Source: Acidimicrobiales bacterium
GTDB lineage: Bacteria > Actinomycetota > Acidimicrobiia > Acidimicrobiales > AC-14
Assembly: GCA_025463925.1 (NCBI GenBank)
Contig: JAODBK010000080.1
Coordinates: forward strand, 1-64,000
DNA: 64,000 nucleotides
Direction of reading: 5' to 3'
Part shown: positions 1-64,000 of the stretch, piece by piece
How the letters are laid out: every line of letters starts with the position of its first letter
Numbering within the stretch: the first letter of the stretch is position 1
Position numbers and translations under genes: made by a program
Notes under the pieces: model-generated
Database searches by the model: none
The model's input: the letters and a program-made list of their open reading frames with translations, nothing else
Told to the model about the DNA's origin: nothing

Positions 1-1182
1 CCGCGCCAACAGCGACGGCCGGGGCGCGGCGCCGGCCGGTCGCGCATCCACCGCGGCACCCCGCCACATCGGCCAGGCGGCGACCACGGCCACCAGCACC
101 ACCGTGGCGACGGCGCCGATCCCGAGAACCCACCAGTCCACCATCACGCCGGGATGCGGCTCGGCGACGCGCGCCAGGCCGATCGGTGTCAGCGGCGAGA
201 GCGCGACCGCCAGGGCCGCCGCGACCGCGGCCGCGACGGCGCCGAGCCCGAGGACACGGAGCATCCCGGCCGTCCACACCTGCACCCGTGTCATCCCGAG
301 CGCGCCGACCGTCGGGTGGTCGAGGGCATCGACGTGCGCCTGCCGCGCGAGCAGCTGGCTCAACACCGCCAAGCTCACCAAGCCGAGCAGTGCGCCGACC
401 AGCCACAAGGCCACTGACTGGAGGTGGATCGACGGCTGGACGTCGGCGGATTGCTGCGAGCGGATGGCGTTGAGCTGTGGCTGCCCGCCGACGAGATCGT
501 GCAGCCGGTTGACGAACGCCGGGATGTCCCGTGTCCCGTTGCGCAGCCGGACGACGGTCTCCACGAAGTGCGGGAAGTCCGCGCCCAGCGCGGCGACGGT
601 TGCCGGGCTGAGGTGCAACCAGTTGCTGCCGGTGAAGCTGCTCTGCGGCGGGAACTCACCCGGCGAGGCCTCGATCCCCACGACGTGCAGCTCGACCAGG
701 CGCGGCGGGGTCGTGCTGCTCGGGTCGCTCGCGAAGTGGACCGGGACGACACTGCCGACGTGCAGATGCCGCCGCTTGGCGAAGTCGAAGGCCGCCGACA
801 CCTCGTTGACGGCCCGCGGGAGACGGCCGTGGAGGAGCTTGGGCCGGTCGACGGCCGTCCCGACGGGTGCCTCCTCCGAGACGACGGCGACGGGGTCCAG
901 CGTGAAGTAGAGGAAGACCCGGCCGATCACCGCCACTTCCGGCAGCCGAGCGATCTGCTCGAAGGTCGGCGCCGCGAACGCCGGGCTGAATGGCGGGTAG
1001 ACGACGACGTCGGCGCTCCGGTGCGCGAGTTCGAAGCGATGGTACGCAGTGTTCGTCCGGCGGGCGCCCTCGGCCGCGGTCATCACTGCGCCGGCGCCCA
1101 GGCCGGCGATCAGCGCGAGCGTCAGCCAGCCGAGCAGCCGCGAGCGGAGCTCGCCCTTGGCCAGCAGGAAGATCGCGGTCAT
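1..1182 (-). CDS. FtsX-like ABC transporter permease (partial; C-terminus beyond window)
   Basis: The frame starts at an ATG at 1182 (MTAIFLLAKGELRSR...) and is still open at base 1, so 394 codons are visible. A first membrane segment lies at about residues 15-38. A long extracytoplasmic region follows, then hydrophobic segments near 252-276, 300-325 and 349-370. One helix, a large outer domain and then several helices is the layout of MacB/FtsX-type permeases, which act with a separate ATPase to move lipids or act mechanically on the envelope. An upstream in-frame stop (CGA TGA overlap region) supports this start. The partner ATPase is not in view, so substrate and role are unknown. Confidence 0.7.
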   Translation of the reverse strand, partial: MTAIFLLAKGELRSRLLGWLTLALIAGLGAGAVMTAAEGARRTNTAYHRFELAHRSADVVVYPPFSPAFAAPTFEQIARLPEVAVIGRVFLYFTLDPVAVVSEEAPVGTAVDRPKLLHGRLPRAVNEVSAAFDFAKRRHLHVGSVVPVHFASDPSSTTPPRLVELHVVGIEASPGEFPPQSSFTGSNWLHLSPATVAALGADFPHFVETVVRLRNGTRDIPAFVNRLHDLVGGQPQLNAIRSQQSADVQPSIHLQSVALWLVGALLGLVSLAVLSQLLARQAHVDALDHPTVGALGMTRVQVWTAGMLRVLGLGAVAAAVAAALAVALSPLTPIGLARVAEPHPGVMVDWWVLGIGAVATVVLVAVVAAWPMWRGAAVDARPAGAAPRPSLLAR

Positions 1183-1286
1183 CGGCGCGCCGGCCGGGTG
1201 CCACCCATCTGCGCCACCCTACGGTCCGCCGCCGCCGCCGACGATCGTGGTGGCACGATCGAAGCACGGTGGTACCACCCCCTCGG

Positions 1287-2090
1287 CTAGGTGTTGTGCC
1301 CGGAGTCCCAGACGGGATCGCGCTTCTCGGCGAACGCCCGCGGGCCCTCCTCCTGGTCGGGGTGGCCCCACATGCCGACGAGCTCGCGGGCGCCGGCGCG
1401 GCACGCGTCCTCCAGGCCGAGCTCGAGCGCGCCCCAGAGCGCCCGCTTCGTCGCCCGCAACGCCGCCGGGGAGTTGCGGGCGATCGTCTCGGCCAGTGCC
1501 TGCGCCTCGTGCCGCAGCTGCTCGGGCGGGTCGACCACCTGCGACGTGATGCCCAGGGCGTACGCGCGCGCCGCGTCCATCCGCTCGTACCGGCCCACCA
1601 GGGCCATCCGGCTGATCGACTCCATGGGCACCTTGCGAGCCAGCGCGATGGTCTCGTACGCGCTCACCTGCCCGATGGACACGTGGGGATCGACGAAGGT
1701 GGCGTTCGACGCCACGACGACGATGTCGGCGTCGGCGACGAAGTGCAGCCCACCGCCGGCGCACACGCCGTTCACCGCCGCGATCACCGGCTTCCACACG
1801 CCGTTGTGCCACGCGGTCAGCTTGAGCTCGGCCCGCCTGGTGCGACGCGACTGCTCCCGCAACGCCTCCTTGTCGCGACTCAGCTGCGCGACATCGAGGC
1901 CGGTCTGGAATGCGTCACCCTCGCCGGTGTTCACGATGACCCGCACGTCCGGATCGGCGTCGAGCTCGCGCCACGCGAGCTCGAGCTCGGCAAGCATGGC
2001 GGCATCCATGGCGTTGCCGATGTCGGGCCGGTTGAAGATCAGCCAGCCCACCGGTCCGCGGCGCTCGACCAGGAGCGTCGTGTACGTCAT
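1287..2090 (-). CDS. Enoyl-CoA hydratase/isomerase family protein
   Basis: A 267-residue crotonase-fold protein, the usual length for the family. The oxyanion-hole region is visible (AAVNGVCAGGGLHFV, about residues 95-110), as is the downstream SIGQVSAYETIALAR stretch where crotonases place an acidic catalytic residue. Those acidic residues are not obvious here, so the exact reaction (hydration, isomerisation or hydrolysis of an acyl-CoA) is open. Its ATG overlaps the stop of the upstream hydratase gene by ATGA, so the two are translationally coupled and probably act on one acyl-CoA pathway with the hotdog dehydratase upstream. Confidence 0.85.
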   Translation of the reverse strand: MTYTTLLVERRGPVGWLIFNRPDIGNAMDAAMLAELELAWRELDADPDVRVIVNTGEGDAFQTGLDVAQLSRDKEALREQSRRTRRAELKLTAWHNGVWKPVIAAVNGVCAGGGLHFVADADIVVVASNATFVDPHVSIGQVSAYETIALARKVPMESISRMALVGRYERMDAARAYALGITSQVVDPPEQLRHEAQALAETIARNSPAALRATKRALWGALELGLEDACRAGARELVGMWGHPDQEEGPRAFAEKRDPVWDSGHNT

Positions 2091-2884
2091 CGGCCGGTGA
2101 AGTCGGGCGGCCGCTTCTCCTTGAACGCGCTGAGGCCCTCGCGGAAGTCCTCGCTTCGCGACGAGAGCTCCAACGCCAGCGCCTCGTGCTGCAGGTGCTC
2201 CTCGAGCGAGGCCGACGCGCCGGCGTGCAGCAGCCACTTGGTGAGACCGATGGCGATCGTCGGCGCGTCCGCGAGCCGGGCCACGACATCGTCCACCGCG
2301 GCCTCCAGGTCGCCGCCGGGCACCGCCCGGTGCACGAGACCCCATTCGGCCGCCTCGGCGCCGCTGACGGCGCGACCGAGCAGCAGCATCTGGCGCGCCC
2401 GGACCTCGCCGATCCTTCGCGGCAGCAGCCATGTCCCGCCGCTGTCCGGCGTGAACCCCCGCTCGCTGAACGGCTCCCACAACCGGGCGTCGTCGGCCGC
2501 CACCGCGACGTCGGCGGCCAGGGCGAGGTGCAGTCCGATGCCCGCGGCCCAGCCCTGGACCCGGCACACCACCGGTGTCTGCACCGACAGCAGCAACGGG
2601 ATCAGGCGGTGCGCCTGCGACGGCAGCCGCCGCTGGATGCTGCCCACGCGAGGCCGGCGCTCGTCGGTCCCGCGGGCGTTGCGGGCCACGATGTCGAAGC
2701 CACTGCAGAAGTGGTCGCCGGCACCCGACAGCACGATCACCCGCACCGTCTCGTCGCGCCCGGCCGCGTCGACGTGGTCGATCAACCCGGCAACGACCTC
2801 ATCCGTCAACGCGTTGCGCGTGTCGGGCCGATCGAGCTCGAGCCGCAGCACGCCGCCGGTGTGGTCGACCCGGAGCCCGTCCAT
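2087..2884 (-). CDS. Enoyl-CoA hydratase/isomerase family protein
   Basis: A 265-residue crotonase-superfamily protein, paralogous to the downstream gene. Visible marks are LDRPDTRNALTDEVV at the N-terminus, SGAGDHFCSGFD (about 52-64), the oxyanion-hole stretch QGWAAGIGLHLALAAD (about 105-120) and a C-terminal SEDFREGLSAFKEKRPPDF, a typical enoyl-CoA hydratase ending. The ATG at 2884 overlaps the stop of the dehydratase gene, and its own stop overlaps the next ATG. The gene is therefore the middle one of a three-gene coupled operon (4134 to 1287) for acyl-CoA side-chain or fatty-acid beta-oxidation. Substrate specificity cannot be read from the sequence. Confidence 0.88.
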   Translation of the reverse strand: MDGLRVDHTGGVLRLELDRPDTRNALTDEVVAGLIDHVDAAGRDETVRVIVLSGAGDHFCSGFDIVARNARGTDERRPRVGSIQRRLPSQAHRLIPLLLSVQTPVVCRVQGWAAGIGLHLALAADVAVAADDARLWEPFSERGFTPDSGGTWLLPRRIGEVRARQMLLLGRAVSGAEAAEWGLVHRAVPGGDLEAAVDDVVARLADAPTIAIGLTKWLLHAGASASLEEHLQHEALALELSSRSEDFREGLSAFKEKRPPDFTGR

Positions 2885-4134
2885 CAACGCCGCTCGAACC
2901 GGGCCGAGATGGCGTCCAGGGCGCGCTGGAGGTCGTTGGTCCCGCCCGGCGGATCGGGAAGGCGCACCGGGCCACGATCGCGACTCGGGAGCAGCACCGT
3001 CGCGTGGCCAGGCGTGGTGACCTCGCCGCGCTGGCTCTCGGCGACGATGTCGAGGTCGACCGCCGGCCGGTCGCCGCCGGCCAGGTACTTCCGGACCACC
3101 GTGCCCCGCAGCCATTGGGTGTCACCGACGTAGTTGAACTTGCGGAACTCGCAGTCGAGCGTCCAGAGCCACCCGTCGTCGCCCATCCAGTCGGTGCACA
3201 GATGGATCAGCCACGTCTCGCGCATGCGGCCGTAGTCGTAGGTGGTCGGGTTGCCGGCCCGGCGGGCGAACTCCGGGTCCCAGTGCACCCGCTGCATCAC
3301 GTCGGGGATGTTGTGGTCGTCGCGGTGGAAGAACCGCGGGATCCGCATCCGGTTGCGGGCGCCGAGCCGGAGCGGCTGGACCCCGTAGAGGCCCATGCCC
3401 ATGCCGGTGTGCCAGCAGATCATGTCGGTGACCGTGAGCGGGCCCTTCACCATGGGGCCGACGGTGTCGCCCTCGGCGACGTCCTCCCACCAACGCGGGG
3501 TGGCACCGCGCGGTGCCTCCGACGCGTACTGCGCGTCGATGGCGTCGATGTCGGCATCGGCGTAGGACGCCAGCTCGACGGTGTCGTACTTCTTCTTCTC
3601 TCGCGCCTTCTCCCGCTCGGTGCGGATCATCAGCCGCAGCTGGGCCGAGAGCAACGGCCCGTCCTGCTCGCGGAAGACCTGAGCGGTCCACTCGTGCACC
3701 GCCCGGCCGGCGAACTCGCTGGTCTTGTCGAGCACCCCCACCAACGCGTTCCGCCGCCAGACGGCACGGTCCGGGAGCAGTGGCGACCACCACTCGCGCG
3801 CGCTGGCCGAGTAGAAGGCATGCACGCCGCGGAGCGGGTCGCCCTTCATGAGATCCCTCAGGTCGGGGTCGACCTCGGCCACCTCGTCCTGACCGATCAG
3901 CGTGTCGCCGCCGACCATCGGCGGCGGTGCGATCACGCTCCCCCATCGCGTCTTGGCGCCGTACTCGGGCTCGCACCACAGCGGGTTGTCGTCGCCGTAA
4001 CAGGTGGCGACGTGACGGAACGCGTCGGTGCCGGCCCGCCGGTAGTGCGGCGGCAGCACGTGGGGCTCGGGGACGCCGATGCGGTCGCGGAGTCGGGCGA
4101 TGCCTTCGTCGGTGATCCGGCCCGATTCCGTCAT
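2884..4134 (-). CDS. FAS1-like/MaoC-type double-hotdog dehydratase
   Basis: A 416-residue protein with two hotdog-like halves. The first half (about 25-190) has the FAS1-like dehydratase N-domain pattern, including HYRRAGTDAFRHVATCYGDDNPLW and a SVIAPPPMVGGDTL stretch. The second half (about 225-410) has DMICWHTGMG and a C-terminal hydratase-like sheet. Such proteins hydrate or dehydrate enoyl-thioesters. It is the first gene of a coupled operon with two crotonases. A palindrome (4136-4152) sits against the ATG, and a TATTGT box lies 7 bases upstream of the start, so the mRNA is probably leaderless. Start chosen at the ATG because coding character ends there. Confidence 0.8.
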   Translation of the reverse strand: MTESGRITDEGIARLRDRIGVPEPHVLPPHYRRAGTDAFRHVATCYGDDNPLWCEPEYGAKTRWGSVIAPPPMVGGDTLIGQDEVAEVDPDLRDLMKGDPLRGVHAFYSASAREWWSPLLPDRAVWRRNALVGVLDKTSEFAGRAVHEWTAQVFREQDGPLLSAQLRLMIRTEREKAREKKKYDTVELASYADADIDAIDAQYASEAPRGATPRWWEDVAEGDTVGPMVKGPLTVTDMICWHTGMGMGLYGVQPLRLGARNRMRIPRFFHRDDHNIPDVMQRVHWDPEFARRAGNPTTYDYGRMRETWLIHLCTDWMGDDGWLWTLDCEFRKFNYVGDTQWLRGTVVRKYLAGGDRPAVDLDIVAESQRGEVTTPGHATVLLPSRDRGPVRLPDPPGGTNDLQRALDAISARFERR

Positions 4135-4135
4135 T

Positions 4136-4152
4136 CGGTATACAATATCCCG
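4136..4152. promoter_or_regulatory. Candidate operator and -10 box of the dehydratase operon
   Basis: A 17-bp imperfect dyad, CGGTATACAATATCCCG (6 of 8 arm positions pair), lies immediately upstream of the leftward ATG at 4134. On the leftward strand it contains TATTGT (4142-4147) 7 bases before the start, a plausible -10. Twelve of 17 bases match the site at 5821-5837 in front of the neighbouring acyl-CoA ligase gene, so the same regulator may control both. The regulator is not identified. Confidence 0.45.
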
Positions 4153-4172
4153 CCGTCGGCTGAGCCGATCGG

Positions 4173-5810
4173 CTACCGGCGGTCGTAGCGGATGCCGGCC
4201 GCCACGGAGTCCCACGTCGTCGCGGTCACGCCCTCCTCGCGCAGGTCCCGCTTGAGGACCCGCCCGATCGGGCTCCTCGGCAGGTCGGTCCGGAACTCGA
4301 TGTACCGCGGCATGGCGAAGTACGGCAGCTCGTCGATGCACCAGCGGAAGAGCTCCTCCTCGGTGAGCGTGGCTCCGTCGCGCAACGTGGCGGTGATCTT
4401 CAGATCGTCCTCGAGCACCTCGCTCGGGACGGCGTGCACGGCGACGTCCACGATCTCCTCGCGCTTGCAGAGGATGCCCTCCACCTGCTGGCTGGAGATG
4501 TTCTCCCCCCGCCGCCGGAGGTAGTCCTTCTTGCGGTCGACGAAGAAGAGGTAGCCGTCGTCGTCGATGCGGCCGATGTCGCCGCAGTGGAACCACAGGT
4601 TGCCGGTCATGTCGAGCGTGGCCTGCGGGTTGCCCCAGTAGCCGTCGAACATCACGTTGGGCCGCTTGGGCCGGATGACGATCTCGCCCTCGGTGCCGCG
4701 GGGCACCTCGACATCGTGATCGTCGAAGATGCGCACGTCGAAGAACTCGTCGTTGACGATGCCGGCGGCGTTCGGCTTGTTGGGCACACCGTTGGGCTGC
4801 CAGGAGACGAGGCTGGCCTCGGTGAGGCCGTACGCGCCGCTGAAGGTGTCGACGCCGAACCGGTCGCGGATCCGTTTGTCGACCTCGTGCGGCAGCGGCG
4901 CCGCCGCGAACAACCGGAGCGACGTGTTGGCGTCGGGCTCACCGGACTTCGGCTCGGCCGATCGCCGCTCGTCGTTGGCGATCAGAAACGCCATCGATCC
5001 CAGCGTCACCGCGATGGTCGAGCCGGTGCGGGTGAGCTCGGGCCAGAAGTTCGAGACCGAGAACCGCGGGTACAGCGCGGCCCGCCCACCGCTCAGCAGG
5101 GTGCCGACGATCGCGGTCGTGTAGACGTTGTAGTGGAACAGTGGGAGCGGCACCCACGCCACGTCGTCCGCGGTCCGCCGCCACGAGATGTTGATCTGGC
5201 GGGCCAGCACGACGTTGTAGTTGTGGCTGACCATGCAACCCTTCGACGGGCCGGTCGTGCCGCCGGTGTAGATGAACGTGACCAGGTCGGTCGGCCGCGC
5301 GGTGATGTCGGGCGCCTTCTCGCCGGCCGACACGAGGTCGGCCCAGCGATGGACCGCGGCCGCGCCGGCCGCCGCGCGCCAACCGGCGCGGTCCCCGACC
5401 ACCACGACGTGCTCGAGGTCCGGCAAGCCGCCGAGCAGCGGTTCCACGCGCGAGAGGTAGGCCTCGTCGACGATGACGGCGCGCGACCCCGAGTCGGCGA
5501 GCTGGTGCAACAGGTAGTCACCCTTGTACGCGGTGTTGATCGGCACCATGACGATGCCGCCGCGCACCGCGCCGAACCACGCCAGCAACGCCTCGACCGA
5601 CGTGCCCATCAGCGTCGCGACCCGGTCGCCCGGCGCGACGCCCAACGCGCTCAGCCCGCCGGCGACCGCCCCGGCGGCGTCGAACACGTCCCGCGCGGTG
5701 ATCGTGGTGCCGCCGACGTCGAGGTACTCCCCGTCCGGGTCGGTGGCCAGCCGACGTTCGAGCAACGCGGAGATCGTCGTCTGCTCGTCGCGGAGCCACG
5801 CCTCGGCCAT
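4173..5810 (-). CDS. Class I adenylate-forming acyl-CoA synthetase/ligase
   Basis: A 545-residue AMP-dependent ligase that would activate a carboxylic acid to its CoA thioester via an acyl-adenylate. The phosphate-binding loop is TGGTTGPSKG (about 181-190). YGLTEAS (about 325) supplies the adenine/Mg motif. GDIGRIDDDGYLFFVDRKKD (about 406) is the hinge, and the C-terminal lysine region is SPIGRVLKRDL. Length and motif order are complete. It lies upstream of the dehydratase operon on the same strand, separated by 38 bases with a dyad, so it is probably transcribed from its own promoter and co-regulated. The natural acid (fatty, bile-acid-like or aromatic) cannot be assigned. Confidence 0.92.
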   Translation of the reverse strand: MAEAWLRDEQTTISALLERRLATDPDGEYLDVGGTTITARDVFDAAGAVAGGLSALGVAPGDRVATLMGTSVEALLAWFGAVRGGIVMVPINTAYKGDYLLHQLADSGSRAVIVDEAYLSRVEPLLGGLPDLEHVVVVGDRAGWRAAAGAAAVHRWADLVSAGEKAPDITARPTDLVTFIYTGGTTGPSKGCMVSHNYNVVLARQINISWRRTADDVAWVPLPLFHYNVYTTAIVGTLLSGGRAALYPRFSVSNFWPELTRTGSTIAVTLGSMAFLIANDERRSAEPKSGEPDANTSLRLFAAAPLPHEVDKRIRDRFGVDTFSGAYGLTEASLVSWQPNGVPNKPNAAGIVNDEFFDVRIFDDHDVEVPRGTEGEIVIRPKRPNVMFDGYWGNPQATLDMTGNLWFHCGDIGRIDDDGYLFFVDRKKDYLRRRGENISSQQVEGILCKREEIVDVAVHAVPSEVLEDDLKITATLRDGATLTEEELFRWCIDELPYFAMPRYIEFRTDLPRSPIGRVLKRDLREEGVTATTWDSVAAGIRYDRR

Positions 5811-5820
5811 CGGCGACCGA

Positions 5821-5837
5821 TCGTATACGGTATCCGG
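5821..5837. promoter_or_regulatory. Candidate operator and promoter of the acyl-CoA ligase gene
   Basis: TCGTATACGGTATCCGG is an imperfect dyad centred on 5829. It lies in the 28-bp gap between the ligase start (5810) and the SDR stop (5839). It shares GTATAC-nn-TATCC with the site at 4136-4152. On the leftward strand TACGAT falls 9 bases before the ATG and could be the -10 of a leaderless transcript. Confidence 0.42.
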
Positions 5838-5838
5838 T

Positions 5839-6603
5839 TCAGCCGGCCGGGCCGATCACCGGCGTCGGCGTCCGCAGGATGATGTGCTCCATGCCGATCC
5901 CCGGGAAGGGCAGCACGCTGGCGACGACGCCGAGCAGCACCTCGGCGACGTCGTCGGTGTCCATGAACTCCGCCTGCGACTGACCGTGCGTCGTCCAGAC
6001 GCCGAGCGCCGTGGTGAGCAGCGGCCCGTCGAACCCGTCGCCGAACTCCGTCGGCACCGTCGAGCCGACTCCGACGGTGCCGAAGCGGATGCGCGGGTGC
6101 TCGATCCGCCAGCACCGCACCGACTGCTCCAGCGCCGCCTTGCTGGCGCCGTAGGCCGCCAGCGCCCAGCGCGGCATGTGCACCGCTTCCGACGACAGCG
6201 CGAGGACGAGCGCGCCGTCCGCGAGCGTCGGCACCAGTCCGGCCAGCACGGTGTTGAAGCCCACCACGTTGGTCTGGAAGGTCGACATCCAGTCCCCGGC
6301 CGTCGTCTCCTCGATCCGCCGCAACGGCGCGGTGCCGACCGACGACAGCACCAGGTCGACCGAACCGAGCTGGCGCGCCGCCTCGTCGGCGACGCGCCGG
6401 CAGTCGTCGGGCATGGCGACGTCGGCAACCACCGTCCGCCCGCCGCCGGCCTCGGCCACCGCCTCGTCGAGGCGCGCCTGCCGCCGGGCCGCCATGAGGA
6501 CGTCGGCCCCCGCCTTTACGGCGCGGACCGCGAACGACCGGCCGATGCCCGACGACGCGCCGATCACCAGGACCCGGCGGCCCGCCAGCGTGGATGTGGT
6601 CAC
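5839..6603 (-). CDS. Short-chain dehydrogenase/reductase
   Basis: A 254-residue classical SDR. The Rossmann nucleotide loop GASSGIG is near residues 14-20, and the catalytic pattern is Ser (ALSSEAVH, near 137) followed by Tyr-x3-Lys in YGASK (near 152). It oxidises or reduces a hydroxyl/ketone with NAD(P)(H). The GTG start at 6603 was chosen because GGAGG (leftward strand, at 6610-6614) lies six bases upstream. The C-terminal third is unusually short of substrate-loop signatures, so no substrate is proposed. It lies upstream of the acyl-CoA ligase on the same strand. Confidence 0.87.
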   Translation of the reverse strand: MTTSTLAGRRVLVIGASSGIGRSFAVRAVKAGADVLMAARRQARLDEAVAEAGGGRTVVADVAMPDDCRRVADEAARQLGSVDLVLSSVGTAPLRRIEETTAGDWMSTFQTNVVGFNTVLAGLVPTLADGALVLALSSEAVHMPRWALAAYGASKAALEQSVRCWRIEHPRIRFGTVGVGSTVPTEFGDGFDGPLLTTALGVWTTHGQSQAEFMDTDDVAEVLLGVVASVLPFPGIGMEHIILRTPTPVIGPAG

Positions 6604-6700
6604 GATGATCCTCCGATCACCTCGTCGCCGAAGGACCACATTGTCGAGGAAACCGTCGCCGACGGCGACTCCGGCCGGGACGATGGGCGAGACTGCGGTC

Positions 6701-7132
6701 ATGGCTGACCACCGTGTCGCAGACGAGCTCCAGATCAGGAACCTGATCGCCGCGGTGGCCCAGATGGCCGACACCGGCACCGTCGACGAGTACATGGCGC
6801 TGTTCGCCGAGGACGCGGTGTGGGCGATGCCCGACAACCCGGCGGTCGGCGTGGCCGCCAGCACGCGCGTCGGGCGCGACGACATCCGCGCCGGCGTGGT
6901 GGAGCGCCGGGCGGCCGGGTTGCAGGGGCCGGGGTCGCACGCGTTGCACGTCATCGCGACCGTTCGGGTCGTCCTTGGCGCCGGCGACGACGCGACCGGC
7001 CACGCCTACTGGCTCTTCTACGGCGACACCGCGTCCACGCCGGTGCTGCGGAGCATGGGCCAGTACCACGACGCCTACCGGCGCACCAGCAACGGGTGGC
7101 AGCTGGCCCGCCGCGCGATCGTGATCAGTTGA
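6701..7132 (+). CDS. SnoaL-like/NTF2-fold protein
   Basis: A 143-residue single-domain protein. The opening HRVADELQIRNLIAAVAQM and TVDEYMALFAEDAVWAMP are typical of SnoaL_4-type cone-shaped NTF2-fold proteins, which act as small hydratases, isomerases or dehydratases or bind hydrophobic ligands. It is divergent from the SDR at 6603 and four bases from the methyltransferase start, so it forms a pair with that gene. An alternative ATG at 6683 would add six residues. Specific chemistry is unknown. Confidence 0.75.
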   Translation: MADHRVADELQIRNLIAAVAQMADTGTVDEYMALFAEDAVWAMPDNPAVGVAASTRVGRDDIRAGVVERRAAGLQGPGSHALHVIATVRVVLGAGDDATGHAYWLFYGDTASTPVLRSMGQYHDAYRRTSNGWQLARRAIVIS

Positions 7133-7136
7133 GCCG

Positions 7137-7706
7137 ATGAACGAAGGACACCTGCGGTTCCTGGCCAGTCCCGAATGGGCGCAGATGCTCGAGACCGATC
7201 TGCTGCCGTGGGTGCGGGGGGTCGCCGACCTCGGCGACGACGTCCTCGAGGTCGGACCCGGGCCGGGCCTCACCACCGACCTGATCCGGAAGCTGGCGCC
7301 GAAGGTCACCGCGGTGGAAGTGGACGGGCAACTCGCCGAGGCGCTGGCGGCCCGGCTCGCCGGCACCAACGTCGACGTCGTCCATGCCGACGCCACCGCG
7401 TCCGGTCTCGCGTCCGACCGGTTCTCCGCCGCGACCTGCTTCTCGATGCTCCATCACATGCCGTCGGCGGCCATCCAGGACCGGCTGTTCGCCGAGCTGC
7501 ACCGCATGCTCCGGCCCGGCGGCGCGTTCATCGGCGTCGATGCCGCGGACATCGACCTCCTCCGCGCCGGCCACGTCGACGACGTCTTCGTGCCGGTCGA
7601 CCCCGACACCCTGGGCGCCCGCCTGGAAACCGTCGGCTTCACCGACGTCGGCATCGAGCCGTCCGAGTACCAGGTCAGATTCCGGGCGACGAAACCGGCG
7701 TCGTAG
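7137..7706 (+). CDS. Class I SAM-dependent methyltransferase
   Basis: A 189-residue small-molecule methyltransferase. SAM-binding motif I is VLEVGPGPGLTTDLI (about residues 36-50). The acidic end of strand 2 is VTAVEVDGQ, and motif II/III is ATCFSMLHHMPS followed by ELHRMLRPGGAFIGVD. The fold is complete but short, with no extra substrate cap. Four bases separate it from the NTF2-like gene, so they are co-transcribed. The methyl acceptor is unknown. Confidence 0.85.
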   Translation: MNEGHLRFLASPEWAQMLETDLLPWVRGVADLGDDVLEVGPGPGLTTDLIRKLAPKVTAVEVDGQLAEALAARLAGTNVDVVHADATASGLASDRFSAATCFSMLHHMPSAAIQDRLFAELHRMLRPGGAFIGVDAADIDLLRAGHVDDVFVPVDPDTLGARLETVGFTDVGIEPSEYQVRFRATKPAS

Positions 7707-7755
7707 GCTCGCGTGGTCGGTGTCCCCGGGACACCCCCGGTGATTGGGAGGCGTG

Positions 7756-8613
7756 ATGGTCGAGCTGGCGAGGATCAAGGCATCGGAGCCGGCCGAGGAG
7801 ATCACCACCGCGCTGATCGAGGACGGGGCGGTCATCGTTGAGGGGCTGCTGGACGCCGATCTGCTCGATCGGTTCAACCGGGAGCTCGATCCGCTGCTCG
7901 CGGCGGCCGACCCGACCCACGGCGGGCACTTCGTCAACGACACCATCGCGTGGTTCTTCGGCGCGCACACCCGGCACGTCACCGGAGTGACGGCCAAGTC
8001 ACCGATCTTCGCGACCAAGATCATGACCCATCCGGTCTACCGGGCGGTGGCCGACGCGGTGCTGCTCCCGAACTGCGCGCGCTACCAGCTCAACCTGGCC
8101 CACGTGCTCGACCGCGGCCCCGGATCGGAGCGGCAGTACCTCCATCGCGACGAGTTGGTGTGGGTCCACGTGCCGCGACCCCACCCCGATCTCCAGCTGG
8201 CGTCGGTGATCGCGCTCGTCGACTTCACCGCCGACAACGGCGCCACCGTCGTCGCCCCGGGCAGCCACCGTTGGCCGCCCGAACGGCAGGTCCGCGAGGA
8301 CGAGCTGGTGCCGGCCGAGATGCCGGCTGGGTCGGCGGTGATCTACCTCGGCTCGACGATCCACGCCGGTGGCGCCAACACCACCGCGTCGGAGTGGCGG
8401 CGCGGCATGCACCAGAGCTACTGCCTCGGTTGGCTGCGCACCGAGGAGAACCACTACCTCACGACACCGCCCGACGTCGCCCGCACCTTGCCGCGCCAGT
8501 CGCTCGAGCTGCTCGGCTATGCGGCCCACGACGCGCTGGCCGACGGCGGCGGCTACCTCGGCGTCGTCGAGCTCGTCGACCCGATCGACCTGCTCACCGA
8601 CGGCCGCCTCTGA
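7756..8613 (+). CDS. Phytanoyl-CoA dioxygenase (PhyH) family oxygenase
   Basis: A 285-residue Fe(II)/2-oxoglutarate dioxygenase-like protein. The iron facial triad is visible as His-x-Asp in QYLHRDELVW (about 126-135) and a distal His in STIHAGGANTT (about 200-210), followed by an Arg that could bind 2-oxoglutarate. PhyH-family enzymes hydroxylate acyl-CoAs or other lipophilic substrates. The ATG at 7756 is preferred over an upstream in-frame TTG because GGGAGG (7746-7751) is correctly placed. It stands alone between the methyltransferase and the carboxyltransferase gene. Confidence 0.82.
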   Translation: MVELARIKASEPAEEITTALIEDGAVIVEGLLDADLLDRFNRELDPLLAAADPTHGGHFVNDTIAWFFGAHTRHVTGVTAKSPIFATKIMTHPVYRAVADAVLLPNCARYQLNLAHVLDRGPGSERQYLHRDELVWVHVPRPHPDLQLASVIALVDFTADNGATVVAPGSHRWPPERQVREDELVPAEMPAGSAVIYLGSTIHAGGANTTASEWRRGMHQSYCLGWLRTEENHYLTTPPDVARTLPRQSLELLGYAAHDALADGGGYLGVVELVDPIDLLTDGRL

Positions 8614-8668
8614 GCTTCTCGGGCCAGGGCGCGGTAACCCCCGCCGGCGTGCGACAGTCCTACGGGTC

Positions 8669-10009
8669 ATGACCTTGCCGTTGCGCGCCCGGGCGAACGG
8701 CGCCGCGACATCGGCGGCGGCCACCCTCGACGGGCGGCCGGTGGTGCTGGTTCGGGTCGACCCCACCGTGCACCGCGGCGCGCTCACCGAGGCCGACGGC
8801 GCCACGATCGCCGGCGCCGCCGACCTCGCCCTCACCGGCCGGGTGCCGCTGGTCGCGGTCATCGCATCGAGCGGCGCCGACGTGAACGAGGGGCTTCCGG
8901 CGCTCCATGGCTGGGGGACGGCGGCCCGGGCGATCGCTCGGTGCTCGGGCATCGTCCCGCTCGTCGCGGTCGTCACCGGGCCCGCGGTCTCGGGCCCGGC
9001 ACTCCTGCTCGGCCTCTGCGACGTGGTCGTGATGACGGCCGATGCCTACGCGTGGGTCAGCGGGCCGGCGATGGTGAAGACGTTCACCGGCGTCGACGTC
9101 CCCGGGTCGCTGCTGGGCGGCGCCGGCATCCATGCGACCGAGAGCGGGGTCGCCACGTTGGTGGTCGACGACGAGGACGCCGCGATGGCGTCGGTGTCGT
9201 CGATCCTCGAGTTCCTGCCGGACCACACCGACGCAGAGCCGGCCGACATCCCGACGCTCGACCCGCCCGGCCGGCCCACGCCCGAGGCCGGCGACCTGAT
9301 GCCGGCCGGTGCGACCGGCAGCTACGACGTGCGGAAGGTGATCGCCGCGGTCGTCGACGACGGGCACGTCGTCGAGTTGCGACCCCGGTTCGCGCCCAAC
9401 CTCGTCACCGCGCTGGCCGCGATCGCCGGCCGGCCGGTCGGCATGGTCGCCAACCAGCCGCAGTCGTTGGCGGGGACGCTCGACATCGCAGCCGCCCAGA
9501 AGGGAGCCCGCTTCGTCGCCATGTGCGACGCGTTCAACCTTCCGATCATCACCCTCGTCGACACGCCCGGGTTCTTCCCGGGGAAGACCCTCGAGTGGCG
9601 GGGCATGATCCGGCACGGCGCGCAGCTGGTGTTCGCGTACGCCGAGGCGACAGTGCCGCGCATCTGCGTCGTGCTGCGCAAGGCGTACGGCGGCGCGTAC
9701 ATCGTCATGGACTGCAAGACGATGGGCAACGACCTGTCCCTCGCGTGGCCGACCGCCGAGATCGCCGTGATGGGCGCCAAGGGCGCGGTGGCGATCCTGC
9801 ACCGCCGGGCCGACGTCGCCGAGCAGGCGGACCGGGAGCGCGACTACGAGACCGCGTTCCTCACGCCGTGGATCGCGGCCGAGCGGGGGCTGATCGACGC
9901 GGTGATCGACCCGGCCGACACCCGGTCACGATTGGCGTCGGCATTGCTCATGCTGCGAAGCAAGCGCGAGCACGTCGTGCGCCGCCTCCACTCCAACACA
10001 CCGCTCTGA
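8669..10009 (+). CDS. Acyl-CoA carboxylase carboxyltransferase-type subunit
   Basis: A 446-residue protein with two crotonase-like halves as in PccB/AccD carboxyltransferases. The second half is very typical: NQPQSLAGTLDIAAAQKGARFVAMCDAF, LVDTPGFFPG and RKAYGGAYIVM, the carboxybiotin/acyl-CoA binding surfaces. It is shorter than usual (about 510-530 residues) because the N-terminal half is reduced. No biotin carboxylase or biotin carrier gene is nearby, so it must borrow one or do something else, such as decarboxylation. Start at ATG 8669. Confidence 0.82.
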   Translation: MTLPLRARANGAATSAAATLDGRPVVLVRVDPTVHRGALTEADGATIAGAADLALTGRVPLVAVIASSGADVNEGLPALHGWGTAARAIARCSGIVPLVAVVTGPAVSGPALLLGLCDVVVMTADAYAWVSGPAMVKTFTGVDVPGSLLGGAGIHATESGVATLVVDDEDAAMASVSSILEFLPDHTDAEPADIPTLDPPGRPTPEAGDLMPAGATGSYDVRKVIAAVVDDGHVVELRPRFAPNLVTALAAIAGRPVGMVANQPQSLAGTLDIAAAQKGARFVAMCDAFNLPIITLVDTPGFFPGKTLEWRGMIRHGAQLVFAYAEATVPRICVVLRKAYGGAYIVMDCKTMGNDLSLAWPTAEIAVMGAKGAVAILHRRADVAEQADRERDYETAFLTPWIAAERGLIDAVIDPADTRSRLASALLMLRSKREHVVRRLHSNTPL

Positions 10010-10037
10010 TCCGGCCCGGCGCGGGTAAACGCCGGGC

Positions 10038-10553
10038 ATGGTGAATGTGCGAAAGATCGGGCGTCCGGTGCTGCTCGTCGGCAGCAGCTGGGCGACGGCC
10101 TACCTCTTCGACCCGGCGCTGGGCCGCGCTCGGCGAACGCAGCTGCGCGACCGGCTGGCCGGCCGGCTGCGCCGGCTGGTGCGCCGGGCCGAGAAGAAGG
10201 CCGCCTACTACGAGCACCGGTTGGAAGGCCTCGAGGCGGAGCTCCACGGCGCCGGCCGGCCGCACCCGGTCGACGACCGCGCCGTGGCCGACGAGGTGCA
10301 TCGCGCCATCCGGGCCTGCCCCTTCCCGACGTCGGACGTGAAGGTGGACGTGGTCGACGGGGTGGCGACGCTGCGCGGGCAGCTGGCCCACCCGGAGGAG
10401 GTCCGCGAGGTGCGGGCTCGGGCGGCCCGCGCACCAGGCGTGACCGGCGTCGTCTCCTACCTGCACCTCCCGGGGACGCTGCCGCCGAACAAGGCCGACG
10501 CCATCAAGGCGAGCCACGAGCACGCGCCGGCCGACAACGTGGTCAAGCACTGA
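10038..10553 (+). CDS. BON-domain protein
   Basis: A 171-residue protein with a BON domain at about residues 85-150 (VADEVHRAIRACPFPTSDVKVDVVDGVATLRGQL and the following helix-strand). BON domains bind phospholipid or other envelope components. The N-terminus has one weak hydrophobic stretch (PVLLVGSSWATAYLF) followed by a very basic helix (about 38-60), so it may be peripherally membrane-bound. It stands alone upstream of the penicillin-binding protein gene, in line with an envelope role. Confidence 0.78.
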   Translation: MVNVRKIGRPVLLVGSSWATAYLFDPALGRARRTQLRDRLAGRLRRLVRRAEKKAAYYEHRLEGLEAELHGAGRPHPVDDRAVADEVHRAIRACPFPTSDVKVDVVDGVATLRGQLAHPEEVREVRARAARAPGVTGVVSYLHLPGTLPPNKADAIKASHEHAPADNVVKH

Positions 10554-10726
10554 TCGCCGTGTAGCGATCGCGGCCGTCGGGCAGGAACCAGCTTTCGCCC
10601 GCCGAGCCAGGAGCCGGTGCGATCGCCACGCATCCCGTCGAACTCGAGGTCGCCCACTCGGGGCTCACCCCGGCCGAGGCCGGCCGTCGCGCGGCCCGAA
10701 CCGTCGGCGAAGGCTTCCGAGCCGTC

Positions 10727-13012
10727 GTGCTCGCCGCGGCCGCGGCCTGCGTCGCGCTCACCGTTCGCATCACCCGCCGGGCTCGCCAGTCCGGCATCGG
10801 TTGGCTGCTGACCGCCGGCTGCGTCTGGGACGGCGCGCGGTGGCGCGCCGCGCCGCACGCCCTCCGCGCGCGCGCCATCAGCCGCCGGACCGCGTCCGCC
10901 GTCATCACCTTCGCGTTCGATGCCGCGGTCCTCGGGCTGCGCGCCGCGTCCACCACCGCGTGGACGACCGCCCGCGCCGCCGGGCGCGTCCTCACCTGGC
11001 GCCCGCGTCACCGGCTGCTCCTCGCGTCGGCCTCGGTCGTCGCCGGCGTGACGATGGCGATGGTCGCGACGGGCGCCGCGACCCGCGTCGCCATCACCAC
11101 GCTCGGCATGACGCTCGGCGTCGACGGAACCGACCTTTCGCTGCCGCCACTCGACCAGCGATCGACGGTGTACGCCGACAACGGCCAGCCGATCGCGATG
11201 CTCTACGGCGACGGCGACGGCAACCGCGAGCCGATCACACTCGACCGCGTCGCCCCGGTGATGGTGCAAGCCGTCGTCGACGTCGAGGACGCCAACTTCT
11301 GGCGGCACGGCGGGATCGACGTGCACGGCCTGATCCGCGCCGCCACCCACAACGCGCGTGCCGGGTCGGTCCGCGAGGGCGGGTCGACGATCGCGCAGCA
11401 GCTCGTCAAGAACACCCTCGTCGGCTCCGAGCGCACGATGAGCCGCAAGCTGAAGGAGATCGTCCTCGCCGACCGGCTGGAGCGCCACCTCGGCAAACGG
11501 GCGATCCTCGAGCGGTACCTCAACACGGTGTACTTCGGGCAGGGCGCGTACGGTGTGCAGGCGGCGGCGGAGACGTATTTCGGGCGGCCCGCGTCGAAGC
11601 TCGACGTCAGCCAGGCGGCACTGCTGGCCGGCCTGATCCAGAGCCCGAGCGGCTACGACCCGCTGCGGCACCCCGTCGACGCCACGGGCCGGCGGCGGGC
11701 CGCGCTCGACCGGATGGTCGACCGGCACCACTTGGACCCGTCGGCCGCGGCACGGGCCGGGGCCGTCCCCCTCCCGACGCGCGTCACGCCGCCGCCGCGC
11801 CCGCACGACTACTTCACCGCCGCCGTGGCCCGCGAGCTGCTCGCCGACCATCGGCTCGGCGCGACGGTGGACGAGCGCCGGCGCCTGCTGATGGCGGGGG
11901 GGCTGCGGGTGCACACCACCGTCGACCTGCGTCTCCAGTGGATCGCCCAGCAGGTGATCGCCGACGGTGTCCCCGCGGGCCACGGGCTCAGCGCCGCCCT
12001 GGCAACCGTCGACCCGGCAACCGGCGCGGTGCGCGCGCTGGTCGGCGGCATGAACTTCGACGCGTCGCCATTCGACATCGCCGCCGACGGCGGCCGGCAG
12101 CCAGGGTCCTCCTTCAAGCCGTTCACCCTGGTCGCCGCGCTCGAGGCCGGTCACCGCCCGGACGAGCCGATCGACGGCTCGGTTCCCTGCGTGATCCCGA
12201 ATCCCGGCGGCACCCCCGACCCGTGGACCCCGGACAACTTCGAAGGCGAGCGGGCCGGCGTCATGACCATCACCGACGCGACCGCGCACTCGGTGAACTG
12301 CGCGTACGCCCGGCTCGCGTTGACCGTCGGGCCCGCGCACGTCGCCGACGTCGCCCATCGGATGGGCATCACCGCGACGTTGCCGACGGTGCCGTCGTTG
12401 ACGCTCGGAACGGCCTCGGTGCCGCCGCTGCAGATGGCGGGCGCGTACGCCACCCTCGCCGCCAACGGGACCGCGCACCACGTGCATCTCGTCGACCGAG
12501 TGCAGCGCGCCGACGGATCGCTCCTCTTCGCCGAGAAGACCGAGGGCCATCCGGCGATCGACCCTGGTGTCGCCGCGACCGCGACCGACGTGCTGACGCA
12601 CGTGCTGACCGAAGGGACCGGGCGGGCGGCGGCTCTGGCCGACCGGCCGGCCGCCGGCAAGACCGGCACCGCCGAGCAGTCCCAGGACGTGTGGTTCGTC
12701 GGGTACACGCCGCAGCTGGCCACCGCGGTGTGGATGGGCGACCCCGCGCACGAGACACCGATCCCGCCGCTCGACGGCAAGCAGACGGTCGGCGGCGGCT
12801 TCCCGGCGGCGATGTGGCACGCGTTCATGACCGGTGCGTTGCTCGGCCAGCCCGTCATGGCGTTCCCGCCGCCACCGGCGCCGGCCGGACCCCCGCCGTT
12901 GCCGCCCGGCGCGACCGGCCCGTCGGCCACGACGTGGTGCTGGTCGTCGTGCGGCCGCGGTGGCACGCCGGCCGGCGCCGGCGGCCCGGCCACTGGCCGA
13001 CGGAAGCATTGA
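10727..13012 (+). CDS. Class A (bifunctional) penicillin-binding protein
   Basis: A 761-residue peptidoglycan synthase. After an arginine-rich N-terminus and a membrane segment (about 102-125) comes the GT51 glycosyltransferase domain (EDANFWRHGGID near 186, GGSTIAQQLVKN near 222). The transpeptidase domain follows, with SSFK near 461, SVN near 521 and KTGTAEQ near 643. All catalytic motifs are present. A Pro-rich tail ends in an odd Cys-containing segment (TTWCWSSCG). The frame is open back to 10565 and looks coding upstream of the GTG at 10727, but no standard start codon occurs there, so the N-terminus is uncertain. Confidence 0.93.
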   Translation: MLAAAAACVALTVRITRRARQSGIGWLLTAGCVWDGARWRAAPHALRARAISRRTASAVITFAFDAAVLGLRAASTTAWTTARAAGRVLTWRPRHRLLLASASVVAGVTMAMVATGAATRVAITTLGMTLGVDGTDLSLPPLDQRSTVYADNGQPIAMLYGDGDGNREPITLDRVAPVMVQAVVDVEDANFWRHGGIDVHGLIRAATHNARAGSVREGGSTIAQQLVKNTLVGSERTMSRKLKEIVLADRLERHLGKRAILERYLNTVYFGQGAYGVQAAAETYFGRPASKLDVSQAALLAGLIQSPSGYDPLRHPVDATGRRRAALDRMVDRHHLDPSAAARAGAVPLPTRVTPPPRPHDYFTAAVARELLADHRLGATVDERRRLLMAGGLRVHTTVDLRLQWIAQQVIADGVPAGHGLSAALATVDPATGAVRALVGGMNFDASPFDIAADGGRQPGSSFKPFTLVAALEAGHRPDEPIDGSVPCVIPNPGGTPDPWTPDNFEGERAGVMTITDATAHSVNCAYARLALTVGPAHVADVAHRMGITATLPTVPSLTLGTASVPPLQMAGAYATLAANGTAHHVHLVDRVQRADGSLLFAEKTEGHPAIDPGVAATATDVLTHVLTEGTGRAAALADRPAAGKTGTAEQSQDVWFVGYTPQLATAVWMGDPAHETPIPPLDGKQTVGGGFPAAMWHAFMTGALLGQPVMAFPPPPAPAGPPPLPPGATGPSATTWCWSSCGRGGTPAGAGGPATGRRKH

Positions 13013-13070
13013 CCACCAGATGTTCACGCAGCCGAAACCGCGTGGGGACGCGTCCGTAACCCGGCACCCG

Positions 13071-13076
13071 TAGGGT
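13071..13076 (+). promoter_or_regulatory. -10 box TAGGGT of the ECF sigma gene (leaderless)
   Basis: TAGGGT fits TAnnnT and ends five bases before the ATG at 13082. No Shine-Dalgarno sequence precedes that ATG, so transcription probably starts at or next to the start codon. Confidence 0.4.
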
Positions 13077-13081
13077 CGCGC

Positions 13082-13642
13082 ATGGTCACGAGCACGCCCC
13101 TCCCCGGGACCGACGACACCGCGGCGTCGTTCGCGGCGCTGATCGCCAGCTCGCACGGGCGCGACCTGGCGCTGGCCCGCCGGTTCGTCGGCGACGAGCA
13201 GGACGCAGCCGACGTCGTGCAGGAGTCGTACCTTCGGGCCTGGCGGGCGCTGCCGTCCTTCCGGCGCGAGGCGCACCTCTCCACCTGGTTGCACGCCATC
13301 ATCACCAACACCGCGCGGACCTGGCGCCGCAGGCGCGGCCCCAACACGCCGCTCGACGAGCACGCCGACGTCGCCGACACCAACCCGGGCGCCGATCCCG
13401 CGTGGCACGCCGACGTCGCGGTCGACCGGGTGCGTTTGGCGGCCGCGCTGGCCGACCTCCCGACCGGCCTGCGCCGCGTCGTGATCCTCAAGGACGTCCG
13501 CGGCTTGAGCCATCTGGAGATCGCCGGCGCGCTCGGGATCTCCGAAACGGCGGCGAAGGTCCGGCTCCACCGGGCCCGTCGCCGGCTCCGCGAGGCGCTG
13601 CTGCCGCGCGACGGAGCCATGGAGCTCGCCGGCGCCGCGTGA
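13082..13642 (+). CDS. ECF-subfamily RNA polymerase sigma factor
   Basis: A 186-residue two-domain sigma factor. Region 2 spans about 18-90 (ALARRFVGDEQDAADVVQESYLRAWRALPSF, STWLHAIITNTARTWRRR). A linker follows, then region 4 (about 118-172) with LPTGLRRVVILKDVRGLSHLEIAGALGISETAAKVRLHRARRRL, the -35-binding helix-turn-helix. There is no zinc-finger anti-sigma gene next to it, which is unusual since ECF genes often sit in such pairs. The next gene is an SDR. The cognate signal is therefore unknown. Confidence 0.92.
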   Translation: MVTSTPLPGTDDTAASFAALIASSHGRDLALARRFVGDEQDAADVVQESYLRAWRALPSFRREAHLSTWLHAIITNTARTWRRRRGPNTPLDEHADVADTNPGADPAWHADVAVDRVRLAAALADLPTGLRRVVILKDVRGLSHLEIAGALGISETAAKVRLHRARRRLREALLPRDGAMELAGAA

Positions 13643-13715
13643 CACCAGGCGGTCCCGGGTGACATCGTCGACAGGGACACCTGGGACGACAGGTCGTCGG
13701 GACCGGAGGAGTGCG

Positions 13716-14537
13716 ATGAGCGTCGAAGTCGATCTCGAGGGCAAGGTCGCGCTCGTCACCGGGGCGGGAGCCGGCATCGGTGCCGGTGCCGCGCACGTGC
13801 TGGCGGCGGCCGGCGCGCACGTCGTCGTGGCCGAGATCGACGCCGATCTGGCCGCCACCACCGTCGACGCCATCCGCGTTGCCGGCGGCCGCGCCGAGGT
13901 GTCGGTGGTGGACGTGCGCCGGGCCGACGACGTCAACCGGCTCGCCGCGACCACGTTGGCCGAGCACGGCCGCGTCGACATCCTCGTCAACAACGTCGGC
14001 CACTACCTCACCGTCACGCCGTTCGGGCAGAGCGACGACGACCATTGGGACGCGCTCGACGCGATCAACTTCCGCCACGTCCTGCGGCTGACGCGCGCCG
14101 TCCTGCCGTCGATGGTGGCGCGGGGCTCGGGCTCGGTGATCAACGTGACGTCGGTCGAGGGGCTGCGCGGCTATCCACCCGATCCGGTGTACGGCGCGTA
14201 CAAGGCCGCGGTCGCCCACTTCACGCGCTGCCTCGCGCTCGAGGTCGCGCCGGACGGCGTGCGGGTCAACGCCATCGCGCCCGATCTCACCCACACGGTC
14301 CAGGTCGACTACGACAAGATGACGCCGCCCGAGCTCGCCGACCGCTGGCCGATCTGGGCGCCGATCGGGCGGCGGGGCGTGCCGGCCGACAACGCCGACG
14401 TGATCCTGTTCCTCGCGTCGGACCTCTCGCGGTTCATGATCGGCCAGGTGATCCCGACCGACGGCGGCTCGGTGGTGGCCGGCGGCTGGTTCCGCACCGT
14501 CAACGGACGCTGGACCAACCGCCCCCGCAACCCGTGA
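13716..14537 (+). CDS. Short-chain dehydrogenase/reductase
   Basis: A 273-residue classical SDR with TGAGAGIGAG (about 15-24), NNVG (near 90), the catalytic Ser in NVTSVEG (near 142) and Tyr-x3-Lys in YGAYK (near 158). The C-terminal FMIGQVIPTDGGSVVAGGW is a typical SDR ending. The ATG at 13716 has GGAGGAG just upstream. It precedes the P450 gene at 14633 but is separated by a dyad operator, so the two need not be one unit. The substrate, probably a secondary alcohol or ketone, is not assignable. Confidence 0.9.
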   Translation: MSVEVDLEGKVALVTGAGAGIGAGAAHVLAAAGAHVVVAEIDADLAATTVDAIRVAGGRAEVSVVDVRRADDVNRLAATTLAEHGRVDILVNNVGHYLTVTPFGQSDDDHWDALDAINFRHVLRLTRAVLPSMVARGSGSVINVTSVEGLRGYPPDPVYGAYKAAVAHFTRCLALEVAPDGVRVNAIAPDLTHTVQVDYDKMTPPELADRWPIWAPIGRRGVPADNADVILFLASDLSRFMIGQVIPTDGGSVVAGGWFRTVNGRWTNRPRNP

Positions 14538-14596
14538 GGACCGCGTGAAGTCCGCGGCGATGCGGCAAGATGCGGACGAAACCCGAGTCGGGTTAT

Positions 14597-14613
14597 CGTA
14601 TATCAGATATTCG
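14597..14613. promoter_or_regulatory. Candidate operator upstream of cytochrome P450 gene
   Basis: CGTATATCAGATATTCG is a 17-bp dyad with 7 of 8 arm positions matching around a central A. It lies 20 bases before the P450 ATG in otherwise GC-rich DNA and includes AT-rich -10-like sequence. It is related in sequence, though with a two-base longer core, to the sites at 4136 and 5821. Confidence 0.45.
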
Positions 14614-14632
14614 ATCCGGAAGCGAGGGTCCC

Positions 14633-15832
14633 ATGACCCAGGCCGACCAGGACATCTACTGGGACCCGTTCGACCCGGCATTGCGGGATGACCCGCACGC
14701 GCTCTGGAAGCGGCTGCGCGACGACGCGCCGGTGTACCACAACGACCGCTACGGCTTCTGGGCCCTGAGCCGGTACGACGACGTCGAGGGCGCGCACAAG
14801 GACGCCAAGACGTTCAGCTCGGCCCACGGCATCACCATCGAGCACATGTCGCCGGTCGCCTATCCGGAGAGCGGGCAGTTCATCATGCTCGACCCGCCCG
14901 AGCACACCCGCCTCCGCGCGCTCGTGTCGCGCGCATTCACGCCGCGGGCGATCGTCGGCGTCGAGGCCCAGGCGCGGGAGATCACGAACCGGCTGCTCGA
15001 CGCCGTCGCCGGTCGCGATTCGTTCGACTACGTGCAGGAGTTCGGCGCGATCCTCCCGCCCACCGTCATCTCGTCGTTGATCGGCGTCCCAGAGGCGGAC
15101 CAGGAGGAGCTGCGCAAGCAGGTCGACCTCATCTTCCATCTGGAGGACGAGGTGGGGATGTTCAACCCGACTGCCCTGGCGGCGATGGGCGCGTTGCACG
15201 AGTACCTCAGCGGCCAGCTCGAGGAGCGGCGGACCTCCCCGCGCGACGACATGCTGACCCGGTTGGTCGAGGCCGAGATCACCGATGAGAGCGGGACGCA
15301 CAAGCTGCGCCTGGATCAGGCGACCGATTTCGGCCTGATGATCTTCATCGCCGGCACGGAGACGGTCGCCCGGCTCCTGGGCTGGGCCGCGTCGGTGCTG
15401 GCCGAGCACCCGGACCAGCGGGCCGAACTGCGCGACGACCCCACGCTGATCCCGAACGCGGTCGAGGAGCTGCTGCGGTACGAGGCGCCGTCGCCCGTAC
15501 AGGGTCGGTGGACGACCGCCGACGTCGAGGTCCACGGCCGCACGATCCCGCAGGACTCCAAGATCGTGCTGCTCACCGGGGCCGCCAATCGCGACGAGCG
15601 CCGCTTCGCGGACCCCGACCGGTTCGACATCCACCGGCACATGGACCATCACGTCGCCCTCGGGTACGGCATCCACTTCTGCCTCGGCGCGGCACTGGCG
15701 CGCATGGAAGGGCGCATCGCCATCGAGGAGACGTTGAAGCGGTACCCGACGTGGGAGGTCGACCGCGACAACGCCGAGATGCTCTACACGAGCACCGTGC
15801 GGGGCTACGCCAAGCTGCCGATCTCCGTCTGA
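14633..15832 (+). CDS. Cytochrome P450
   Basis: A 399-residue soluble bacterial P450 monooxygenase. The I-helix oxygen-activation motif is IAGTETVAR (about 239-247), ExxR is EELLRYEAP (near 280) and the haem ligand Cys350 is in [14 protein letters not shown]. The active-site acid-alcohol pair is Glu-Thr (GTET) rather than Asp-Thr. No ferredoxin gene is adjacent; the only one in the window is at 41449-41646. The ATG at 14633 is chosen for its GAGG-containing upstream region. An ATG at 14570 would put the operator inside the gene. Its last 28 bases overlap the convergent GGDEF-EAL gene. Confidence 0.94.
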
Positions 15833-18468
15833 GCCGCCGCGATCGTGGCTTCGATGACCTCGGCGTCGAGGGGCTCGGCATACAAGAAGCCCTGGCCGAA
15901 CTGGCACCCCATCTTGCCGAGCAGCTCGGCCTGAGCCTCGGTCTCGACCCCCTCGGCCACGGCCTGGAGCTGCAGCGTCTTCGTCAGCGAGACGATCGCC
16001 CGGGCGAACGCCGATTCCTCGACTCCGTCCTCCATGCCGGACACGAACGCCCGGTCGATCTTGAGGATGTCGACGGGGAACCGCTGGAGGTAGCTGAGCG
16101 ACGAGTAGCCGGTGCCGAAGTCGTCGATCGCCAGCCGCAGGCCGACCGCCTTCAGCGCGTTGAGCTTGCGGATCGTCGCGTCGGTGTCGTGCATCATCGC
16201 CGTCTCGGTGAACTCGAGCACGAGGCACGAGGCCGGGAGGCCCGACTTCGCCAGCGCGATGGCGACGTGCTCGAGCAGGTCGTCGTGGTGCAGCTGGCGC
16301 GGCGACACGTTGACGGTGACGGTGCGGGGTGCCGCCGAAGGCGACCGGTCCTGCCACTGCTTCACGTCGAGGCACGCCCGCTCCAGGACCTGGCGCCCGA
16401 GCTCGCGGATCATGCCGGTCTCCTCGGCCAACGGGATGAACGCCGCCGGCGGGAGCATCCCGCGCTCGGGGTGCATCCAACGGGCCAGCGCCTCCACGCC
16501 GATGATGTTGCCGGTCGCGATCTCGATGATCGGTTGGTACTGGAGCCGGATCTCGCCGAGCGCGAGGCCACGGCGGAGGTCGCCCTCGGTCTCGAGCCGG
16601 TCGATCGCGGCCTCGTGCATCGACGCCTCGTACACCACGTGCGCGCCCTTGCCGCGACGCTTGGCGGTGTACATGGCGAGGTCGGCGTTGCGGAGCAGCT
16701 GGTCGCTGGTCGCGTCGGGGCTGTCGAACGCCACCCCGATGCTGACGCCGATGAACACCTCGCGGCCGGCGGCGCTGAAGGGATCGCCGAGGGCGATGAT
16801 GAGTCGCTCGGCGGTGTCGATGGCGTCCTTGTCGGACTCGAGGTCCTCGAGCAGCACCGCGAACTCGTCGCCACCCAGCCGGGCGGCGGTGTCCGTCGTG
16901 CGGAGGCACATCGAGAGCCGCTGGCCGACCGCGACGAGGAGCTCGTCGCCGGCGGTGTGCCCGAGGCTGTCGTTGACGGTCTTGAAGTCGTCGAGGTCGA
17001 GGAACAGCACCGCCAGTCGCTCCTCGTGCCGGTGGCTGCGGGCCAGCGCGTGGTCGAGCCGGTCGCGGAACAGCGCCTGGTTGGCGAGGTTGGTCAGGGA
17101 GTCGTGGAACGCCTGATGGGCCAGCTCGTCCTCGAGCCGCTTGCGCTCGGTGACGTCGCGGAAGCTCCAGACCCGGCCGTGGGTGACCCCTCCGAGCCGT
17201 TGCGGCTTCGAGTAGCGCTCGAAGATCCGCCCGTCCTGGAACTCGATGACGTCGTGGCTCTCGGCCTCCGGCATCGCGTAGAGCTCGCGCACCTTGGCGG
17301 CGAACCCGTCGGGATCGACGAGCTGGCCGAGGACGAACATCAGCGCGGCGTCGTCCTCACGGTCGGCGAGGATCCGCTCCGGGATTCGCCACAGGTCGAC
17401 GAAGCGCTGGTTGTAACCGGTGATCTTGCCCTCGTGGTCGACGACGAGGATCCCGTCGGCGGTCGAGTCGAGGGTCGCGTTGAGCAACGAGAGCGCGTCG
17501 GTGAGGTTGGCCTCGGCCTCCTTGCGCTCGGTGACGTCCTGGATCGTCCCCGAAATGACGACCGGCGTGGTGCCGACCAGCCGGGTGGCGTTGGCGCGGA
17601 TGTGCAACCAGCGAACGGCGGCGTCGGGCATCACGACGCGGAAGTCGCCGGCGAACGGTGTGCCCTCGATGGCGGTGCGACCGATGCCAGCCCGTACCGG
17701 GTCCCGGTCCTCGTCGTAAATGCGCGCGTAGAACTCGTCGGTGTCCGGCGCGAGCGCCTGCGGCTCCATGCCGATCAGCCGGTAGAACTCGTCGGACCAC
17801 ACTCGATGGAGACTCCTGATGTCGGTCTCCCAGCTGCCCAGACGGGCCACGTGCTGCGCCTCGGAGAGCTGCTCCTCGCGCGCGACGGTGCCGGCGAGGA
17901 ACGACTCGTTGAGTCGCCACGACGCGATGCCGGCCGAGCTCATCCCGAGGATGAAGAGGCCATGGATCCCGGCCCACTGCCACGGATGGTCGATCGCGTC
18001 CTTGTGGTTGTACACCGACGCCGGATCGATGGCACCGGCCAAGCCGTGCTGCAGCACCACGTACCCGATCGCGATCAGGAACGGCCACCAATCCTGGTAC
18101 AGGGTGATGACGCCGACCATGACGAAGTAGTGGAAGTGCATCTCGATCACGCCGCCGGACGCCTGCACCAAGACGGCCGAGCAGGTCAGCAGCCCGATCG
18201 ACGTGATGATCATCGCCAACCGGCGGTACCGGCCGAGTCGGGTCGCCGCGATCGCGCACCCGATCACGACGGTCATCTCGGCGGCCGTGATCCACACGGA
18301 CGCGTGCCGCACGACCGCGTACGTGAGGACCGCCGGGATGTGCAGCCACAAGAGGGTGAGGATCCAGCGGTGACGCTGGGCCCAGACCTCGTCGGGCAAC
18401 GTGCTGCCTTCCGGCAGCCACCGCCACATGCGCTTGACGAGCGAACTCCTGTCGATCACGGCAGTCAC
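15805..18468 (-). CDS. Membrane PAS-GGDEF-EAL cyclic-di-GMP protein
   Basis: An 887-residue signalling protein. An N-terminal multi-helix membrane domain (about 35-175, containing EMHFHYFVM) is followed by two PAS domains (about 215-335 and 345-455) that may sense a small ligand or redox state. A diguanylate cyclase domain with intact GGDEF (near 530) and a phosphodiesterase domain with intact EAL (near 659) and [13 protein letters not shown] complete it. Both output motifs are intact, so it could make or degrade cyclic-di-GMP. The GTG at 18468 overlaps the stop of the small membrane-protein gene (GTGA), so the two are coupled. Confidence 0.93.
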
Positions 18469-18986
18469 GCCGGTACCCCCTTCCGGGACAGTGCCCGCGT
18501 GGGCGCCGATGCTTCGTGCAGCAGCATCAGCGCGCCGCCGGCGACGACGACTTCGACCAGGCTGGCGAACAGGTCGAACGCGCCGACGGCCTCGGGGTGC
18601 CATGGCTGCGGGCCGATCGGGACGCCCGAGGTGCGGCTGACGAGCCACAGCGCGGCAATGACGAGATTTCCGACGGCACCGGCGAGCAGCGCGGCGCGAC
18701 CGGGGCTCGCGATGACCCAGCCGGCCCAGGCGGCCTGGAGCACGGCCGCGCCGGCGAAGAACAATCCGAACGACATCGCCTCACGGAAGTGGTCCGGGCA
18801 CACCGCGGCATGGATGCCACCGGCGAGGATCGACCCGACCGCGATGACGATCACGACCGGGTTGGTCGTGGGCAGCCACCGGCGGCGCGCCGCCATGGCG
18901 GCGCTCATGGCGACCGGAGTCGCCATGGCCAGCAGGTAGTGCCAGAACGGGTGCCCGCCGGCCCCGGCTTGCGCGATGACTGTCAA
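18465..18986 (-). CDS. Small integral membrane protein of unknown function
   Basis: A 173-residue hydrophobic protein with about five predicted helices (for example [69 protein letters not shown] and [20 protein letters not shown]). His/Cys residues between helices ([11 protein letters not shown]) could bind metal or haem, but this is only a guess. The TTG at 18986 is assumed; a shorter form from a downstream ATG is possible. Its stop overlaps the GTG of the GGDEF-EAL gene, so it may supply a sensory input to that protein. Confidence 0.65.
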
Positions 18987-19037
18987 ACCCCAACTCCAAA
19001 CGTGACCGCCTGTGGATCTATCGGCACATGTCCATAG

Positions 19038-20435
19038 ATGTTGATAAGAAAGCCGGCCGTGGCTCCCGGCGTGGTCATCCGCGGCGCCGAGGTGGGCGAC
19101 GGACGCCGGGATGTTCGCCTGGTGGGCCACCGGATCGCCGCCGTCGACCGGGCGATCGCCCCCGAGCCCGGCGACACCGTCATCGAGGGCGAGGGCGGGG
19201 CCCTCATCCCGGGCCTGCACGACCACCACGTCCACCTGCTGGCCATGGCGGCCGCCGCCCGATCGGTCGCGGTGGGGTCGCCCGGCGTCCGGTCGCACGA
19301 GCAGCTCGCGGCCGCGGTCAGCGCCGCCGACCGGCAGCTCGCGCCCGGCGAGTGGCTGCGGGCGACCGGCTACCACGAGTCGGTCGCCGGGCCCCTCGAC
19401 CGCGGCCGCCTCGACCAGCTGGTGCCCGACCGCCCGGCGCGGGTGCAGCACCGGTCGGGCGCGCTGTGGATCCTCAACTCGCTCGCGCTGCGGCTGACCG
19501 GGCTCGACGACCACCCGACCGGAAGGCTCTTCGGACAGGACGCATGGCTGCGGTCACGGGTGCCCGCGGTCGAGCCCGACCTGGCCGCGGTCGGCACGAT
19601 GCTCGCCGGCTACGGGGTCACCGGCGTCACCGACGCGACGCCGACCACGGACGCGACCGCGCTCGACGTCCTCGCCGCCGCCGTGGCGAGCGGTGCCCTC
19701 CCGCAGCACGTGGTGATCACCGGCGCACCCCACCTCGACCCGTCGGCCGCGCCGGTCCTGCGGCGCGGACCGGCCAAGCTCGTCCTGGCCGACCACGCGC
19801 TGCCGGCGCTCGACGAGGTGCTGGCGGCGATCGCGACGGCTCGCCGGGCCCACCGAACGGTCGCGCTCCATTGCGTCACGCGCGACGCGTTGGCGCTGGC
19901 GCTGGCGGCGTTCGAGGACGCCGGCGCATGGCCGGGCGATCGCATCGAGCATGGTGCGGTCGTGCCACCGGCCATGGCGGCGGGGCTGGCGGCCCACGGG
20001 CTCACCGTCGTGACCCAGCCGAACTTCATCCGCGAGCGCGGCGACCAGTACCTCACCGACGTCGACGCGGACGACCTCCCGCACCTGTACCCGTGCCGCA
20101 GCCTCATCGAGGCCGGCGTCGCCGTGGGCGGTGGCACCGACGCGCCGTTCGGGCTCGCCGACCCCTGGCGCGCCATCGCCGCCGCGGTCGACCGGGCGAC
20201 GGAATCCGGGCGAGTGCTCGGACCGCAGGAGCGAATCTCCGCCGGGCAAGCGCTGGCACTGTTCCTGACGCCGCCCGACGCGCCCGGGGGCGCGCCCAGG
20301 ACGATCGAGCCCGGCGCATCTGCCGACGTGTGCCTCCTCGCCGCGCCGCTGGCCGACGTGCTGGCCGCGCCTTCGTCAGACGCCGTGGTGTTGACCGTGC
20401 GGGCCGGCGTCGTGCGCGGGTCCGCGCCCCGCTAG
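19038..20435 (+). CDS. Amidohydrolase family 3 (YtcJ-like) metal-dependent hydrolase
   Basis: A 465-residue amidohydrolase-superfamily protein. The N-terminal composite beta domain leads into the first metal-ligand motif HDHHVHLL (about 61-68). Later ligands are VALHCVTRDA (near 275), RIEHGAVV (near 302) and GGGTDAPFG (near 362). The order and spacing fit the YtcJ/amidohydrolase_3 group, whose natural amide or ester substrates are mostly unknown. It is transcribed towards the second GGDEF-EAL gene and overlaps it by four bases at the stops. Start at ATG 19038. Confidence 0.88.
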   Translation: MLIRKPAVAPGVVIRGAEVGDGRRDVRLVGHRIAAVDRAIAPEPGDTVIEGEGGALIPGLHDHHVHLLAMAAAARSVAVGSPGVRSHEQLAAAVSAADRQLAPGEWLRATGYHESVAGPLDRGRLDQLVPDRPARVQHRSGALWILNSLALRLTGLDDHPTGRLFGQDAWLRSRVPAVEPDLAAVGTMLAGYGVTGVTDATPTTDATALDVLAAAVASGALPQHVVITGAPHLDPSAAPVLRRGPAKLVLADHALPALDEVLAAIATARRAHRTVALHCVTRDALALALAAFEDAGAWPGDRIEHGAVVPPAMAAGLAAHGLTVVTQPNFIRERGDQYLTDVDADDLPHLYPCRSLIEAGVAVGGGTDAPFGLADPWRAIAAAVDRATESGRVLGPQERISAGQALALFLTPPDAPGGAPRTIEPGASADVCLLAAPLADVLAAPSSDAVVLTVRAGVVRGSAPR

Positions 20436-22786
20436 ACGACGACCGGGCGCATGCGCGGCACCGCCGGCGCGGCCGCGGCCGGCGGGCGGGCCGGCGGCGA
20501 ACCCGAGGTCGACCCGCCCCCGCGGCCGGCCAGGAGCACTTCGAACTCGCTCGCCGGCATCGGCTTGGCGAACAGGTAGCCCTGGATCTGATCGCAGTCG
20601 AACTCGGCGAGGAGCAGGCGCTGCTCCTCGGTCTCGACGCCCTCGGCGATGACCTTCAGCCCGAGGCTGTGGCCCATCGAGATCACGGCGGCGACGATGG
20701 CCGCGTCGGGGCCGTTGGACATGAGGTCGATGAAGGACTTGTCGATCTTCAGCGCGTCGATGGGCAGGCGGCTGAGGTAGCTGAGACCGCAGTAGCCGGT
20801 GCCGAAGTCGTCGATCGAGCAGCGCACGCCGAACGACCGCAGCTCCTGGAGCACCTCGGTGATGACGTCGAGGCCTTCGGCGGCGGCGCTCTCGGTGATC
20901 TCCACCTCGAGGAACGGCGCCGCCAGACCGGTCCGGCGGAGCACCGACGCGGTCACCTCGGCGATGCCCGCCTTGAACTGCGGGACCGAGACGTTGACCG
21001 CGACCGGGATCGCCGGCAGCCCGGCCTCCTGCCACGCGCGGTTCTGCCGGCACGCTTCATGCATCACCGCTTCGCCGATCGCGACCACCTGGCCGGTCTG
21101 CTCGGCCAGGCCGATGAAGTCGCCGGGGAAGAGCAAGCCCCGCTCAGGGTGCTGCCACCGCACCAGCGCCTCGGCGCCGACGATCATTCCGGTGCGGACG
21201 TCCACCTTCGCCTGGTAGTGCACGACCAGCTCCTCGCGCTCGAGCGCGTTGTGCAGCGCCGCTTCGAGCATGACCCGCTCTTGCGCCTTCGCGTGCAGCG
21301 ACGGCGTGAAGACCTCGAACCCGTTGCGACCCGCGTCCTTGACCCGGTACATCGCGGTGTCGGCGTTGGCGATGAGCTGATCCGCGGTGCGGCCATCGGT
21401 CGGGTACACCGCGATGCCGATGCTCGGCGTGAGCACCCACGTCTCGCCGCCGAGCACGAAGGCCGGCCGGAACGCCTTCAGCACCTTCTCGGCGACGACG
21501 ACCGCCCCGTCGAACTGCGACAGGTCGGGCAGGAGGATGGCGAACTCGTCGCCGCCGAGCCGGGCGACGGTGTCCTCGTCGCGCAGCTCGCGCCTGAGCC
21601 GGGCGGCCACCTCGCGCAGCACGTCGTCACCGGCCGAGTGGCCGAGGCTGTCGTTGACGTGCTTGAAGCGGTCGAGGTCGAGGAACATCACCGCGACGAG
21701 CGACTCGCTGCGACGGGCGTGAGCGACGGCCCGCTGCACCCGATCGCGGAACAGCAGCGAGTTGGGGAGGCCGGTCAGGTGGTCGTGCTGGGCCCGGTGC
21801 TCCGACTCCGCCCGATCCCACAACAGGGTCGTCACGTAGGCCGTCATCAGCAGCTCGAGCACGGCGGCACCGACGGCGGTCGCCGCCGACACGACGGTGT
21901 GCCGTTGTGCCTGGAGCGCGATCACGCCGGGGGCCACGAGCATGCACAGCGCGAGGTAGACGACGTGGCCCTGGCGGAAGGCCTGGACCTCGATGGCGTC
22001 CTGGTCGCCCTCGCTCTGCGTCTCCGGGGTGACGAGCGCGGTGGCGAGACAGCCCAGCGCGACGACGCCGAAGAAGCGGACGCTGGTGATGCCCACCGGC
22101 AGCGACCCCACCCGCCCGAATGCCGACAGCGCGTGCTGCGCCAGCAACGCACCCGCGCCGACGAGGACGAGACGCTCGAAGCGGCCGGCGTCACGCCGCC
22201 CGTTGAGCCGCACGGCGAGCGTCATCGCGCCGGCGTCGAGGGCACACAGCACGATCGTCAACGCCGCCGGAGCGGCGGCGCCCCGCCCGAAGCCGCCGCC
22301 CGGCCGGGCCAGCGCGACCCACAGCCCGAGGCCCGCCGCAGCCGCGCCGAGGCCGGCCTCCATCAGGGTGTCGAGCTCGCGCCGGGCCGACGGCCGGCAT
22401 GCGAAGCGCAGCAGGCCCAGCGCGATGAAGGGGTACGCAGCCGCGCCGACGAGACCAGTGACGAGCGTGCTCGGGGTCCGGCCGGCCGACGCCGCGCCCC
22501 CGCTCAGCGCGAGGAGCGCGATCCCGGCGCAGAGCAGCGGGCGGGCGGCCTTCGGGTGGTGCCACGGCGGGCGTTCCTTGACGAGGACCGGGAGAAGGCC
22601 CGCCAGTGCGATGCCCAGCGCCAGGCCGGCGGCGAGTGCCGAGGCGTCGAGGCCGCCGACCCGCACCTCGAGCGCACTGCCCAGGATGGCGGCGCTGGCG
22701 GCGACGGCGACCGCGACCTCAGGCGCGCCGGCGCGGTTGCCAGAAGCTCTCCCGCCCGCCGCGATGTTGGTGTCCCCATAGTCCAT
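20432..22786 (-). CDS. Membrane GGDEF-EAL cyclic-di-GMP protein
   Basis: A 784-residue protein. About 320 N-terminal residues form many hydrophobic helices with no recognised sensor name. A GGDEF domain ([11 protein letters not shown] near 410) and an EAL domain (GAEALVRWQHPERG near 538, DDFGTGYCGLSYLS near 655) follow. All core residues for cyclase and phosphodiesterase activity appear present. The tail is Ala/Pro-rich. Unlike the paralogue at 15805-18468 it has no PAS domains, so input probably comes through the membrane part. ATG at 22786. Confidence 0.92.
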   Translation of the reverse strand: MDYGDTNIAAGGRASGNRAGAPEVAVAVAASAAILGSALEVRVGGLDASALAAGLALGIALAGLLPVLVKERPPWHHPKAARPLLCAGIALLALSGGAASAGRTPSTLVTGLVGAAAYPFIALGLLRFACRPSARRELDTLMEAGLGAAAAGLGLWVALARPGGGFGRGAAAPAALTIVLCALDAGAMTLAVRLNGRRDAGRFERLVLVGAGALLAQHALSAFGRVGSLPVGITSVRFFGVVALGCLATALVTPETQSEGDQDAIEVQAFRQGHVVYLALCMLVAPGVIALQAQRHTVVSAATAVGAAVLELLMTAYVTTLLWDRAESEHRAQHDHLTGLPNSLLFRDRVQRAVAHARRSESLVAVMFLDLDRFKHVNDSLGHSAGDDVLREVAARLRRELRDEDTVARLGGDEFAILLPDLSQFDGAVVVAEKVLKAFRPAFVLGGETWVLTPSIGIAVYPTDGRTADQLIANADTAMYRVKDAGRNGFEVFTPSLHAKAQERVMLEAALHNALEREELVVHYQAKVDVRTGMIVGAEALVRWQHPERGLLFPGDFIGLAEQTGQVVAIGEAVMHEACRQNRAWQEAGLPAIPVAVNVSVPQFKAGIAEVTASVLRRTGLAAPFLEVEITESAAAEGLDVITEVLQELRSFGVRCSIDDFGTGYCGLSYLSRLPIDALKIDKSFIDLMSNGPDAAIVAAVISMGHSLGLKVIAEGVETEEQRLLLAEFDCDQIQGYLFAKPMPASEFEVLLAGRGGGSTSGSPPARPPAAAAPAVPRMRPVVV

Positions 22787-22880
22787 GTCGAGCCCCGAAG
22801 GCTGGTCCGTTCCGCACTCCGTCGGCCCGGCATGGCGCTTTGTGAGCTTTCCGTCCCGGGCGCGCCGGCCGGTCGCGGAA

Positions 22881-22886
22881 TACATT
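22881..22886 (+). promoter_or_regulatory. -10 box TACATT of the [2Fe-2S] subunit gene
   Basis: TACATT ends six bases before the GTG at 22893 in very GC-rich DNA. It supports that GTG as the start of a leaderless mRNA over the internal ATG at 22902. Confidence 0.4.
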
Positions 22887-22892
22887 CGTGCC

Positions 22893-23363
22893 GTGCCCGA
22901 GATGCCGCTGGCCACCACCGTGAACGGCGAGCGCCGCCGCGGTCTCGTGGAGCCGCGCCGGACGCTCGCCGACTTCCTGCGCGAGGACTGTGGCCTCACC
23001 GGCACCCATCTCGGGTGCGAGCACGGCGTGTGCGGCGCGTGCACGGTGCTCCTCGACGGCCAGGCCGTCCGGTCGTGCCTGCTGCTCGCCGTCCAGGCCG
23101 AGGGCGCCGAGGTGACCACGGTCGAGGGGCTGTCACCCGACGACGGATCGTTGAGCCCGGTGCAGTCCGCCTTCCGCGAGGAGCACGGGTTGCAATGCGG
23201 GTTCTGCACACCGGGCTTCATCGTGTCGGTGACGGCATTCCTCCGCGACAACCCCAACCCGTCGCGCGTCGAGATCGTCGAGGCCTTGTCCGGCAACCTC
23301 TGCCGGTGCACCGGCTACCAGGGCATCATCCGCGCGGTCGAGCGGGCCGCCGGCTCAGCCTGA
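22893..23363 (+). CDS. Xanthine-dehydrogenase-family small [2Fe-2S] subunit (CoxS-like)
   Basis: A 156-residue protein with the plant-ferredoxin cluster CEHGVCGACTVLLDG (about 45-59) and the C-terminal helical cluster pair CGFCTPGF and NLCRCTGYQGI. That is the complete pattern of CO-dehydrogenase/xanthine-oxidase small subunits. It would carry electrons from a molybdenum subunit to a flavin subunit. Neither of those genes (CoxL, CoxM) is next to it: it is flanked by a convergent acyl-CoA ligase and a divergent GGDEF-EAL gene. Its stop overlaps the convergent gene by nine bases. Confidence 0.9.
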   Translation: MPEMPLATTVNGERRRGLVEPRRTLADFLREDCGLTGTHLGCEHGVCGACTVLLDGQAVRSCLLLAVQAEGAEVTTVEGLSPDDGSLSPVQSAFREEHGLQCGFCTPGFIVSVTAFLRDNPNPSRVEIVEALSGNLCRCTGYQGIIRAVERAAGSA

Positions 23364-24842
23364 CAGCTCGTCCTTCAGGACCCGGCGCAGGAGCTTGCCG
23401 GTCTCGTTGTAGGGAAGCTCGTCGACGAACGCGATGCGGTCGGGCACCCGCGTCGAGCGGAGGCGGGCCCGCACCCAGTCCTGGAGCTCGCCCGCGGTGA
23501 CGCGCCCGTCCGGTGCCAGCACGACCGCGGCCGCCGGCACCTCGCCCCACTCGTCGTCCCGCACGCCGACGACCGCGGCTTCGGCCACCGCATCGTGGTC
23601 GAGCAGGACGTCCTCGATCTCGCCCGGCGACAGGTTCTCGCCGCCACGCACGATGACGTCGTCGAGGCGGCCGTCGACGAACAGGAAGCCGTCGGCGTCG
23701 AGCCACCCGCCGTCGTTGGTCGGGAACCAGCCGTCGTCCGTCAACACCGTTCCCCGTCCGAGGTACTCGCCCGCGACCTGCTCGCCCCGCACCCAGATCT
23801 CGCCGTGCTCACCGGCCCCGAGCGCGCCGCCGGACTCGTCGCGTATCTCCACTTCCAGGACCGGCAGCGGCCGGCCGACCGAGCCGAGCCGGGCGCGCGC
23901 CGCGGGATCGCCGCTGCCGAACGCCGCCGCGTGGTCATCGGGGGTCAGCACCGCGATCGTCGACGACGTCTCGGTGAGTCCGTAGGCGTTGACGAAGCCG
24001 ACGCCCGGCAGCCGCGTCAATGCCCGCTCGATCACCGCCACCGGCATGCGGCCACCGCCGTAGGACAGGTGGCGAAGGGCCGGCAGGTCGCCGCCGGCAT
24101 CGACCGCGTCGAGGATGCGGGTCAGCATCGTCGGCACGACCATGGCGTGGGTGATGGCCTGGTCACGGGCCGCGCTCGACCATTCGTCGGCGGTGAACTG
24201 CGAGAGGTACACGATCCGGCGGCCGGTGTAGACCGAGGACAGGACGGCCGAGATGCCGGCGATGTGGTACGGCGGCACGCTGACCAGCGCGGCCTCGTCG
24301 GGACCGGCACCCATGAACTCGACCGTCGAGATGACGTAGGACGTCAGGTGGCGGTGACGCAACACCGCGGCTTTGGGCTCACCGGTGGTCCCGCTGGTGA
24401 ACAGCATGACCGCGACGTCGTCCGGGTCGGTGAAGCCCGGCTCTCCGGGCGACTCCTTGGCCGCCGCCTCGAGGAAGTCGTCGCGTGCCATCACGTCGAG
24501 CCCGGCGATGCCCCGGACGCGTTCGATCGCGTCGGGGCCCACGATCGCGACGGCCGGCGCGGCGCGGGCCAGGACGTCGCGCAGCCGATCGTCGGCGAGC
24601 CGGTAGTTCACCGGCACGAACGGCGTGCCGGCGAGGGCGGCGCCGAACAGCGCGATCGGCACCGCGTCGGAGTTCTGGTCGACGACCACGACGCGCTCGG
24701 CGCGGTGCTTCTCGAACAGCGCCGCGGCACCGCGAGCCAGGTCGAGCAGCTCGCGGTACGTCAGGCCGGTGCTGCGGTCGCCGACCGCGACCCGGTCACC
24801 GAACCCGTCGGCCGCCATCTCGAGGAGCATTGCGAGGTTCAT
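23355..24842 (-). CDS. Class I adenylate-forming acyl-CoA synthetase/ligase
   Basis: A 495-residue acyl-CoA ligase with TSGTTGEPKAAVLRH (about 147-161), NAYGLTETSS (about 285) and DGFLFVDGRLDDVIVRGGENLSPGEIE (hinge, about 385). The C-terminal catalytic Lys is in YNETGKLLRRVL. All adenylation and thioesterification motifs are intact. It belongs to the medium-chain/aryl acid-CoA ligase group by overall pattern. It is divergent from the cytidylate-kinase-like gene at 24903 and has no partner gene on its own strand, so the substrate is undefined. Confidence 0.92.
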   Translation of the reverse strand: MNLAMLLEMAADGFGDRVAVGDRSTGLTYRELLDLARGAAALFEKHRAERVVVVDQNSDAVPIALFGAALAGTPFVPVNYRLADDRLRDVLARAAPAVAIVGPDAIERVRGIAGLDVMARDDFLEAAAKESPGEPGFTDPDDVAVMLFTSGTTGEPKAAVLRHRHLTSYVISTVEFMGAGPDEAALVSVPPYHIAGISAVLSSVYTGRRIVYLSQFTADEWSSAARDQAITHAMVVPTMLTRILDAVDAGGDLPALRHLSYGGGRMPVAVIERALTRLPGVGFVNAYGLTETSSTIAVLTPDDHAAAFGSGDPAARARLGSVGRPLPVLEVEIRDESGGALGAGEHGEIWVRGEQVAGEYLGRGTVLTDDGWFPTNDGGWLDADGFLFVDGRLDDVIVRGGENLSPGEIEDVLLDHDAVAEAAVVGVRDDEWGEVPAAAVVLAPDGRVTAGELQDWVRARLRSTRVPDRIAFVDELPYNETGKLLRRVLKDELSG

Positions 24843-24888
24843 TGGGGTGCCATTCCAGCAGTGGTGCGGGCTCGGCGTACAGATCGCG

Positions 24889-24894
24889 TACGTT
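24889..24894 (+). promoter_or_regulatory. -10 box TACGTT of the kinase-like/exporter pair
   Basis: TACGTT fits TAnnnT and lies eight bases before the TTG at 24903, with no Shine-Dalgarno sequence between. The site is in the 60-bp divergent gap with the acyl-CoA ligase gene. Confidence 0.35.
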
Positions 24895-24902
24895 CTCTGT
24901 CC

Positions 24903-25526
24903 TTGAGCCCTCGCGTGGTCACGATCTCGGCGACATACGGCGCCGGCGGCAGCGTCGTCGCACCGGAGCTGGCCGACCGCCTCGGCCTGCCGTTCGCCGA
25001 CCGCCTCATCCCCGCCCGCGGCCCCCTCGAGCCGGGCGAGCGGCTGTCGGATCAGGAGCGGGAGGAGGTGCGGCGCCGCGGGTTCTTCAGCCGCCTGGCC
25101 CACCTCACCGGCGGGCTGGGCCTGCCGGTCCCAGATGCCGGTGACCTCCGCGACCCGGTGCGCCGCCGGGTCGAGGCCAACCTCACCGAGCTGGCCACCG
25201 GCGAGGGCGCGGTGATCCTCGGCCGCGGCGCCGCCATCGTCCTCGCCGGCAATCCGGCGGCGTTCCAGGTGCGGCTCGACGGCCCGCCGGATCGCCGGTG
25301 CGCCCAGGCGATGGCGATCGAGGGCGTCGACGCCGCCACCGCGCGCGCCCGCCTCGAGGAGACCGATCGCGCCCGGGCGCGGTACCTGGCCAGGCTGTAC
25401 GAGCGCGACCCGGCGGACGCGTCGCTCTACCACCTGGTGATCGACTCGACCGTCATCCCGTCGGCCGTCTGCGTGGACCTGATCGAGACCGCGGCGAGCG
25501 CCTTCTGGAGCCGCAGTGGCGGATGA
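24903..25526 (+). CDS. Cytidylate kinase-like family protein
   Basis: A 207-residue P-loop NTPase-like protein of the cytidylate_kinase-like family. The nucleotide loop is SATYGAGGSVVAPELADRLGLPFADR (about 10-35). Mid-protein GEGAVILGRGAAIVLAG and the C-terminal ADASLYHLVIDST match the family's core strands. The family is widespread, but its true phosphoryl acceptor is not established. The start is either TTG 24903 or GTG 24915. It overlaps the exporter gene by 11 bases, so the two are co-translated. Confidence 0.8.
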   Translation: MSPRVVTISATYGAGGSVVAPELADRLGLPFADRLIPARGPLEPGERLSDQEREEVRRRGFFSRLAHLTGGLGLPVPDAGDLRDPVRRRVEANLTELATGEGAVILGRGAAIVLAGNPAAFQVRLDGPPDRRCAQAMAIEGVDAATARARLEETDRARARYLARLYERDPADASLYHLVIDSTVIPSAVCVDLIETAASAFWSRSGG

Positions 25527-27090
25527 GGCGGTCGGCCTCGACCCGCGCCGGTGGTGGACGCTGCTCGTCCTCTGCCTCTGCATCACCGTGATCGGCGTCG
25601 ACAACACCATCCTCAACGTCGCATTGCCGTCGATCGTCCGCGACCTCGGCGCCAGCGGCACCCAGCTGCAATGGATCGTCGCCGGCTACACGATCGTGTT
25701 CGCCTGCCTCCTCCTCACCGCCGGGTCACTCGGCGACCGGTTCGGCCGGAAGGGCACGCTGGGATTCGGGCTGGCGTGGTTCGGGATCTTCTCGGCGCTG
25801 GCGTCCCAGGCCACCTCACCGGGGCAGCTCATCGTGGCCCGCGGCCTCATGGGCGTCGGTGGCGCGTTCATCTTCCCGACGACGTTGTCGATCCTCACCA
25901 ACACGTTCTCGGAGCCGGCCGAGCGGGCCCGCGCCATCGGCATCTGGGCCGGCGTCTCCGGCATCGGCATCGCCGTCGGGCCGCTCGCCGGCGGCCTCCT
26001 CGTCGAGCACTTCGGGTGGGCGTCGGTCTTCTTCATCAACGTGCCGATCTGTGCCGCCGCCGTCCTGCTCGTGCGCGCCGTCGTGCCGCGGATCCCGAGC
26101 AGCAGCGACAGCCCGCTCGACCCGGCCGGCGCCGCGCTCTCGATCCTCGCGCTGGTCCCGCTGCTCTACGCGATCATCGAGGCGCCCGACCGGGGCTGGG
26201 CCGACGGCATCGTCGTGGCCAGCTTCGGCGCCGGCATCGTGATGCTCGCGGTCTTCGCGCTGTGGGAGCGGCACACCGACGACCCCATGCTCGACGTCGC
26301 CTTCTTCCGCGACCCGCGTTTCTCGGCGGCGTCGGCGACCATCACCATCACGTTCTTCGCACTGTTCGCATCGACGTTCCTGCTCACGCAGTACTTCCAG
26401 TTCGTCCTCGGCTACTCGCCGCTGAAGGCCGGCCTGTTGCTCACGCCGGTCGCAGTCGGGCTCATGGTCGGCGGCCCGCTGGCGCCGCGCGGCGTCGAGC
26501 GATGGGGTACCAAGCGCGTGGTCGCGTTCGGGCTCGTCATCGTCGCGGCGTGCATGGCGTGTTACGGCTCGGACACGCTGATGTCCTCATTCGGGTTCGG
26601 CATCTTCGTGCGATTCCTCTGGGGCTTCGGCATGGGCATCACGTCGGCGCCGGTCACCGAGTCGATCATGGGCTCCCTGCCGCTCCACCGCGCCGGTGTC
26701 GGGTCGGCGGTCAACGACACGACCCGCCAGACCGGTGGCGCGCTCGGCGTCGCGGTGCTCGGCAGCATCTTCCTCGCGCACTACCACGCCGCGATGGGCG
26801 CCCTCGGGTTCCTGCCCGAGCCGCAACGCCGGCTGGCGCGCGAGTCCGTCGGCACCTCGCTGGCGATCGCCGGCCGGCTCCCGCCGGACCTGGGCCTTCA
26901 ACTGCGGCACACCGCGCGCGCCGCGTTCCTCGACGCGCAGCGGTTCACCTACACCTTCGGCGTCAGCATCATCCTGCTGGCGTTGTTGGTGGCCTGGAAG
27001 TTCCTGCCGGCTCGGCCGCCGGCGCCGTCGATCGTTGCGGACGAACGGGTTGATGCGCTCGCCGTCGCCATCGAGGACATCGTCGGATGA
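25516..27090 (+). CDS. DHA2-family (14-TM) MFS drug exporter
   Basis: A 524-residue EmrB/QacA-type proton-coupled exporter. The TM1 motif VDNTILNVALPSI (about 30-42) has the conserved Asp. The loop 2-3 motif is GDRFGRKGTL (about 73-82), and motif C in TM5 is GIWAGVSGIGIAVGPLAGGLL. Fourteen hydrophobic segments can be counted. The GTG start at 25516 lies inside the end of the upstream kinase-like gene. It is paralogous to the exporter at 44416-46056. The substrate is probably a hydrophobic cation or metabolite, but it is not predictable. Confidence 0.92.
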   Translation: MADEAVGLDPRRWWTLLVLCLCITVIGVDNTILNVALPSIVRDLGASGTQLQWIVAGYTIVFACLLLTAGSLGDRFGRKGTLGFGLAWFGIFSALASQATSPGQLIVARGLMGVGGAFIFPTTLSILTNTFSEPAERARAIGIWAGVSGIGIAVGPLAGGLLVEHFGWASVFFINVPICAAAVLLVRAVVPRIPSSSDSPLDPAGAALSILALVPLLYAIIEAPDRGWADGIVVASFGAGIVMLAVFALWERHTDDPMLDVAFFRDPRFSAASATITITFFALFASTFLLTQYFQFVLGYSPLKAGLLLTPVAVGLMVGGPLAPRGVERWGTKRVVAFGLVIVAACMACYGSDTLMSSFGFGIFVRFLWGFGMGITSAPVTESIMGSLPLHRAGVGSAVNDTTRQTGGALGVAVLGSIFLAHYHAAMGALGFLPEPQRRLARESVGTSLAIAGRLPPDLGLQLRHTARAAFLDAQRFTYTFGVSIILLALLVAWKFLPARPPAPSIVADERVDALAVAIEDIVG

Positions 27091-27109
27091 CGCGCGCGAC
27101 GATCACGCG

Positions 27110-28009
27110 ATGATCCCGTACGACGAGTTCTCGATGTTCCACGAGAACGCCGACGAGTTCGGCATCCCCTACGCCGGCCCCCCCGACGTCCGGCGAGTGT
27201 CCGCCGACCTCGGCGACGGTCGCCGGCTCAGCGCGCTGCAGTGGGGCCGGACCGCACCGGAGCTGGTCTTCCTGCACGGCGGCGCGCAGAACGCGCACAC
27301 ATGGGACACGGTCGCGCTCGCGCTCGGTCGGCCGCTCGTCGCCATCGACCTCCCCGGCCACGGCCACTCCGACGGCGGCCGCAACGGCTCGCTGGATCTC
27401 GCCGCCAACGCCGAGGACGTCGCCACCGCCATCCGGGCCCTGGCGCCGACCCCGAAGGCCGTCATCGGGATGTCGCTCGGCGGCCTCACCGCGATCGCGC
27501 TGGCCGACATCGCGCCCGAGCTGGTTCCGGCGGTGGTCCTCGTCGACGTCACACCGGGGGTCGACGGCGAGAAGGGCAAGGTCATCGGCGAGTTCGTGAG
27601 CGGGCCCGACAGCTTCGCCGACTTCGACGAGATCCTCGCCCGCACCGTCGAGTACAACCCGACCCGTACCGTCGCCTCGCTCCGCCGCGGCATCCTCCAC
27701 AACGCGCAACCGCGTGACGACGGAAGCTGGGTGTGGCGGTACGCGCGCTTCCTCTCGAAGGAATCGCGCCAGCACCCCGACTGGACCGGCCTCTGGGACG
27801 CGGTGGCGCGGATCCGGGTGCCGCTCATGCTCGTCCGGGGCATGCGACCGCAATCGGTCGTCGACGACGCCGACGAGGCCGAGCTGCTGCGCCGATGCCC
27901 CGCCGCCGAGGTGATCCACGTCGCCGAGGCCGGCCACAGCGTCCAGGGCGACACGCCGGTCGAGCTGGCCCGCATCATCGACCGGTTCGTGCCCGCGCCG
28001 CCGCAGTAA
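27110..28009 (+). CDS. Alpha/beta-hydrolase fold protein
   Basis: A 299-residue hydrolase. The oxyanion strand is LVFLHGGAQNAHTWD (about 49-63), the nucleophile elbow is IGMSLGG (Ser near 121) and the terminal His is in EAGHSVQGD (near 283). An Asp-containing strand (RGMRPQSVVDDADEAEL) precedes it. The 19-base gap to the exporter gene and 9-base gap to the following SDR gene suggest one operon. Esterase, lactonase or meta-cleavage-product hydrolase are all possible. Confidence 0.86.
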   Translation: MIPYDEFSMFHENADEFGIPYAGPPDVRRVSADLGDGRRLSALQWGRTAPELVFLHGGAQNAHTWDTVALALGRPLVAIDLPGHGHSDGGRNGSLDLAANAEDVATAIRALAPTPKAVIGMSLGGLTAIALADIAPELVPAVVLVDVTPGVDGEKGKVIGEFVSGPDSFADFDEILARTVEYNPTRTVASLRRGILHNAQPRDDGSWVWRYARFLSKESRQHPDWTGLWDAVARIRVPLMLVRGMRPQSVVDDADEAELLRRCPAAEVIHVAEAGHSVQGDTPVELARIIDRFVPAPPQ

Positions 28010-28018
28010 CGTCACCGC

Positions 28019-28828
28019 ATGGAAGATGCCCTGCAGTACGAAGGCAAGCGCGTGCTCGTCACCGGGTGTGCATCAGGGATGGGCGCGGCGGCCGCGCAGA
28101 TCCTCGTCGACCTCGGCGCCGAGGTGATCGGCCTCGACGTCAAGCCGACCGAGGTCCCGGTCAAGGTGTTCCACGCGGTCGACCTCCGCGACAAGGCCTC
28201 GATCGACGCCGTGGCCGGCGCCATCGACGGGCCGGTTCACGCGGTCTTCAGCGTCGCCGGTCTGCCCGGGCCCCCGTTCCCGGACATCGACACGGTGCTG
28301 GTGAACTTCGTTGGGGCCCGCCACCTCATCGAGACGCTGGTGCCGAAGATGGCGCCCGGCGGCGCGGTGGTGTGCGTGGCGTCCAACGCCGGGCTCGGGT
28401 GGCAGCAGGATCTCGAGAGCCTGATGCCCCTCGTCACCACCGACGGCTTCGACACCGCCAAGGCGTGGTGCGAGGCCAACCCTGCCGCCATCGATCAGGG
28501 GTACGCGCCGTCCAAGAAGCTGGTCAACGCGTGGGTCGCGTGGCGCGGCACCTCGTTGATGAAGCAGGGCATCCGCCTCAACACCATCAACCCCGGTCCC
28601 ACGGAGACCGCGATGATGCCGGCATTCGAGAACCAGCACGGCAAGGACCTCATCGACGCGTTCATCGGGCCGTCGGGTCGGCGGTCGACCGCCGACGAGC
28701 AGGCCTGGCCGATGGTGTTCCTCAACAGCCCCCGGAGCTCATACATCGCCGCCGAGGCGCTGCACGTCGACGGCGGCTTCCTCGGCGCGATGGTCACCGG
28801 CCAGCTCGAGGTGAACCTCCCGGAGTGA
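28019..28828 (+). CDS. SDR-family (hydroxysteroid dehydrogenase-like) oxidoreductase
   Basis: A 269-residue SDR with TGCASGMG (about 15-22), VASNAG (Ser near 121) and Tyr-x3-Lys in YAPSKKL (near 162). The insertion between strand 5 and the Tyr (LGWQQDLESLMPLVTT...) and the GPTETAMMPAF loop are typical of the 3-alpha-hydroxysteroid-dehydrogenase/carbonyl-reductase type. The substrate assignment is by resemblance only. Ten bases separate it from the hydrolase gene. Its last 90 bases are also read in antisense by the convergent MFS gene. Confidence 0.87.
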   Translation: MEDALQYEGKRVLVTGCASGMGAAAAQILVDLGAEVIGLDVKPTEVPVKVFHAVDLRDKASIDAVAGAIDGPVHAVFSVAGLPGPPFPDIDTVLVNFVGARHLIETLVPKMAPGGAVVCVASNAGLGWQQDLESLMPLVTTDGFDTAKAWCEANPAAIDQGYAPSKKLVNAWVAWRGTSLMKQGIRLNTINPGPTETAMMPAFENQHGKDLIDAFIGPSGRRSTADEQAWPMVFLNSPRSSYIAAEALHVDGGFLGAMVTGQLEVNLPE

Positions 28829-30124
28829 CGGCCGCCCCCTCCCCGGCCGCCCCCTCCCCGTTTTCCCCGCAGTTGGTGTCGCCATGCGACACCAACGATG
28901 TCCAGAATCGGGGGTGAGCCGGCGGGCCTTGACCAAGCCCCAGGCGCCGGCGGCCAGCGCCGCCACCCCGCCCAGGCCGATGGCGTAGCGCGCCCCGAAC
29001 TGCTGGGCGACCCAGCCCACGATCGGGCCGCCGATCGGCGTGGTCCCGAGGAACAGCATCGCCTGGAGCGCCAGGACCCGACCCCGCATCTCGGGCGCCG
29101 CCTCGATCTGCACGATCGCGGTCGACGCGGTGAGGAAGGCGATGCTGCACACGCCGAGGACCACGCCCAGGACGTAGGCGACCGCCTGGTCCGGCGCCAG
29201 CGCCATCAGCACCATCGCGATGCCATAGCCGAGCGACGACACCGCGACGTCGCGGATGCTGATGCTGGTGCGGCGGGCCGTCCGCAGCGCGCCCACGAGC
29301 GCGCCGACGCTGACCACCGAGAACAAGATGGTGAACGTCGTCGCCGTCCCGTGCAGGTCGCGTGTGCTGAACAGCGGGAAGACGGTCTGGAAGTTGTACG
29401 ACAGCGTGCCGACGACGGCCATCATCGTGAGCGGCACCAACAGTTGCGGAACGCCGCGGACGTAGCGCAACCCCTCGCGGACCTGCCGCCGGGCCTTGGC
29501 GGTGACGTGGGAAGGGCGCAGCTCGCTGGTGCGGATGAGCCAGAGCGCGACGAGCACCGCGATGTACGACAGGCCGTCGGCCAGGAAGCACCAGCCGAAC
29601 CCGACGGTCGTGACGAGCAGCCCGGCCACCGCCGGCCCGACGACGCGCGAGGACGTCATCAGCGCGCTGTTGAGACTGACCGCGTTGTGGATGTTGTCCT
29701 CGGGCACCATCTCGACGACGAAGGCGCGGCGGGCCGGGTTGTCGAACGCGATCGTCACGCCGCCGACCAGCGCGACTGCGTAGATCGCCAGCACCGGCGG
29801 GTGGCCGCTGAAGGCCAGCGCGGCCAGCACGAACGACTGCACCATGGCGATCGACTGGACGATCAGCAGCAGACGCCGCTTGTCCGACCGGTCGGCGATG
29901 AGCCCGGCCCACGCGCCCAGCAGGAGCACCGGGCCGAACTGCGCCGCCGCGAGGCCGCCCAGCGCGATGCCGCTGTTGGTGAGCTTCAGCACCAGCAACG
30001 TCTGGGCGACGAGGGTCAGCCAGTTGCCGATCTGCGAGATCAGCTGCCCGGTGAAGAACAGGCGGAAGTTGCGGACGTGCAGCGACCGGAAGGTGTCGCT
30101 CGTGGCGGTGCGGAGGCGCGTCAC
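28739..30124 (-). CDS. MFS transporter of the MFS_3 (enterobactin-exporter-like) family
   Basis: A 461-residue twelve-helix transporter starting SLHVRNFRLFFTGQLISQIGNWLTLVA, characteristic of the transmembrane secretion effector/MFS_3 group, with ADRSDKRRLLL in loop 2-3. The GTG at 30124 overlaps the MarR stop (GTGA), so it is the coupled target of that repressor. The last helix ends near residue 402. The remaining ~60 residues are Gly/Arg-rich and run through a hairpin and into the convergent SDR gene, which suggests a lost stop codon. Confidence 0.87.
   Translation of the reverse strand: MTRLRTATSDTFRSLHVRNFRLFFTGQLISQIGNWLTLVAQTLLVLKLTNSGIALGGLAAAQFGPVLLLGAWAGLIADRSDKRRLLLIVQSIAMVQSFVLAALAFSGHPPVLAIYAVALVGGVTIAFDNPARRAFVVEMVPEDNIHNAVSLNSALMTSSRVVGPAVAGLLVTTVGFGWCFLADGLSYIAVLVALWLIRTSELRPSHVTAKARRQVREGLRYVRGVPQLLVPLTMMAVVGTLSYNFQTVFPLFSTRDLHGTATTFTILFSVVSVGALVGALRTARRTSISIRDVAVSSLGYGIAMVLMALAPDQAVAYVLGVVLGVCSIAFLTASTAIVQIEAAPEMRGRVLALQAMLFLGTTPIGGPIVGWVAQQFGARYAIGLGGVAALAAGAWGLVKARRLTPDSGHRWCRMATPTAGKTGRGRPGRGRPSLREVHLELAGDHRAEEAAVDVQRLGGDV
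28831..28860. repeat. Perfect 2 x 15-bp tandem repeat
   Basis: The unit GCCGCCCCCTCCCCG occurs twice head to tail between the SDR stop and the hairpin at 28872. It encodes a Gly-Arg-rich piece of the extended MFS tail on the other strand. Confidence 0.8.
28872..28896. terminator. Perfect 11-bp stem hairpin between convergent genes
   Basis: GTTGGTGTCGC, a CAT loop and GCGACACCAAC form a perfect stem. It lies 44 bases after the SDR stop and inside the extended 3' end of the MFS gene. There is no T-run on either side, so a bidirectional terminator is plausible but not certain. Confidence 0.45.
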
Positions 30125-30564
30125 GACGAGTCCCGGGTCAGGGCGTCGAGCACGTCGAGGGCGGCCAACAGCCGGTCGCGCTCCCCCGGCTCGAGGGCGC
30201 CGATTCGGGCTGTCAGCCACATGGTCTTGCGCTGGCGGATCCGTGCGAGCAGCGCGTTGCCGGCGGTGGTGGTGGACACGCGAACGACGCGGCGATCGGC
30301 GGCGTCGGGCTGCCGCGTCACCAACCCGGCCGCCTCCAGCTTGGTGACGACCTTGGTGACGCTCGGCGGCGCGACTCGCTCGTAGTCGGCCAGGGCGCCG
30401 AGGGTGACCGGCCCCACCTGCTCGATGGCACTCAGCGCCGAGAGCTGGCTGGGCGAAAGACCGGCGTCGGACTGCTGGCGCAGCTGCCGGGCGAGTCGGG
30501 TGGCGCTCAACCGCAAGCGGGCGGCCATCGCAGCCGCGTCGGTGCGGGATGTCGTGGTGGCCAT
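30121..30564 (-). CDS. MarR-family transcriptional regulator
   Basis: A 147-residue winged-helix regulator. The recognition region is LGALADYERVAPPSVTKVVTKLEAAGLVTRQPDAADRRVV (about 55-95), including the wing DAADRR. It is coupled to the MFS exporter gene by a GTGA overlap. A strong inverted repeat (30577-30597) abuts its -10 box, so autorepression of the MarR-MFS operon with release by an exported compound is the likely circuit. That circuit is inferred from layout. Confidence 0.92.
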   Translation of the reverse strand: MATTTSRTDAAAMAARLRLSATRLARQLRQQSDAGLSPSQLSALSAIEQVGPVTLGALADYERVAPPSVTKVVTKLEAAGLVTRQPDAADRRVVRVSTTTAGNALLARIRQRKTMWLTARIGALEPGERDRLLAALDVLDALTRDSS

Positions 30565-30570
30565 GCAGAC

Positions 30571-30597
30571 AGTTTACCAGGCTAACCATTAGCCAGG
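30571..30597 (-). promoter_or_regulatory. MarR operon promoter and operator
   Basis: On the leftward strand TAAACT (complement of 30571-30576) lies six bases before the MarR ATG. Directly upstream, 30577-30597 is a 21-bp inverted repeat (CCAGGCTAA-CCA-TTAGCCAGG, 8 of 9 arm positions). A repressor bound there would cover the -35 to -10 spacer. Confidence 0.6.
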
Positions 30598-30605
30598 GAA
30601 ACTGT

Positions 30606-31451
30606 TCAGGCCCGCCGCGTGACCTCCACGACCACCGTCGGGGTGGAGGACGCGGCGCCGGTGTACACGCCCTTGAGCGGCGTGACGTCGCCGTACTCTC
30701 GACCCCGCGCCACGAGCACGTGGCTCTCGCCGACCGGTGCGGCGTTCGTCGGGTCGACGGCGTACCAGTCCCCCACCCAGGCCTCGACCCACGCGTGGCT
30801 CTCGCCGACGACGGTCTCGCCGATGCCCGCTTCCGGCTCCGGGTGGAAGTAGCCACTGACGTAGCGGCTCGGGATGCCCAGGCGCCGAAGGAGCGAGAGG
30901 GTGACGTGGGCGAAGTCCTGGCACACGCCGCGCCCGGCCCGCCAGGCCTCGGTCGCCGACGTCGACACGCTCGTGCTGCCTCGCTCGTAGGCCAAGCCCT
31001 CGTGGACGCGCTCGATGGTGTCGTTCACCGCGTCGAGCGGTGTGGCCGCGCCGGCCCGGACGGTTGCCGCGACGTCGTCGAGCTGGTCGTCGGCCGCGGT
31101 CGCCGGAGTCGTCACAACGAGCTCGAAGAACCGGTCGGCCACGGGCTCGCCGGCGAGGTCGGCCCACGTAATCGCCGCCCCGACACCGACCGCCGGTGGC
31201 GCCACCTCGACCAGCGCGGTCGCCGACACGACCAGCTCGTCGTGCGGGACGTGCACGTCGAAGGCGTGCGTCAGCGAGCCCCAGTAGTCCCAGTACCGCG
31301 AGAGGCGCACCCCCGGCGACACCGTGATGCGGGCGTCGATGGCGAGCTGCGTCGGCGTCGTCGGCGGCGTCATCCGGGCCTCGTTGTACGACGCGACGAC
31401 CGCGCTGGGGTAACGGTACCCCGTCACGTGGCGCACCTCGATCCGGCTCAC
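30606..31451 (-). CDS. Transglutaminase-like protein (third gene of ATP-grasp/alpha-E operon)
   Basis: A 281-residue protein with the bacterial transglutaminase N-domain (SRIEVRHVTGYRYPSAV) and a catalytic core: Cys in GRGVCQDFAHV (near 174), His in ESHAWVEAW (near 215) and Asp in VDPTN (near 231). Such cores are papain-like peptidases or amide-bond-forming enzymes. It overlaps the alpha-E gene by GTGA and ends the three-gene operon that begins at 33993. In known genomes this trio is conserved and thought to make or process a peptide-like product; the product has not been defined. Confidence 0.92.
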   Translation of the reverse strand: MSRIEVRHVTGYRYPSAVVASYNEARMTPPTTPTQLAIDARITVSPGVRLSRYWDYWGSLTHAFDVHVPHDELVVSATALVEVAPPAVGVGAAITWADLAGEPVADRFFELVVTTPATAADDQLDDVAATVRAGAATPLDAVNDTIERVHEGLAYERGSTSVSTSATEAWRAGRGVCQDFAHVTLSLLRRLGIPSRYVSGYFHPEPEAGIGETVVGESHAWVEAWVGDWYAVDPTNAAPVGESHVLVARGREYGDVTPLKGVYTGAASSTPTVVVEVTRRA

Positions 31452-32377
31452 GCCGACCACTCCATCGGCCGCGCCGCCTGGAAGTACCGCTCGGCGATGG
31501 CAACACCGGCGTCGAAGCACAGTTGCTGCAGCCGGAAGAGGTTGCCCGGGAGGTCGCCCACGAGATCCTCGACCGAGTGGAACTCCAGCTCGGTGCGGGC
31601 CCGACCGAGGGCGCGCCGCGCCGTGTCGTCGACGCCGAGTCGACCGCTCCCCGGGCTGAGCTCGGCCAGGCACTCCTCGGCGGTCCTGAGCGCGTGGAAC
31701 AGCGAGCGCGGGAAGAGCCGGTCGAGCACGAGGAACTCGACCGCCAGCGATGCATCGACGGCCCGCTGGTACGTCCGCAAGTACGACTCGTACGCCGAGC
31801 AACACCGCAGCGTCGTGACCCACCCGGCGCTCCCCCAGCTCTCGCCGTAGCGGGCCGACAGCAACCGGGCCGTCATGTCGACGCGCTCGAGGCTGCGCCC
31901 GAGCACGAGGAAGCGCCACCCGTCGTCGCGATTCATCGTCGAGTCGGCCAACCCGGCGAGGATGGCGGCTCGCTCCTTCACCCAACGGAAGAAGTCGTGC
32001 GGCGCGTGGTCGCCGGCCATGGCGACGCGGATGGCGAGCTCCTGGTGCGTCGCATTGAGGCACTCCCACATCTCCGACGAGATGGCCTCGCGCACGCCGC
32101 GGGCGTTCTCCCACGCGGCCGTCGTCGCGCCGACGATCGAGCCGGCGTAGGTCTCGTCGAACGCCAGCACACGCGTGACCAAGACCGAATCGGCATCCGC
32201 GCCGGCCCGTTCGCCGACGCCCATGACCTCGAGCAGCGCGTCGCAGGCCGCGGCCTCATCGACCCACCGGTCCTCGAGCAGCAGGTGGTAGTGCACGTCG
32301 AGGATGCGCGCCGTCTCCTCGGCCCGCTCGCTGTAGCGCCCGAGCCAGTAGAGCGACTCGGCGATGCGGCTCAGCAC
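31448..32377 (-). CDS. Alpha-E domain protein (DUF403)
   Basis: A 309-residue almost wholly helical protein beginning VLSRIAESLYWLGRYSERAEETARILDVH, the diagnostic start of the alpha-E family. Repeated conserved Glu/Arg positions (GVREAISSEMWECLN, RDDGWRFLVLGRSLERVDMTARLL) follow. Its biochemical role is unknown, but it is nearly always encoded between a circularly permuted ATP-grasp and a transglutaminase gene, as here. The GTG start lies inside the end of the ATP-grasp gene (seven-base overlap) with GGGCGGGA upstream. Confidence 0.92.
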   Translation of the reverse strand: MLSRIAESLYWLGRYSERAEETARILDVHYHLLLEDRWVDEAAACDALLEVMGVGERAGADADSVLVTRVLAFDETYAGSIVGATTAAWENARGVREAISSEMWECLNATHQELAIRVAMAGDHAPHDFFRWVKERAAILAGLADSTMNRDDGWRFLVLGRSLERVDMTARLLSARYGESWGSAGWVTTLRCCSAYESYLRTYQRAVDASLAVEFLVLDRLFPRSLFHALRTAEECLAELSPGSGRLGVDDTARRALGRARTELEFHSVEDLVGDLPGNLFRLQQLCFDAGVAIAERYFQAARPMEWSA

Positions 32378-33993
32378 GGGTCCCGCCCCGGCCCGCGCTG
32401 ATGTCGCTGCTGTTGCTGCTGGTCCTGCTGCGCGCCGAACACCGGTGCCGGTCCCGCTTCGGGTGGGCGCTGCCATCCGGGGCTCGGTGGTCGTTCGCGG
32501 ATGACCACGGCGCGCTCCCGCTCGGCCCCGTCGGGCGCCAGCACCCAGGTGTCCTTCGACCCGCCGCCCTGGCTGGAGTTGACGACCAGACTGCCTTCCG
32601 GCAGGGCAACGCGAGTGAGGCCACCGGGCACCACCCAGACGCGCGTGCCGTCGTTGACCGCGAACGGCCGCAGGTCGACGTGGCGCGACCCGAACCCGGC
32701 GTCGGTGTGCGTCGGCGACGTCGAGAGCCGCACCACGCGCTGCGCGACCCACGCGCGCGGGTTGACCCGCACGCCGTGGCGGAGCGTCGCGAGCTGCTCG
32801 TCGGTGGCCTGCGGCCCGATGACGAGGCCGTAGCCGCCCGAGCCGTCGACCGGCTTGAGCACGAGCTCCTCGAGATGGTCGAGCACGTAGGCCCGCTCGT
32901 CGGCGTCATCGAGGTGGAAGGTGTCGACGTTGTCGAGGACCGGCGCCTCGGCGAGGTAGTAGCGGATCAGCGCCGGCACGTAGGGGTAGATCGCCTTGTC
33001 GTCGGCCACGCCGTTCCCGACCGCGTTGGCGATCGTCACGTTGCCCTCGCGCGCGGCGTTGACGATGCCCGGGCACCCCAGCACCGAGTCGGGGCGGAAG
33101 TGCATGGCGTCGAGGTACTCGTCGTCGATCCGCCGGTAGACGACGTCCACCCGCTGCTCGCCGAAGGTGGTGCGCATGAAGACGACACCGTCGCGAGCAA
33201 CGAGGTCGCGGCCTTCGACGAGCGACACACCCATCTGCCGGGCGAGGAACGAGTGCTCGAAGTACGCCGGGTTGTGCACGCCGGGCGTGAGCACGACGAC
33301 CGTCGGATCCTCCCGCCCACCGGGCGCGCTGGCCCGCAGCGCTTCCAGCAGGTTGCCGGGGTAGTCGCCGACCGGGCGGACGCGGTGGCTCGCGAAGAGC
33401 TCGGGGAACACGTGGGTCATCGCGCGCCGGTTCTCGATCACGTACGAGATCCCTGACGGCGTCCGCAGGTTGTCTTCCAGTACGCGATAGCGGCCGGCCT
33501 CGTCGCGAACGAGGTCGATGCCCGCCACGTGGATGCGTACGCCGTTCGGCGGCTCGATGCCGGAGGCGGCGCGATGGAAGTGGGTCGAGGAGAGCACGAG
33601 CCGGCGGGGCACGATGCCGTCGGCCAGCACGCTCGCCGGGCCGTACAGGTCGGCAAGGAACGCCTCGAGGGCCCGGACCCGCTGTTCGACGCCCGACTCG
33701 ATGATCTGCCACTCGGCCGCCGGCACCACGCGCGGCACCAGGTCCAGCGGGAACGGGCGCTCCACGCCCGACAGGGAGAACGTGATGCCCTGATCGCGGA
33801 AGCTCCGGTCTCGCGTGACGCACCGCTCGCGGTAATCGGTCTCGGTCAGCGTGCCGAGGGCATCATGGAGCGGCCCGTAGTGAGCGCGAGGCACGCCGGC
33901 CGCCTCGAACATCTCGTCCCAAGCGTCGGTCAACACATAGGAGTCGAACAGATCGCCCACCGCACTTCTGTAGCCGACGGGTATTTCGGCCAC
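32371..33993 (-). CDS. Circularly permuted ATP-grasp protein
   Basis: A 540-residue protein of the circularly permuted ATP-grasp type 2 family, expected to ligate a carboxylate to an amine with ATP. Conserved blocks are YGPLHDALGTLTE near the start, LEDNLRTPSGISYVIENR (about 185-202), VYRRIDDEYLD (about 281), GVADDKAIYPYVPALIRYYL (about 322), LVLKPVDGSGGYGLVIG (about 372) and SSQGGGSKDTWVL (about 490). The last ~25 residues are glutamine-rich and overlap the next gene, so they are probably dispensable. First gene of the trio. Confidence 0.93.
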   Translation of the reverse strand: MAEIPVGYRSAVGDLFDSYVLTDAWDEMFEAAGVPRAHYGPLHDALGTLTETDYRERCVTRDRSFRDQGITFSLSGVERPFPLDLVPRVVPAAEWQIIESGVEQRVRALEAFLADLYGPASVLADGIVPRRLVLSSTHFHRAASGIEPPNGVRIHVAGIDLVRDEAGRYRVLEDNLRTPSGISYVIENRRAMTHVFPELFASHRVRPVGDYPGNLLEALRASAPGGREDPTVVVLTPGVHNPAYFEHSFLARQMGVSLVEGRDLVARDGVVFMRTTFGEQRVDVVYRRIDDEYLDAMHFRPDSVLGCPGIVNAAREGNVTIANAVGNGVADDKAIYPYVPALIRYYLAEAPVLDNVDTFHLDDADERAYVLDHLEELVLKPVDGSGGYGLVIGPQATDEQLATLRHGVRVNPRAWVAQRVVRLSTSPTHTDAGFGSRHVDLRPFAVNDGTRVWVVPGGLTRVALPEGSLVVNSSQGGGSKDTWVLAPDGAERERAVVIRERPPSPGWQRPPEAGPAPVFGAQQDQQQQQRHQRGPGRDPC

Positions 33994-34041
33994 GTTTCCG
34001 TTCGGGGTCGGTTCCGCGCGCCAGGCGGCGGAACCAGCGCC

Positions 34042-34356
34042 TCAGTCGGTCCAGCCGATGCGACACCACTCACGCGTGCGACAGCTCGGGCAGCGCATCC
34101 AGTGCGAGTGGCGTCGGAGCGGGTTCCAGACCGAGCCGGCGACGAGCAGCACGCCGAGGTCGACCGCCGAGACGCGGGTGCGGGCCCGGCAGCCACCGCA
34201 CTCGACGACGACGGTGCCACTGCGGCGGGGCGCGGTCGAGAACAGCGCCGCCCTGCCTTCGTTGGTGGGCCCGACCGCCACCCGGTCGGGCGCGGCGGTC
34301 ACTGGTGCTTCGAACAGCGCCCGCTTGCCGGTGGGGTCGCGGTGGTAGTCGGTCAT
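34042..34356 (-). CDS. Small zinc-ribbon-like protein of unknown function
   Basis: A 104-residue protein with two Cys pairs, ECGGCRAR (about 57) and RCPSCRTREWC (about 91), spaced like a zinc ribbon around a short hydrophobic hairpin (VDLGVLLVAGSVW). The ATG at 34356 overlaps the ParA-like gene's stop (ATGA), so both proteins are made together and may cooperate. No family name is recognised. Confidence 0.6.
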   Translation of the reverse strand: MTDYHRDPTGKRALFEAPVTAAPDRVAVGPTNEGRAALFSTAPRRSGTVVVECGGCRARTRVSAVDLGVLLVAGSVWNPLRRHSHWMRCPSCRTREWCRIGWTD

Positions 34357-35111
34357 CGGCACCGCTCCGCGATCGTCGCCGCCAGCGCCCGGTAGGCCTC
34401 GGCGGCCGCCGAGCGGGGCGCGTGCTCGAGCACCGATCGGCTGAGGCTCGGCGCCTCGGCGACACGGATCGACTTCGGGACGGGCGGCGGCAGGACCTCG
34501 AGCCCGAGCGTGGCCGGCACCGACGCGAGGACGTCCTGCGCCAGCCGAGTCCGGCCGTCGTACATGGTGGCGACGACGCCGGCGACGCCGAGGTCCTTGT
34601 TGGTGAAGCTGCGCACGTCGGCGATCGTCTCGAGCAGCTGGGCCACGCCGCGTTGCGACAGCGACTCGCACTGGAGCGGCACCAGCACTTCGTGCGCGGC
34701 AGTCAGCGCGTTGATGGTGAGGATGCCGAGCGACGGCGGGCAGTCGATCAGCACGACGTCGTACTGCGGGAGCAGCGGCTCGAGTGCCCGGGCCAGGGCG
34801 TACTCCCGGCCGGTCTTCGACAGCAGATAGATCTCGGCGCCGGTGAGATCGATGGTCGCCGGGAGCAGGTGCAGCTCGCCCACCTTGGCCCGCACCTCCT
34901 CGGCCGGCCGGTGATGCACGATCACGTCGTGCAGCGAGCCCGCCAGGTCCTGCGGTTCCAGGCCCATCGAGAAGGTGAGGCATGCCTGCGGGTCGAGGTC
35001 GACCAGCAGGACCCGGAGGCCCCGCTCGACCAGCGCCGCCCCGAGCGAGTGGACCGTGGTGGTCTTGGCCACCCCGCCCTTCTGGTTGGCGACCGCGAGG
35101 ACTCTCGGCAT
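34353..35111 (-). CDS. ParA/Soj-family ATPase
   Basis: A 252-residue deviant-Walker ATPase. Walker A is NQKGGVAKTTT (residues 9-19, with the signature Lys), Walker A' is LLVDLDPQACLT (about 35-46) and Walker B is DVVLIDCPPSLG (about 117-128). It is full length for chromosomal Soj-like proteins but no parB gene or parS-like site adjoins it. It is coupled instead to a small zinc-ribbon gene, so it is more likely an orphan positioning ATPase than the main chromosome-segregation ParA. Confidence 0.9.
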   Translation of the reverse strand: MPRVLAVANQKGGVAKTTTVHSLGAALVERGLRVLLVDLDPQACLTFSMGLEPQDLAGSLHDVIVHHRPAEEVRAKVGELHLLPATIDLTGAEIYLLSKTGREYALARALEPLLPQYDVVLIDCPPSLGILTINALTAAHEVLVPLQCESLSQRGVAQLLETIADVRSFTNKDLGVAGVVATMYDGRTRLAQDVLASVPATLGLEVLPPPVPKSIRVAEAPSLSRSVLEHAPRSAAAEAYRALAATIAERCR

Positions 35112-35124
35112 CCGGTGAGCCTAG

Positions 35125-36006
35125 TCAGGTGAGGGCTGCGGCGAGGTCCCGCCACGCCGCTTCGGGCACCGCCCGCGGGTCGTCCTGCAACACCTGCACG
35201 CAGACGTGGGATGCCCCGGCGTCGAAGTGCTGATCGACTCGCGCCCGCGCCGCGTCGACGTCGCCGCACGCGACGATGGCGTCGACCAGCCGGTCGCTGC
35301 CCCCGTCGGCCACGTCGTCGTCGGTGAAGCCGAACCGCTCGAGGTTGTTCACGTAGTTGGGCGCCCGCAGGTAGACGGCCATGCCCTTCCGCGCCGTCTC
35401 GCGGGCGCGGGCGCGATCGGTGTCGAGCACCACCATCTGCTCGGGCGCGAGGATCGGTCCGGGCCCGAGGATCTGGCGGGCCCGCGCGGTGTGCTCGACC
35501 GGCACGAAATAGGGATGCGCGCCGCCCGCCCGCTCCCCAGCAAGCTGCAGCATCTTGGGACCGAGAGCCGCGAGCACGGTGGGCGGCCGCTGCTCCGGGC
35601 CCACCGCGAGGAAGATCGCGCCCTCCATGGCGTCGAGGTACTCGACCATGCGCGAGTACGGCCTGCTGTAGTCGTGATGGCGGACGCGGTCGACGAGGTG
35701 GTGATGGCTCACGCCGAGCCCGAGCAGGAACCGGCCGGGAAAGGCCTCGTCCAATGTCCGCTGGGTGTTGGCCATCGTCACCGCGTCGCGCGCGTAGATG
35801 TTGGCGATGCCGGTGGCGATCGTCAGCCCGGTCGTCGCCGACAGGAGCAGTGCGGCAGTGACGAATGGGTCGCGGCCCACGGTCTCGGGGATCCACAACG
35901 TCGGGAAGCCGAGCTCCTCGAGGCGACCCGCGATCCGCTGAGCTTCGACCGACGGAACGGCGTCCAGCACACCCGTCCAGATCCCGACGCGCCCGAGCTC
36001 CACCAT
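35125..36006 (-). CDS. LLM-class F420-dependent oxidoreductase
   Basis: A 293-residue luciferase-like TIM-barrel oxidoreductase. Typical blocks are RIAGRLEELGFPTLWIPET (about 24-42), TIATGIANIYARDAVTMANTQRTL (about 62-85) and FLLGLGVSHHHLV (about 92-104). The pattern is that of the actinobacterial F420-dependent group, which performs hydride transfers on ketones or alkenes. It is divergent from the Rieske oxygenase gene with a 44-bp shared control region. Confidence 0.88.
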   Translation of the reverse strand: MVELGRVGIWTGVLDAVPSVEAQRIAGRLEELGFPTLWIPETVGRDPFVTAALLLSATTGLTIATGIANIYARDAVTMANTQRTLDEAFPGRFLLGLGVSHHHLVDRVRHHDYSRPYSRMVEYLDAMEGAIFLAVGPEQRPPTVLAALGPKMLQLAGERAGGAHPYFVPVEHTARARQILGPGPILAPEQMVVLDTDRARARETARKGMAVYLRAPNYVNNLERFGFTDDDVADGGSDRLVDAIVACGDVDAARARVDQHFDAGASHVCVQVLQDDPRAVPEAAWRDLAAALT

Positions 36007-36013
36007 CTGGGCC

Positions 36014-36043
36014 GGGACAGTACCGGAGCGAGCTTCCTAGTAT
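36014..36043 (+). promoter_or_regulatory. Promoter of the Rieske oxygenase gene
   Basis: GGGACA (36014-36019), an 18-base spacer and TAGTAT (36038-36043) end seven bases before the ATG at 36051. This is the best -35/-10 pair in the window and again predicts a leaderless mRNA. Confidence 0.5.
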
Positions 36044-36050
36044 CGGTGCC

Positions 36051-37211
36051 ATGCCGGTCCTCCCGAAGGCGCGCCCGCTCGACCGCGAGCTGGCCCGCCG
36101 CGCGCTCGAGCTCGTGGAGGCGGGCACCACCGAGATGGCGGAGTCGGTGTTGCGGGTGCCGCTCGACTACTACAACGACCCGGCGCGGTTCGCGCGCGAG
36201 CAGTCCCTGCTCGCCACCACACCGTTGGCGCTGGCGCCGAGCTGCCGGCTCCCGTCGCCCCACGACTACCTGGTCCGCGATGTGCTCGGCACGTCGGTCG
36301 TCATGAGCCGCGACGGCGACGGCAAGGTGCGCGCCTTCCTCAACTACTGCCGCCACCGCGGCGCCCGGCCGGCCGACGGCTGCGGCAACACCCGCCGCTT
36401 CACCTGCCCGTACCACGCGTGGACCTACGACAGTGCCGGGCGGCTCGTCGGGATGCCCGGCGCCGAGGGCTTCGCCGAGGTCGACCGCGGCGACTACGGG
36501 CTGGTCCAACTGCCGTGCGAGGAGCGCCACGGCATGGTGTGGGTGGTGCTCACCGCCGGCGCGCCGATCGACATCTCGGCGCATCTCGGCCCGCTGGACG
36601 ACGAGCTGGCCCAGTGGGACTTCGGTTCCTACGAATACCTCACCGAGCGCGAGTTCGAGTCGGACGTCAACTGGAAGGCGGCGCTCGAGGCGTTCGCCGA
36701 GAGCTACCACTTCCCCTACGTCCACGGGAACAGCCTCATCGGCCAGAACACCATCGCCAACACCGCGGTGTTCGATCCGTTCGGGAAGCACTACCGCCTC
36801 GGCTTCGCGTGCCCCTGGATCGTGAACGCGCGTGGCAAGCCCGACCCCGGACCGCCCCTCGATTCGATGGCGCTGATCTACTGGATCTTCCCGAACTTGG
36901 TGCTCGCCGTCAGCGCGGTCGGCGCCGAGCTGATCGACCTCCTCCCTGCCGGCAGCCCGACCCGCTGCACGGTGCGCCATGGCTGGATGGCGCGGGAGCC
37001 GTCAACCGACGACGCCACCCGCGCCGGCTACCAGGCGCTCTACGAGGCGGTGCACGCCGCGGTGCGCGACGAGGACTTCGCCATGCTGCCGACGTGCGGC
37101 GACGCCATCCGCCACGCGCAGCACGACCACATGCTGATCGGCCGCAACGAGATCGCGGTCCAGCACGTCGTCCGCACCTTCGCCGACGCCCTCGGCTTCG
37201 CCCTCCCCTGA
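36051..37211 (+). CDS. Rieske-type aromatic-ring/steroid oxygenase, terminal component
   Basis: A 386-residue non-haem iron oxygenase. The Rieske [2Fe-2S] ligands are C-x-H in YCRHRGARP (about 99-107) and C-x2-H in FTCPYHAWTY (about 115-124). The catalytic iron triad begins with His-x4-His in ESYHFPYVHG (about 214-223). The domain order and length match alpha subunits such as choline/phenylpropionate- or KshA-like oxygenases. No reductase gene is adjacent. It faces the CYP125-like gene across a large terminator-like palindrome. Confidence 0.92.
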   Translation: MPVLPKARPLDRELARRALELVEAGTTEMAESVLRVPLDYYNDPARFAREQSLLATTPLALAPSCRLPSPHDYLVRDVLGTSVVMSRDGDGKVRAFLNYCRHRGARPADGCGNTRRFTCPYHAWTYDSAGRLVGMPGAEGFAEVDRGDYGLVQLPCEERHGMVWVVLTAGAPIDISAHLGPLDDELAQWDFGSYEYLTEREFESDVNWKAALEAFAESYHFPYVHGNSLIGQNTIANTAVFDPFGKHYRLGFACPWIVNARGKPDPGPPLDSMALIYWIFPNLVLAVSAVGAELIDLLPAGSPTRCTVRHGWMAREPSTDDATRAGYQALYEAVHAAVRDEDFAMLPTCGDAIRHAQHDHMLIGRNEIAVQHVVRTFADALGFALP

Positions 37212-37219
37212 GCGTTTTG

Positions 37220-37257
37220 CGGTCACGAGTGTGGCCGCGGCCACCTGTTCGCGACCG
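37220..37257. terminator. Bidirectional terminator-like inverted repeat
   Basis: A perfect 14-bp palindrome, GTGGCCGCGGCCAC (37231-37244), is flanked by matching outer arms CGGTC and GACCG. It sits between the convergent Rieske oxygenase and P450 genes. No T-tract follows, which is common in GC-rich bacteria. Confidence 0.5.
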
Positions 37258-37268
37258 GAGAACCGGGA

Positions 37269-38489
37269 TCAGGCCGGCTGCAGCGCGACCGGCAGGTGCT
37301 TGATGCCGCCGATGAAGTTGGACCGGAGCGCCTGGGCGTCGCCAACCGCGTGGAGCTGTGGCACCCGGCGGGCCAGCTCCTCGAACAGCACGTGGATCTC
37401 CATCCGGGCGAGGCTCGACCCGAGGCAGAAGTGGGGCCCGCCGCCACCGAACGCCACGTGGTCGTTCGGCGACCGCTCGATGTCGAAGCGGAACGGGTCG
37501 TCGAACACGTCCTCGTCGCGGTTGGCCGAGACGTACCAGATGCTGACCTTGTCGCCGGTGGCCAGCGCCTGACCGCCGAGCTCGGTGTCCTGGGTGACGT
37601 TGCGGCGGAAGTACATCACCGGCGACGCCCACCGCAGGATCTCCTCGGTGGCGCCGGCGATGCGGCCCTCCGGGTCGGCGACGAGCTTGGCGTACTGATC
37701 CGGGTGCTCGAGGAAGGCGTTGAGCCCGTGCGCGATGGCATTGCGCGTCGTCTCGTTGCCGGCCACCGACAGCAGCATGAAGAAGAGGTTGAACTCCATC
37801 TCGGTCAGCTGGTCCCCGTCGACCTCGGCGCCGAGCAGCGCGGTGATGATGTCGTCGTGCGGGTCGTCCCGACGCTGCGCCGCCAACTGGTTGGCGTAGA
37901 GGAACATCTCCATCCGGGCGTCGTTGGCCTGGTCGTCGGACACCGAGTACTCGGGGTCCTCGCTGCCGACCATCCGGTTGCTCCAGTCGAAGATCTTGTG
38001 GCGGTCGTCGACCGGCACGCCGATCAGCTCGGCAATGACCAGCAGGGGCAGCTCGGCCGCGATGTCGACGACGAAGTCGCACGTTCCCTTCGCGATCGAC
38101 TGCTCGAGGATGTCGACCGCGAGGTCGTGGATGTGCTTCTCGAGGGCGTTGATCATGCGCGGGGTGAAGCCGCGGTTCACCAGCTTGCGCTGGCGGGTGT
38201 GCTGCGGCGGGTCCATCATCAGCATGATCTTGGCGTCTCCGAAGTCGGCCTCGATCTGCTGGTCCTCGAGCCCGATGACGCCGCCCCGATCGGAATCCGA
38301 CGAGTACGTGTGCGCGTCCCGGCCGACCGTCACGACGTCGGCGTACTTGGTGACGACCCAGAACCCCGGGCCGTCCGGCTCGGGGTGGCGGTAGACGGGC
38401 GCGTGCTGTCGCAGGTAGGTGAACCAGTCGTGCGGGATGCCGTGGGTGAAGACGTCCCGGTCGAGCAGGTCGATGTCGGTCAGCTCCAT
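37269..38489 (-). CDS. Cytochrome P450, CYP125/CYP142-like
   Basis: A 406-residue P450. The I-helix has SVAGNETTRN (about 243-252), ExxR is in EEILRWASP (near 286), and the haem loop FGGGGPHFCLGSSLARMEI has Cys355. The Gly-rich haem loop and the IDLLDRDVFTHGIPHDWF / GFWVVTKYADV N-terminal pattern are those of CYP125/124/142. Those enzymes oxidise the terminal methyl of cholesterol or branched lipids, so an omega-hydroxylase role is likely. The next gene upstream on the same strand, 12 bases away, is the NMO-like flavoprotein. Confidence 0.92.
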   Translation of the reverse strand: MELTDIDLLDRDVFTHGIPHDWFTYLRQHAPVYRHPEPDGPGFWVVTKYADVVTVGRDAHTYSSDSDRGGVIGLEDQQIEADFGDAKIMLMMDPPQHTRQRKLVNRGFTPRMINALEKHIHDLAVDILEQSIAKGTCDFVVDIAAELPLLVIAELIGVPVDDRHKIFDWSNRMVGSEDPEYSVSDDQANDARMEMFLYANQLAAQRRDDPHDDIITALLGAEVDGDQLTEMEFNLFFMLLSVAGNETTRNAIAHGLNAFLEHPDQYAKLVADPEGRIAGATEEILRWASPVMYFRRNVTQDTELGGQALATGDKVSIWYVSANRDEDVFDDPFRFDIERSPNDHVAFGGGGPHFCLGSSLARMEIHVLFEELARRVPQLHAVGDAQALRSNFIGGIKHLPVALQPA

Positions 38490-38501
38490 TGGCTTCTCCC
38501 C

Positions 38502-39620
38502 TCAGACGTTGGCGGCGTCGATGCCCTTGGCGAGGCCCTCGACGGTCTCGATGTACTCCTCGACCAGGCGGTACATGACCTCGCGCACCGGCTGCACCTG
38601 GTTCATGCGGCCGACGATCTGGCCGACCGGCGAGAACGCAAGATCCTTGCGGTGCGACCGCGCGATGCGCGCGTTCGCCTCGGCGGTGAGGATGTTCTGC
38701 AGCGGCATGCCGAGCGGGCCCGGCCCGGCGGGGTCCTCCCACGCGTCGGTCCACGCATTCCTGAGCATCCGGGCCGGCTTGCCGGTGTAGCTGCGCGACC
38801 GCACGGTGTCCGACGACGTGGCCTCCAGCATGCTGGCCACCGACTCCGCGCTGGAACTGCTCTCCGCGGTGGTGAGCCAGAGCGAACCCAACCACACGCC
38901 TTGCGCGCCGAGCGACAGCGCGGCCGCGATCTGGCGGCCGGACCCGATGCCCCCGGCCGCCAGCACCGGGACCGGGCTCACCGCGTCCACCACCTCCGGC
39001 ACGAGCACCATCGTCGCCACCTCGCCGGTGTGGCCGCCGGCCTCGTAGCCCTGCGCGACGACGACGTCCACGCCGTTGTTGACGTGGCGCTGCGCGTGCT
39101 GGGCCTTGCCGGCCAGTGCCGCGACCTTGATGCCGCGTTCGTGGGCCTCGTCGATGACGTCGACCGGCGGCGACCCCAGCGCGTTCGCCAACAGCTTGAT
39201 GGGGTGGGCGAACGCCACCTCGAGATGGCGGCGGGCCACGTCCTCGGCCCAGCCGAGCACACCACCGACCTGCTCGCCCTCCGGCAGCGGATCGAGCTGG
39301 AAGCGCGCCATCAGCTCGTCGACGTACTTCCAATGGTTGGCGTCGATCATCCCGCGGATCTGGGCGAGCAGCTCCTCGGGTGTCGCGCCGTGCACGTCGA
39401 CCGCCTTCTGCGGCATGACGGTGTCGACGCCGTACGGCTTGCCGTCGACGTGCTCGTCGATCCAGTCGAGCTCGACTTCGAGCTGCTCCGGGCTGAACCC
39501 CACCGCGCCGAGCACCCCGAGGCCACCCGCCTTGCTCACCGCGGCCACGACGTCGCGGCAATGGGTGAAGGCGAATATCGGGTACTCGATGCCGAACACG
39601 TCGCACAGCTCGGTGCGCAT
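38502..39620 (-). CDS. Nitronate monooxygenase/2-nitropropane dioxygenase-like FMN protein
   Basis: A 372-residue FMN TIM-barrel. The start MRTELCDVFGIEYPIFAF, the FMN/substrate block VVAQGYEAGGHTGEVATMVLVPEVVDA (about 180-206) and PVLAAGGIGSGRQIAAALSLGAQGVWLG (about 211-238) define the family. Such proteins oxidise nitronates or act as flavin dehydrogenases. A role in steroid-like catabolism here is suggested only by neighbours. It is divergent from a TetR gene and has GGGAGGGG before its ATG, so it is probably the repressor's target, together with the P450 12 bases downstream. Confidence 0.9.
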   Translation of the reverse strand: MRTELCDVFGIEYPIFAFTHCRDVVAAVSKAGGLGVLGAVGFSPEQLEVELDWIDEHVDGKPYGVDTVMPQKAVDVHGATPEELLAQIRGMIDANHWKYVDELMARFQLDPLPEGEQVGGVLGWAEDVARRHLEVAFAHPIKLLANALGSPPVDVIDEAHERGIKVAALAGKAQHAQRHVNNGVDVVVAQGYEAGGHTGEVATMVLVPEVVDAVSPVPVLAAGGIGSGRQIAAALSLGAQGVWLGSLWLTTAESSSSAESVASMLEATSSDTVRSRSYTGKPARMLRNAWTDAWEDPAGPGPLGMPLQNILTAEANARIARSHRKDLAFSPVGQIVGRMNQVQPVREVMYRLVEEYIETVEGLAKGIDAANV

Positions 39621-39637
39621 GGCCCCTCCCGAGATCT

Positions 39638-39655
39638 AGATAACGATCGTGATAT
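39638..39655. promoter_or_regulatory. TetR operator/divergent promoter
   Basis: AGATAACGATCGTGATAT is an 18-bp dyad (7 of 9 arm positions) in the 45-bp gap between the NMO-like gene (leftward) and tetR (rightward). A TATAAA at 39653-39658 lies seven bases before the tetR GTG. One repressor bound here would control both directions. Confidence 0.6.
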
Positions 39656-39665
39656 AAACAGTAGC

Positions 39666-40241
39666 GTGGCGAAGTCGCAACAGGAGCGGCGCGCCGAGAC
39701 CCGCGAGCGCCTGCTCGCCGCGGCCCGCGACGTCATCGCCGAACGTGGCGTGGCCGGCGCGTCGGTCGACGCACTGGCGGAAGCGGCGGACCGGACGTCC
39801 GGCGCGCTGTACGCGCAGTTCGGCAGCAAGGACGGCCTCCTGCTCGCGCTGCTCGACCACTGGAAGGACGCGGCGGCGGTCGCCATCGCCGCCGACTTCT
39901 CCTCCACCGACGAGATCGACGAGCGGCTGTCGTCGCTGTGGCGAAACTTCGTCGACCCGCCGGCCGAAGGCGGCGATGCGTGGGTGCTGCTCGAGCACGA
40001 GCTGTGGCTGTATGCGTGCCGTACGCCGACGGCGCGCGCCCACGTGGCGGCGCGATACGAGAGCGCGCGGCGGGGACTGGGGTCCGAGCTGTCGGCGTCC
40101 GGTGCGGACTCGGCGCTCGGCACCTTGCTCATCGCGCTGATGATCGGCCTCGAGATGCAGCACCGCCTCGACCCCGACGCGGTCACCGACGAGGTCGCAC
40201 TCGCCGGACTGCGGGCGCTGCTCGCGGCACTGCCCGGCTGA
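39666..40241 (+). CDS. TetR-family transcriptional regulator
   Basis: A 191-residue repressor. The N-terminal helix-turn-helix is RERLLAAARDVIAERGVAGASVDALAEAADRTSGALYAQFGSKDGLLLALL (about 11-62). The C-terminal ligand domain is helical and not recognisable. The start is the GTG at 39666, next to a -10-like TATAAA and with no Shine-Dalgarno. It probably represses the divergent NMO/P450 genes and itself through the dyad at 39638, and possibly the convergent P450-ferredoxin pair. Confidence 0.92.
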   Translation: MAKSQQERRAETRERLLAAARDVIAERGVAGASVDALAEAADRTSGALYAQFGSKDGLLLALLDHWKDAAAVAIAADFSSTDEIDERLSSLWRNFVDPPAEGGDAWVLLEHELWLYACRTPTARAHVAARYESARRGLGSELSASGADSALGTLLIALMIGLEMQHRLDPDAVTDEVALAGLRALLAALPG

Positions 40242-40243
40242 GG

Positions 40244-41449
40244 TCAGGCCGGCCCGATCCGGACAGGCAGCTGGCGCGGGCCGCGGACCTGGCCACCCGA
40301 CCAGTGCACCGCGGCCGGGTCGACCAAGTGGAAGGCGGGAAACGCGTCGAGCCAGACCTCGAGGGCGACGCGCATCTCCATCCGGGCGAGGTGCGAGCCG
40401 GCGCACCGGTGGATGCCGAGGCCGAAGGCGGCGTGCCGGTTGACCTCGCGGTCGATGATCACCTCGTCGGGGCGATCGAACTCGTCGGGATCGCGGTTCG
40501 CTGACGGGAACGAGAGCAGCACCCACTCCTCGGCCTTCATCGGGCATCCGTTCCAGTCCATGTCCTGCTTCACGAGCCGGGCCATGGTCACCGGCGCGTA
40601 CGCCCTCAGGAGCTCCTCGATCGCGACCGGGACGAGCGCGGGCTCGGCGACCAGGCGCTCCCGATCGGCCGGCGTCTTCGCCAAGTGCCAGATCGACGCG
40701 CCGATGGCGCTCCACGTGGTGTCGATGCCGGCGATGAGCAGGAGCCCGATGGTGCGGGCGACCTGGAACGGGTCGAGCTTCTGCCCCTCGAGCTCGGAGT
40801 CGAGCAGGAACGAGATCAGGTCGTCGCGCGGCTCGGCGATGTGGTCGTCGATGTGACCCTGCAGGTAGCCGAACAGCGCGATCATCCCCTCGGCCCGCTG
40901 CTCGAGCGGGAGCGACACGCCCTCGAGCACGTGGTTCACGAAGCCGCGGAAGGTCTCGGCGTCGGTCTGCGGCAAGCCCAGCATGTTGGCGATGACGCGC
41001 ACCGGAATGTGCTGCGCGTACTCCTCGGCGGCGTCGACGACGTCGCGCCCGTCCATGGCCGCGATGAGCTCGCGGCAATACGCCCGCGTCGCCGGCTCCA
41101 GGGCCTCGACGGCCTGCGGCGAGAAGATCGGCAGGAGCATTCGTCGGGCGTCCTTGTGGTACGGCGGGTCCGACGAGATCGGCGGCGCGATGCCAGCCGG
41201 CGCCAGCATGGCCGGCGGGCGGAACTCGCTCATGACGACGCTGCGGGACGTGAACCGCTCGGTGTCGTACGCGATGGCGGCGACGTCCTCGAAGCGCGTC
41301 GGGAGCCACGCCCCGCCGTAGCGCCCGGTGTGCGCCACCGGGCAGGTCCGCCGGAGCTCGTCCCAGATGGGGTACGGGTCGGCGGCCCAGACGTCGTCGG
41401 TGTGGTCGAAGTCGGTCGTCCAGTCGGTCACTGGTTCGTGATGGCCCAT
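40244..41449 (-). CDS. Cytochrome P450
   Basis: A 401-residue P450 with LLIAGIDTTWSAIG in the I-helix (about 240-253, Asp-Thr pair), EELLRAYAP (near 290) and haem Cys349 in GIHRCAGSHLARMEM. CAGSHLAR is common among terpenoid/aromatic-hydroxylating P450s. Its ATG overlaps the stop of the small ferredoxin gene (TGATG), so enzyme and electron donor are co-translated. A ferredoxin reductase must come from elsewhere. Confidence 0.94.
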   Translation of the reverse strand: MGHHEPVTDWTTDFDHTDDVWAADPYPIWDELRRTCPVAHTGRYGGAWLPTRFEDVAAIAYDTERFTSRSVVMSEFRPPAMLAPAGIAPPISSDPPYHKDARRMLLPIFSPQAVEALEPATRAYCRELIAAMDGRDVVDAAEEYAQHIPVRVIANMLGLPQTDAETFRGFVNHVLEGVSLPLEQRAEGMIALFGYLQGHIDDHIAEPRDDLISFLLDSELEGQKLDPFQVARTIGLLLIAGIDTTWSAIGASIWHLAKTPADRERLVAEPALVPVAIEELLRAYAPVTMARLVKQDMDWNGCPMKAEEWVLLSFPSANRDPDEFDRPDEVIIDREVNRHAAFGLGIHRCAGSHLARMEMRVALEVWLDAFPAFHLVDPAAVHWSGGQVRGPRQLPVRIGPA

Positions 41450-41646
41450 CAGGACTCCTCGATCGTGATTGCGTGCTCCGGGCAGTTGGCGACCGCGAGC
41501 CGGGCCCGGTGCTCGAGCTCCACCGGTACGCGGCCGTCGCCGACCACCTGGCCATTGCCGATGTCGTCGGGCTCGAACACCTCCGGCGCGCCGGCCCAGC
41601 ACCGACCGTGGCCCTCGCAGCGGTCGGCGTCGATCACCACGTGCAC
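41449..41646 (-). CDS. Small [3Fe-4S]/[4Fe-4S] ferredoxin, P450 partner
   Basis: A 65-residue ferredoxin. The cluster ligands are Cys-x5-Cys in CEGHGRC (about 10-16) and a distal Cys in NCPEHAITIEE (about 55). This incomplete 4-Cys pattern is that of [3Fe-4S] P450 ferredoxins. The GTG at 41646 has GGTGAGG upstream. It directly precedes and overlaps its P450 gene and is divergent from the amidohydrolase gene. Length is normal for the family. Confidence 0.9.
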   Translation of the reverse strand: MHVVIDADRCEGHGRCWAGAPEVFEPDDIGNGQVVGDGRVPVELEHRARLAVANCPEHAITIEES

Positions 41647-41698
41647 GGCCTCACCTTTGCACGGACGTCGGGCCGGAGGGGCATCGTCGGCGCCGATC

Positions 41699-41717
41699 GC
41701 GTACCGTCGGAGTACGC
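41699..41717. promoter_or_regulatory. Candidate operator in the ferredoxin/amidohydrolase divergent region
   Basis: GCGTAC and GTACGC form perfect 6-bp arms around a 7-base spacer in the 91-bp gap between the ferredoxin and amidohydrolase starts. It could bind a dimeric regulator of both operons. Confidence 0.4.
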
Positions 41718-41737
41718 ACCTGAGACGGAGGCCGTCA

Positions 41738-42928
41738 GTGCCGGACATCGACCTGTTCCTCCCGGATCCCACCCCGCGGGACGTGAAGTACACGATCATC
41801 TCGGTCGACGACCACGTCGTCGAGCCCGCCCACACCTTCGAGGGCCGGCTGCCGAGCGGGCTCCAGGATCGGGCGCCCCGCATCGTCGAGACCCCTGAAG
41901 GCCACCAGGTGTGGGAGTTCGAGGGCGAGCGCTACACGCAGGTCGGCATGAACGCGGTCGCCGGCCGCCGGCCCGAGACGGTGAAGGTCGAGCCGTTCCG
42001 CTTCGACCAGATGCGCCGCGGCTGCTGGGACGTCGACGCCCGCGTGCACGACATGGACCTCAACGGCGTGTGGGCGTCGCTGAACTTCCCGTCGCAGATC
42101 ACCGGCTTCTGCGGCCGGGTGTTCTTCGCCATCCCGGACCGCGAGCTCGGCCTGGCCTGCATCCGCGCATGGAACGACTGGCTGTTCGACGAGTGGTACT
42201 CGGCGCACCCGGACCGCATCGTGCCGCTCGGCATCACCTACCTCGCCGACCCGCAGCTCGCGGTGGACGAGATCCGGCGGAACGCCGAGCGCGGGTTCAC
42301 GTCGGTGACCTTCCCCGAGCGGCCCCACGCCATCGGGCTGCCGTCGCTCTGGCAGCGCGACCACTGGGACCCGATCATCCAGGCGTGCGTCGACACCGAC
42401 ACTGTCGTCTCACTGCACGTCGGCAGCTCGGGGCTGTACCCGTTCCCGCCGGGATCACCCGGCATGCAGCTGGGCGCCACCTTGTTCGGGCAGCTGTCGC
42501 TCGGCGCGTGCGCGGAGTGGCTCTGGTCGGGATACCCGATGAAGCACGCCGAGCTGAAGATCGCGATGAGCGAAGGCGGCATCGGCTGGGTCGCCATGCT
42601 CATCGACCGGCTCGACAACATCGTCGACCGTTCGGGCTACGGGCTCGGGTGGGACCTGCGGCCGTCGGAGGTGCTCCGCCGGAACTTCTGGTTCTGCACC
42701 ATCGATGACCCCTCGACCATCGACACCCGTCACCGCATCGGCATCGACCACATCATGGTCGAGGTCGACTACCCCCACGGCGACAGCACGTGGCCCGACA
42801 CCCAGCTCGTCATCGAGAAGGCGTGGGGCCACCTGCCGACCGCCGAGCTGCGGAAGCTGTGCAGCGAGAACGCAGCCGCGCTCTACCGGCATCCCCTGCC
42901 GGAACCCGTCCTGCCGCTGGGAGGTTGA
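41738..42928 (+). CDS. Amidohydrolase 2 family TIM-barrel metal hydrolase/decarboxylase
   Basis: A 396-residue protein of the amidohydrolase-2 group. The entry motif [14 protein letters not shown] (about 21-34) replaces the classical HxH with DDHVVEP. Later core blocks are SLHVGSSG (about 226-233), LKIAMSEGGIGWVAMLIDR (about 273-291) and MVEVDYPHGDSTWPDT (about 339-354), whose Asp/His ligate metal. It is close to the protein at 53095. Members are putative decarboxylases or hydrolases in ring-cleavage pathways. The GTG start has GGAG upstream, and the aldolase gene follows one base after the stop. Confidence 0.88.
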   Translation: MPDIDLFLPDPTPRDVKYTIISVDDHVVEPAHTFEGRLPSGLQDRAPRIVETPEGHQVWEFEGERYTQVGMNAVAGRRPETVKVEPFRFDQMRRGCWDVDARVHDMDLNGVWASLNFPSQITGFCGRVFFAIPDRELGLACIRAWNDWLFDEWYSAHPDRIVPLGITYLADPQLAVDEIRRNAERGFTSVTFPERPHAIGLPSLWQRDHWDPIIQACVDTDTVVSLHVGSSGLYPFPPGSPGMQLGATLFGQLSLGACAEWLWSGYPMKHAELKIAMSEGGIGWVAMLIDRLDNIVDRSGYGLGWDLRPSEVLRRNFWFCTIDDPSTIDTRHRIGIDHIMVEVDYPHGDSTWPDTQLVIEKAWGHLPTAELRKLCSENAAALYRHPLPEPVLPLGG

Positions 42929-42929
42929 C

Positions 42930-43667
42930 GTGTCGTTCGAGCCGACACCCGAGAAGCTGTTGCCCGACCTGTCACCGCGCGAGGAACTGGTGCTGCTCGC
43001 CCGGTGCCTGTGGCGCGAGGGCTACAACGACCACCTGGCCGGCCACATCACCGTCAACCTCGGCGACGGCACGCTGCTCTGCAACCCGTGGCTCATCACG
43101 TGGAACGAGCTGCGCCCGCACCAGGTCATCCGCATCGACCTCGACGGCAACGTGGTCGAAGGCGACTGGCCGGCGCCGCTCGGCATTCCCCTCCATCTGG
43201 CACTGCACGAGCTGCGGCCCGGCGTCGCGTGGGCGGTGCACAACCACCCGCTGTACGGCACCGTGTGGGCCGACATGGGCGAGGTGCCGCCGGCCATGGA
43301 CCAGAGCTCGGCGCTGGGCGGCGGCGAGCTCGTGCTCGTCGACGAGTACGAGGGCGCGGTCGACAACCGCGACTCCGCCCGCAGCGCGGTGGCGAACATG
43401 GGCGACGCCGACCTGGCGCTGCTCGCCGGCCACGGCGTGTTCGTCCTCGGCGGGTCGGCCCGGGCGGTGCACCAGCGCGCCGTCGCCCTCGAGCAGCGCT
43501 GTCAGCGCGCGTGGCACATCCGGGCGGCCGGCGGCGCGCTGGAGTCGCGGCTGCCGGCATCGTTCGTCGAGGGGATGAAGCGCAGCGACGGCGAGGGCTT
43601 CATCGGCTTCTGGGAGGCGATGGTCCGAGAGGAGCTGCGAGCCGACCCCGACCTCCTCGCGCCGTAG
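42930..43667 (+). CDS. Class II aldolase/adducin-family protein
   Basis: A 245-residue zinc aldolase-fold protein. Metal ligands are seen in HNHPLYGTVWADMG (about 101-114) and LLAGHGVFVLGGSARAVHQRAVALE (about 165-190). REGYNDHLAGHITVNLGDGTLLCNP is the family's phosphate/substrate end. It could be an aldolase, epimerase or decarboxylase. The GTG start, one base after the amidohydrolase stop, places both in one operon. Confidence 0.88.
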   Translation: MSFEPTPEKLLPDLSPREELVLLARCLWREGYNDHLAGHITVNLGDGTLLCNPWLITWNELRPHQVIRIDLDGNVVEGDWPAPLGIPLHLALHELRPGVAWAVHNHPLYGTVWADMGEVPPAMDQSSALGGGELVLVDEYEGAVDNRDSARSAVANMGDADLALLAGHGVFVLGGSARAVHQRAVALEQRCQRAWHIRAAGGALESRLPASFVEGMKRSDGEGFIGFWEAMVREELRADPDLLAP

Positions 43668-43724
43668 GCAACGCGTTCACCTTCGGCGCTTGGCCCGCCC
43701 CGTGGGCAGTTGGCTGTCAGGGCG

Positions 43725-44327
43725 TCACGGCGACGAGAGACTCAGACCGTCACTGAGGCGTTCGAAGACGGCGTCGACCAGGGCGTCGAGGTCGCCGGAA
43801 GCATCGTCGGCAATCCACGATTCGACCGCGACGCGCAGCGCAGTGGTCGTGGCGGCGACGACGAACCGGAGCTCGAGGTCACTCATCTGCCCGGCGCGCC
43901 CGGACGCTCGCAGCTGCTCGACGACCTCGCCTTCCCAGCACTGGTGACGTTCGGCCGCTCGGGTGCGCAGCGATGGCGTCGACCTCACGATCCGGTGACG
44001 AGCCCGCAGGACGTCGCGCTGTTCGGCATGGTCGGCCGCGATCATCCGCATCGCCGACTCGAGCGCCTGGAACGGCGACACCTCCGGGCCGTGCTCCGCC
44101 AGCGACGCCAGCAGCCGGATCCGGTGACCGTCGCCCTCGGCGAAGAGGACGTCCTCCTTCGACGCGAAGTACCGGAAGAAGGTGCGCGGCGAGACGTCGC
44201 ACGCCGCCGCGATCTCCTCGACCGTCACGTGATCGAAGCCCCGCTTGGCGAACTGGCGCAACGCCGATCGGAACAGCGCCTCGCGCGTCTTCTCCTTCTT
44301 GCGCTCGCGAAGACCGGCGACCGTCAC
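43725..44327 (-). CDS. TetR-family transcriptional regulator
   Basis: A 200-residue repressor. The helix-turn-helix is KTREALFRSALRQFAKRGFDHVTVEEIAAACDVSPRTFFRYFASKEDVLF (about 11-60), of the AcrR subtype, with a C-terminal domain that begins HGPEVSPFQALESAMR. It is divergent from a DHA2 exporter gene (44416), the usual layout for ligand-relieved repression of an efflux pump. The GTG at 44327 is chosen because conserved sequence begins right after it. Confidence 0.9.
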   Translation of the reverse strand: MTVAGLRERKKEKTREALFRSALRQFAKRGFDHVTVEEIAAACDVSPRTFFRYFASKEDVLFAEGDGHRIRLLASLAEHGPEVSPFQALESAMRMIAADHAEQRDVLRARHRIVRSTPSLRTRAAERHQCWEGEVVEQLRASGRAGQMSDLELRFVVAATTTALRVAVESWIADDASGDLDALVDAVFERLSDGLSLSSP

Positions 44328-44355
44328 CGCGTCAGTGTGGCAGCCGTGTGAATTT

Positions 44356-44368
44356 GTCGCAATGTGAC
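44356..44368. promoter_or_regulatory. Candidate TetR operator upstream of exporter
   Basis: GTCGCA-A-TGTGAC is a 13-bp dyad (5 of 6 arm positions) in the 88-bp gap between tetR and the exporter gene. It lies in an AT-richer patch that probably holds both promoters. Confidence 0.4.
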
Positions 44369-44415
44369 TTCTGGCAGCTTGTGCCATACGGCATCGTCCG
44401 ACATACTCGGCTCGC

Positions 44416-46056
44416 ATGACGGAGGCCGAACGCGTGGATGACCGCCGCTGGTGGACGCTCGGCGTGCTGTGCCTCAGCCTGCTCATCGTCTTCGTCGGGA
44501 ACTCGAGCCTCAACGTCGCCATCCCGACGCTGTCGCGAGACCTGCACGCGTCGACGTCGCAGCTGCAGTGGGTCGTCGCCGCCTACTCGTTGGTCTTCGC
44601 CGGCCTGCTGTTCACCGCCGGCGCGATCGGCGACCGGTTCGGCCGCAAGGGAGCGTTGCAACTCGGGCTCGCCGGGTTCCTCGCCGGCGTGGCGTTGGCA
44701 TCGGCGTCGACTGCGATGTGGCAGCTGATCGCATGTCGCGCGCTCATGGGCGCGTGCGCGGCATTCATCATGCCGTCGACGTTGTCGATCCTCGTCAACG
44801 TGTTCCCGCCGGAGGAGCGGACCAAGGCCATCGCCGTCTGGGCCGGCGTCACCGGCGCCGCCGGCGCCATCGGGCCCGTCGCCAGCGGCTGGTTGCTCGG
44901 GCACTTCTGGTTCGGCTCGGTGTTCCTCATCAACGTCCCGATCATCGTCATGGCGCTCGCGCTGGGCGCCTTCCTCGTCCCGAAGTCGAAGGACCCGGAG
45001 CAGGCCGAGCTCGACCTCGTCGGCGCCGGATTGTCGATCGTGGGGATCTCGGCACTCGTCTACGGGCTCATCCAGGCGCCCGACAAGGGCTGGTCGAGCA
45101 CTGAGACGACCGCGGCGTTCGTCATCGGCGTCGTCGTCATCGCCCTGTTCGTGGTGTGGGAATCGCGCGTCGACCAGCCGATGCTCGACATGAGCTACTT
45201 CCGCAACCGCGCGTTCAGCACCGCCACCGGTGGGATGATCCTGGTGTTCCTGTCGATGTTCGGCGTGATGTTCCTCGTCACGCAGTACTTCCAGCTCATC
45301 CTCGGCTACAGCCCGCTCTCCGCCGCCCTCCGGTTCGTCCCGATGGCACCCATCATGATGATCGTCTCGCCGCTGACCCCCCGGATCATCGCCCGCCTCG
45401 GCGCCAACCGGACCGTGGCCACCGGCATGGCGCTCGTCTCCGTCGGGTTCGTGCTGCTCGCGTTCCTCGCCGTGGACACGTCGTACCTCTACGTGCTCCT
45501 GTGCGTGTTCTTCCTCATGAGCGGCATCGCGCTCACCATGTCGCCCATGACGGCCGCGATCATGTCGGCGGTTCCCCCACGCCGGGCCGGCGCCGGATCG
45601 GCCATGAACGACGCCACCCGCGAGCTCGGCGCGGCCCTCGGCGTGGCCGTGCTCGGCAGTGTCGCCGCCTCGCGCTACAGCGCCGGCATCAAGGGCGCCG
45701 TCGCCCAGCTCGCGCCGGCCGACCAGGCCGCATCGCGATCCTCCCTCGGCGGCGCGCTGCAGACCGCCTCGCGACTGCCCCAGGCGACCGCGACCCGGCT
45801 CGTCAGTGCCGCTGACCACGCGTTCGTCTCCGGCATGCACTTCGCGGCCATCACCGGTGCGGTCCTGGCGGCGTGCGCGTCGCTGCTGGTGATGCGCTTC
45901 CTGCCCCGCCAGATCGCCCAGCACGGCGCGGTCCGCGGTGCGCTCGAGGCCGCGGAGGACATGGCGGCGCTCGGCCTCGCCGGCATCCCGCCCGTGTTCG
46001 CCGACTCGCCCGACGACCGCACCCGAGCCGCAGCCGTCACCGGCCCGCACGCGTGA
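44416..46056 (+). CDS. DHA2-family (14-TM) MFS exporter
   Basis: A 546-residue exporter paralogous to 25516-27090, with GDRFGRKGAL (about 75-84), GVTGAAGAIGPVASGWLL in TM5 and fourteen hydrophobic segments. In TM1 the highly conserved Asp of the family motif is replaced: the sequence reads VFVGNSSLNVAIP, with Gly-Asn instead of Asp. That could alter proton coupling. It is divergent from TetR and overlaps the flavin reductase gene by GTGA, so it heads a three-gene operon. Confidence 0.92.
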   Translation: MTEAERVDDRRWWTLGVLCLSLLIVFVGNSSLNVAIPTLSRDLHASTSQLQWVVAAYSLVFAGLLFTAGAIGDRFGRKGALQLGLAGFLAGVALASASTAMWQLIACRALMGACAAFIMPSTLSILVNVFPPEERTKAIAVWAGVTGAAGAIGPVASGWLLGHFWFGSVFLINVPIIVMALALGAFLVPKSKDPEQAELDLVGAGLSIVGISALVYGLIQAPDKGWSSTETTAAFVIGVVVIALFVVWESRVDQPMLDMSYFRNRAFSTATGGMILVFLSMFGVMFLVTQYFQLILGYSPLSAALRFVPMAPIMMIVSPLTPRIIARLGANRTVATGMALVSVGFVLLAFLAVDTSYLYVLLCVFFLMSGIALTMSPMTAAIMSAVPPRRAGAGSAMNDATRELGAALGVAVLGSVAASRYSAGIKGAVAQLAPADQAASRSSLGGALQTASRLPQATATRLVSAADHAFVSGMHFAAITGAVLAACASLLVMRFLPRQIAQHGAVRGALEAAEDMAALGLAGIPPVFADSPDDRTRAAAVTGPHA

Positions 46057-46646
46057 GATCCGTGCTCCTTCAGGTCATCACCGGCACGACCCGAGAGGGA
46101 CGCTTCAGCGAGCGGGTCGCGGCATGGGTGGCGGAACGCCTCGCAGCTCGCGACGATTTCGCCATCGAGCTCGTCGATCTGCGTGACCATCCGCTGCCGT
46201 TCTTCGATGGCGTATCGCCGGCGAGGACCGGTCGCGAGTACCCGCGCGAAGACGTCGCCCGACTCGGCCAGACCATCGATCGGGCCGACGGCTACGTCGT
46301 GCTCACCGGCGAGTACAACCACGGCTATCCCGCGGTGCTCAAGAACGCCATGGACTGGACCTTCGTCGAGTGGCGGCGCAAGCCGATCAACTTCGTCGGC
46401 TGGGGCAACGTCGGTGGGGCCCGGGCGATCGAGCAGCTCCGGCAGGTCGCGATCGAGTTCGAGATGGCGCCGCTGCGCCACGCGGTGCACATCCTCCCCG
46501 ACATCCTGATCGCCGCCCGCCAGGCGGAGGATCCCGACGACCGGTCGGTGTTCGGCCCACTCGAGGCGAAGCTCGGCCTCCTGGCCGACGACCTCGCCTG
46601 GTGGGCCAGGACGCTGGCCGCCGGCCGCGACGGCGAGACCGAGTGA
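46053..46646 (+). CDS. NADPH-dependent FMN reductase-like flavoprotein
   Basis: A 197-residue flavodoxin-like protein. The FMN phosphate loop is ITGTTREGRFS (about 9-19), and GEYNHGYPAVLKNAMDW (about 86-102) is the family's isoalloxazine-binding block. Members are NAD(P)H quinone, azo or FMN reductases. The GTG overlaps the exporter's stop and the gene's own stop overlaps the following ATG (TGATG). Export, quinone/xenobiotic reduction and a thiol-dependent step may serve one detoxification response. Confidence 0.9.
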   Translation: MRSVLLQVITGTTREGRFSERVAAWVAERLAARDDFAIELVDLRDHPLPFFDGVSPARTGREYPREDVARLGQTIDRADGYVVLTGEYNHGYPAVLKNAMDWTFVEWRRKPINFVGWGNVGGARAIEQLRQVAIEFEMAPLRHAVHILPDILIAARQAEDPDDRSVFGPLEAKLGLLADDLAWWARTLAAGRDGETE

Positions 46647-47428
46647 TGGCCGCCTCGTCGTCGTCGCCGCTCGATGCCTCCCTCGCCGCCGTGCGGTCGT
46701 CGGCGAAGCTGCTCGCAGGACTGGTCACGCCGCTCGACGACGAGCAGCTCATGTTGCCGGCCTACCCGACCGAGTGGAGCATCGCCGACGTGCTGTCGCA
46801 CATCGGTTCCGGCGCCGTCATCTTCCAACGCCGCCTCGACGATGCGCTGGGCGACGAGCAGTCACCCGACGATTTCGCGCCGTCGGTGTGGGACACGTGG
46901 AACGCCAAGTCACCGCGCCGGAAAGCCGACGACGCCTTGGCCGCCGATCGCGCGCTGATCGACCGCGTCGACTCGCTGACCGACGCCGAACGGGCTCGCT
47001 TCCGCGTCGCCATGGGCCCGATGACGTTCGACCTGACCGGGTTCATCGGCCTCCGCCTCAACGAGCACGTGCTCCACACGTGGGACGTCAACGTCACGCT
47101 CGACCCGTCCGCCGTCCTTCCGCCCAACGCGGCCACACTGGTCGTCAAGGAGCTCGGCCTCATCGCGCAGTACACCGCGACGGCGACCGGCGCCACCCGC
47201 ACCATCACCGTCCGCACCACCGCGCCGACCTGCCAGTTCACGATCGACCTGACTCCCGACGCCGTCACGTTCTCGCCGGGCGCGACCGAAAGGGACCCGG
47301 ATCTGACACTTCCGGCGGAAGCGTTCGTCCGGCTCGTCTACGGACGCCTCGATCCGCAGCACACCCCGGCACTCGACGGCGATCTGACCGCGCTCGACGA
47401 TCTCCGCCACGTGTTCCCCGGCCCGTAA
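46646..47428 (+). CDS. DinB-fold, mycothiol-dependent maleylpyruvate-isomerase-like protein
   Basis: A 260-residue protein with an N-terminal four-helix DinB/MDMPI domain. Metal-ligand histidines are in ADVLSHIGSGAVIF (about 50) and NEHVLHTWDV (about 140). A C-terminal sterol-carrier-like domain follows (about 180-258). Members use mycothiol for isomerisation or thiol transfer in actinobacteria. It is the last gene of the exporter operon. A large hairpin begins 23 bases after the stop. Confidence 0.87.
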   Translation: MAASSSSPLDASLAAVRSSAKLLAGLVTPLDDEQLMLPAYPTEWSIADVLSHIGSGAVIFQRRLDDALGDEQSPDDFAPSVWDTWNAKSPRRKADDALAADRALIDRVDSLTDAERARFRVAMGPMTFDLTGFIGLRLNEHVLHTWDVNVTLDPSAVLPPNAATLVVKELGLIAQYTATATGATRTITVRTTAPTCQFTIDLTPDAVTFSPGATERDPDLTLPAEAFVRLVYGRLDPQHTPALDGDLTALDDLRHVFPGP

Positions 47429-47450
47429 CGGCTCACGCCTGGGTCACCGT

Positions 47451-47491
47451 CTTGGACCGTTCCGCACGCCCACCGTGCGTTCCCGTCCAAG
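47451..47491. terminator. Two-tier hairpin downstream of the exporter operon
   Basis: The outer arms are CTTGGAC and GTCCAAG, and the inner arms CGCACG and CGTGCG around a CCCAC loop; all four are perfect. It lies 23 bases after the MDMPI-like stop, so it may end that operon. No T-run follows. Confidence 0.5.
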
Positions 47492-47537
47492 TCGCGACCG
47501 ACAACGGGCCGCCGGTGATCCCGGGTGGCGCGCGATT

Positions 47538-47574
47538 CGTATCCGAACGCACCGCCCGCGTGCGTTCGGATACG
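47538..47574. repeat. Perfect 15-bp stem hairpin
   Basis: The arms CGTATCCGAACGCAC and its complement GTGCGTTCGGATACG flank a 7-base loop. It shares the GAACGCAC / GTGCGTTC core with the hairpin at 47451, so the two may be copies of one palindromic repeat family. Confidence 0.7.
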
Positions 47575-47646
47575 CATCAGAGCGTCGTCGTGAGGGACCG
47601 CTTGTCGCGGGGGCCTCTTCTGTTCCCCTAGGATTGGTGGACCTGG

Positions 47647-47666
47647 GGTGTCATTGTACGAACACC
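47647..47666 (+). repeat. Left terminal inverted repeat of GYD cassette
   Basis: GGTGTCATTGTACGAACACC, present as an exact inverse at 48252-48271. Together they bound 625 bp holding one gene. The outer flanks also share CCTGG. Confidence 0.75.
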
Positions 47667-47797
47667 CCATACAGCGTCATCGCCGGGCCCGTGACAACCA
47701 TGTCGGCGCCAAACACGGCGCTCCGCGGAGGCGACGGAGATCGGTAGGCCAAGACACTGCGGCGCCTGCCTATGCCGTCCGGCCGCAGCGTGCGCGA

Positions 47798-48124
47798 CTA
47801 CGCGCCGGGCGGTCGGTACTTGAGTTGCTCTGCCTTGCGCAAGGCGTCCAACGTTTCGTCGACCGACAGTAGGACGGTCGTCTCGAACGAGCTGAGCGCA
47901 CCGCCGCCCCCAATCGCGAGCGCAACCGCTGCCATGGACACGTTGTCGGGGGCCTCCCACAGGTTGTAGCCGTCGTGTTCGCCGAACGCGTACCAGAACC
48001 CGTGGAGCTTCCCACCAACCGACTCGATGTACGACTGGGCAGCCGCTCGGCGGTCCTCAGGGTTGCGGATCAATCTGGCCCAAGTCTCCGGCGTGTAACT
48101 GAACCTCGATAGGTAGAGCGGCAT
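47798..48124 (-). CDS. GYD-domain protein
   Basis: A 108-residue protein with the GYD family pattern. YLSRFSYTPETWARLIRNPEDR is at the start, and GGKLHGFWYAFGEHDGYNLWEAPDN (about 32-56) contains the DGYN signature. A small-residue-rich helix (SMAAVALAIGGGGAL) follows. The fold is ferredoxin-like and the function is unknown. AAGGAGAG precedes the ATG at 48124. The gene is the only one inside the 625-bp inverted-repeat cassette and is less GC-rich than its surroundings, hinting at transfer. Confidence 0.8.
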   Translation of the reverse strand: MPLYLSRFSYTPETWARLIRNPEDRRAAAQSYIESVGGKLHGFWYAFGEHDGYNLWEAPDNVSMAAVALAIGGGGALSSFETTVLLSVDETLDALRKAEQLKYRPPGA

Positions 48125-48251
48125 CGTCTCTCCTTCTCGCTGCCGACCAGGGCCGAGCCGGGGTCGAGCGTCCAAGTATGACCTGCTCGCGACACGGGAC
48201 GACGAGCTCATCAGCGCAATAGATGTGGCGCCATGGGAGCTGCAATCTGGC

Positions 48252-48271
48252 GGTGTTCGTACAATGACACC
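48252..48271 (-). repeat. Right terminal inverted repeat of GYD cassette
   Basis: GGTGTTCGTACAATGACACC is the exact reverse complement of 47647-47666. It lies 128 bases upstream of the GYD start and 34 bases from the 3' end of the tRNA-Val gene. Confidence 0.75.
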
Positions 48272-48305
48272 AGGCCAGAGACGAACTCGTTGGTCAACGT
48301 CGTCG

Positions 48306-48378
48306 TGGGCGCTGAGGGGCTCGAACCCCCGACCCCGTCCTTGTAAAAGACGTGCTCTACCGGCTGAGCTAAGCGCCC
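48306..48378 (-). tRNA. tRNA-Val (anticodon UAC)
   Basis: The leftward strand folds to a full 73-base cloverleaf. It has acceptor GGGCGCT paired with AGCGCCC, a D arm GCTC/GAGC, and an anticodon stem CGTCT/GGACG with loop TTTACAA (anticodon TAC). The T arm is GGGGG/CCCTC with loop TTCGAGC. The discriminator is A and no CCA is encoded. The only tRNA gene seen in the window. Confidence 0.95.
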
Positions 48379-48465
48379 GGGTTGGGCCATGGTAGGCGGC
48401 GACAACGCGGGGACAACGCGGCAGCCGAGTGGCGCCCGGTGGCCGGCGGCCAGGAAGATGACGGC

Positions 48466-49698
48466 GTGTCAGACCAACCCGCTCCCCTCGCCGGCATCCG
48501 CGTCATCGAGAGCTCGTTGCTCGGGCCGGGCGCCATCACCTCGCACCTGGCCGACCTGGGCGCCGATGTCATCAAGGTCGAGCCGCCGCAGGGTGACTAC
48601 ATCCGCGAGATGACGTGGCCGATCATCGAGGGCAACTCGCTGCTCCACCTCCACATCCACCGCAGCAAGCGCAGCGTCGTGCTCGACCTGCGGACGCCGG
48701 AGGGAGTCGAGGTGTACCTCGACCTCGCCCGCAACGCCGATGCGGTCGTCGAGGCCATGCGGCCGGGCGCGCTGGCCAAGCGCGGTCTCGGCTACGACAA
48801 GCTCAAGGCGGTCAACCCACGCATCGTCTTCTGCACGATCTCGGGCTACGGCATGACCGGCCCCTACCGCGATCTGCCGTCGCACGGCATCGCGTACGAC
48901 ACGTGGGCCGGGCTGGTGCCGCCGGCCTACGACGAGGAGGGCTTCTGCTACCTCCCCGAACACCCGTCGATGGGCATCCACGCCGGGCCGCTGTTCGGGT
49001 CGTTCGCCATCCTCGCCGGCATCCTCCGGGCGCGCGAGCACGGCGTCGGCTGCCAGATGGAAGTCGCGCAGTCCGACGCCGCGGCGTACATGGACTGGTA
49101 CCGCATCGAGACCTACAAGGCCTACGAGCGCCCGCAGTCCGAGGTCACCGGCAACAAGTCCGACAACTACGAGCGACGGGCACCGGGCACCGCGGGAATG
49201 AAGTCCGGCGTGCGCTACCAGATGTACGAGTCGGCGGACTCGCACATCTTGTTCATGGCGTCGGAGCAGGCGTTCTGGAAGAACTTCTGCGAGATGGTCG
49301 GGCGGACGGACATGTTCGAGCGCTGGCCGGGCTCGAAGTACGCCGACCACGCGCCCGGCAACCGCGAGATGCAGGCCGAGCTGCGCGACATCTTCAAGAC
49401 GAAGAGCAGCCAGGAGTGGGTCAGGCTCGGCGAGGAGCACAACGTCCCGATCGCGCCGGTGAACACGTCGAAGACGATCGCCGACGACCCGCAGTTCCAG
49501 GACCGACTGCCGTGGATCCCGGCGTCGACGCTCGGCGCCGACGAGCTGCCGTTCCCGGTGAAGTTCATGGACGCGCCGGTGCCCGAGCCCAGCCACGCGC
49601 CGACCGTCGGCCAGCACACCGACGAGGTGCTGTCCGGTGTGCTGGGCTACGACGACGAGTGCATGGCGGCGCTGCGCGAGGCCAAGGCGCTCGGCTAG
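48466..49698 (+). CDS. CaiB/BaiF (class III) CoA-transferase
   Basis: A 410-residue family III CoA-transferase, which moves CoA between carboxylic acids through an aspartyl-CoA anhydride. Typical blocks are LAGIRVIESSLLGPGAITSHLADLGADVIKVE (about 8-39), the catalytic-Asp region GIAYDTWAGL (about 140-149), GVGCQMEVAQSDAAAYM (about 190-206) and LRDIFKTKSSQEWV. The GTG at 48466 marks the start of family similarity. It is separated from two NTF2-like genes by 7 and then 4 bases, forming one operon. Confidence 0.92.
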   Translation: MSDQPAPLAGIRVIESSLLGPGAITSHLADLGADVIKVEPPQGDYIREMTWPIIEGNSLLHLHIHRSKRSVVLDLRTPEGVEVYLDLARNADAVVEAMRPGALAKRGLGYDKLKAVNPRIVFCTISGYGMTGPYRDLPSHGIAYDTWAGLVPPAYDEEGFCYLPEHPSMGIHAGPLFGSFAILAGILRAREHGVGCQMEVAQSDAAAYMDWYRIETYKAYERPQSEVTGNKSDNYERRAPGTAGMKSGVRYQMYESADSHILFMASEQAFWKNFCEMVGRTDMFERWPGSKYADHAPGNREMQAELRDIFKTKSSQEWVRLGEEHNVPIAPVNTSKTIADDPQFQDRLPWIPASTLGADELPFPVKFMDAPVPEPSHAPTVGQHTDEVLSGVLGYDDECMAALREAKALG

Positions 49699-49705
49699 CC
49701 CGGCG

Positions 49706-50050
49706 GTGTCCGCATCCACCGTCATCGAGCGCTTCCTCTCGGCCATGACCGCCCACGACTGGGAGGCGATGGGTGACTGCGTCACCGACGACGTGCACCG
49801 CGTCGGTCCCTACGGCGACGTGTACGACGGCAGGGCCGAGTACGTCGAGTTCATCTCGAAGCTGTTGCCGACGCTGCCGGGCTACGTCATGCAGGTCGAC
49901 CGCGTGACCTACGCCGACGGCGGCCGCCTGGCATTCGCCGAGCTGAGCGAGACCGTCGACGGCACGCGCACACCGGAAGCGCTGGTGTTCGAGCTCGACG
50001 GCGACCGCATCAACCACATCGCCATCTACCTCTCGCAGGACGGGGACTGA
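49706..50050 (+). CDS. SnoaL-like/NTF2-fold protein
   Basis: A 114-residue single-domain protein. STVIERFLSAMTAHDWEAMGDCVTDDVHRVGPYGDVYDGRAEYVEFI follows the limonene-1,2-epoxide-hydrolase/SnoaL pattern, with an acidic pocket. The GTG start is seven bases after the CoA-transferase stop. It is followed four bases later by a second NTF2-like gene. It is a likely small hydratase or isomerase of the same pathway. Confidence 0.75.
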   Translation: MSASTVIERFLSAMTAHDWEAMGDCVTDDVHRVGPYGDVYDGRAEYVEFISKLLPTLPGYVMQVDRVTYADGGRLAFAELSETVDGTRTPEALVFELDGDRINHIAIYLSQDGD

Positions 50051-50054
50051 CGCC

Positions 50055-50456
50055 ATGGACTGGGACGCGTGGGCCCGCAAGGTCGAGACCGCGGTCGACA
50101 TGGAGGCCAAGGGCAACTGGAAGGGCTTGTTCGCACCCGGCGCCACGTTCGCCGACCCGGCCAACGCACCCACCGAGGACCTCCGCGACATCGTCCGCCA
50201 GACCAAGGTGTTCCCGGACTGGACGCAGGAGATCACGTCGATCCGGGGCGGTGACGACTGGGCGGTATTCGAGTGGATCGGTCGGGCGACGTACGCGCCG
50301 CCCGACCCGTCGTCGCCGGGCCACGGCGCCGCGATCGAGATGCACGGCGCCACCATCGTCGAGGTCGACGCCGCCGGCTTGGTCACCTCGTGGCGCGACT
50401 ACCTCGACCGCAAGGAGCCCGAGGACCAGATCCGCCGGGCCGCCAAGGCCCGCTGA
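50055..50456 (+). CDS. SnoaL-like/NTF2-fold protein
   Basis: A 133-residue NTF2-fold protein. GNWKGLFAPGATFADPANAPTEDLRDIVRQTKVFPDW and GAAIEMHGATIVEVDAAGLVTSWRDYLDR give the typical strand order. It is the second of a tandem pair with the gene at 49706 but only distantly alike, so the two may form a heteromer or catalyse successive steps. It ends seven bases from the convergent binding-protein gene. Confidence 0.75.
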   Translation: MDWDAWARKVETAVDMEAKGNWKGLFAPGATFADPANAPTEDLRDIVRQTKVFPDWTQEITSIRGGDDWAVFEWIGRATYAPPDPSSPGHGAAIEMHGATIVEVDAAGLVTSWRDYLDRKEPEDQIRRAAKAR

Positions 50457-50462
50457 CGCCAG

Positions 50463-51521
50463 TCAGACTTGGATGGTGCGGCCGCCCTTCCAGGTGCGGA
50501 GGACGAGGTAGTCGCCTTTGAGGGCGGCGTGGTCCTGGTTGCCGAAGCCCATGAACGTGCCGTCCACGCCGCTGGCCGCCGGCATGCGCTTGATCCGCTC
50601 GAGACCGTCGCGGATGCCAGCTCGCGTGAGGTGGGCGGCGCGGGCCACCGCCTCGCCGATCAGTCGCCCCATGTCGTACGCCGCGCAGCCGATCGGGCCG
50701 CCGGCGGACGCCTTCGAGCGTTCGCGCAACGCGGCCCGCACTCGGTTCTCGTCGGCGATGCCGTCGATGTAGACCCAGCCTTCCCACCCATCGCGCCAGT
50801 CGGGCCGGGCGTAGCCGAACATGAGCGACGAGTTGGCGACGACCGGCAGCTCCCAACCCAGCTCGGCGACCGCCAGCGCGACCGCGCGCGCCGCCACGCC
50901 GAGCCCGAGGTACACCAGCGCCTGCGGCGACGCGACCTGCAACCGCTTCGCCACCGACACCAGGTCTTCGGTGAGCGGCGAGATGGCGGCGGTGCCGACG
51001 ATGTCGATCCCCAGCACACCGCACGCTTCACCGAGGTATTCGAGATAGCGGCGGCCGACCGGCGAGTTGTCATAGATCACCGCGATCGTGCGCAGGCCGA
51101 CGCGGTCGATGTGTTGCGCCAGCACCACCGGCTCCTCCTCGAGCGAGCCGATCTGGTAGTGGAACATCCACTCGCTCCGGGTGAGCTCGCCGCCGGTGTA
51201 GTTGATGCACGGGACGCGCAACTCGTCCGCCAGCTCGCGGATGATGTAGCCGTTGTCGCTGATCGACGGCCCGAGGATCGCCAGCGGGCCCTGGTCGACC
51301 AAGCCGCGGAACCGCTGCTCCAGGTCGTGGGCGGTGCCCGCCGGCAGACCATCGGCCTGCACCGCGACCAGCTCGACCTCCCGATCGAGTCGGCCGGTGG
51401 CGGCGACCTCGGCCAGGCCGATCCGGACGGCCTCCTCGAACCCGGCGCCGCCGTCGTGCTGGGGGAAGTCGTAGAAGACGCCGACGAGGATCGGCTTGCC
51501 GGCTTGTCCGGGGTCGGTCAC
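50463..51521 (-). CDS. Branched-chain-amino-acid-type ligand-binding protein without signal peptide
   Basis: A 352-residue type I periplasmic-binding-fold protein (Peripla_BP_6). Visible blocks are ILVGVFYDFPQHDGGAGFEEAVRIGL (about 11-36), AILGPSISDNGYIIRELADELRVPCINYT (about 81-109), TIAVIYDNSPVGRRYLEYLGEACG (about 146-169) and a C-terminal APALKGDYLVLRTWKGGR-like strand. There is no signal peptide or lipobox and no transporter gene nearby, so it is probably cytosolic, perhaps a sensor. The leaderless GTG start is preceded by TACACT and the CTGAC operator shared with the divergent ligase. Confidence 0.82.
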   Translation of the reverse strand: MTDPGQAGKPILVGVFYDFPQHDGGAGFEEAVRIGLAEVAATGRLDREVELVAVQADGLPAGTAHDLEQRFRGLVDQGPLAILGPSISDNGYIIRELADELRVPCINYTGGELTRSEWMFHYQIGSLEEEPVVLAQHIDRVGLRTIAVIYDNSPVGRRYLEYLGEACGVLGIDIVGTAAISPLTEDLVSVAKRLQVASPQALVYLGLGVAARAVALAVAELGWELPVVANSSLMFGYARPDWRDGWEGWVYIDGIADENRVRAALRERSKASAGGPIGCAAYDMGRLIGEAVARAAHLTRAGIRDGLERIKRMPAASGVDGTFMGFGNQDHAALKGDYLVLRTWKGGRTIQV

Positions 51522-51527
51522 CGCCGG

Positions 51528-51549
51528 AGTGTACTGACGCCTGTGTCAG
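51528..51549. promoter_or_regulatory. Divergent promoter/operator of binding protein and acyl-CoA ligase
   Basis: Positions 51534-51549 read CTGACGCCTGTGTCAG (CTGAC-n6-GTCAG). The adjacent leftward TACACT (complement of 51528-51533) is a -10 box six bases before the binding-protein GTG. The same 16-bp framework recurs at 53065-53080. Confidence 0.6.
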
Positions 51550-51566
51550 GCGCGAGAGTGGGCGCC

Positions 51567-53063
51567 GTGGCGTTCGTCCCCGAGGAGCTGGCCGACCGAG
51601 CCGGCAGCTACCCCGACCGCGCCGCGGTGCGGGTCGACGGCGGCGGGGAGATCACGTTCGCCGAGTGGGACCGCCAGGCCAACGCTGCCGCGCGCGGGCT
51701 GGTCGACCGGTATGCCGTCGGCAAGGGCGACCGGGTCGCGCTGCTGCTGCCGAACGCCGAAGCGATCGCGTTCCACATCTCCTATGTCGCCGTCCATCGA
51801 GCCGGCGCGGCCGCGGTGCCGGTGAACACGCGGTACGCCCGGCGTGAGATCGAGCACGTGCTGACCGACGCCGAACCGCAGGTGATCGTCACCGACGAGG
51901 ACCACCGCGCGCTGATCGACGAGATCGTCAGCGGGCTGCCGACGAAACCGGCGGTCGCGGTCGTCGGCGCCGAGTGGGCCGAGCTCACCGCCGGCGACGG
52001 CTCGCCGTTCTCGGTCGGACTGCGCGGCGACGACCTGGCCGACGTCTTCTACACGTCGGGCACCACCGGCCTGCCGAAGGGCGTGGCGTCCACCCACGAC
52101 AACACCGCGCACCACTCCATCCCGGCGCTGCGCGGCGGTGGCGTGTTCCTCCACTGCATCCCGTTGACGAGCTACACCGGCCTGGCCGGCGGCCTGCACA
52201 CGCCGCTGCGGTTGGCCGTCACCAGCGTGGCGATGCCGGCGTTCGACACCGCGCGCATGGCCGAGCTCATCGAGGAGCAGAAGGCCAACTGGCTCATGAT
52301 GGTGCCGGCCCAGATCCTGCTCCTGCTCGACTCCGGCGCGCTCGACGGACGCGACACGTCGTCGGTCGCGACAGTGATGTTCGGCGGCGCGCCGACGCCG
52401 CCGGCCGCGATCGCGCGCCTCGCCGAGGCCTTCCCGCGCGCGCTGCTGATGCCGGGCTACGGCCTCACCGAGGGCGGCAGCAGCATCTGCGTGATGCCGC
52501 CGGGCGAGGCGCTCAAGCGGCCAGGCGCGGTCGGCAAGCCGATGGCGGGCGTCGACATCCGCATCGTCGACGACGACGGCATTGAGGTCGCAACCGGCGA
52601 GGTCGGCGAGATCACGCTGAAGTTGCCCGCCGGGCAGCGGTCGTACTTCCGCGACCCGGAGGCCACGGCCGACACGTGGCGCGACGGCTGGGTGCACACC
52701 GGCGATGTCGGCCGGATCGATCACGACGGCTTCCTCTACGTCGTCGACCGCAAGAAGGACATGATCATCCGCGGCGGCTACAACGTGTACTGCGTCGAGG
52801 TCGAGGCCGCGCTCTACGAGCATCCCGACGTCGCCGAGGTGGCGGTCGTCGGCGTGCCCCACGCGATGCTCGGTCAGGACGTGTGCGCGGTCGTGCGCCT
52901 GCACGACGGCGCGCCGCCGCTCACCGTCGACGCCGCCCGCGCCTTCTGCGAGGAGCGGATCGCCGACTACAAGCGGCCCCGGCGGGTCGTCGTGTGGGAC
53001 GGCCCGCTCCCCCGCAACTCGGTGGGCAAGGTCGACAAGAAGGCGCTCGCAGCCGGGTTGTAG
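51567..53063 (+). CDS. Class I adenylate-forming acyl-CoA synthetase/ligase
   Basis: A 498-residue ligase with FYTSGTTGLPKGVASTHDN (about 161-179), PGYGLTEGGS (about 296-305), TGDVGRIDHDGFLYVVDRKKDMIIRGGYNVY (hinge, about 378-408) and the C-terminal NSVGKVDKKAL lysine motif. All catalytic motifs are present. Start GTG 51567 is assumed; GTG codons at 51543 and 51558 are alternatives. It probably activates the substrate acid for the amidohydrolase, CoA-transferase and NTF2-like enzymes around it. Confidence 0.92.
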   Translation: MAFVPEELADRAGSYPDRAAVRVDGGGEITFAEWDRQANAAARGLVDRYAVGKGDRVALLLPNAEAIAFHISYVAVHRAGAAAVPVNTRYARREIEHVLTDAEPQVIVTDEDHRALIDEIVSGLPTKPAVAVVGAEWAELTAGDGSPFSVGLRGDDLADVFYTSGTTGLPKGVASTHDNTAHHSIPALRGGGVFLHCIPLTSYTGLAGGLHTPLRLAVTSVAMPAFDTARMAELIEEQKANWLMMVPAQILLLLDSGALDGRDTSSVATVMFGGAPTPPAAIARLAEAFPRALLMPGYGLTEGGSSICVMPPGEALKRPGAVGKPMAGVDIRIVDDDGIEVATGEVGEITLKLPAGQRSYFRDPEATADTWRDGWVHTGDVGRIDHDGFLYVVDRKKDMIIRGGYNVYCVEVEAALYEHPDVAEVAVVGVPHAMLGQDVCAVVRLHDGAPPLTVDAARAFCEERIADYKRPRRVVVWDGPLPRNSVGKVDKKALAAGL

Positions 53064-53064
53064 C

Positions 53065-53080
53065 CTGACGGCGCCGTCAG
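53065..53080. promoter_or_regulatory. Perfect 16-bp palindrome upstream of amidohydrolase
   Basis: CTGACGGCGCCGTCAG begins two bases after the ligase stop. It has the CTGAC-n6-GTCAG frame also found at 51534. A ribosome-binding site AAGGAG follows at 53083, before the GTG at 53095. Confidence 0.6.
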
Positions 53081-53094
53081 CGAAGGAGCACTCC

Positions 53095-54372
53095 GTGCAG
53101 CTCGAAGACCTCATCCTGGTCAGCGTCGACGACCACGTCGTCGAACCCCCCGACATGTTCGACCGCCACCTGTCGGCGAAGTGGCGCGACGTGGCGCCGC
53201 GCATCGTGCAGAAGGACGACGGCACCGACGTGTGGCAGTACGACGGCAAGGAGATCCCGAACATCGGGCTCAACGCGGTCGCCGGCCGGCCGCCCGAGGA
53301 GTACGGCATGGAGCCCACCTCCTTCGCCGAGATCCGGCCGGGCTGCTACGACATCGACCAGCGCATCCGTGACATGAACGCCAACGGCGTGCTCGGGTCC
53401 ATGTGCTTCTCCTCGTTCCCGAACCTGTGCGGACAGCTGTTCGCCCGCTCGTCGGATCTGGACGCGGCGCTGGCCATCCTCCAGGCCTACAACGACTGGC
53501 ACATCGAGGAGTGGTGCGGCAGCTACCCCGGCCGCTTCATCCCGCTGATCCTCCCGCCGATCTGGGATCCCGAACTGATGGCCGCCGAGGTGCGGCGGGT
53601 CGCGGCGAAGGGCTGCCACGCGGTGTCGTTCTCGGAGAACCCGGCCAAGCTGAAGCTGCCGAGCTTTCACTCCGACCACTGGGACCCGTTCTGGTCGGCG
53701 TGCCAGGACGAGGGCACGATCGTCTGCATGCACATCGGCTCGTCGTCGTCGATGGTCATCACCGCACCCGACGCGCCGATCGACGTGCTCATCAGCCTGC
53801 AGCCGGTGAACATCGTGCAGGCGGCCGCCGACCTCTTGTGGTCCCCGGTCCTGCGCAAGTTCCGCGAGCTGAAGGTGGCGCTGTCGGAGGGCGGCATCGG
53901 CTGGATCCCGTACTTCTTCGACCGCGTCGACTGGATCTACACCCGGCACCACGCGTGGACCGGGCAGGACTTCGGCGACCAGCTGCCGAGCCAGTTCTTC
54001 CGCGAGCGCTTCGTGACGTGCTTCATCGACGACCCGACCGGGATCACGGTGCGCGACAGAGTCGGCATCGACACCATCTGCTGGGAGTGCGACTACCCGC
54101 ACTCCGACTCCACCTGGCCCACGTCGCCCGAGTTCCTCATGAAGTCGCTCGACGGCGTGCCCGACGACGAGATCGACAAGATGACGTACCAGAACGCGCT
54201 CAGGCATTTCCGCTTCGACCCGTTCGCGCACCGGCCGAAGGAGCAGTGCTCCGTCGGCGCGCTGCGCGCCCTGGCGGCCGATGTCGACGTGCGGCCGAAG
54301 AGCGCCGGCGTGCGCTCGGGGACACCGAAGGCGACGAACGCCACCTACCTCACGACGGCCCGCAAGGTCTGA
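53095..54372 (+). CDS. Amidohydrolase 2 family TIM-barrel metal hydrolase/decarboxylase
   Basis: A 425-residue relative of the protein at 41738. Its entry motif is [18 protein letters not shown] (about 9-26). Later blocks are [13 protein letters not shown] (about 211-223), [19 protein letters not shown] (about 259-277) and [17 protein letters not shown] (about 327-343). The DDHVVEP entry and the late Asp-Tyr-Pro-His are shared by both and should bind the catalytic metal. It shares a palindromic operator with the upstream ligase. Its stop overlaps a CTG that may start the sigma-factor gene. Confidence 0.88.
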
Positions 54373-55331
54373 GCATCCCCCGCCGGTGGTGGGCGCGTGG
54401 CTACCGTCGATCCATCTCCGCTGACGCCGACGACCTGATCCGCCTCTACCTGCGCGAGATCGGAAGCCACCCGCTCCTCACCGCCGAGGACGAGGTCGCG
54501 CTTGCGATCACGATGGAGACCGGCCGGGCCGCCGACGACACGCTCGCGGCGGCGCCGGCGCCGAAGGGCGCGACGGCCAAGCGGCTCCGCGCCGAGTCGG
54601 CCGCCGGGCTCGACGCGCGCCAGCACTTCATCCGGGCCAACCTCCGCCTCGTCGTCTCGATCGCCAAGCGGTACCAGACGAGCGGGCTGCCGCTCCTCGA
54701 CCTCGTGCAGGAGGGCAACCTCGGGCTGATGCGGGCGGTCGAGAAGTTCGACCATCGCAAGGGCTTCAAGTTCTCGACGTACGCGACGTGGTGGGTGCGC
54801 CAGGCGATCAGCCGGGCCATCGCCGACAAGGGCCGGACGATCCGGGTTCCGGTGCACCTCGTCGAGACCGTGACCCAGGTCGGCCGGGCGTCGGCCCGCA
54901 TGAGCAAGGCCCTCGGTCGCGACCCGACGCCCGAGGAGATCGCCAACGCCACCGGCCTGCCCGTCGAGCGGGTGCTGGCGGCGCAGCAGCTCGGCCCCGA
55001 TCCGGTATCGCTGTTCGCGCGCGTCGGCGACGACCAAGCCGAGCTCGTCGACTTCCTCGAGGACCGCAACGCCGAGGCGCCGTTCGACGCCGCGATGGCC
55101 GCGGTCGGCCAGCAGGAGCTGCGTTCGGCGCTGTCGGCACTGTCCGATCGCGAGCAGCGCGTGCTGGAGCTCAGGTTCGGGCTCATGGGCGATCGCCCGC
55201 GGACGCTCGACGAGGTCGGGAAGGAGTTCTCGCTCACTCGCGAGCGGATCCGGCAGATCGAGGCGAAGGCGCTCTCGAAGCTGCGGCACCCGTCCACGCC
55301 GCCGGCGCTGCGCGCGCTCGCGGCGTTCTAA
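54369..55331 (+). CDS. Group 2 sigma-70 factor (SigB/HrdB-like)
   Basis: A sigma-70 of about 320 residues. Region 1.2 is [24 protein letters not shown] (about 20-43). Region 2 contains [58 protein letters not shown], and region 3 follows. Region 4 ends [26 protein letters not shown]. The lack of a long N-terminal 1.1 region points to a stationary-phase/stress type. No ATG, GTG or TTG occurs in frame before region 1.2. The CTG at 54369 overlaps the amidohydrolase stop (CTGA) and is the best candidate, but this is uncertain. Confidence 0.88.
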
Positions 55332-55822
55332 TCGGCGGTCGCCGGGCCTCGCTCCCGGCGGGCCAGCGTCACCAACGCGCCCGCGGCCTCGTGCTGCAGC
55401 TCGGGGAGCTCGCGAGGCGGGAACCAGCGGACCTCGGTGATCTCGGGTGAGGTCGGTCGCACCGATGCCGGATCGGTGCCCGGTGCCGGGCGGGCCTTGA
55501 AGATGACGTCGACCCGGCGAGGCTTCGGGTCGACCACGACGGTCGGCTCACCGACCAGCTCGATGGCGAGGCCCACTTCCTCGAGCGCCTCGCGGCTGGC
55601 CGCATCGGGCGGCGCCTCACCGCGGGCCAGCAGGCCACCGGGGAAACCCCAACGCTTGCGGTACGAATGGCGGACGAGCAACAGCGCGCCGTCGGATCGC
55701 TCGACGATGCAGATCGCTCCCACGCTGAACGACGGCGCGACCCGGCGCACGACGAACCGCCGGCCGCCGACCGGCAGCCGCCGGTACACCTTCAACAACA
55801 GGAGGTGGAGCCGCGCCAGCAC
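55328..55822 (-). CDS. Nudix hydrolase
   Basis: A 164-residue Nudix protein. The full Nudix box (G-x5-E-x7-R-E-x2-E-E-x-G) occupies about residues 63-85 ([20 protein letters not shown]). An upstream [21 protein letters not shown] strand is typical of ADP-ribose or nucleoside-diphosphate-linked substrates. Its N-terminus is basic with a short hydrophobic run. The stop overlaps the convergent sigma-factor gene by four bases. A GC-rich hairpin separates it from whiB upstream. Confidence 0.88.
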
Positions 55823-55849
55823 CGGCCAAGCCTACGTGCGACCCCGCTG

Positions 55850-55882
55850 GGCCCCGCGCCCCTCGGGTGGGACGCGGGGCCC
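55850..55882 (-). terminator. GC-rich hairpin downstream of whiB
   Basis: The perfect 10-bp arms GGGCCCCGCG and CGCGGGGCCC flank a 13-base loop. The hairpin lies 66 bases after the whiB stop and 28 bases before the Nudix start. It has no T-run but is likely to end whiB transcription. Confidence 0.5.
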
Positions 55883-55947
55883 GCGATTGACCGGCCGGGT
55901 TGCCGGAGACGGTTCGCGTGCTGCGTCACCGTCGCCGCCGGCCTGGA

Positions 55948-56247
55948 CTATGCGCTGATCGGCTGCCGGGCGTGCTTCGGCGGCCGGCCACGAGGGCGCT
56001 TGAACGCGAGGACCTTCCCATTGAGGAAGAGCTGGCCGCCCCACACGCCCCAGGGCTCGCGCCGGGCGAGCGCGCCTTGGAGGCAGTCGTCTCGCAGCGG
56101 GCAATCGCCGCAGATCGCCTTGGCGTGCGCGATGTCGTCGAGCTGCTCCGAGAAGAACAGCGCGACCATCGTCCCGGCGCTGTCGTTGCACCGGGCCTCG
56201 GCCCATTGCCCTCGCTCCTGCTCATCGACTGCCAGTTGGGCGAACAT
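55948..56247 (-). CDS. whiB7: WhiB7-like iron-sulfur transcriptional regulator
   Basis: A 99-residue WhiB protein. The [4Fe-4S] ligands are Cys20, Cys46, Cys49 and Cys55 (CGDCPLRDDC). The sigma-contact turn is EPWGVWGG (64-71), and a C-terminal AT-hook follows, KRPRGRPPK. The EPW before GVWGG and the RGRP AT-hook are the marks of WhiB7, the activator of intrinsic drug resistance in mycobacteria and streptomycetes, which binds the housekeeping sigma and AT-rich DNA. The ATG at 56247 has GGGGAGAGG upstream. A terminator and a small upstream ORF in the leader point to attenuation control. Confidence 0.85.
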   Translation of the reverse strand: MFAQLAVDEQERGQWAEARCNDSAGTMVALFFSEQLDDIAHAKAICGDCPLRDDCLQGALARREPWGVWGGQLFLNGKVLAFKRPRGRPPKHARQPISA

Positions 56248-56294
56248 CTCGCCTCTCCCCTCTTCCGTGGTCTCGGGTCCTGCGAAAAAATGAA

Positions 56295-56322
56295 GCGGCC
56301 GCCGGGATTTCCCGACGGCCGC
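56295..56322 (-). terminator. Intrinsic terminator/attenuator in the whiB7 leader
   Basis: The 12-bp arms (11 of 12 paired, GCGGCCGTCGGG / CCCGGCGGCCGC on the leftward strand) with an AAAT-type loop are followed by TTCATTTTTTC. This is the only hairpin in the window with a real U-tract. It lies between the small upstream ORF and whiB7, so readthrough would be needed to express whiB7 from the upstream promoter. Confidence 0.8.
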
Positions 56323-56349
56323 TGGCCCTTCACGGAGGTTCCGGTGGTG

Positions 56350-56535
56350 TTACCCGGTACTGATCCCTCCCAGAGCCAGTGGCCGCTCGATGCGATTGCC
56401 GTGCAGCGTCACCTGGACGGTTGCCGGCGTCGCGCTGCGCTTGGTGGCAAACGGCGAGGCGAAGAGCCAGAGCGCGCGCGCGTCGACGCCGCACATGCCG
56501 TTCGGCGTGTCGGCGTACATCGTGCGTGCTGCCAT
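56350..56535 (-). CDS. 61-codon upstream ORF in the whiB7 leader
   Basis: A small reading frame (MAARTMYADTPNGMCGVD... ending ALGGISTG) with GAGGT 8-12 bases before its ATG and a TAA stop 28 bases before the terminator stem. It resembles no known protein. In mycobacterial and streptomycete whiB7, a translated upstream ORF governs whether an antiterminator or terminator forms when ribosomes stall. The same order here suggests this is a regulatory leader ORF, although an independent small protein cannot be excluded. Confidence 0.6.
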   Translation of the reverse strand: MAARTMYADTPNGMCGVDARALWLFASPFATKRSATPATVQVTLHGNRIERPLALGGISTG

Positions 56536-56607
56536 CTGAGCGACCTCGTGATTCGCAGGCCCGAGACGGTCCCGGGCTCGGATATCGGAACACGACCCGG
56601 GTCCGGG

Positions 56608-56613
56608 CGTCAA
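56608..56613 (-). promoter_or_regulatory. Possible -35 (TTGACG) of the whiB7 leader
   Basis: The leftward strand reads TTGACG about 75 bases before the upstream ORF. The matching -10 is unclear (GATATC lies somewhat too far downstream). Several CCCGGG-containing segments between this box and the ORF could pair in alternative leader structures. Confidence 0.3.
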
Positions 56614-56764
56614 CCGAATTACGGCGCCAACCGCCGACCTGGGCGTCCCCGGGGCGTCGTTCACCCGTCGTTCACGAGCGAATTGGGAGGATCGGCTCCC
56701 GGCCGGGTCGAACTGAAACGGAGAGAAGGTGGACTGGGGCGGTCTGTAAGGGGAAAGGGCTGAA

Positions 56765-59245
56765 GTGCGCGCAGGGCAAGCGGCCGCGGACCCGGGCGCC
56801 CCGTGGAAGGTGCGTACCGACGGCAAGTTCTTCGCCCTCGGCGGCGACCGGTTCTCGTTCCGCGGCGTGACGTACGGGACCTTCGGCGCCCGGGAGGACG
56901 GCGCCCTGTTCCCCGACCGAGAACAGGTCAAGCGCGACTTCGCTGCGATGCGAGAGGCCGGATTCACCGTCGTCCGGACCTACACCTCACCACCCGACGA
57001 CGTCGTCGAGCTCGCCGCGGACTGGGATCTGCGCCTTCTCGTCGGCGTCTTCTACCCTGACTGGCGCTATCTCCTCGGCCGGTCACGTCGCGACCAGCGC
57101 CGGGTCGCCGCGGAGGCCCGGGCAACCGTTCGCGCCTCAGCCGCGCATTTTGCCGGGGTCGAGCACGTCCTCGCGCTCTCGCTCGGCAACGAGGTCCCGG
57201 CCGACGTGATCCGCTGGGTCGGCACGACGCGGGTCGCTCATGTGATCGAAGACCTCGCTGAGATCGTCCGCGAGGAGGACCCCGACCAGCTCGTCACGTA
57301 CGCCAACTACCCCACAGCGGAGTACCTGCCGCTCGAGAACCTGGACTTCCTTACCTTCAACGTGTTCCTCGAGCGTCAGCCGGACTTCCGGCGGTACCTC
57401 ACCCGCCTCCACCACCTGGCAGGTGATCGACCGCTCATCCTTGGTGAGATCGGACTCGACGCGGGGAATGACGGGGCCGGGAGCCCGGGCGAGCTGCACC
57501 AGGCGGAGGTGCTCGACTGGCAACTCGCGACGGCACTCGAGCGCGGTGTGGCAGGCACATGCCTTTTCTCGTGGACCGACGAATGGAGCGTCGCCGGCCA
57601 ACGTGTCGAAGGATGGCATTTCGGGCTCACCCACAGTGACCGATCGCCGCGTCCGTCACTCACCGTCGCTGCGCACTGGAACGGCACGACCGTCGCCGAT
57701 CTCGAATACCCCTGGCCGAGTATCAGCGTGGTGATCTGCGCGTACAACGCGGCAGCGACGCTCGACGAGTGCCTCCGCCGCACGGCCGCGCTCGACTACC
57801 CGTCCCTTGATCTGCTCGTCGTCGACGACGGGTCGACGGATGACACCGCCGCCATTGCTCGGCGTTACGACAACGTCCGGCTCGTCACCATCGAGCACGC
57901 CGGCCTCTCCACTGCCCGCAACGCCGGCCTCGCCGCGGCGCGCGGCGCGCTCGTCGCGTATCTCGACGCCGATGCGTATCCGTCCCGCGAATGGCCGTAC
58001 TTTCTGGCGCTCGGAATGGACAGCGCGACCGTGGGCGGCGTCGGCGGGCCCAACGTGCCGCCGAAGGACGATCCGCGCGGAGCTCATCAAGTAGCGCGGG
58101 CCCCCGGCGGCCCGGTTCACGTCCTGCTCAGCGACGATCGGGCCGAGCACGTCCCGGGCTGCAACATGGCGTTCTGGAAGCCGGTGCTCGCGGAGGTCGG
58201 CGGATTCGATCCCATCTACACCGCGGCGGGTGACGATGTCGATCTCTGCTGGAAGGTACTCGATCGGGGATGGGAGATCGCGTTCCATCCTGCGGCGCTC
58301 GTGTGGCACCACAGACGTCCCGGGCTCAGGGCCTACCTCAGACAGCAGCGGGGCTACGGGAAGGCCGAGGCGCTCGTCGAGGCGCGCCACCCGGACCGAT
58401 TCACGCCATTCGGCACGGCTCGCTGGCGCGGCAGCATCTACGACTCGTTCACGCCGCGCCGAGTGCGGGGCCGTGTCTATCGCGGTCTCTACGGTGCGGC
58501 GAGCTACCAGTCCGTGTACCGCAGCGGCGGACACGCGCTCGACATCGCGCACCAGGTCGGTGTACCGGTCGCGGTCCTCGGGTTGGCCAGCGCGCCATTC
58601 GCCACCGTTCGGCCGGCGTTCGGGATGCCGGCGGTTCTCGCCGCCACAGTGCTCGTGTTCCTCGGCCTCATTGACGCGAGCCACACGCGGCCACCCGGCG
58701 GTGTGACGCGCCGCATCCGGTTCCGATTCGGCGTCGCGACACTCCACCTGTTCCAGCCCATCGTTCGCACATGGGGCCGCATGCGCGAAGCCAGAAGCGC
58801 TCGGCGACTCCCACGGTCGGCCACGCTCGCCGTGCCGGTCCGCCGGATCGGTCGAAACGTGTGGTTGTTCGCAGCCAACGGCCCACGCGCCGAACTCGCG
58901 GCCGCGCTCGTCTCGCGCCTCCGTTCCGTCGGCCTTCGCGCCGTGTCAGCGACCGGATGGGAGAGCTTCGACGCCCGCCTTCTGGGGTCATTGCTGCTGT
59001 ACGGTGATCTCGTCTCGAGCAGCCATCCCGATGGCTGTGTGCAAGTGACGATGGTCCGACGGCCACGTCTTGTGCGCGCGCTCGCGGTCGGAGTGCTCAT
59101 CGGCGCCGCGGCTCAGCTTTCGATGCCGGTCGGGCTATTCCTTGGCGCGGTCGCGCTCGCTGATCTCGCCCGAGGGCTGTGGCGGACCGGTCCTCGTTTC
59201 CTCGGTCGGACGATCGGCCGTTGGTCTCCCGAGGCGGTCGAATAG
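56765..59245 (+). CDS. Glycoside hydrolase (clan A-like) fused to GT2 glycosyltransferase
   Basis: An 826-residue two-enzyme protein. Residues ~15-310 form a TIM-barrel glycosidase: FSFRGVTYGTFG near the start, the acid/base Glu in SLGNEVPAD (near 141) and the nucleophile Glu in ILGEIGLDAG (near 226). Residues ~318-560 are a GT2: ISVVICAYNAAATL, VVDDGSTDDTAA (near 353), YLDADAYPS (near 399) and AGDDVDLCWKVLDRGW (near 488). Hydrophobic segments near 600-640 and 760-810 suggest membrane attachment. It is the first gene of a coupled rightward glycan operon (next start overlaps its stop). Confidence 0.88.
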   Translation: MRAGQAAADPGAPWKVRTDGKFFALGGDRFSFRGVTYGTFGAREDGALFPDREQVKRDFAAMREAGFTVVRTYTSPPDDVVELAADWDLRLLVGVFYPDWRYLLGRSRRDQRRVAAEARATVRASAAHFAGVEHVLALSLGNEVPADVIRWVGTTRVAHVIEDLAEIVREEDPDQLVTYANYPTAEYLPLENLDFLTFNVFLERQPDFRRYLTRLHHLAGDRPLILGEIGLDAGNDGAGSPGELHQAEVLDWQLATALERGVAGTCLFSWTDEWSVAGQRVEGWHFGLTHSDRSPRPSLTVAAHWNGTTVADLEYPWPSISVVICAYNAAATLDECLRRTAALDYPSLDLLVVDDGSTDDTAAIARRYDNVRLVTIEHAGLSTARNAGLAAARGALVAYLDADAYPSREWPYFLALGMDSATVGGVGGPNVPPKDDPRGAHQVARAPGGPVHVLLSDDRAEHVPGCNMAFWKPVLAEVGGFDPIYTAAGDDVDLCWKVLDRGWEIAFHPAALVWHHRRPGLRAYLRQQRGYGKAEALVEARHPDRFTPFGTARWRGSIYDSFTPRRVRGRVYRGLYGAASYQSVYRSGGHALDIAHQVGVPVAVLGLASAPFATVRPAFGMPAVLAATVLVFLGLIDASHTRPPGGVTRRIRFRFGVATLHLFQPIVRTWGRMREARSARRLPRSATLAVPVRRIGRNVWLFAANGPRAELAAALVSRLRSVGLRAVSATGWESFDARLLGSLLLYGDLVSSSHPDGCVQVTMVRRPRLVRALAVGVLIGAAAQLSMPVGLFLGAVALADLARGLWRTGPRFLGRTIGRWSPEAVE

Positions 59246-60210
59246 TGCGAAGGGCCCTCGTGCTCGGTGCCGGAGGCTTCCTTGGGTCGCATGTCGCGCG
59301 CCGGCTGGTGCGCGACGGATGGAGCGTGTCGGGTCTCGTCCACGATGCCGGTGCACCGCACGTCGCGAGCCGTCTCGACGGCGCGCTCGAGGAGGTCGAG
59401 CTCGTCACAGGCGATGCAGCGGATCCCGAACTTTTGCTGCAACTCGTTGTCGGCGTCGACGCGGTGTTCCCATTCGCCGGCCATTCCGGCGCGGCGCGGA
59501 GCCTCGCTGAGCCTTTCGAAGACCTGGTCGCCAATGCCGGTGGCCAACTGGCTGTTCTCGAAGCACTCCGACAGCAAAACCGCGACGCCCGAGTGGTGTT
59601 CCCGGGTTCCCGACTCCAGTACGGGCGGCCTCATTTCCTGCCAGTGACAGAGGACCATCCCCAGGATCCGATCAGTCTCTATGGCATGCACAAGATGGTG
59701 GGCGAGCACTACCACCGCCTGTACCACGACCTGTACGGGCTGCCGACATGCTGCCTGCGCATCTCGATCCCGTACGGTCCCCACCAAAACCGTCGCGACC
59801 GCGCATTTGGGGTTGTCGGTAATTTCCTCGCCGCGGCGGCGAGCGACGGCGAGATTCAGGTCTACGGCAACGGAACGCAGCGGCGCGACTACGTCTTCGT
59901 CGACGATCTTGTCGACCTGTGCGTCGCGGCAGCGACCAATCCCACGGCTGTTGGAAGCGTGTTCAATGCTGGTGGCCCGGCACCCGTGTCGATCGGCGCA
60001 ATGGCCGAAGCCGTGGTCAAGACCGTCGGACACGGTCGGGTGGTGAGCGTGCCTTGGCCTGCGCTTGAAGCATTCGTGGAGACCGGCGACTACGTGAGTG
60101 ATTTGAGCCGTGCCGAAGCGGCGCTGGGATGGAAGCCAACCGTCACCCTTGAGCACGGCCTCGCAGCGACGTGGGCGGCGCTGGCACCCACGCTCACTGC
60201 GGCCGGTTGA
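59245..60210 (+). CDS. NAD-dependent epimerase/dehydratase (extended SDR)
   Basis: A 321-residue extended SDR of the nucleotide-sugar type. The Rossmann loop is VLGAGGFLGSHVARRLV (about 5-21). The catalytic Ser (FPGSRLQYG, near 121) and Tyr-x3-Lys in YGMHKMVGE (near 148) follow, as does the RDYVFVDDLVDLCVAA block typical of UDP-sugar 4-epimerases/dehydratases. The GTG start overlaps the previous stop (TAGTG). It probably makes the activated sugar used by the neighbouring glycosyltransferases. Confidence 0.9.
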   Translation: MRRALVLGAGGFLGSHVARRLVRDGWSVSGLVHDAGAPHVASRLDGALEEVELVTGDAADPELLLQLVVGVDAVFPFAGHSGAARSLAEPFEDLVANAGGQLAVLEALRQQNRDARVVFPGSRLQYGRPHFLPVTEDHPQDPISLYGMHKMVGEHYHRLYHDLYGLPTCCLRISIPYGPHQNRRDRAFGVVGNFLAAAASDGEIQVYGNGTQRRDYVFVDDLVDLCVAAATNPTAVGSVFNAGGPAPVSIGAMAEAVVKTVGHGRVVSVPWPALEAFVETGDYVSDLSRAEAALGWKPTVTLEHGLAATWAALAPTLTAAG

Positions 60211-60217
60211 GATCGCA

Positions 60218-63007
60218 GTGAAACAGCCAGTCCGCGCGCGTCTCTTGTTGCTGCCAGCAGCAATGCTCGTGGTCGCGGGCCTGGGCCTTACATTGCAGGG
60301 CCGCGCCCAAGCTGCCGAAAACCCAGTGTTCGGATGGTGGTACCAGGCGAATCAGTTCCCGATTGGCCCGGTGTCGTCAGCGACTCGGCCGCCTGGCGCC
60401 CGTTCCAATGGCCTCTACTTGTCGGCGGGACCGTCAGGCGCAGTGACGGAGGCCGCTGTGCGTTTCACCTCAGGAAGCGCGGGAACAGGCACACTAAGGC
60501 TTCGATCGCTCAACAACGGGTTCGGAGCGGCGACCCCGGTCATCGCATGTCCCTCGAGCGGCGGCTGGGTGCCAGCCCAAGGCGGTGAGTGGTCGAAGCG
60601 AGCCGTGGCCGATTGCGCAAGCGTCGGTGGGGGCGTGCGTGGCACGGCAAGTGCTGATGGCAGCACGATGTCATGGTCGGTCGGACATGCCTTCGAACGG
60701 ACAGCAGGCGTGTTCAACATGGTGCTGATACCCCAGGGGCCAGCACCTTACGGTGTCCCCGTACAGGCTCCCGCCCGGGACGCCTTGTCCTTGGCAGCAC
60801 CTCGAAACTTGGGGCTACCGACGCCCGAGACGCGTACAGTGCCGGCCCGCCAAGGCCAGGGGGCGGCAGCCGCGTCGTCGGTCGCACCTTCGTCGCACGG
60901 TGACGCTGCGTCAGCACCGAGCGATCCCTCCCACGCCGGAGCCGCGCCAGCGGTGACGCCGCTCTCCAATCCCGATGCGACCGGCGGTCAGCCCGCACGG
61001 CGAAGGAGTCCCGCCGATTTCTTCCTGATCACTGTCGCCGTCTTGATCGTCGGTGCCGTGCTCGCCTGTATCGGCGGCTTCCGTAAGCCGGGCGGCCGCT
61101 CTGACGAGGGGGAAACGTCGCGAGGCGCGACGCGCCGGCGAACGGCAGTCACGCCGCCTCTTCTCAGCGACTTCAGGACGCGGGCACGGCCGCGGATGGA
61201 CGAGTGGGCTGAAACGCTGCGAACCGAGCGCCGGCTGCTTCGCCTCCTGCGACCCTACCGATCAGCCGTCGGCGTCGGTTTCGGCGTCAGCGTGGCAATC
61301 ACATGCGTCGGGCTGGCGCAGCCGTGGCCGACCAAGATTCTCGTCGACAACGTCCTCGGTAAACAGCATCTCGGCAGCCTGTCGCCCACGGCCGCCCTCG
61401 TCCTCGCCGTTGTGATGACGATGACACTGTTCATCCTCTCAGGCAGCCTCGGCATCCTCCAGACCCGAGTGCTGTTCGGCCTCGGCCAGCGGCTCATTCA
61501 GGACCTGCGCGCTCAGTTGTTCGGGCACCTCACAGGCCTGTCATTGCGTTATCACGATGCGAACAGCACTGGTGATGCGATCTACCGCGTGACGTCCGAT
61601 ACCGGTGCGGTTCAGGTTGTTCTCTTGAACGGGCTCGTACCTCTCGCATCCACGCTCATCACGCTCATCGGCACTTTGATCGTGATGAGTCGCCTCGACC
61701 CTGAACTGACCGTCCTGGCACTTCTGAGCACGCCAGCGGCGGCCGTTATCACGTCGAAGTATGAGAAACGGATCCGCGACACATCGATGGCTGTGCACGA
61801 GCGCGAATCGGAGGTGTATGCACAGGCCGAGCAAACATTGGGGAGCATCCGCACCGTGCAGGCGTTCGGCCGAGAGGCCCACGAGCTGGAGCGGTTCTCG
61901 AGTCGCGCTGGCGCCAGTCGCACGGCGATGCTGCGACTTGTCACGGAGCAGACTGTGTACGGCCTCCTTGTCGACTTCGTACTTGCCCTTGGACTGGGTC
62001 TGGTCACGTGGGTCGCGGCGCAGCGGGCGCTCTCCGGAGAGCTAACCGCAGGAGAGGTCCTCGTCTTGCTCGCATACGCGGGGACGCTCTATGGGCCGAT
62101 CTCGGGCCTCACATCGATCTTGAGCTCGCTCGCTTCTGCGGCGGCAGGTGCCCAGCGAGTGTTCGAGGTGCTCGACCAACCACAACCTGCTGTAGATCCG
62201 CACGCCGTCGCACCGGCGGCGCGCGCGATCGGGCATGTGCGATTCGAGGGCGTGACATTCGGCTATGACCCGGAGCACCACGTGGTGCACAACGTCGATC
62301 TCGACGCATCGCCTGCAGAGATGATTGCGTTGGTCGGACCCACTGGAGCGGGCAAGTCCACGCTGATGAGTCTCTTGCTCCGTCTGTACGACTGTGACAC
62401 CGGCCGGATCACCCTCGACGGCTACGACATCCGCGAGCTCCCGTTGCACTGGTTGCGGGAGCAGATTGCCTACGTTCCGCAGGATCCAGCGCTCTTCCCA
62501 GCCAGCGTCAGGGAGAACATCCGGTACGGAAGACTCGACGCAACAGACGAAGATGTCGAAGAGGCGGCGCGGCAGGCCAACGTGCTCGACGAGCTCATGG
62601 ACGATCCTCGCGGGCTCGACGCTCCTCTGGGCGACCGAGGAGTCACCCTGTCGGGAGGACAACGTCAGCGCGTCGCAATCGCTCGGGCTTTCCTCAAGAA
62701 CGCCCCCGTAGTAGTGCTCGACGAACCGACGTCGGCACTCGACGCGGCCACCGAGGCCGCCGTCATGGACGCGATCGGACGGCTGCTTGTCGACCGGACC
62801 GGCATTGTGATCGCCCACCGGCTGGCCACCGTCCACCGTGCCAACCAAGTCGTCGTCCTTGATCATGGCGTTGTCGCTCAATGTGGGACGCACGCCCAGC
62901 TCGTCGCGCGAAGTGGCCTGTACAAGCAGCTCCATCAAGCCCGGTTCGGCCGCCAGACTAAGGGCCGGCCGGTCGTCGTCAAGTTCCCGAAGGCCAAGGT
63001 CGGGTGA
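60218..63007 (+). CDS. ABC exporter with fused N-terminal extracytoplasmic domain
   Basis: A 929-residue protein. A signal-peptide-like start (LLLLPAAMLVVAGLGLTLQGRAQAAE) is followed by a ~220-residue Gly/Ser/Pro-rich extracytoplasmic domain (about 30-262) of no known family and a membrane helix (about 267-288). A type I exporter permease (about 345-620) and an ATPase domain follow. Walker A is GPTGAGKST (near 706), the signature LSGGQRQRV (near 810), Walker B VVVLDEPTSAL (near 829) and the switch His IAHRLATV. Permease and ATPase are complete. It would export a glycoconjugate or peptide; the cargo is unknown. Confidence 0.87.
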   Translation: MKQPVRARLLLLPAAMLVVAGLGLTLQGRAQAAENPVFGWWYQANQFPIGPVSSATRPPGARSNGLYLSAGPSGAVTEAAVRFTSGSAGTGTLRLRSLNNGFGAATPVIACPSSGGWVPAQGGEWSKRAVADCASVGGGVRGTASADGSTMSWSVGHAFERTAGVFNMVLIPQGPAPYGVPVQAPARDALSLAAPRNLGLPTPETRTVPARQGQGAAAASSVAPSSHGDAASAPSDPSHAGAAPAVTPLSNPDATGGQPARRRSPADFFLITVAVLIVGAVLACIGGFRKPGGRSDEGETSRGATRRRTAVTPPLLSDFRTRARPRMDEWAETLRTERRLLRLLRPYRSAVGVGFGVSVAITCVGLAQPWPTKILVDNVLGKQHLGSLSPTAALVLAVVMTMTLFILSGSLGILQTRVLFGLGQRLIQDLRAQLFGHLTGLSLRYHDANSTGDAIYRVTSDTGAVQVVLLNGLVPLASTLITLIGTLIVMSRLDPELTVLALLSTPAAAVITSKYEKRIRDTSMAVHERESEVYAQAEQTLGSIRTVQAFGREAHELERFSSRAGASRTAMLRLVTEQTVYGLLVDFVLALGLGLVTWVAAQRALSGELTAGEVLVLLAYAGTLYGPISGLTSILSSLASAAAGAQRVFEVLDQPQPAVDPHAVAPAARAIGHVRFEGVTFGYDPEHHVVHNVDLDASPAEMIALVGPTGAGKSTLMSLLLRLYDCDTGRITLDGYDIRELPLHWLREQIAYVPQDPALFPASVRENIRYGRLDATDEDVEEAARQANVLDELMDDPRGLDAPLGDRGVTLSGGQRQRVAIARAFLKNAPVVVLDEPTSALDAATEAAVMDAIGRLLVDRTGIVIAHRLATVHRANQVVVLDHGVVAQCGTHAQLVARSGLYKQLHQARFGRQTKGRPVVVKFPKAKVG

Positions 63008-63086
63008 CGCCGGACGTCGAAGTCATATCGCCGCGCATGGCCAGGACGCCGGCCTCGATCGACAGAAGACCTCACCTGGGCTGGGC

Positions 63087-63779
63087 ATGATCACGGTTTT
63101 GACCGCAACCCTCGGCAGTCGGCCGACCATGCTCCTCGAGGCGATCGAGTCGGTCCGTTCGCAGACCTTCGCCGATTGGGAGCACATGATCGTCGACGAC
63201 GGCTCGTTCTCGGTGCAAGCAATCGAGGGAGCGCGTGTGTTCCAGGTCACTCATCGGGGCCCGGGTCCAGCGCGAAACGTAGGTTTGGCAGAGGCTCGCG
63301 GAGAAGCGGTAGCGCTTCTCGACGATGACGACCTTTGGCACCCGCATCATCTCGAGACCGTTTGGGCCGTGATGCAAGACACTGGCGCCGACGTCGTCTA
63401 TGCGGACTGTCACGAGGCTGGTCGCCGAGATGGCTACGCCATCGACGTGCGCGACTTCGATGGCGACCTCCTTCAACGCGAGAACTTCATCTGCGTCCCG
63501 GCGACACTCGTTCGGACGTCGGCGCTCCGAAGCGCCGGTGGATTTCCGGCAGGCGAACTCGAGGACTGGGCGCTCTGGAAGCGAATGCATGCGATGGGTA
63601 CGCGTTTCGTACACGTCCCCGCAATAACTGTCACGTACCGGTTTCACGAGGACAACCTCACCTATGGCGGAATCGATCCGACGCGCACGGCAGCCGCCAA
63701 GCGACTGCTCGAGGATGCTGAAGCCGGAAAAATCTCCTGGGAGCAATACTCGGACGGCGTCGTTGAGGTGTGGTCATGA
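63087..63779 (+). CDS. GT2-family glycosyltransferase
   Basis: A 230-residue GT-A fold transferase. MITVLTATLGSRPTMLLEAIESVRSQTFADWEHMIVDDGS holds the nucleotide-binding strand and first Asp pair. ALLDDDDLWHPHHLE (about 73-87) holds the DxD metal site. GGFPAGELEDWALWKRM (about 157-173) is the acceptor/catalytic ED motif. It is short, with no membrane segment. Its stop overlaps the next ATG (ATGA), so it belongs with the hexapeptide protein. A 79-base gap separates it from the exporter gene. Confidence 0.88.
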   Translation: MITVLTATLGSRPTMLLEAIESVRSQTFADWEHMIVDDGSFSVQAIEGARVFQVTHRGPGPARNVGLAEARGEAVALLDDDDLWHPHHLETVWAVMQDTGADVVYADCHEAGRRDGYAIDVRDFDGDLLQRENFICVPATLVRTSALRSAGGFPAGELEDWALWKRMHAMGTRFVHVPAITVTYRFHEDNLTYGGIDPTRTAAAKRLLEDAEAGKISWEQYSDGVVEVWS

Positions 63780-64000
63780 CGCCTGCAAATGTGCGGATCG
63801 GTGACGAAACCATTGTGATTGGCAACGGAAGCTGGGGCCGATTTCGGAGCATCGTCGATGACGCGGTCGTGCTTGGCAACCACTCGACGATGGAGGAGGT
63901 TCACTTCGCGATCGGAAGGAACGGTCGGCTGCGAATCGGCGACTACTGCTATTTCACACACGCCATCCTGCTCTGCGACTTCGACGTGCGCATCGGCAGC
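63776..64000 (+). CDS. Hexapeptide-repeat (left-handed beta-helix) transferase, partial
   Basis: 75 codons from the ATG at 63776 to the window edge. Short repeats of the type [I/V]-G-x4 (VRIGDETIVIGNGSWGRF, HFAIGRNGRLRIGDYCYF, DVRIGS) indicate a left-handed parallel beta-helix as in acetyltransferases of surface-sugar loci. Its start overlaps the GT2 stop. It may acetylate or otherwise acylate the sugar added by that enzyme. The catalytic His and C-terminus are not visible. Confidence 0.72.
   Translation, partial: MTPANVRIGDETIVIGNGSWGRFRSIVDDAVVLGNHSTMEEVHFAIGRNGRLRIGDYCYFTHAILLCDFDVRIGS

Follow-up and report, generated by a model that had tools for sequence, protein, structure and literature searches.

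The whiB7 gene of an Acidimicrobiales bacterium (GenBank assembly GCA_025463925.1, contig JAODBK010000080.1; the window analyzed is its first 64,000 nucleotides) is very probably controlled by a ribosome-mediated transcription attenuator whose upstream open reading frame (uORF) appears to be selected for its amino acid content. This reading was built from the parts of the leader, their conservation among relatives, the covariation of both alternative helices, the conservation of the uORF frame and a constraint on uORF composition. For the whiB7 attenuator itself, we regard the case as close to certain. The features are collected in Table 1.

Table 1. Features of the whiB7 gene and its leader, in window coordinates
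Feature	Position	Strand	Basis or remark
whiB7/wblC orthologue (predicted), 99 aa	55948..56247	-	Pfam, PDB match, AT-hook
Shine-Dalgarno-like GGGGAGAGG of whiB7	56252..56260	-	
U-tract TCATTTTTTC	56284..56293	-	
Predicted intrinsic terminator stem-loop, 13 bp	56294..56323	-	Scan, conservation, covariation, folding
Predicted antiterminator arm B (AGGGCCAGCGGCCG), overlaps terminator 5' arm	56316..56329	-	Covariation; truncated-RNA folding
uORF (predicted translated), 61 codons, all 20 amino acids	56350..56535	-	Frame conservation, codon usage, composition
uORF stop TAA	56352-56350	-	
Predicted antiterminator arm A (CGGCCACTGGCTCT), inside uORF, encodes recurrent Arg-Pro	56372..56385	-	Fixed-register covariation
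uORF Shine-Dalgarno-like GAGG	56547-56544	-	
Extended -10 TGTTCCGAT	56584..56592	-	Predicted transcription start near 56577
-35 element TTGACG	56608..56613	-	
Putative WhiB7 box AATTCGG, AT-rich, immediately 5' of the -35	56614..56620	-	Conservation in relatives

The 99-residue protein is a predicted WhiB7/WblC orthologue. The initial annotation had pointed to a WhiB protein with EPWGVWGG and the AT-hook KRPRGRPPK, and both were found: the four cysteines (C20, C46, C49, C55) and EPWGVWGG correspond to the four-Cys plus G(V/I)WGG signature of the class, and the hook at residues 83-91 corresponds to its C-terminal AT-hook KRPRGRPRK. The Pfam Whib model matched at 54.5 bits, over its cut-off, and the best PDB sequence match was M. 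tuberculosis WhiB7 (7kif; 3.9e-18), with other WhiB proteins far behind (7.8e-7); no NCBIfam model matched. The best WhiB7 matches in GTDB were mostly Acidimicrobiales or Acidimicrobiia records, and among 198 genomes from this order, 132 had a match. The bacterium's own assembly (4.08 Mb) holds six WhiB-domain matches. Around the gene lie a primary-type sigma-70 factor gene converging on whiB7 (54460-55331, + strand), a NUDIX-like hydrolase ORF between the two on the whiB7 strand (55328-55822, - strand), and a large ORF divergent from the whiB7 promoter region (56765-59245, + strand) whose C-terminal part resembles a family-2 glycosyltransferase.

Between the uORF and whiB7, the hairpin AGCGGCCGTCGGGA-AAT-CCCGGCGGCCGCT, followed by TCATTTTTTC, is a predicted intrinsic terminator with a folding energy, for the hairpin alone, of -28.7 kcal/mol. 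The initial annotation had placed a hairpin here; its stem comes to 13 bp including one G-U pair rather than 12 bp, and the distances given as 28 and 48 bases agree to within 2 nt with those measured, 26 nt from the uORF stop to the stem and 46 nt from the stem to whiB7. The hairpin was the sole terminator-like site in a scan of 54500-57500, where 0.9 were expected by chance; this count alone is close to chance, and a chance hairpin is excluded because the terminator is conserved across order-level relatives. A strict scan for a hairpin with a T-rich tail recovered it in 94 of 110 such relatives, nearly always as RAGGCCGYCGG...CCGGCGGCCTTT, and looser patterns in 105 of 110. In a 31-leader alignment, 96.3% of the terminator cells were paired, a value reached by none of 500 shuffles, and double-sided changes numbered 19 versus 2.6 in shuffles. 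We also considered that the hairpin might be a generic terminator of the organism, and rejected this given that its core pattern occurs at three places in the genome, only two of them outside the whiB7 leader. Since the core sequence is no habit of the genome, its order-wide conservation needs a second constraint, which would come from a segment in the 3' end of the uORF.

This segment can be recognized in the comparison of leaders, where an antiterminator is predicted to form from uORF sequence and to overlap the terminator. A single fixed register pairs arm A, which consists of CGGCC and 8 further nt, with arm B, which consists of 8 nt and GGCCG. Across 79 leaders, pairing in the variable region reached 5.24 positions versus 4.02 when partners were shuffled (maximum 4.41 of 1000), and it fell to 2.8-3.8 when the register was offset by 1-3 nt. 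In the 31-leader alignment, double-sided change was seen at 7 of the 14 antiterminator pairs, and the covariation score of 0.196 versus 0.130 was matched by none of 500 shuffles. Clear compensatory A/B sets include CTGGGCC/GGCCCAG, CTGAGCCC/GGGCTCAG, CTCGGAGG/CCTCCGA and ATGGGGCC/GGCCCCA; the CGGCC motif is missing at its expected place in 26 of 105 leaders. A conserved terminator/antiterminator pair, proposed earlier as something to look for in related leaders, is thus present with covariation behind it. On folding, an RNA truncated inside the 5' arm of the terminator spontaneously pairs A to B (-42.1 kcal/mol), and the complete RNA is more stable with the terminator (-58.0 kcal/mol) than with the antiterminator forced (-48.7 kcal/mol; the 5' ends differed). 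With the terminator preferred in the full-length molecule, the switch is predicted to be kinetic: the antiterminator would be available first, and the movement of the ribosome would decide.

Upstream of the uORF, a putative autoregulatory promoter carries an AT-rich motif of the WhiB7 type before its -35 element. A run of A/T ([AT]4+) stands 2-4 nt before TTGAC in 91 of 104 leaders, versus 1.6 expected from mononucleotide shuffles, a null that preserves base composition alone; in most of these leaders an extended -10, for example TGGTNNGAT, comes after the AT-box and TTGAC. In the 4.08 Mb of the bacterium's own genome, the strict box AAWTCNNTTGAC occurs a single time and the full promoter pattern is likewise unique, both at whiB7. 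A search for the WhiB7 regulon with the strict pattern in this genome accordingly returned whiB7 itself only, so the regulon is either very small or built on less strict sites.

These observations bear on the possibility of a separate small transcript or sRNA that stops at the hairpin, with whiB7 transcribed from its own promoter beyond it. A stem with a U-tract can end any unit, but the gap from stem to start codon is only 46 nt, 91 of 104 relatives have the WhiB7-type promoter ahead of the uORF, and the stem shows covariation with a uORF-internal element. A scan with a sigma-70 consensus found no promoter-like site between terminator and whiB7, where a strong separate promoter had been named at the outset as the thing to check; the same scan missed the promoter upstream of the uORF because its -10 is weak. 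Taken with the conserved upstream promoter, we consider a separate transcript extremely improbable.

The uORF is conserved as a reading frame and is predicted to be translated. Its frame was tested with an independent anchor, the CGG of arm A, in 79 leaders. It stays open for 45 codons in 74 of these (other frames, 36 and 53), and in 70 its stop codon falls 26-40 nt short of the terminator (other frames, 14 and 5); the distance from stop to terminator has a median of 30 nt (interquartile range 28-32). Codon usage is of coding type and whiB7-like, with a GC3 of 84%. The 61-codon ORF of the initial annotation was confirmed, and over 105 leaders the terminator, uORF frame, stop position and promoter all proved conserved. 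Codons of the ORF, which that annotation had suggested aligning, are conserved as to frame, stop and the in-frame CGG of arm A, but the peptide sequence is not.

This last point weighs on the reading in which the uORF encodes a drug-specific arrest peptide of the ErmCL kind, with the nascent chain stalling the ribosome in the presence of macrolides or similar drugs. The classical arrangement is just such a uORF before an attenuated resistance regulator, and Arg-Pro, encoded by arm A, recurs near the C-terminus, with the CGG codon in frame in 68 of 79 leaders. However, the recurrence of Arg-Pro can be put down to the nucleotides CGGCC, which antiterminator pairing needs, uORF peptides are unalignable between families, and substitutions between close relatives fall 20/12/12 by codon position in the uORF versus 5/4/34 in whiB7 of the same pairs, which argues that no purifying selection acts on the peptide sequence. 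A conserved arrest peptide was rejected on this absence of third-position bias in the uORF beside the strong bias in the whiB7 control, and we hold a drug-specific arrest peptide to be very unlikely. ErmCL-type regulators are characterized by a conserved nascent-peptide sequence, which the Acidimicrobiales uORF does not have.

What appears constrained is composition. In the last 56 codons of the uORFs of 62 non-redundant relatives, the mean number of distinct residues was 18.56 versus 16.90 under pooled redistribution (sd 0.14, maximum 17.39 of 2000). With one sequence for each of 43 families, which are not fully independent, it was 18.3-18.4 versus 16.8-17.0 (sd 0.17). Outside the last 11 codons, frame 0 gave 17.57 versus 15.95 (sd 0.18). 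Real gene fragments depart the other way, being over-dispersed (14.66 versus 15.80 distinct residues). Exactly one Tyr was found in 47 of the 62 uORFs (22.9 expected), exactly one Cys in 40 (22.8 expected) and exactly one Trp in 38 (22.6 expected). The rare residues Trp, Cys, Tyr, Asn, Ile, Lys and Met are all strongly under-dispersed, typically one each, and are scattered along the uORF with no single homologous place. Of 104 full uORFs (median 63 codons), 43 have the complete set of 20 amino acids, compared with 7% under the pooled null (at most 14%) and 1.5% for protein fragments matched in length; at least 19 occur in 65% (pooled null 26%, protein fragments 6%), and 59% are without at least one amino acid. 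The starts of the full uORFs were chosen by a heuristic, which plays no part in the fixed-length tests. That uORF composition is under selection we judge probable.

What the selection is for is less firm, and the main rival to a sensor is a by-product of smooth translation: the attenuator would be real, and the near-complete amino acid set would follow from low RNA structure, codon optimality or the avoidance of slow homopolymeric runs. The common residues are under-dispersed as well (Ala 0.68, Arg 0.61, Val 0.52), and with codon usage like that of whiB7, selection for smooth, fast translation alone could suffice. Against this, constraints on structure or nucleotides should spare no frame, yet the composition test showed no departure from the nulls for the uORF's frames +1 and +2 or for its antisense. 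Moreover, the rare and costly residues are specifically raised over gene fragments, per 56 codons, for Cys (0.85 versus 0.45), Trp (1.13 versus 0.65), Tyr (0.95 versus 0.60), Lys (1.61 versus 0.65) and Asn (1.53 versus 0.66). We rate the by-product explanation as possible but rather unlikely. A constrained composition with an unconstrained sequence points instead to sensing of translation and tRNA charging in general rather than to a drug-specific arrest peptide, and selection for general aminoacyl-tRNA sensing is the explanation we consider likely. In its most explicit form, which we favor somewhat more cautiously, the leader would encode a sensor peptide with one of every amino acid, at least one codon per amino acid being selected in no fixed order, such that depletion of any charged tRNA or a ribosome-slowing drug would release the same terminator.

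From these parts we infer termination, antitermination, induction by drug or starvation, and autoregulation in the following way. RNA polymerase would start at the promoter of the WhiB7-activated type (AT-box, TTGAC and extended -10) and transcribe the 61-codon uORF. Under fast translation to the stop, the ribosome would sit just past arm A and keep A off B, the downstream arm would form the GGCCGYCGGG terminator, and transcription would end before whiB7; in the window, arm A is found about 20-33 nt ahead of the uORF stop, just outside the canonical footprint of a ribosome at the stop codon. A ribosome slowed or stalled upstream of arm A would let A pair with B, no terminator would form, and the WhiB7 then made would raise its own promoter. 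Sampling nearly all 20 amino acids, the uORF would let any shortage of charged tRNA, as well as ribosome-targeting drugs, trip the switch. This would give a simple answer to how one uORF responds to many antibiotics and to starvation, through its amino acid set and the speed of translation and not through peptide sequence. The proposal of the initial annotation that the known drug-sensing riboregulation operates in this lineage holds for a WhiB7 orthologue under attenuation (covariation, frame, promoter); its emphasis on drugs would widen to translation and tRNA charging in general, and its "unrelated leader peptide" is a peptide unconserved in sequence even among relatives and constrained in composition.

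Attenuators with leader peptides control the amino acid biosynthesis operons trp, his and leu. They share with the proposed whiB7 switch the principle that stalling at codons for a scarce amino acid lets an antiterminator replace an intrinsic terminator. Their leader peptides are rich in a single amino acid or in a few, whereas the Acidimicrobiales uORF is evened out to roughly one of each, and its output is a resistance and stress regulator. If the sensor reading is true, the whiB7 leader would attenuate according to translation capacity as a whole, in contrast to classical leader peptides that answer to a single amino acid or to a few. A biosynthetic attenuator with a leader peptide is also found at ilvB1 of M. 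tuberculosis (PMC13236596).

Attenuation of whiB7/wblC by a uORF has been described in Mycobacterium and Streptomyces (Lee, Lee and Roe 2022, Mol Microbiol 117:179, as cited in the available text of PMC11550727, PMC9618640 and PMC10727445; Dinan 2014, PMC4128351). As summarized in the available text of PMC11550727, PMC9618640 and PMC10727445, full translation of the uORF favors the terminator and impaired translation the antiterminator, and the attenuator is induced by antibiotics and by amino acid starvation; the available text of PMC12121999 notes that stalling inside the whiB7 uORF was not directly tested. All tests made here fit this established mechanism. The systems of both genera have, like that of Acidimicrobiales, a uORF, an intrinsic terminator, whiB7 downstream and an AT-rich promoter of the WhiB7 type (PMC3905903), with an antiterminator made from sequence common to uORF and terminator; they differ in their stem sequences and in their uORF, and the Acidimicrobiales uORF stands apart in holding nearly all amino acids including Cys. 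In 50 codons, distinct residues numbered 17.55 in Acidimicrobiales, 16.8 in Streptomycetales-like and 15.7 in Mycobacteriales-like leaders (orders assigned by inference), and mean Cys was 0.00 in Streptomycetales-like and 0.13 in Mycobacteriales-like leaders; both of these have the same architecture with a weak composition effect. Among 17 non-redundant Streptomycetales-like uORFs (leaders L137-L143 and L254-L283), the last 50 codons contain zero Cys and roughly one each of Trp, Tyr, Met and Phe. In E. coli, the toiL uORF of topAI senses several classes of ribosome-targeting antibiotics; it belongs to another organism, gene and architecture, and the available text of PMC12121999 does not describe an all-amino-acid composition.

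In the literature searched, with most subscription journals outside its scope, we found no account of a whiB7 attenuator in Acidimicrobiales and nothing relevant on an all-amino-acid leader peptide. As judged from sequence, the attenuator as such would be of a known kind, and its occurrence in Acidimicrobiales and the near-complete amino acid set are the elements not found there. The whiB7 attenuator would thereby be extended to this order of soil and water bacteria, with comparative evidence for both alternative helices. Rfam searches returned only a tRNA in the window, and all matches to the leaders were below gathering score, with no family assigned. A covariance model of the leader matched in 89 of 148 genomes. 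Its full-length matches stood before whiB7, apart from one exception seen, which proved on inspection to be an ordinary terminator. That this leader might also serve other genes was considered and rejected, as the two off-locus matches inspected (G053:C45 and G141:C42) were ordinary 3'-end terminators. Two relatives of one family carry tandem whiB7-like paralogues (L252, G006:C1:679994-681180; L253, G134:C1:4345982-4347326), G134 with a third whiB7-like copy elsewhere in its genome, and in each of the two genomes the leader model matches before one whiB7-like copy.
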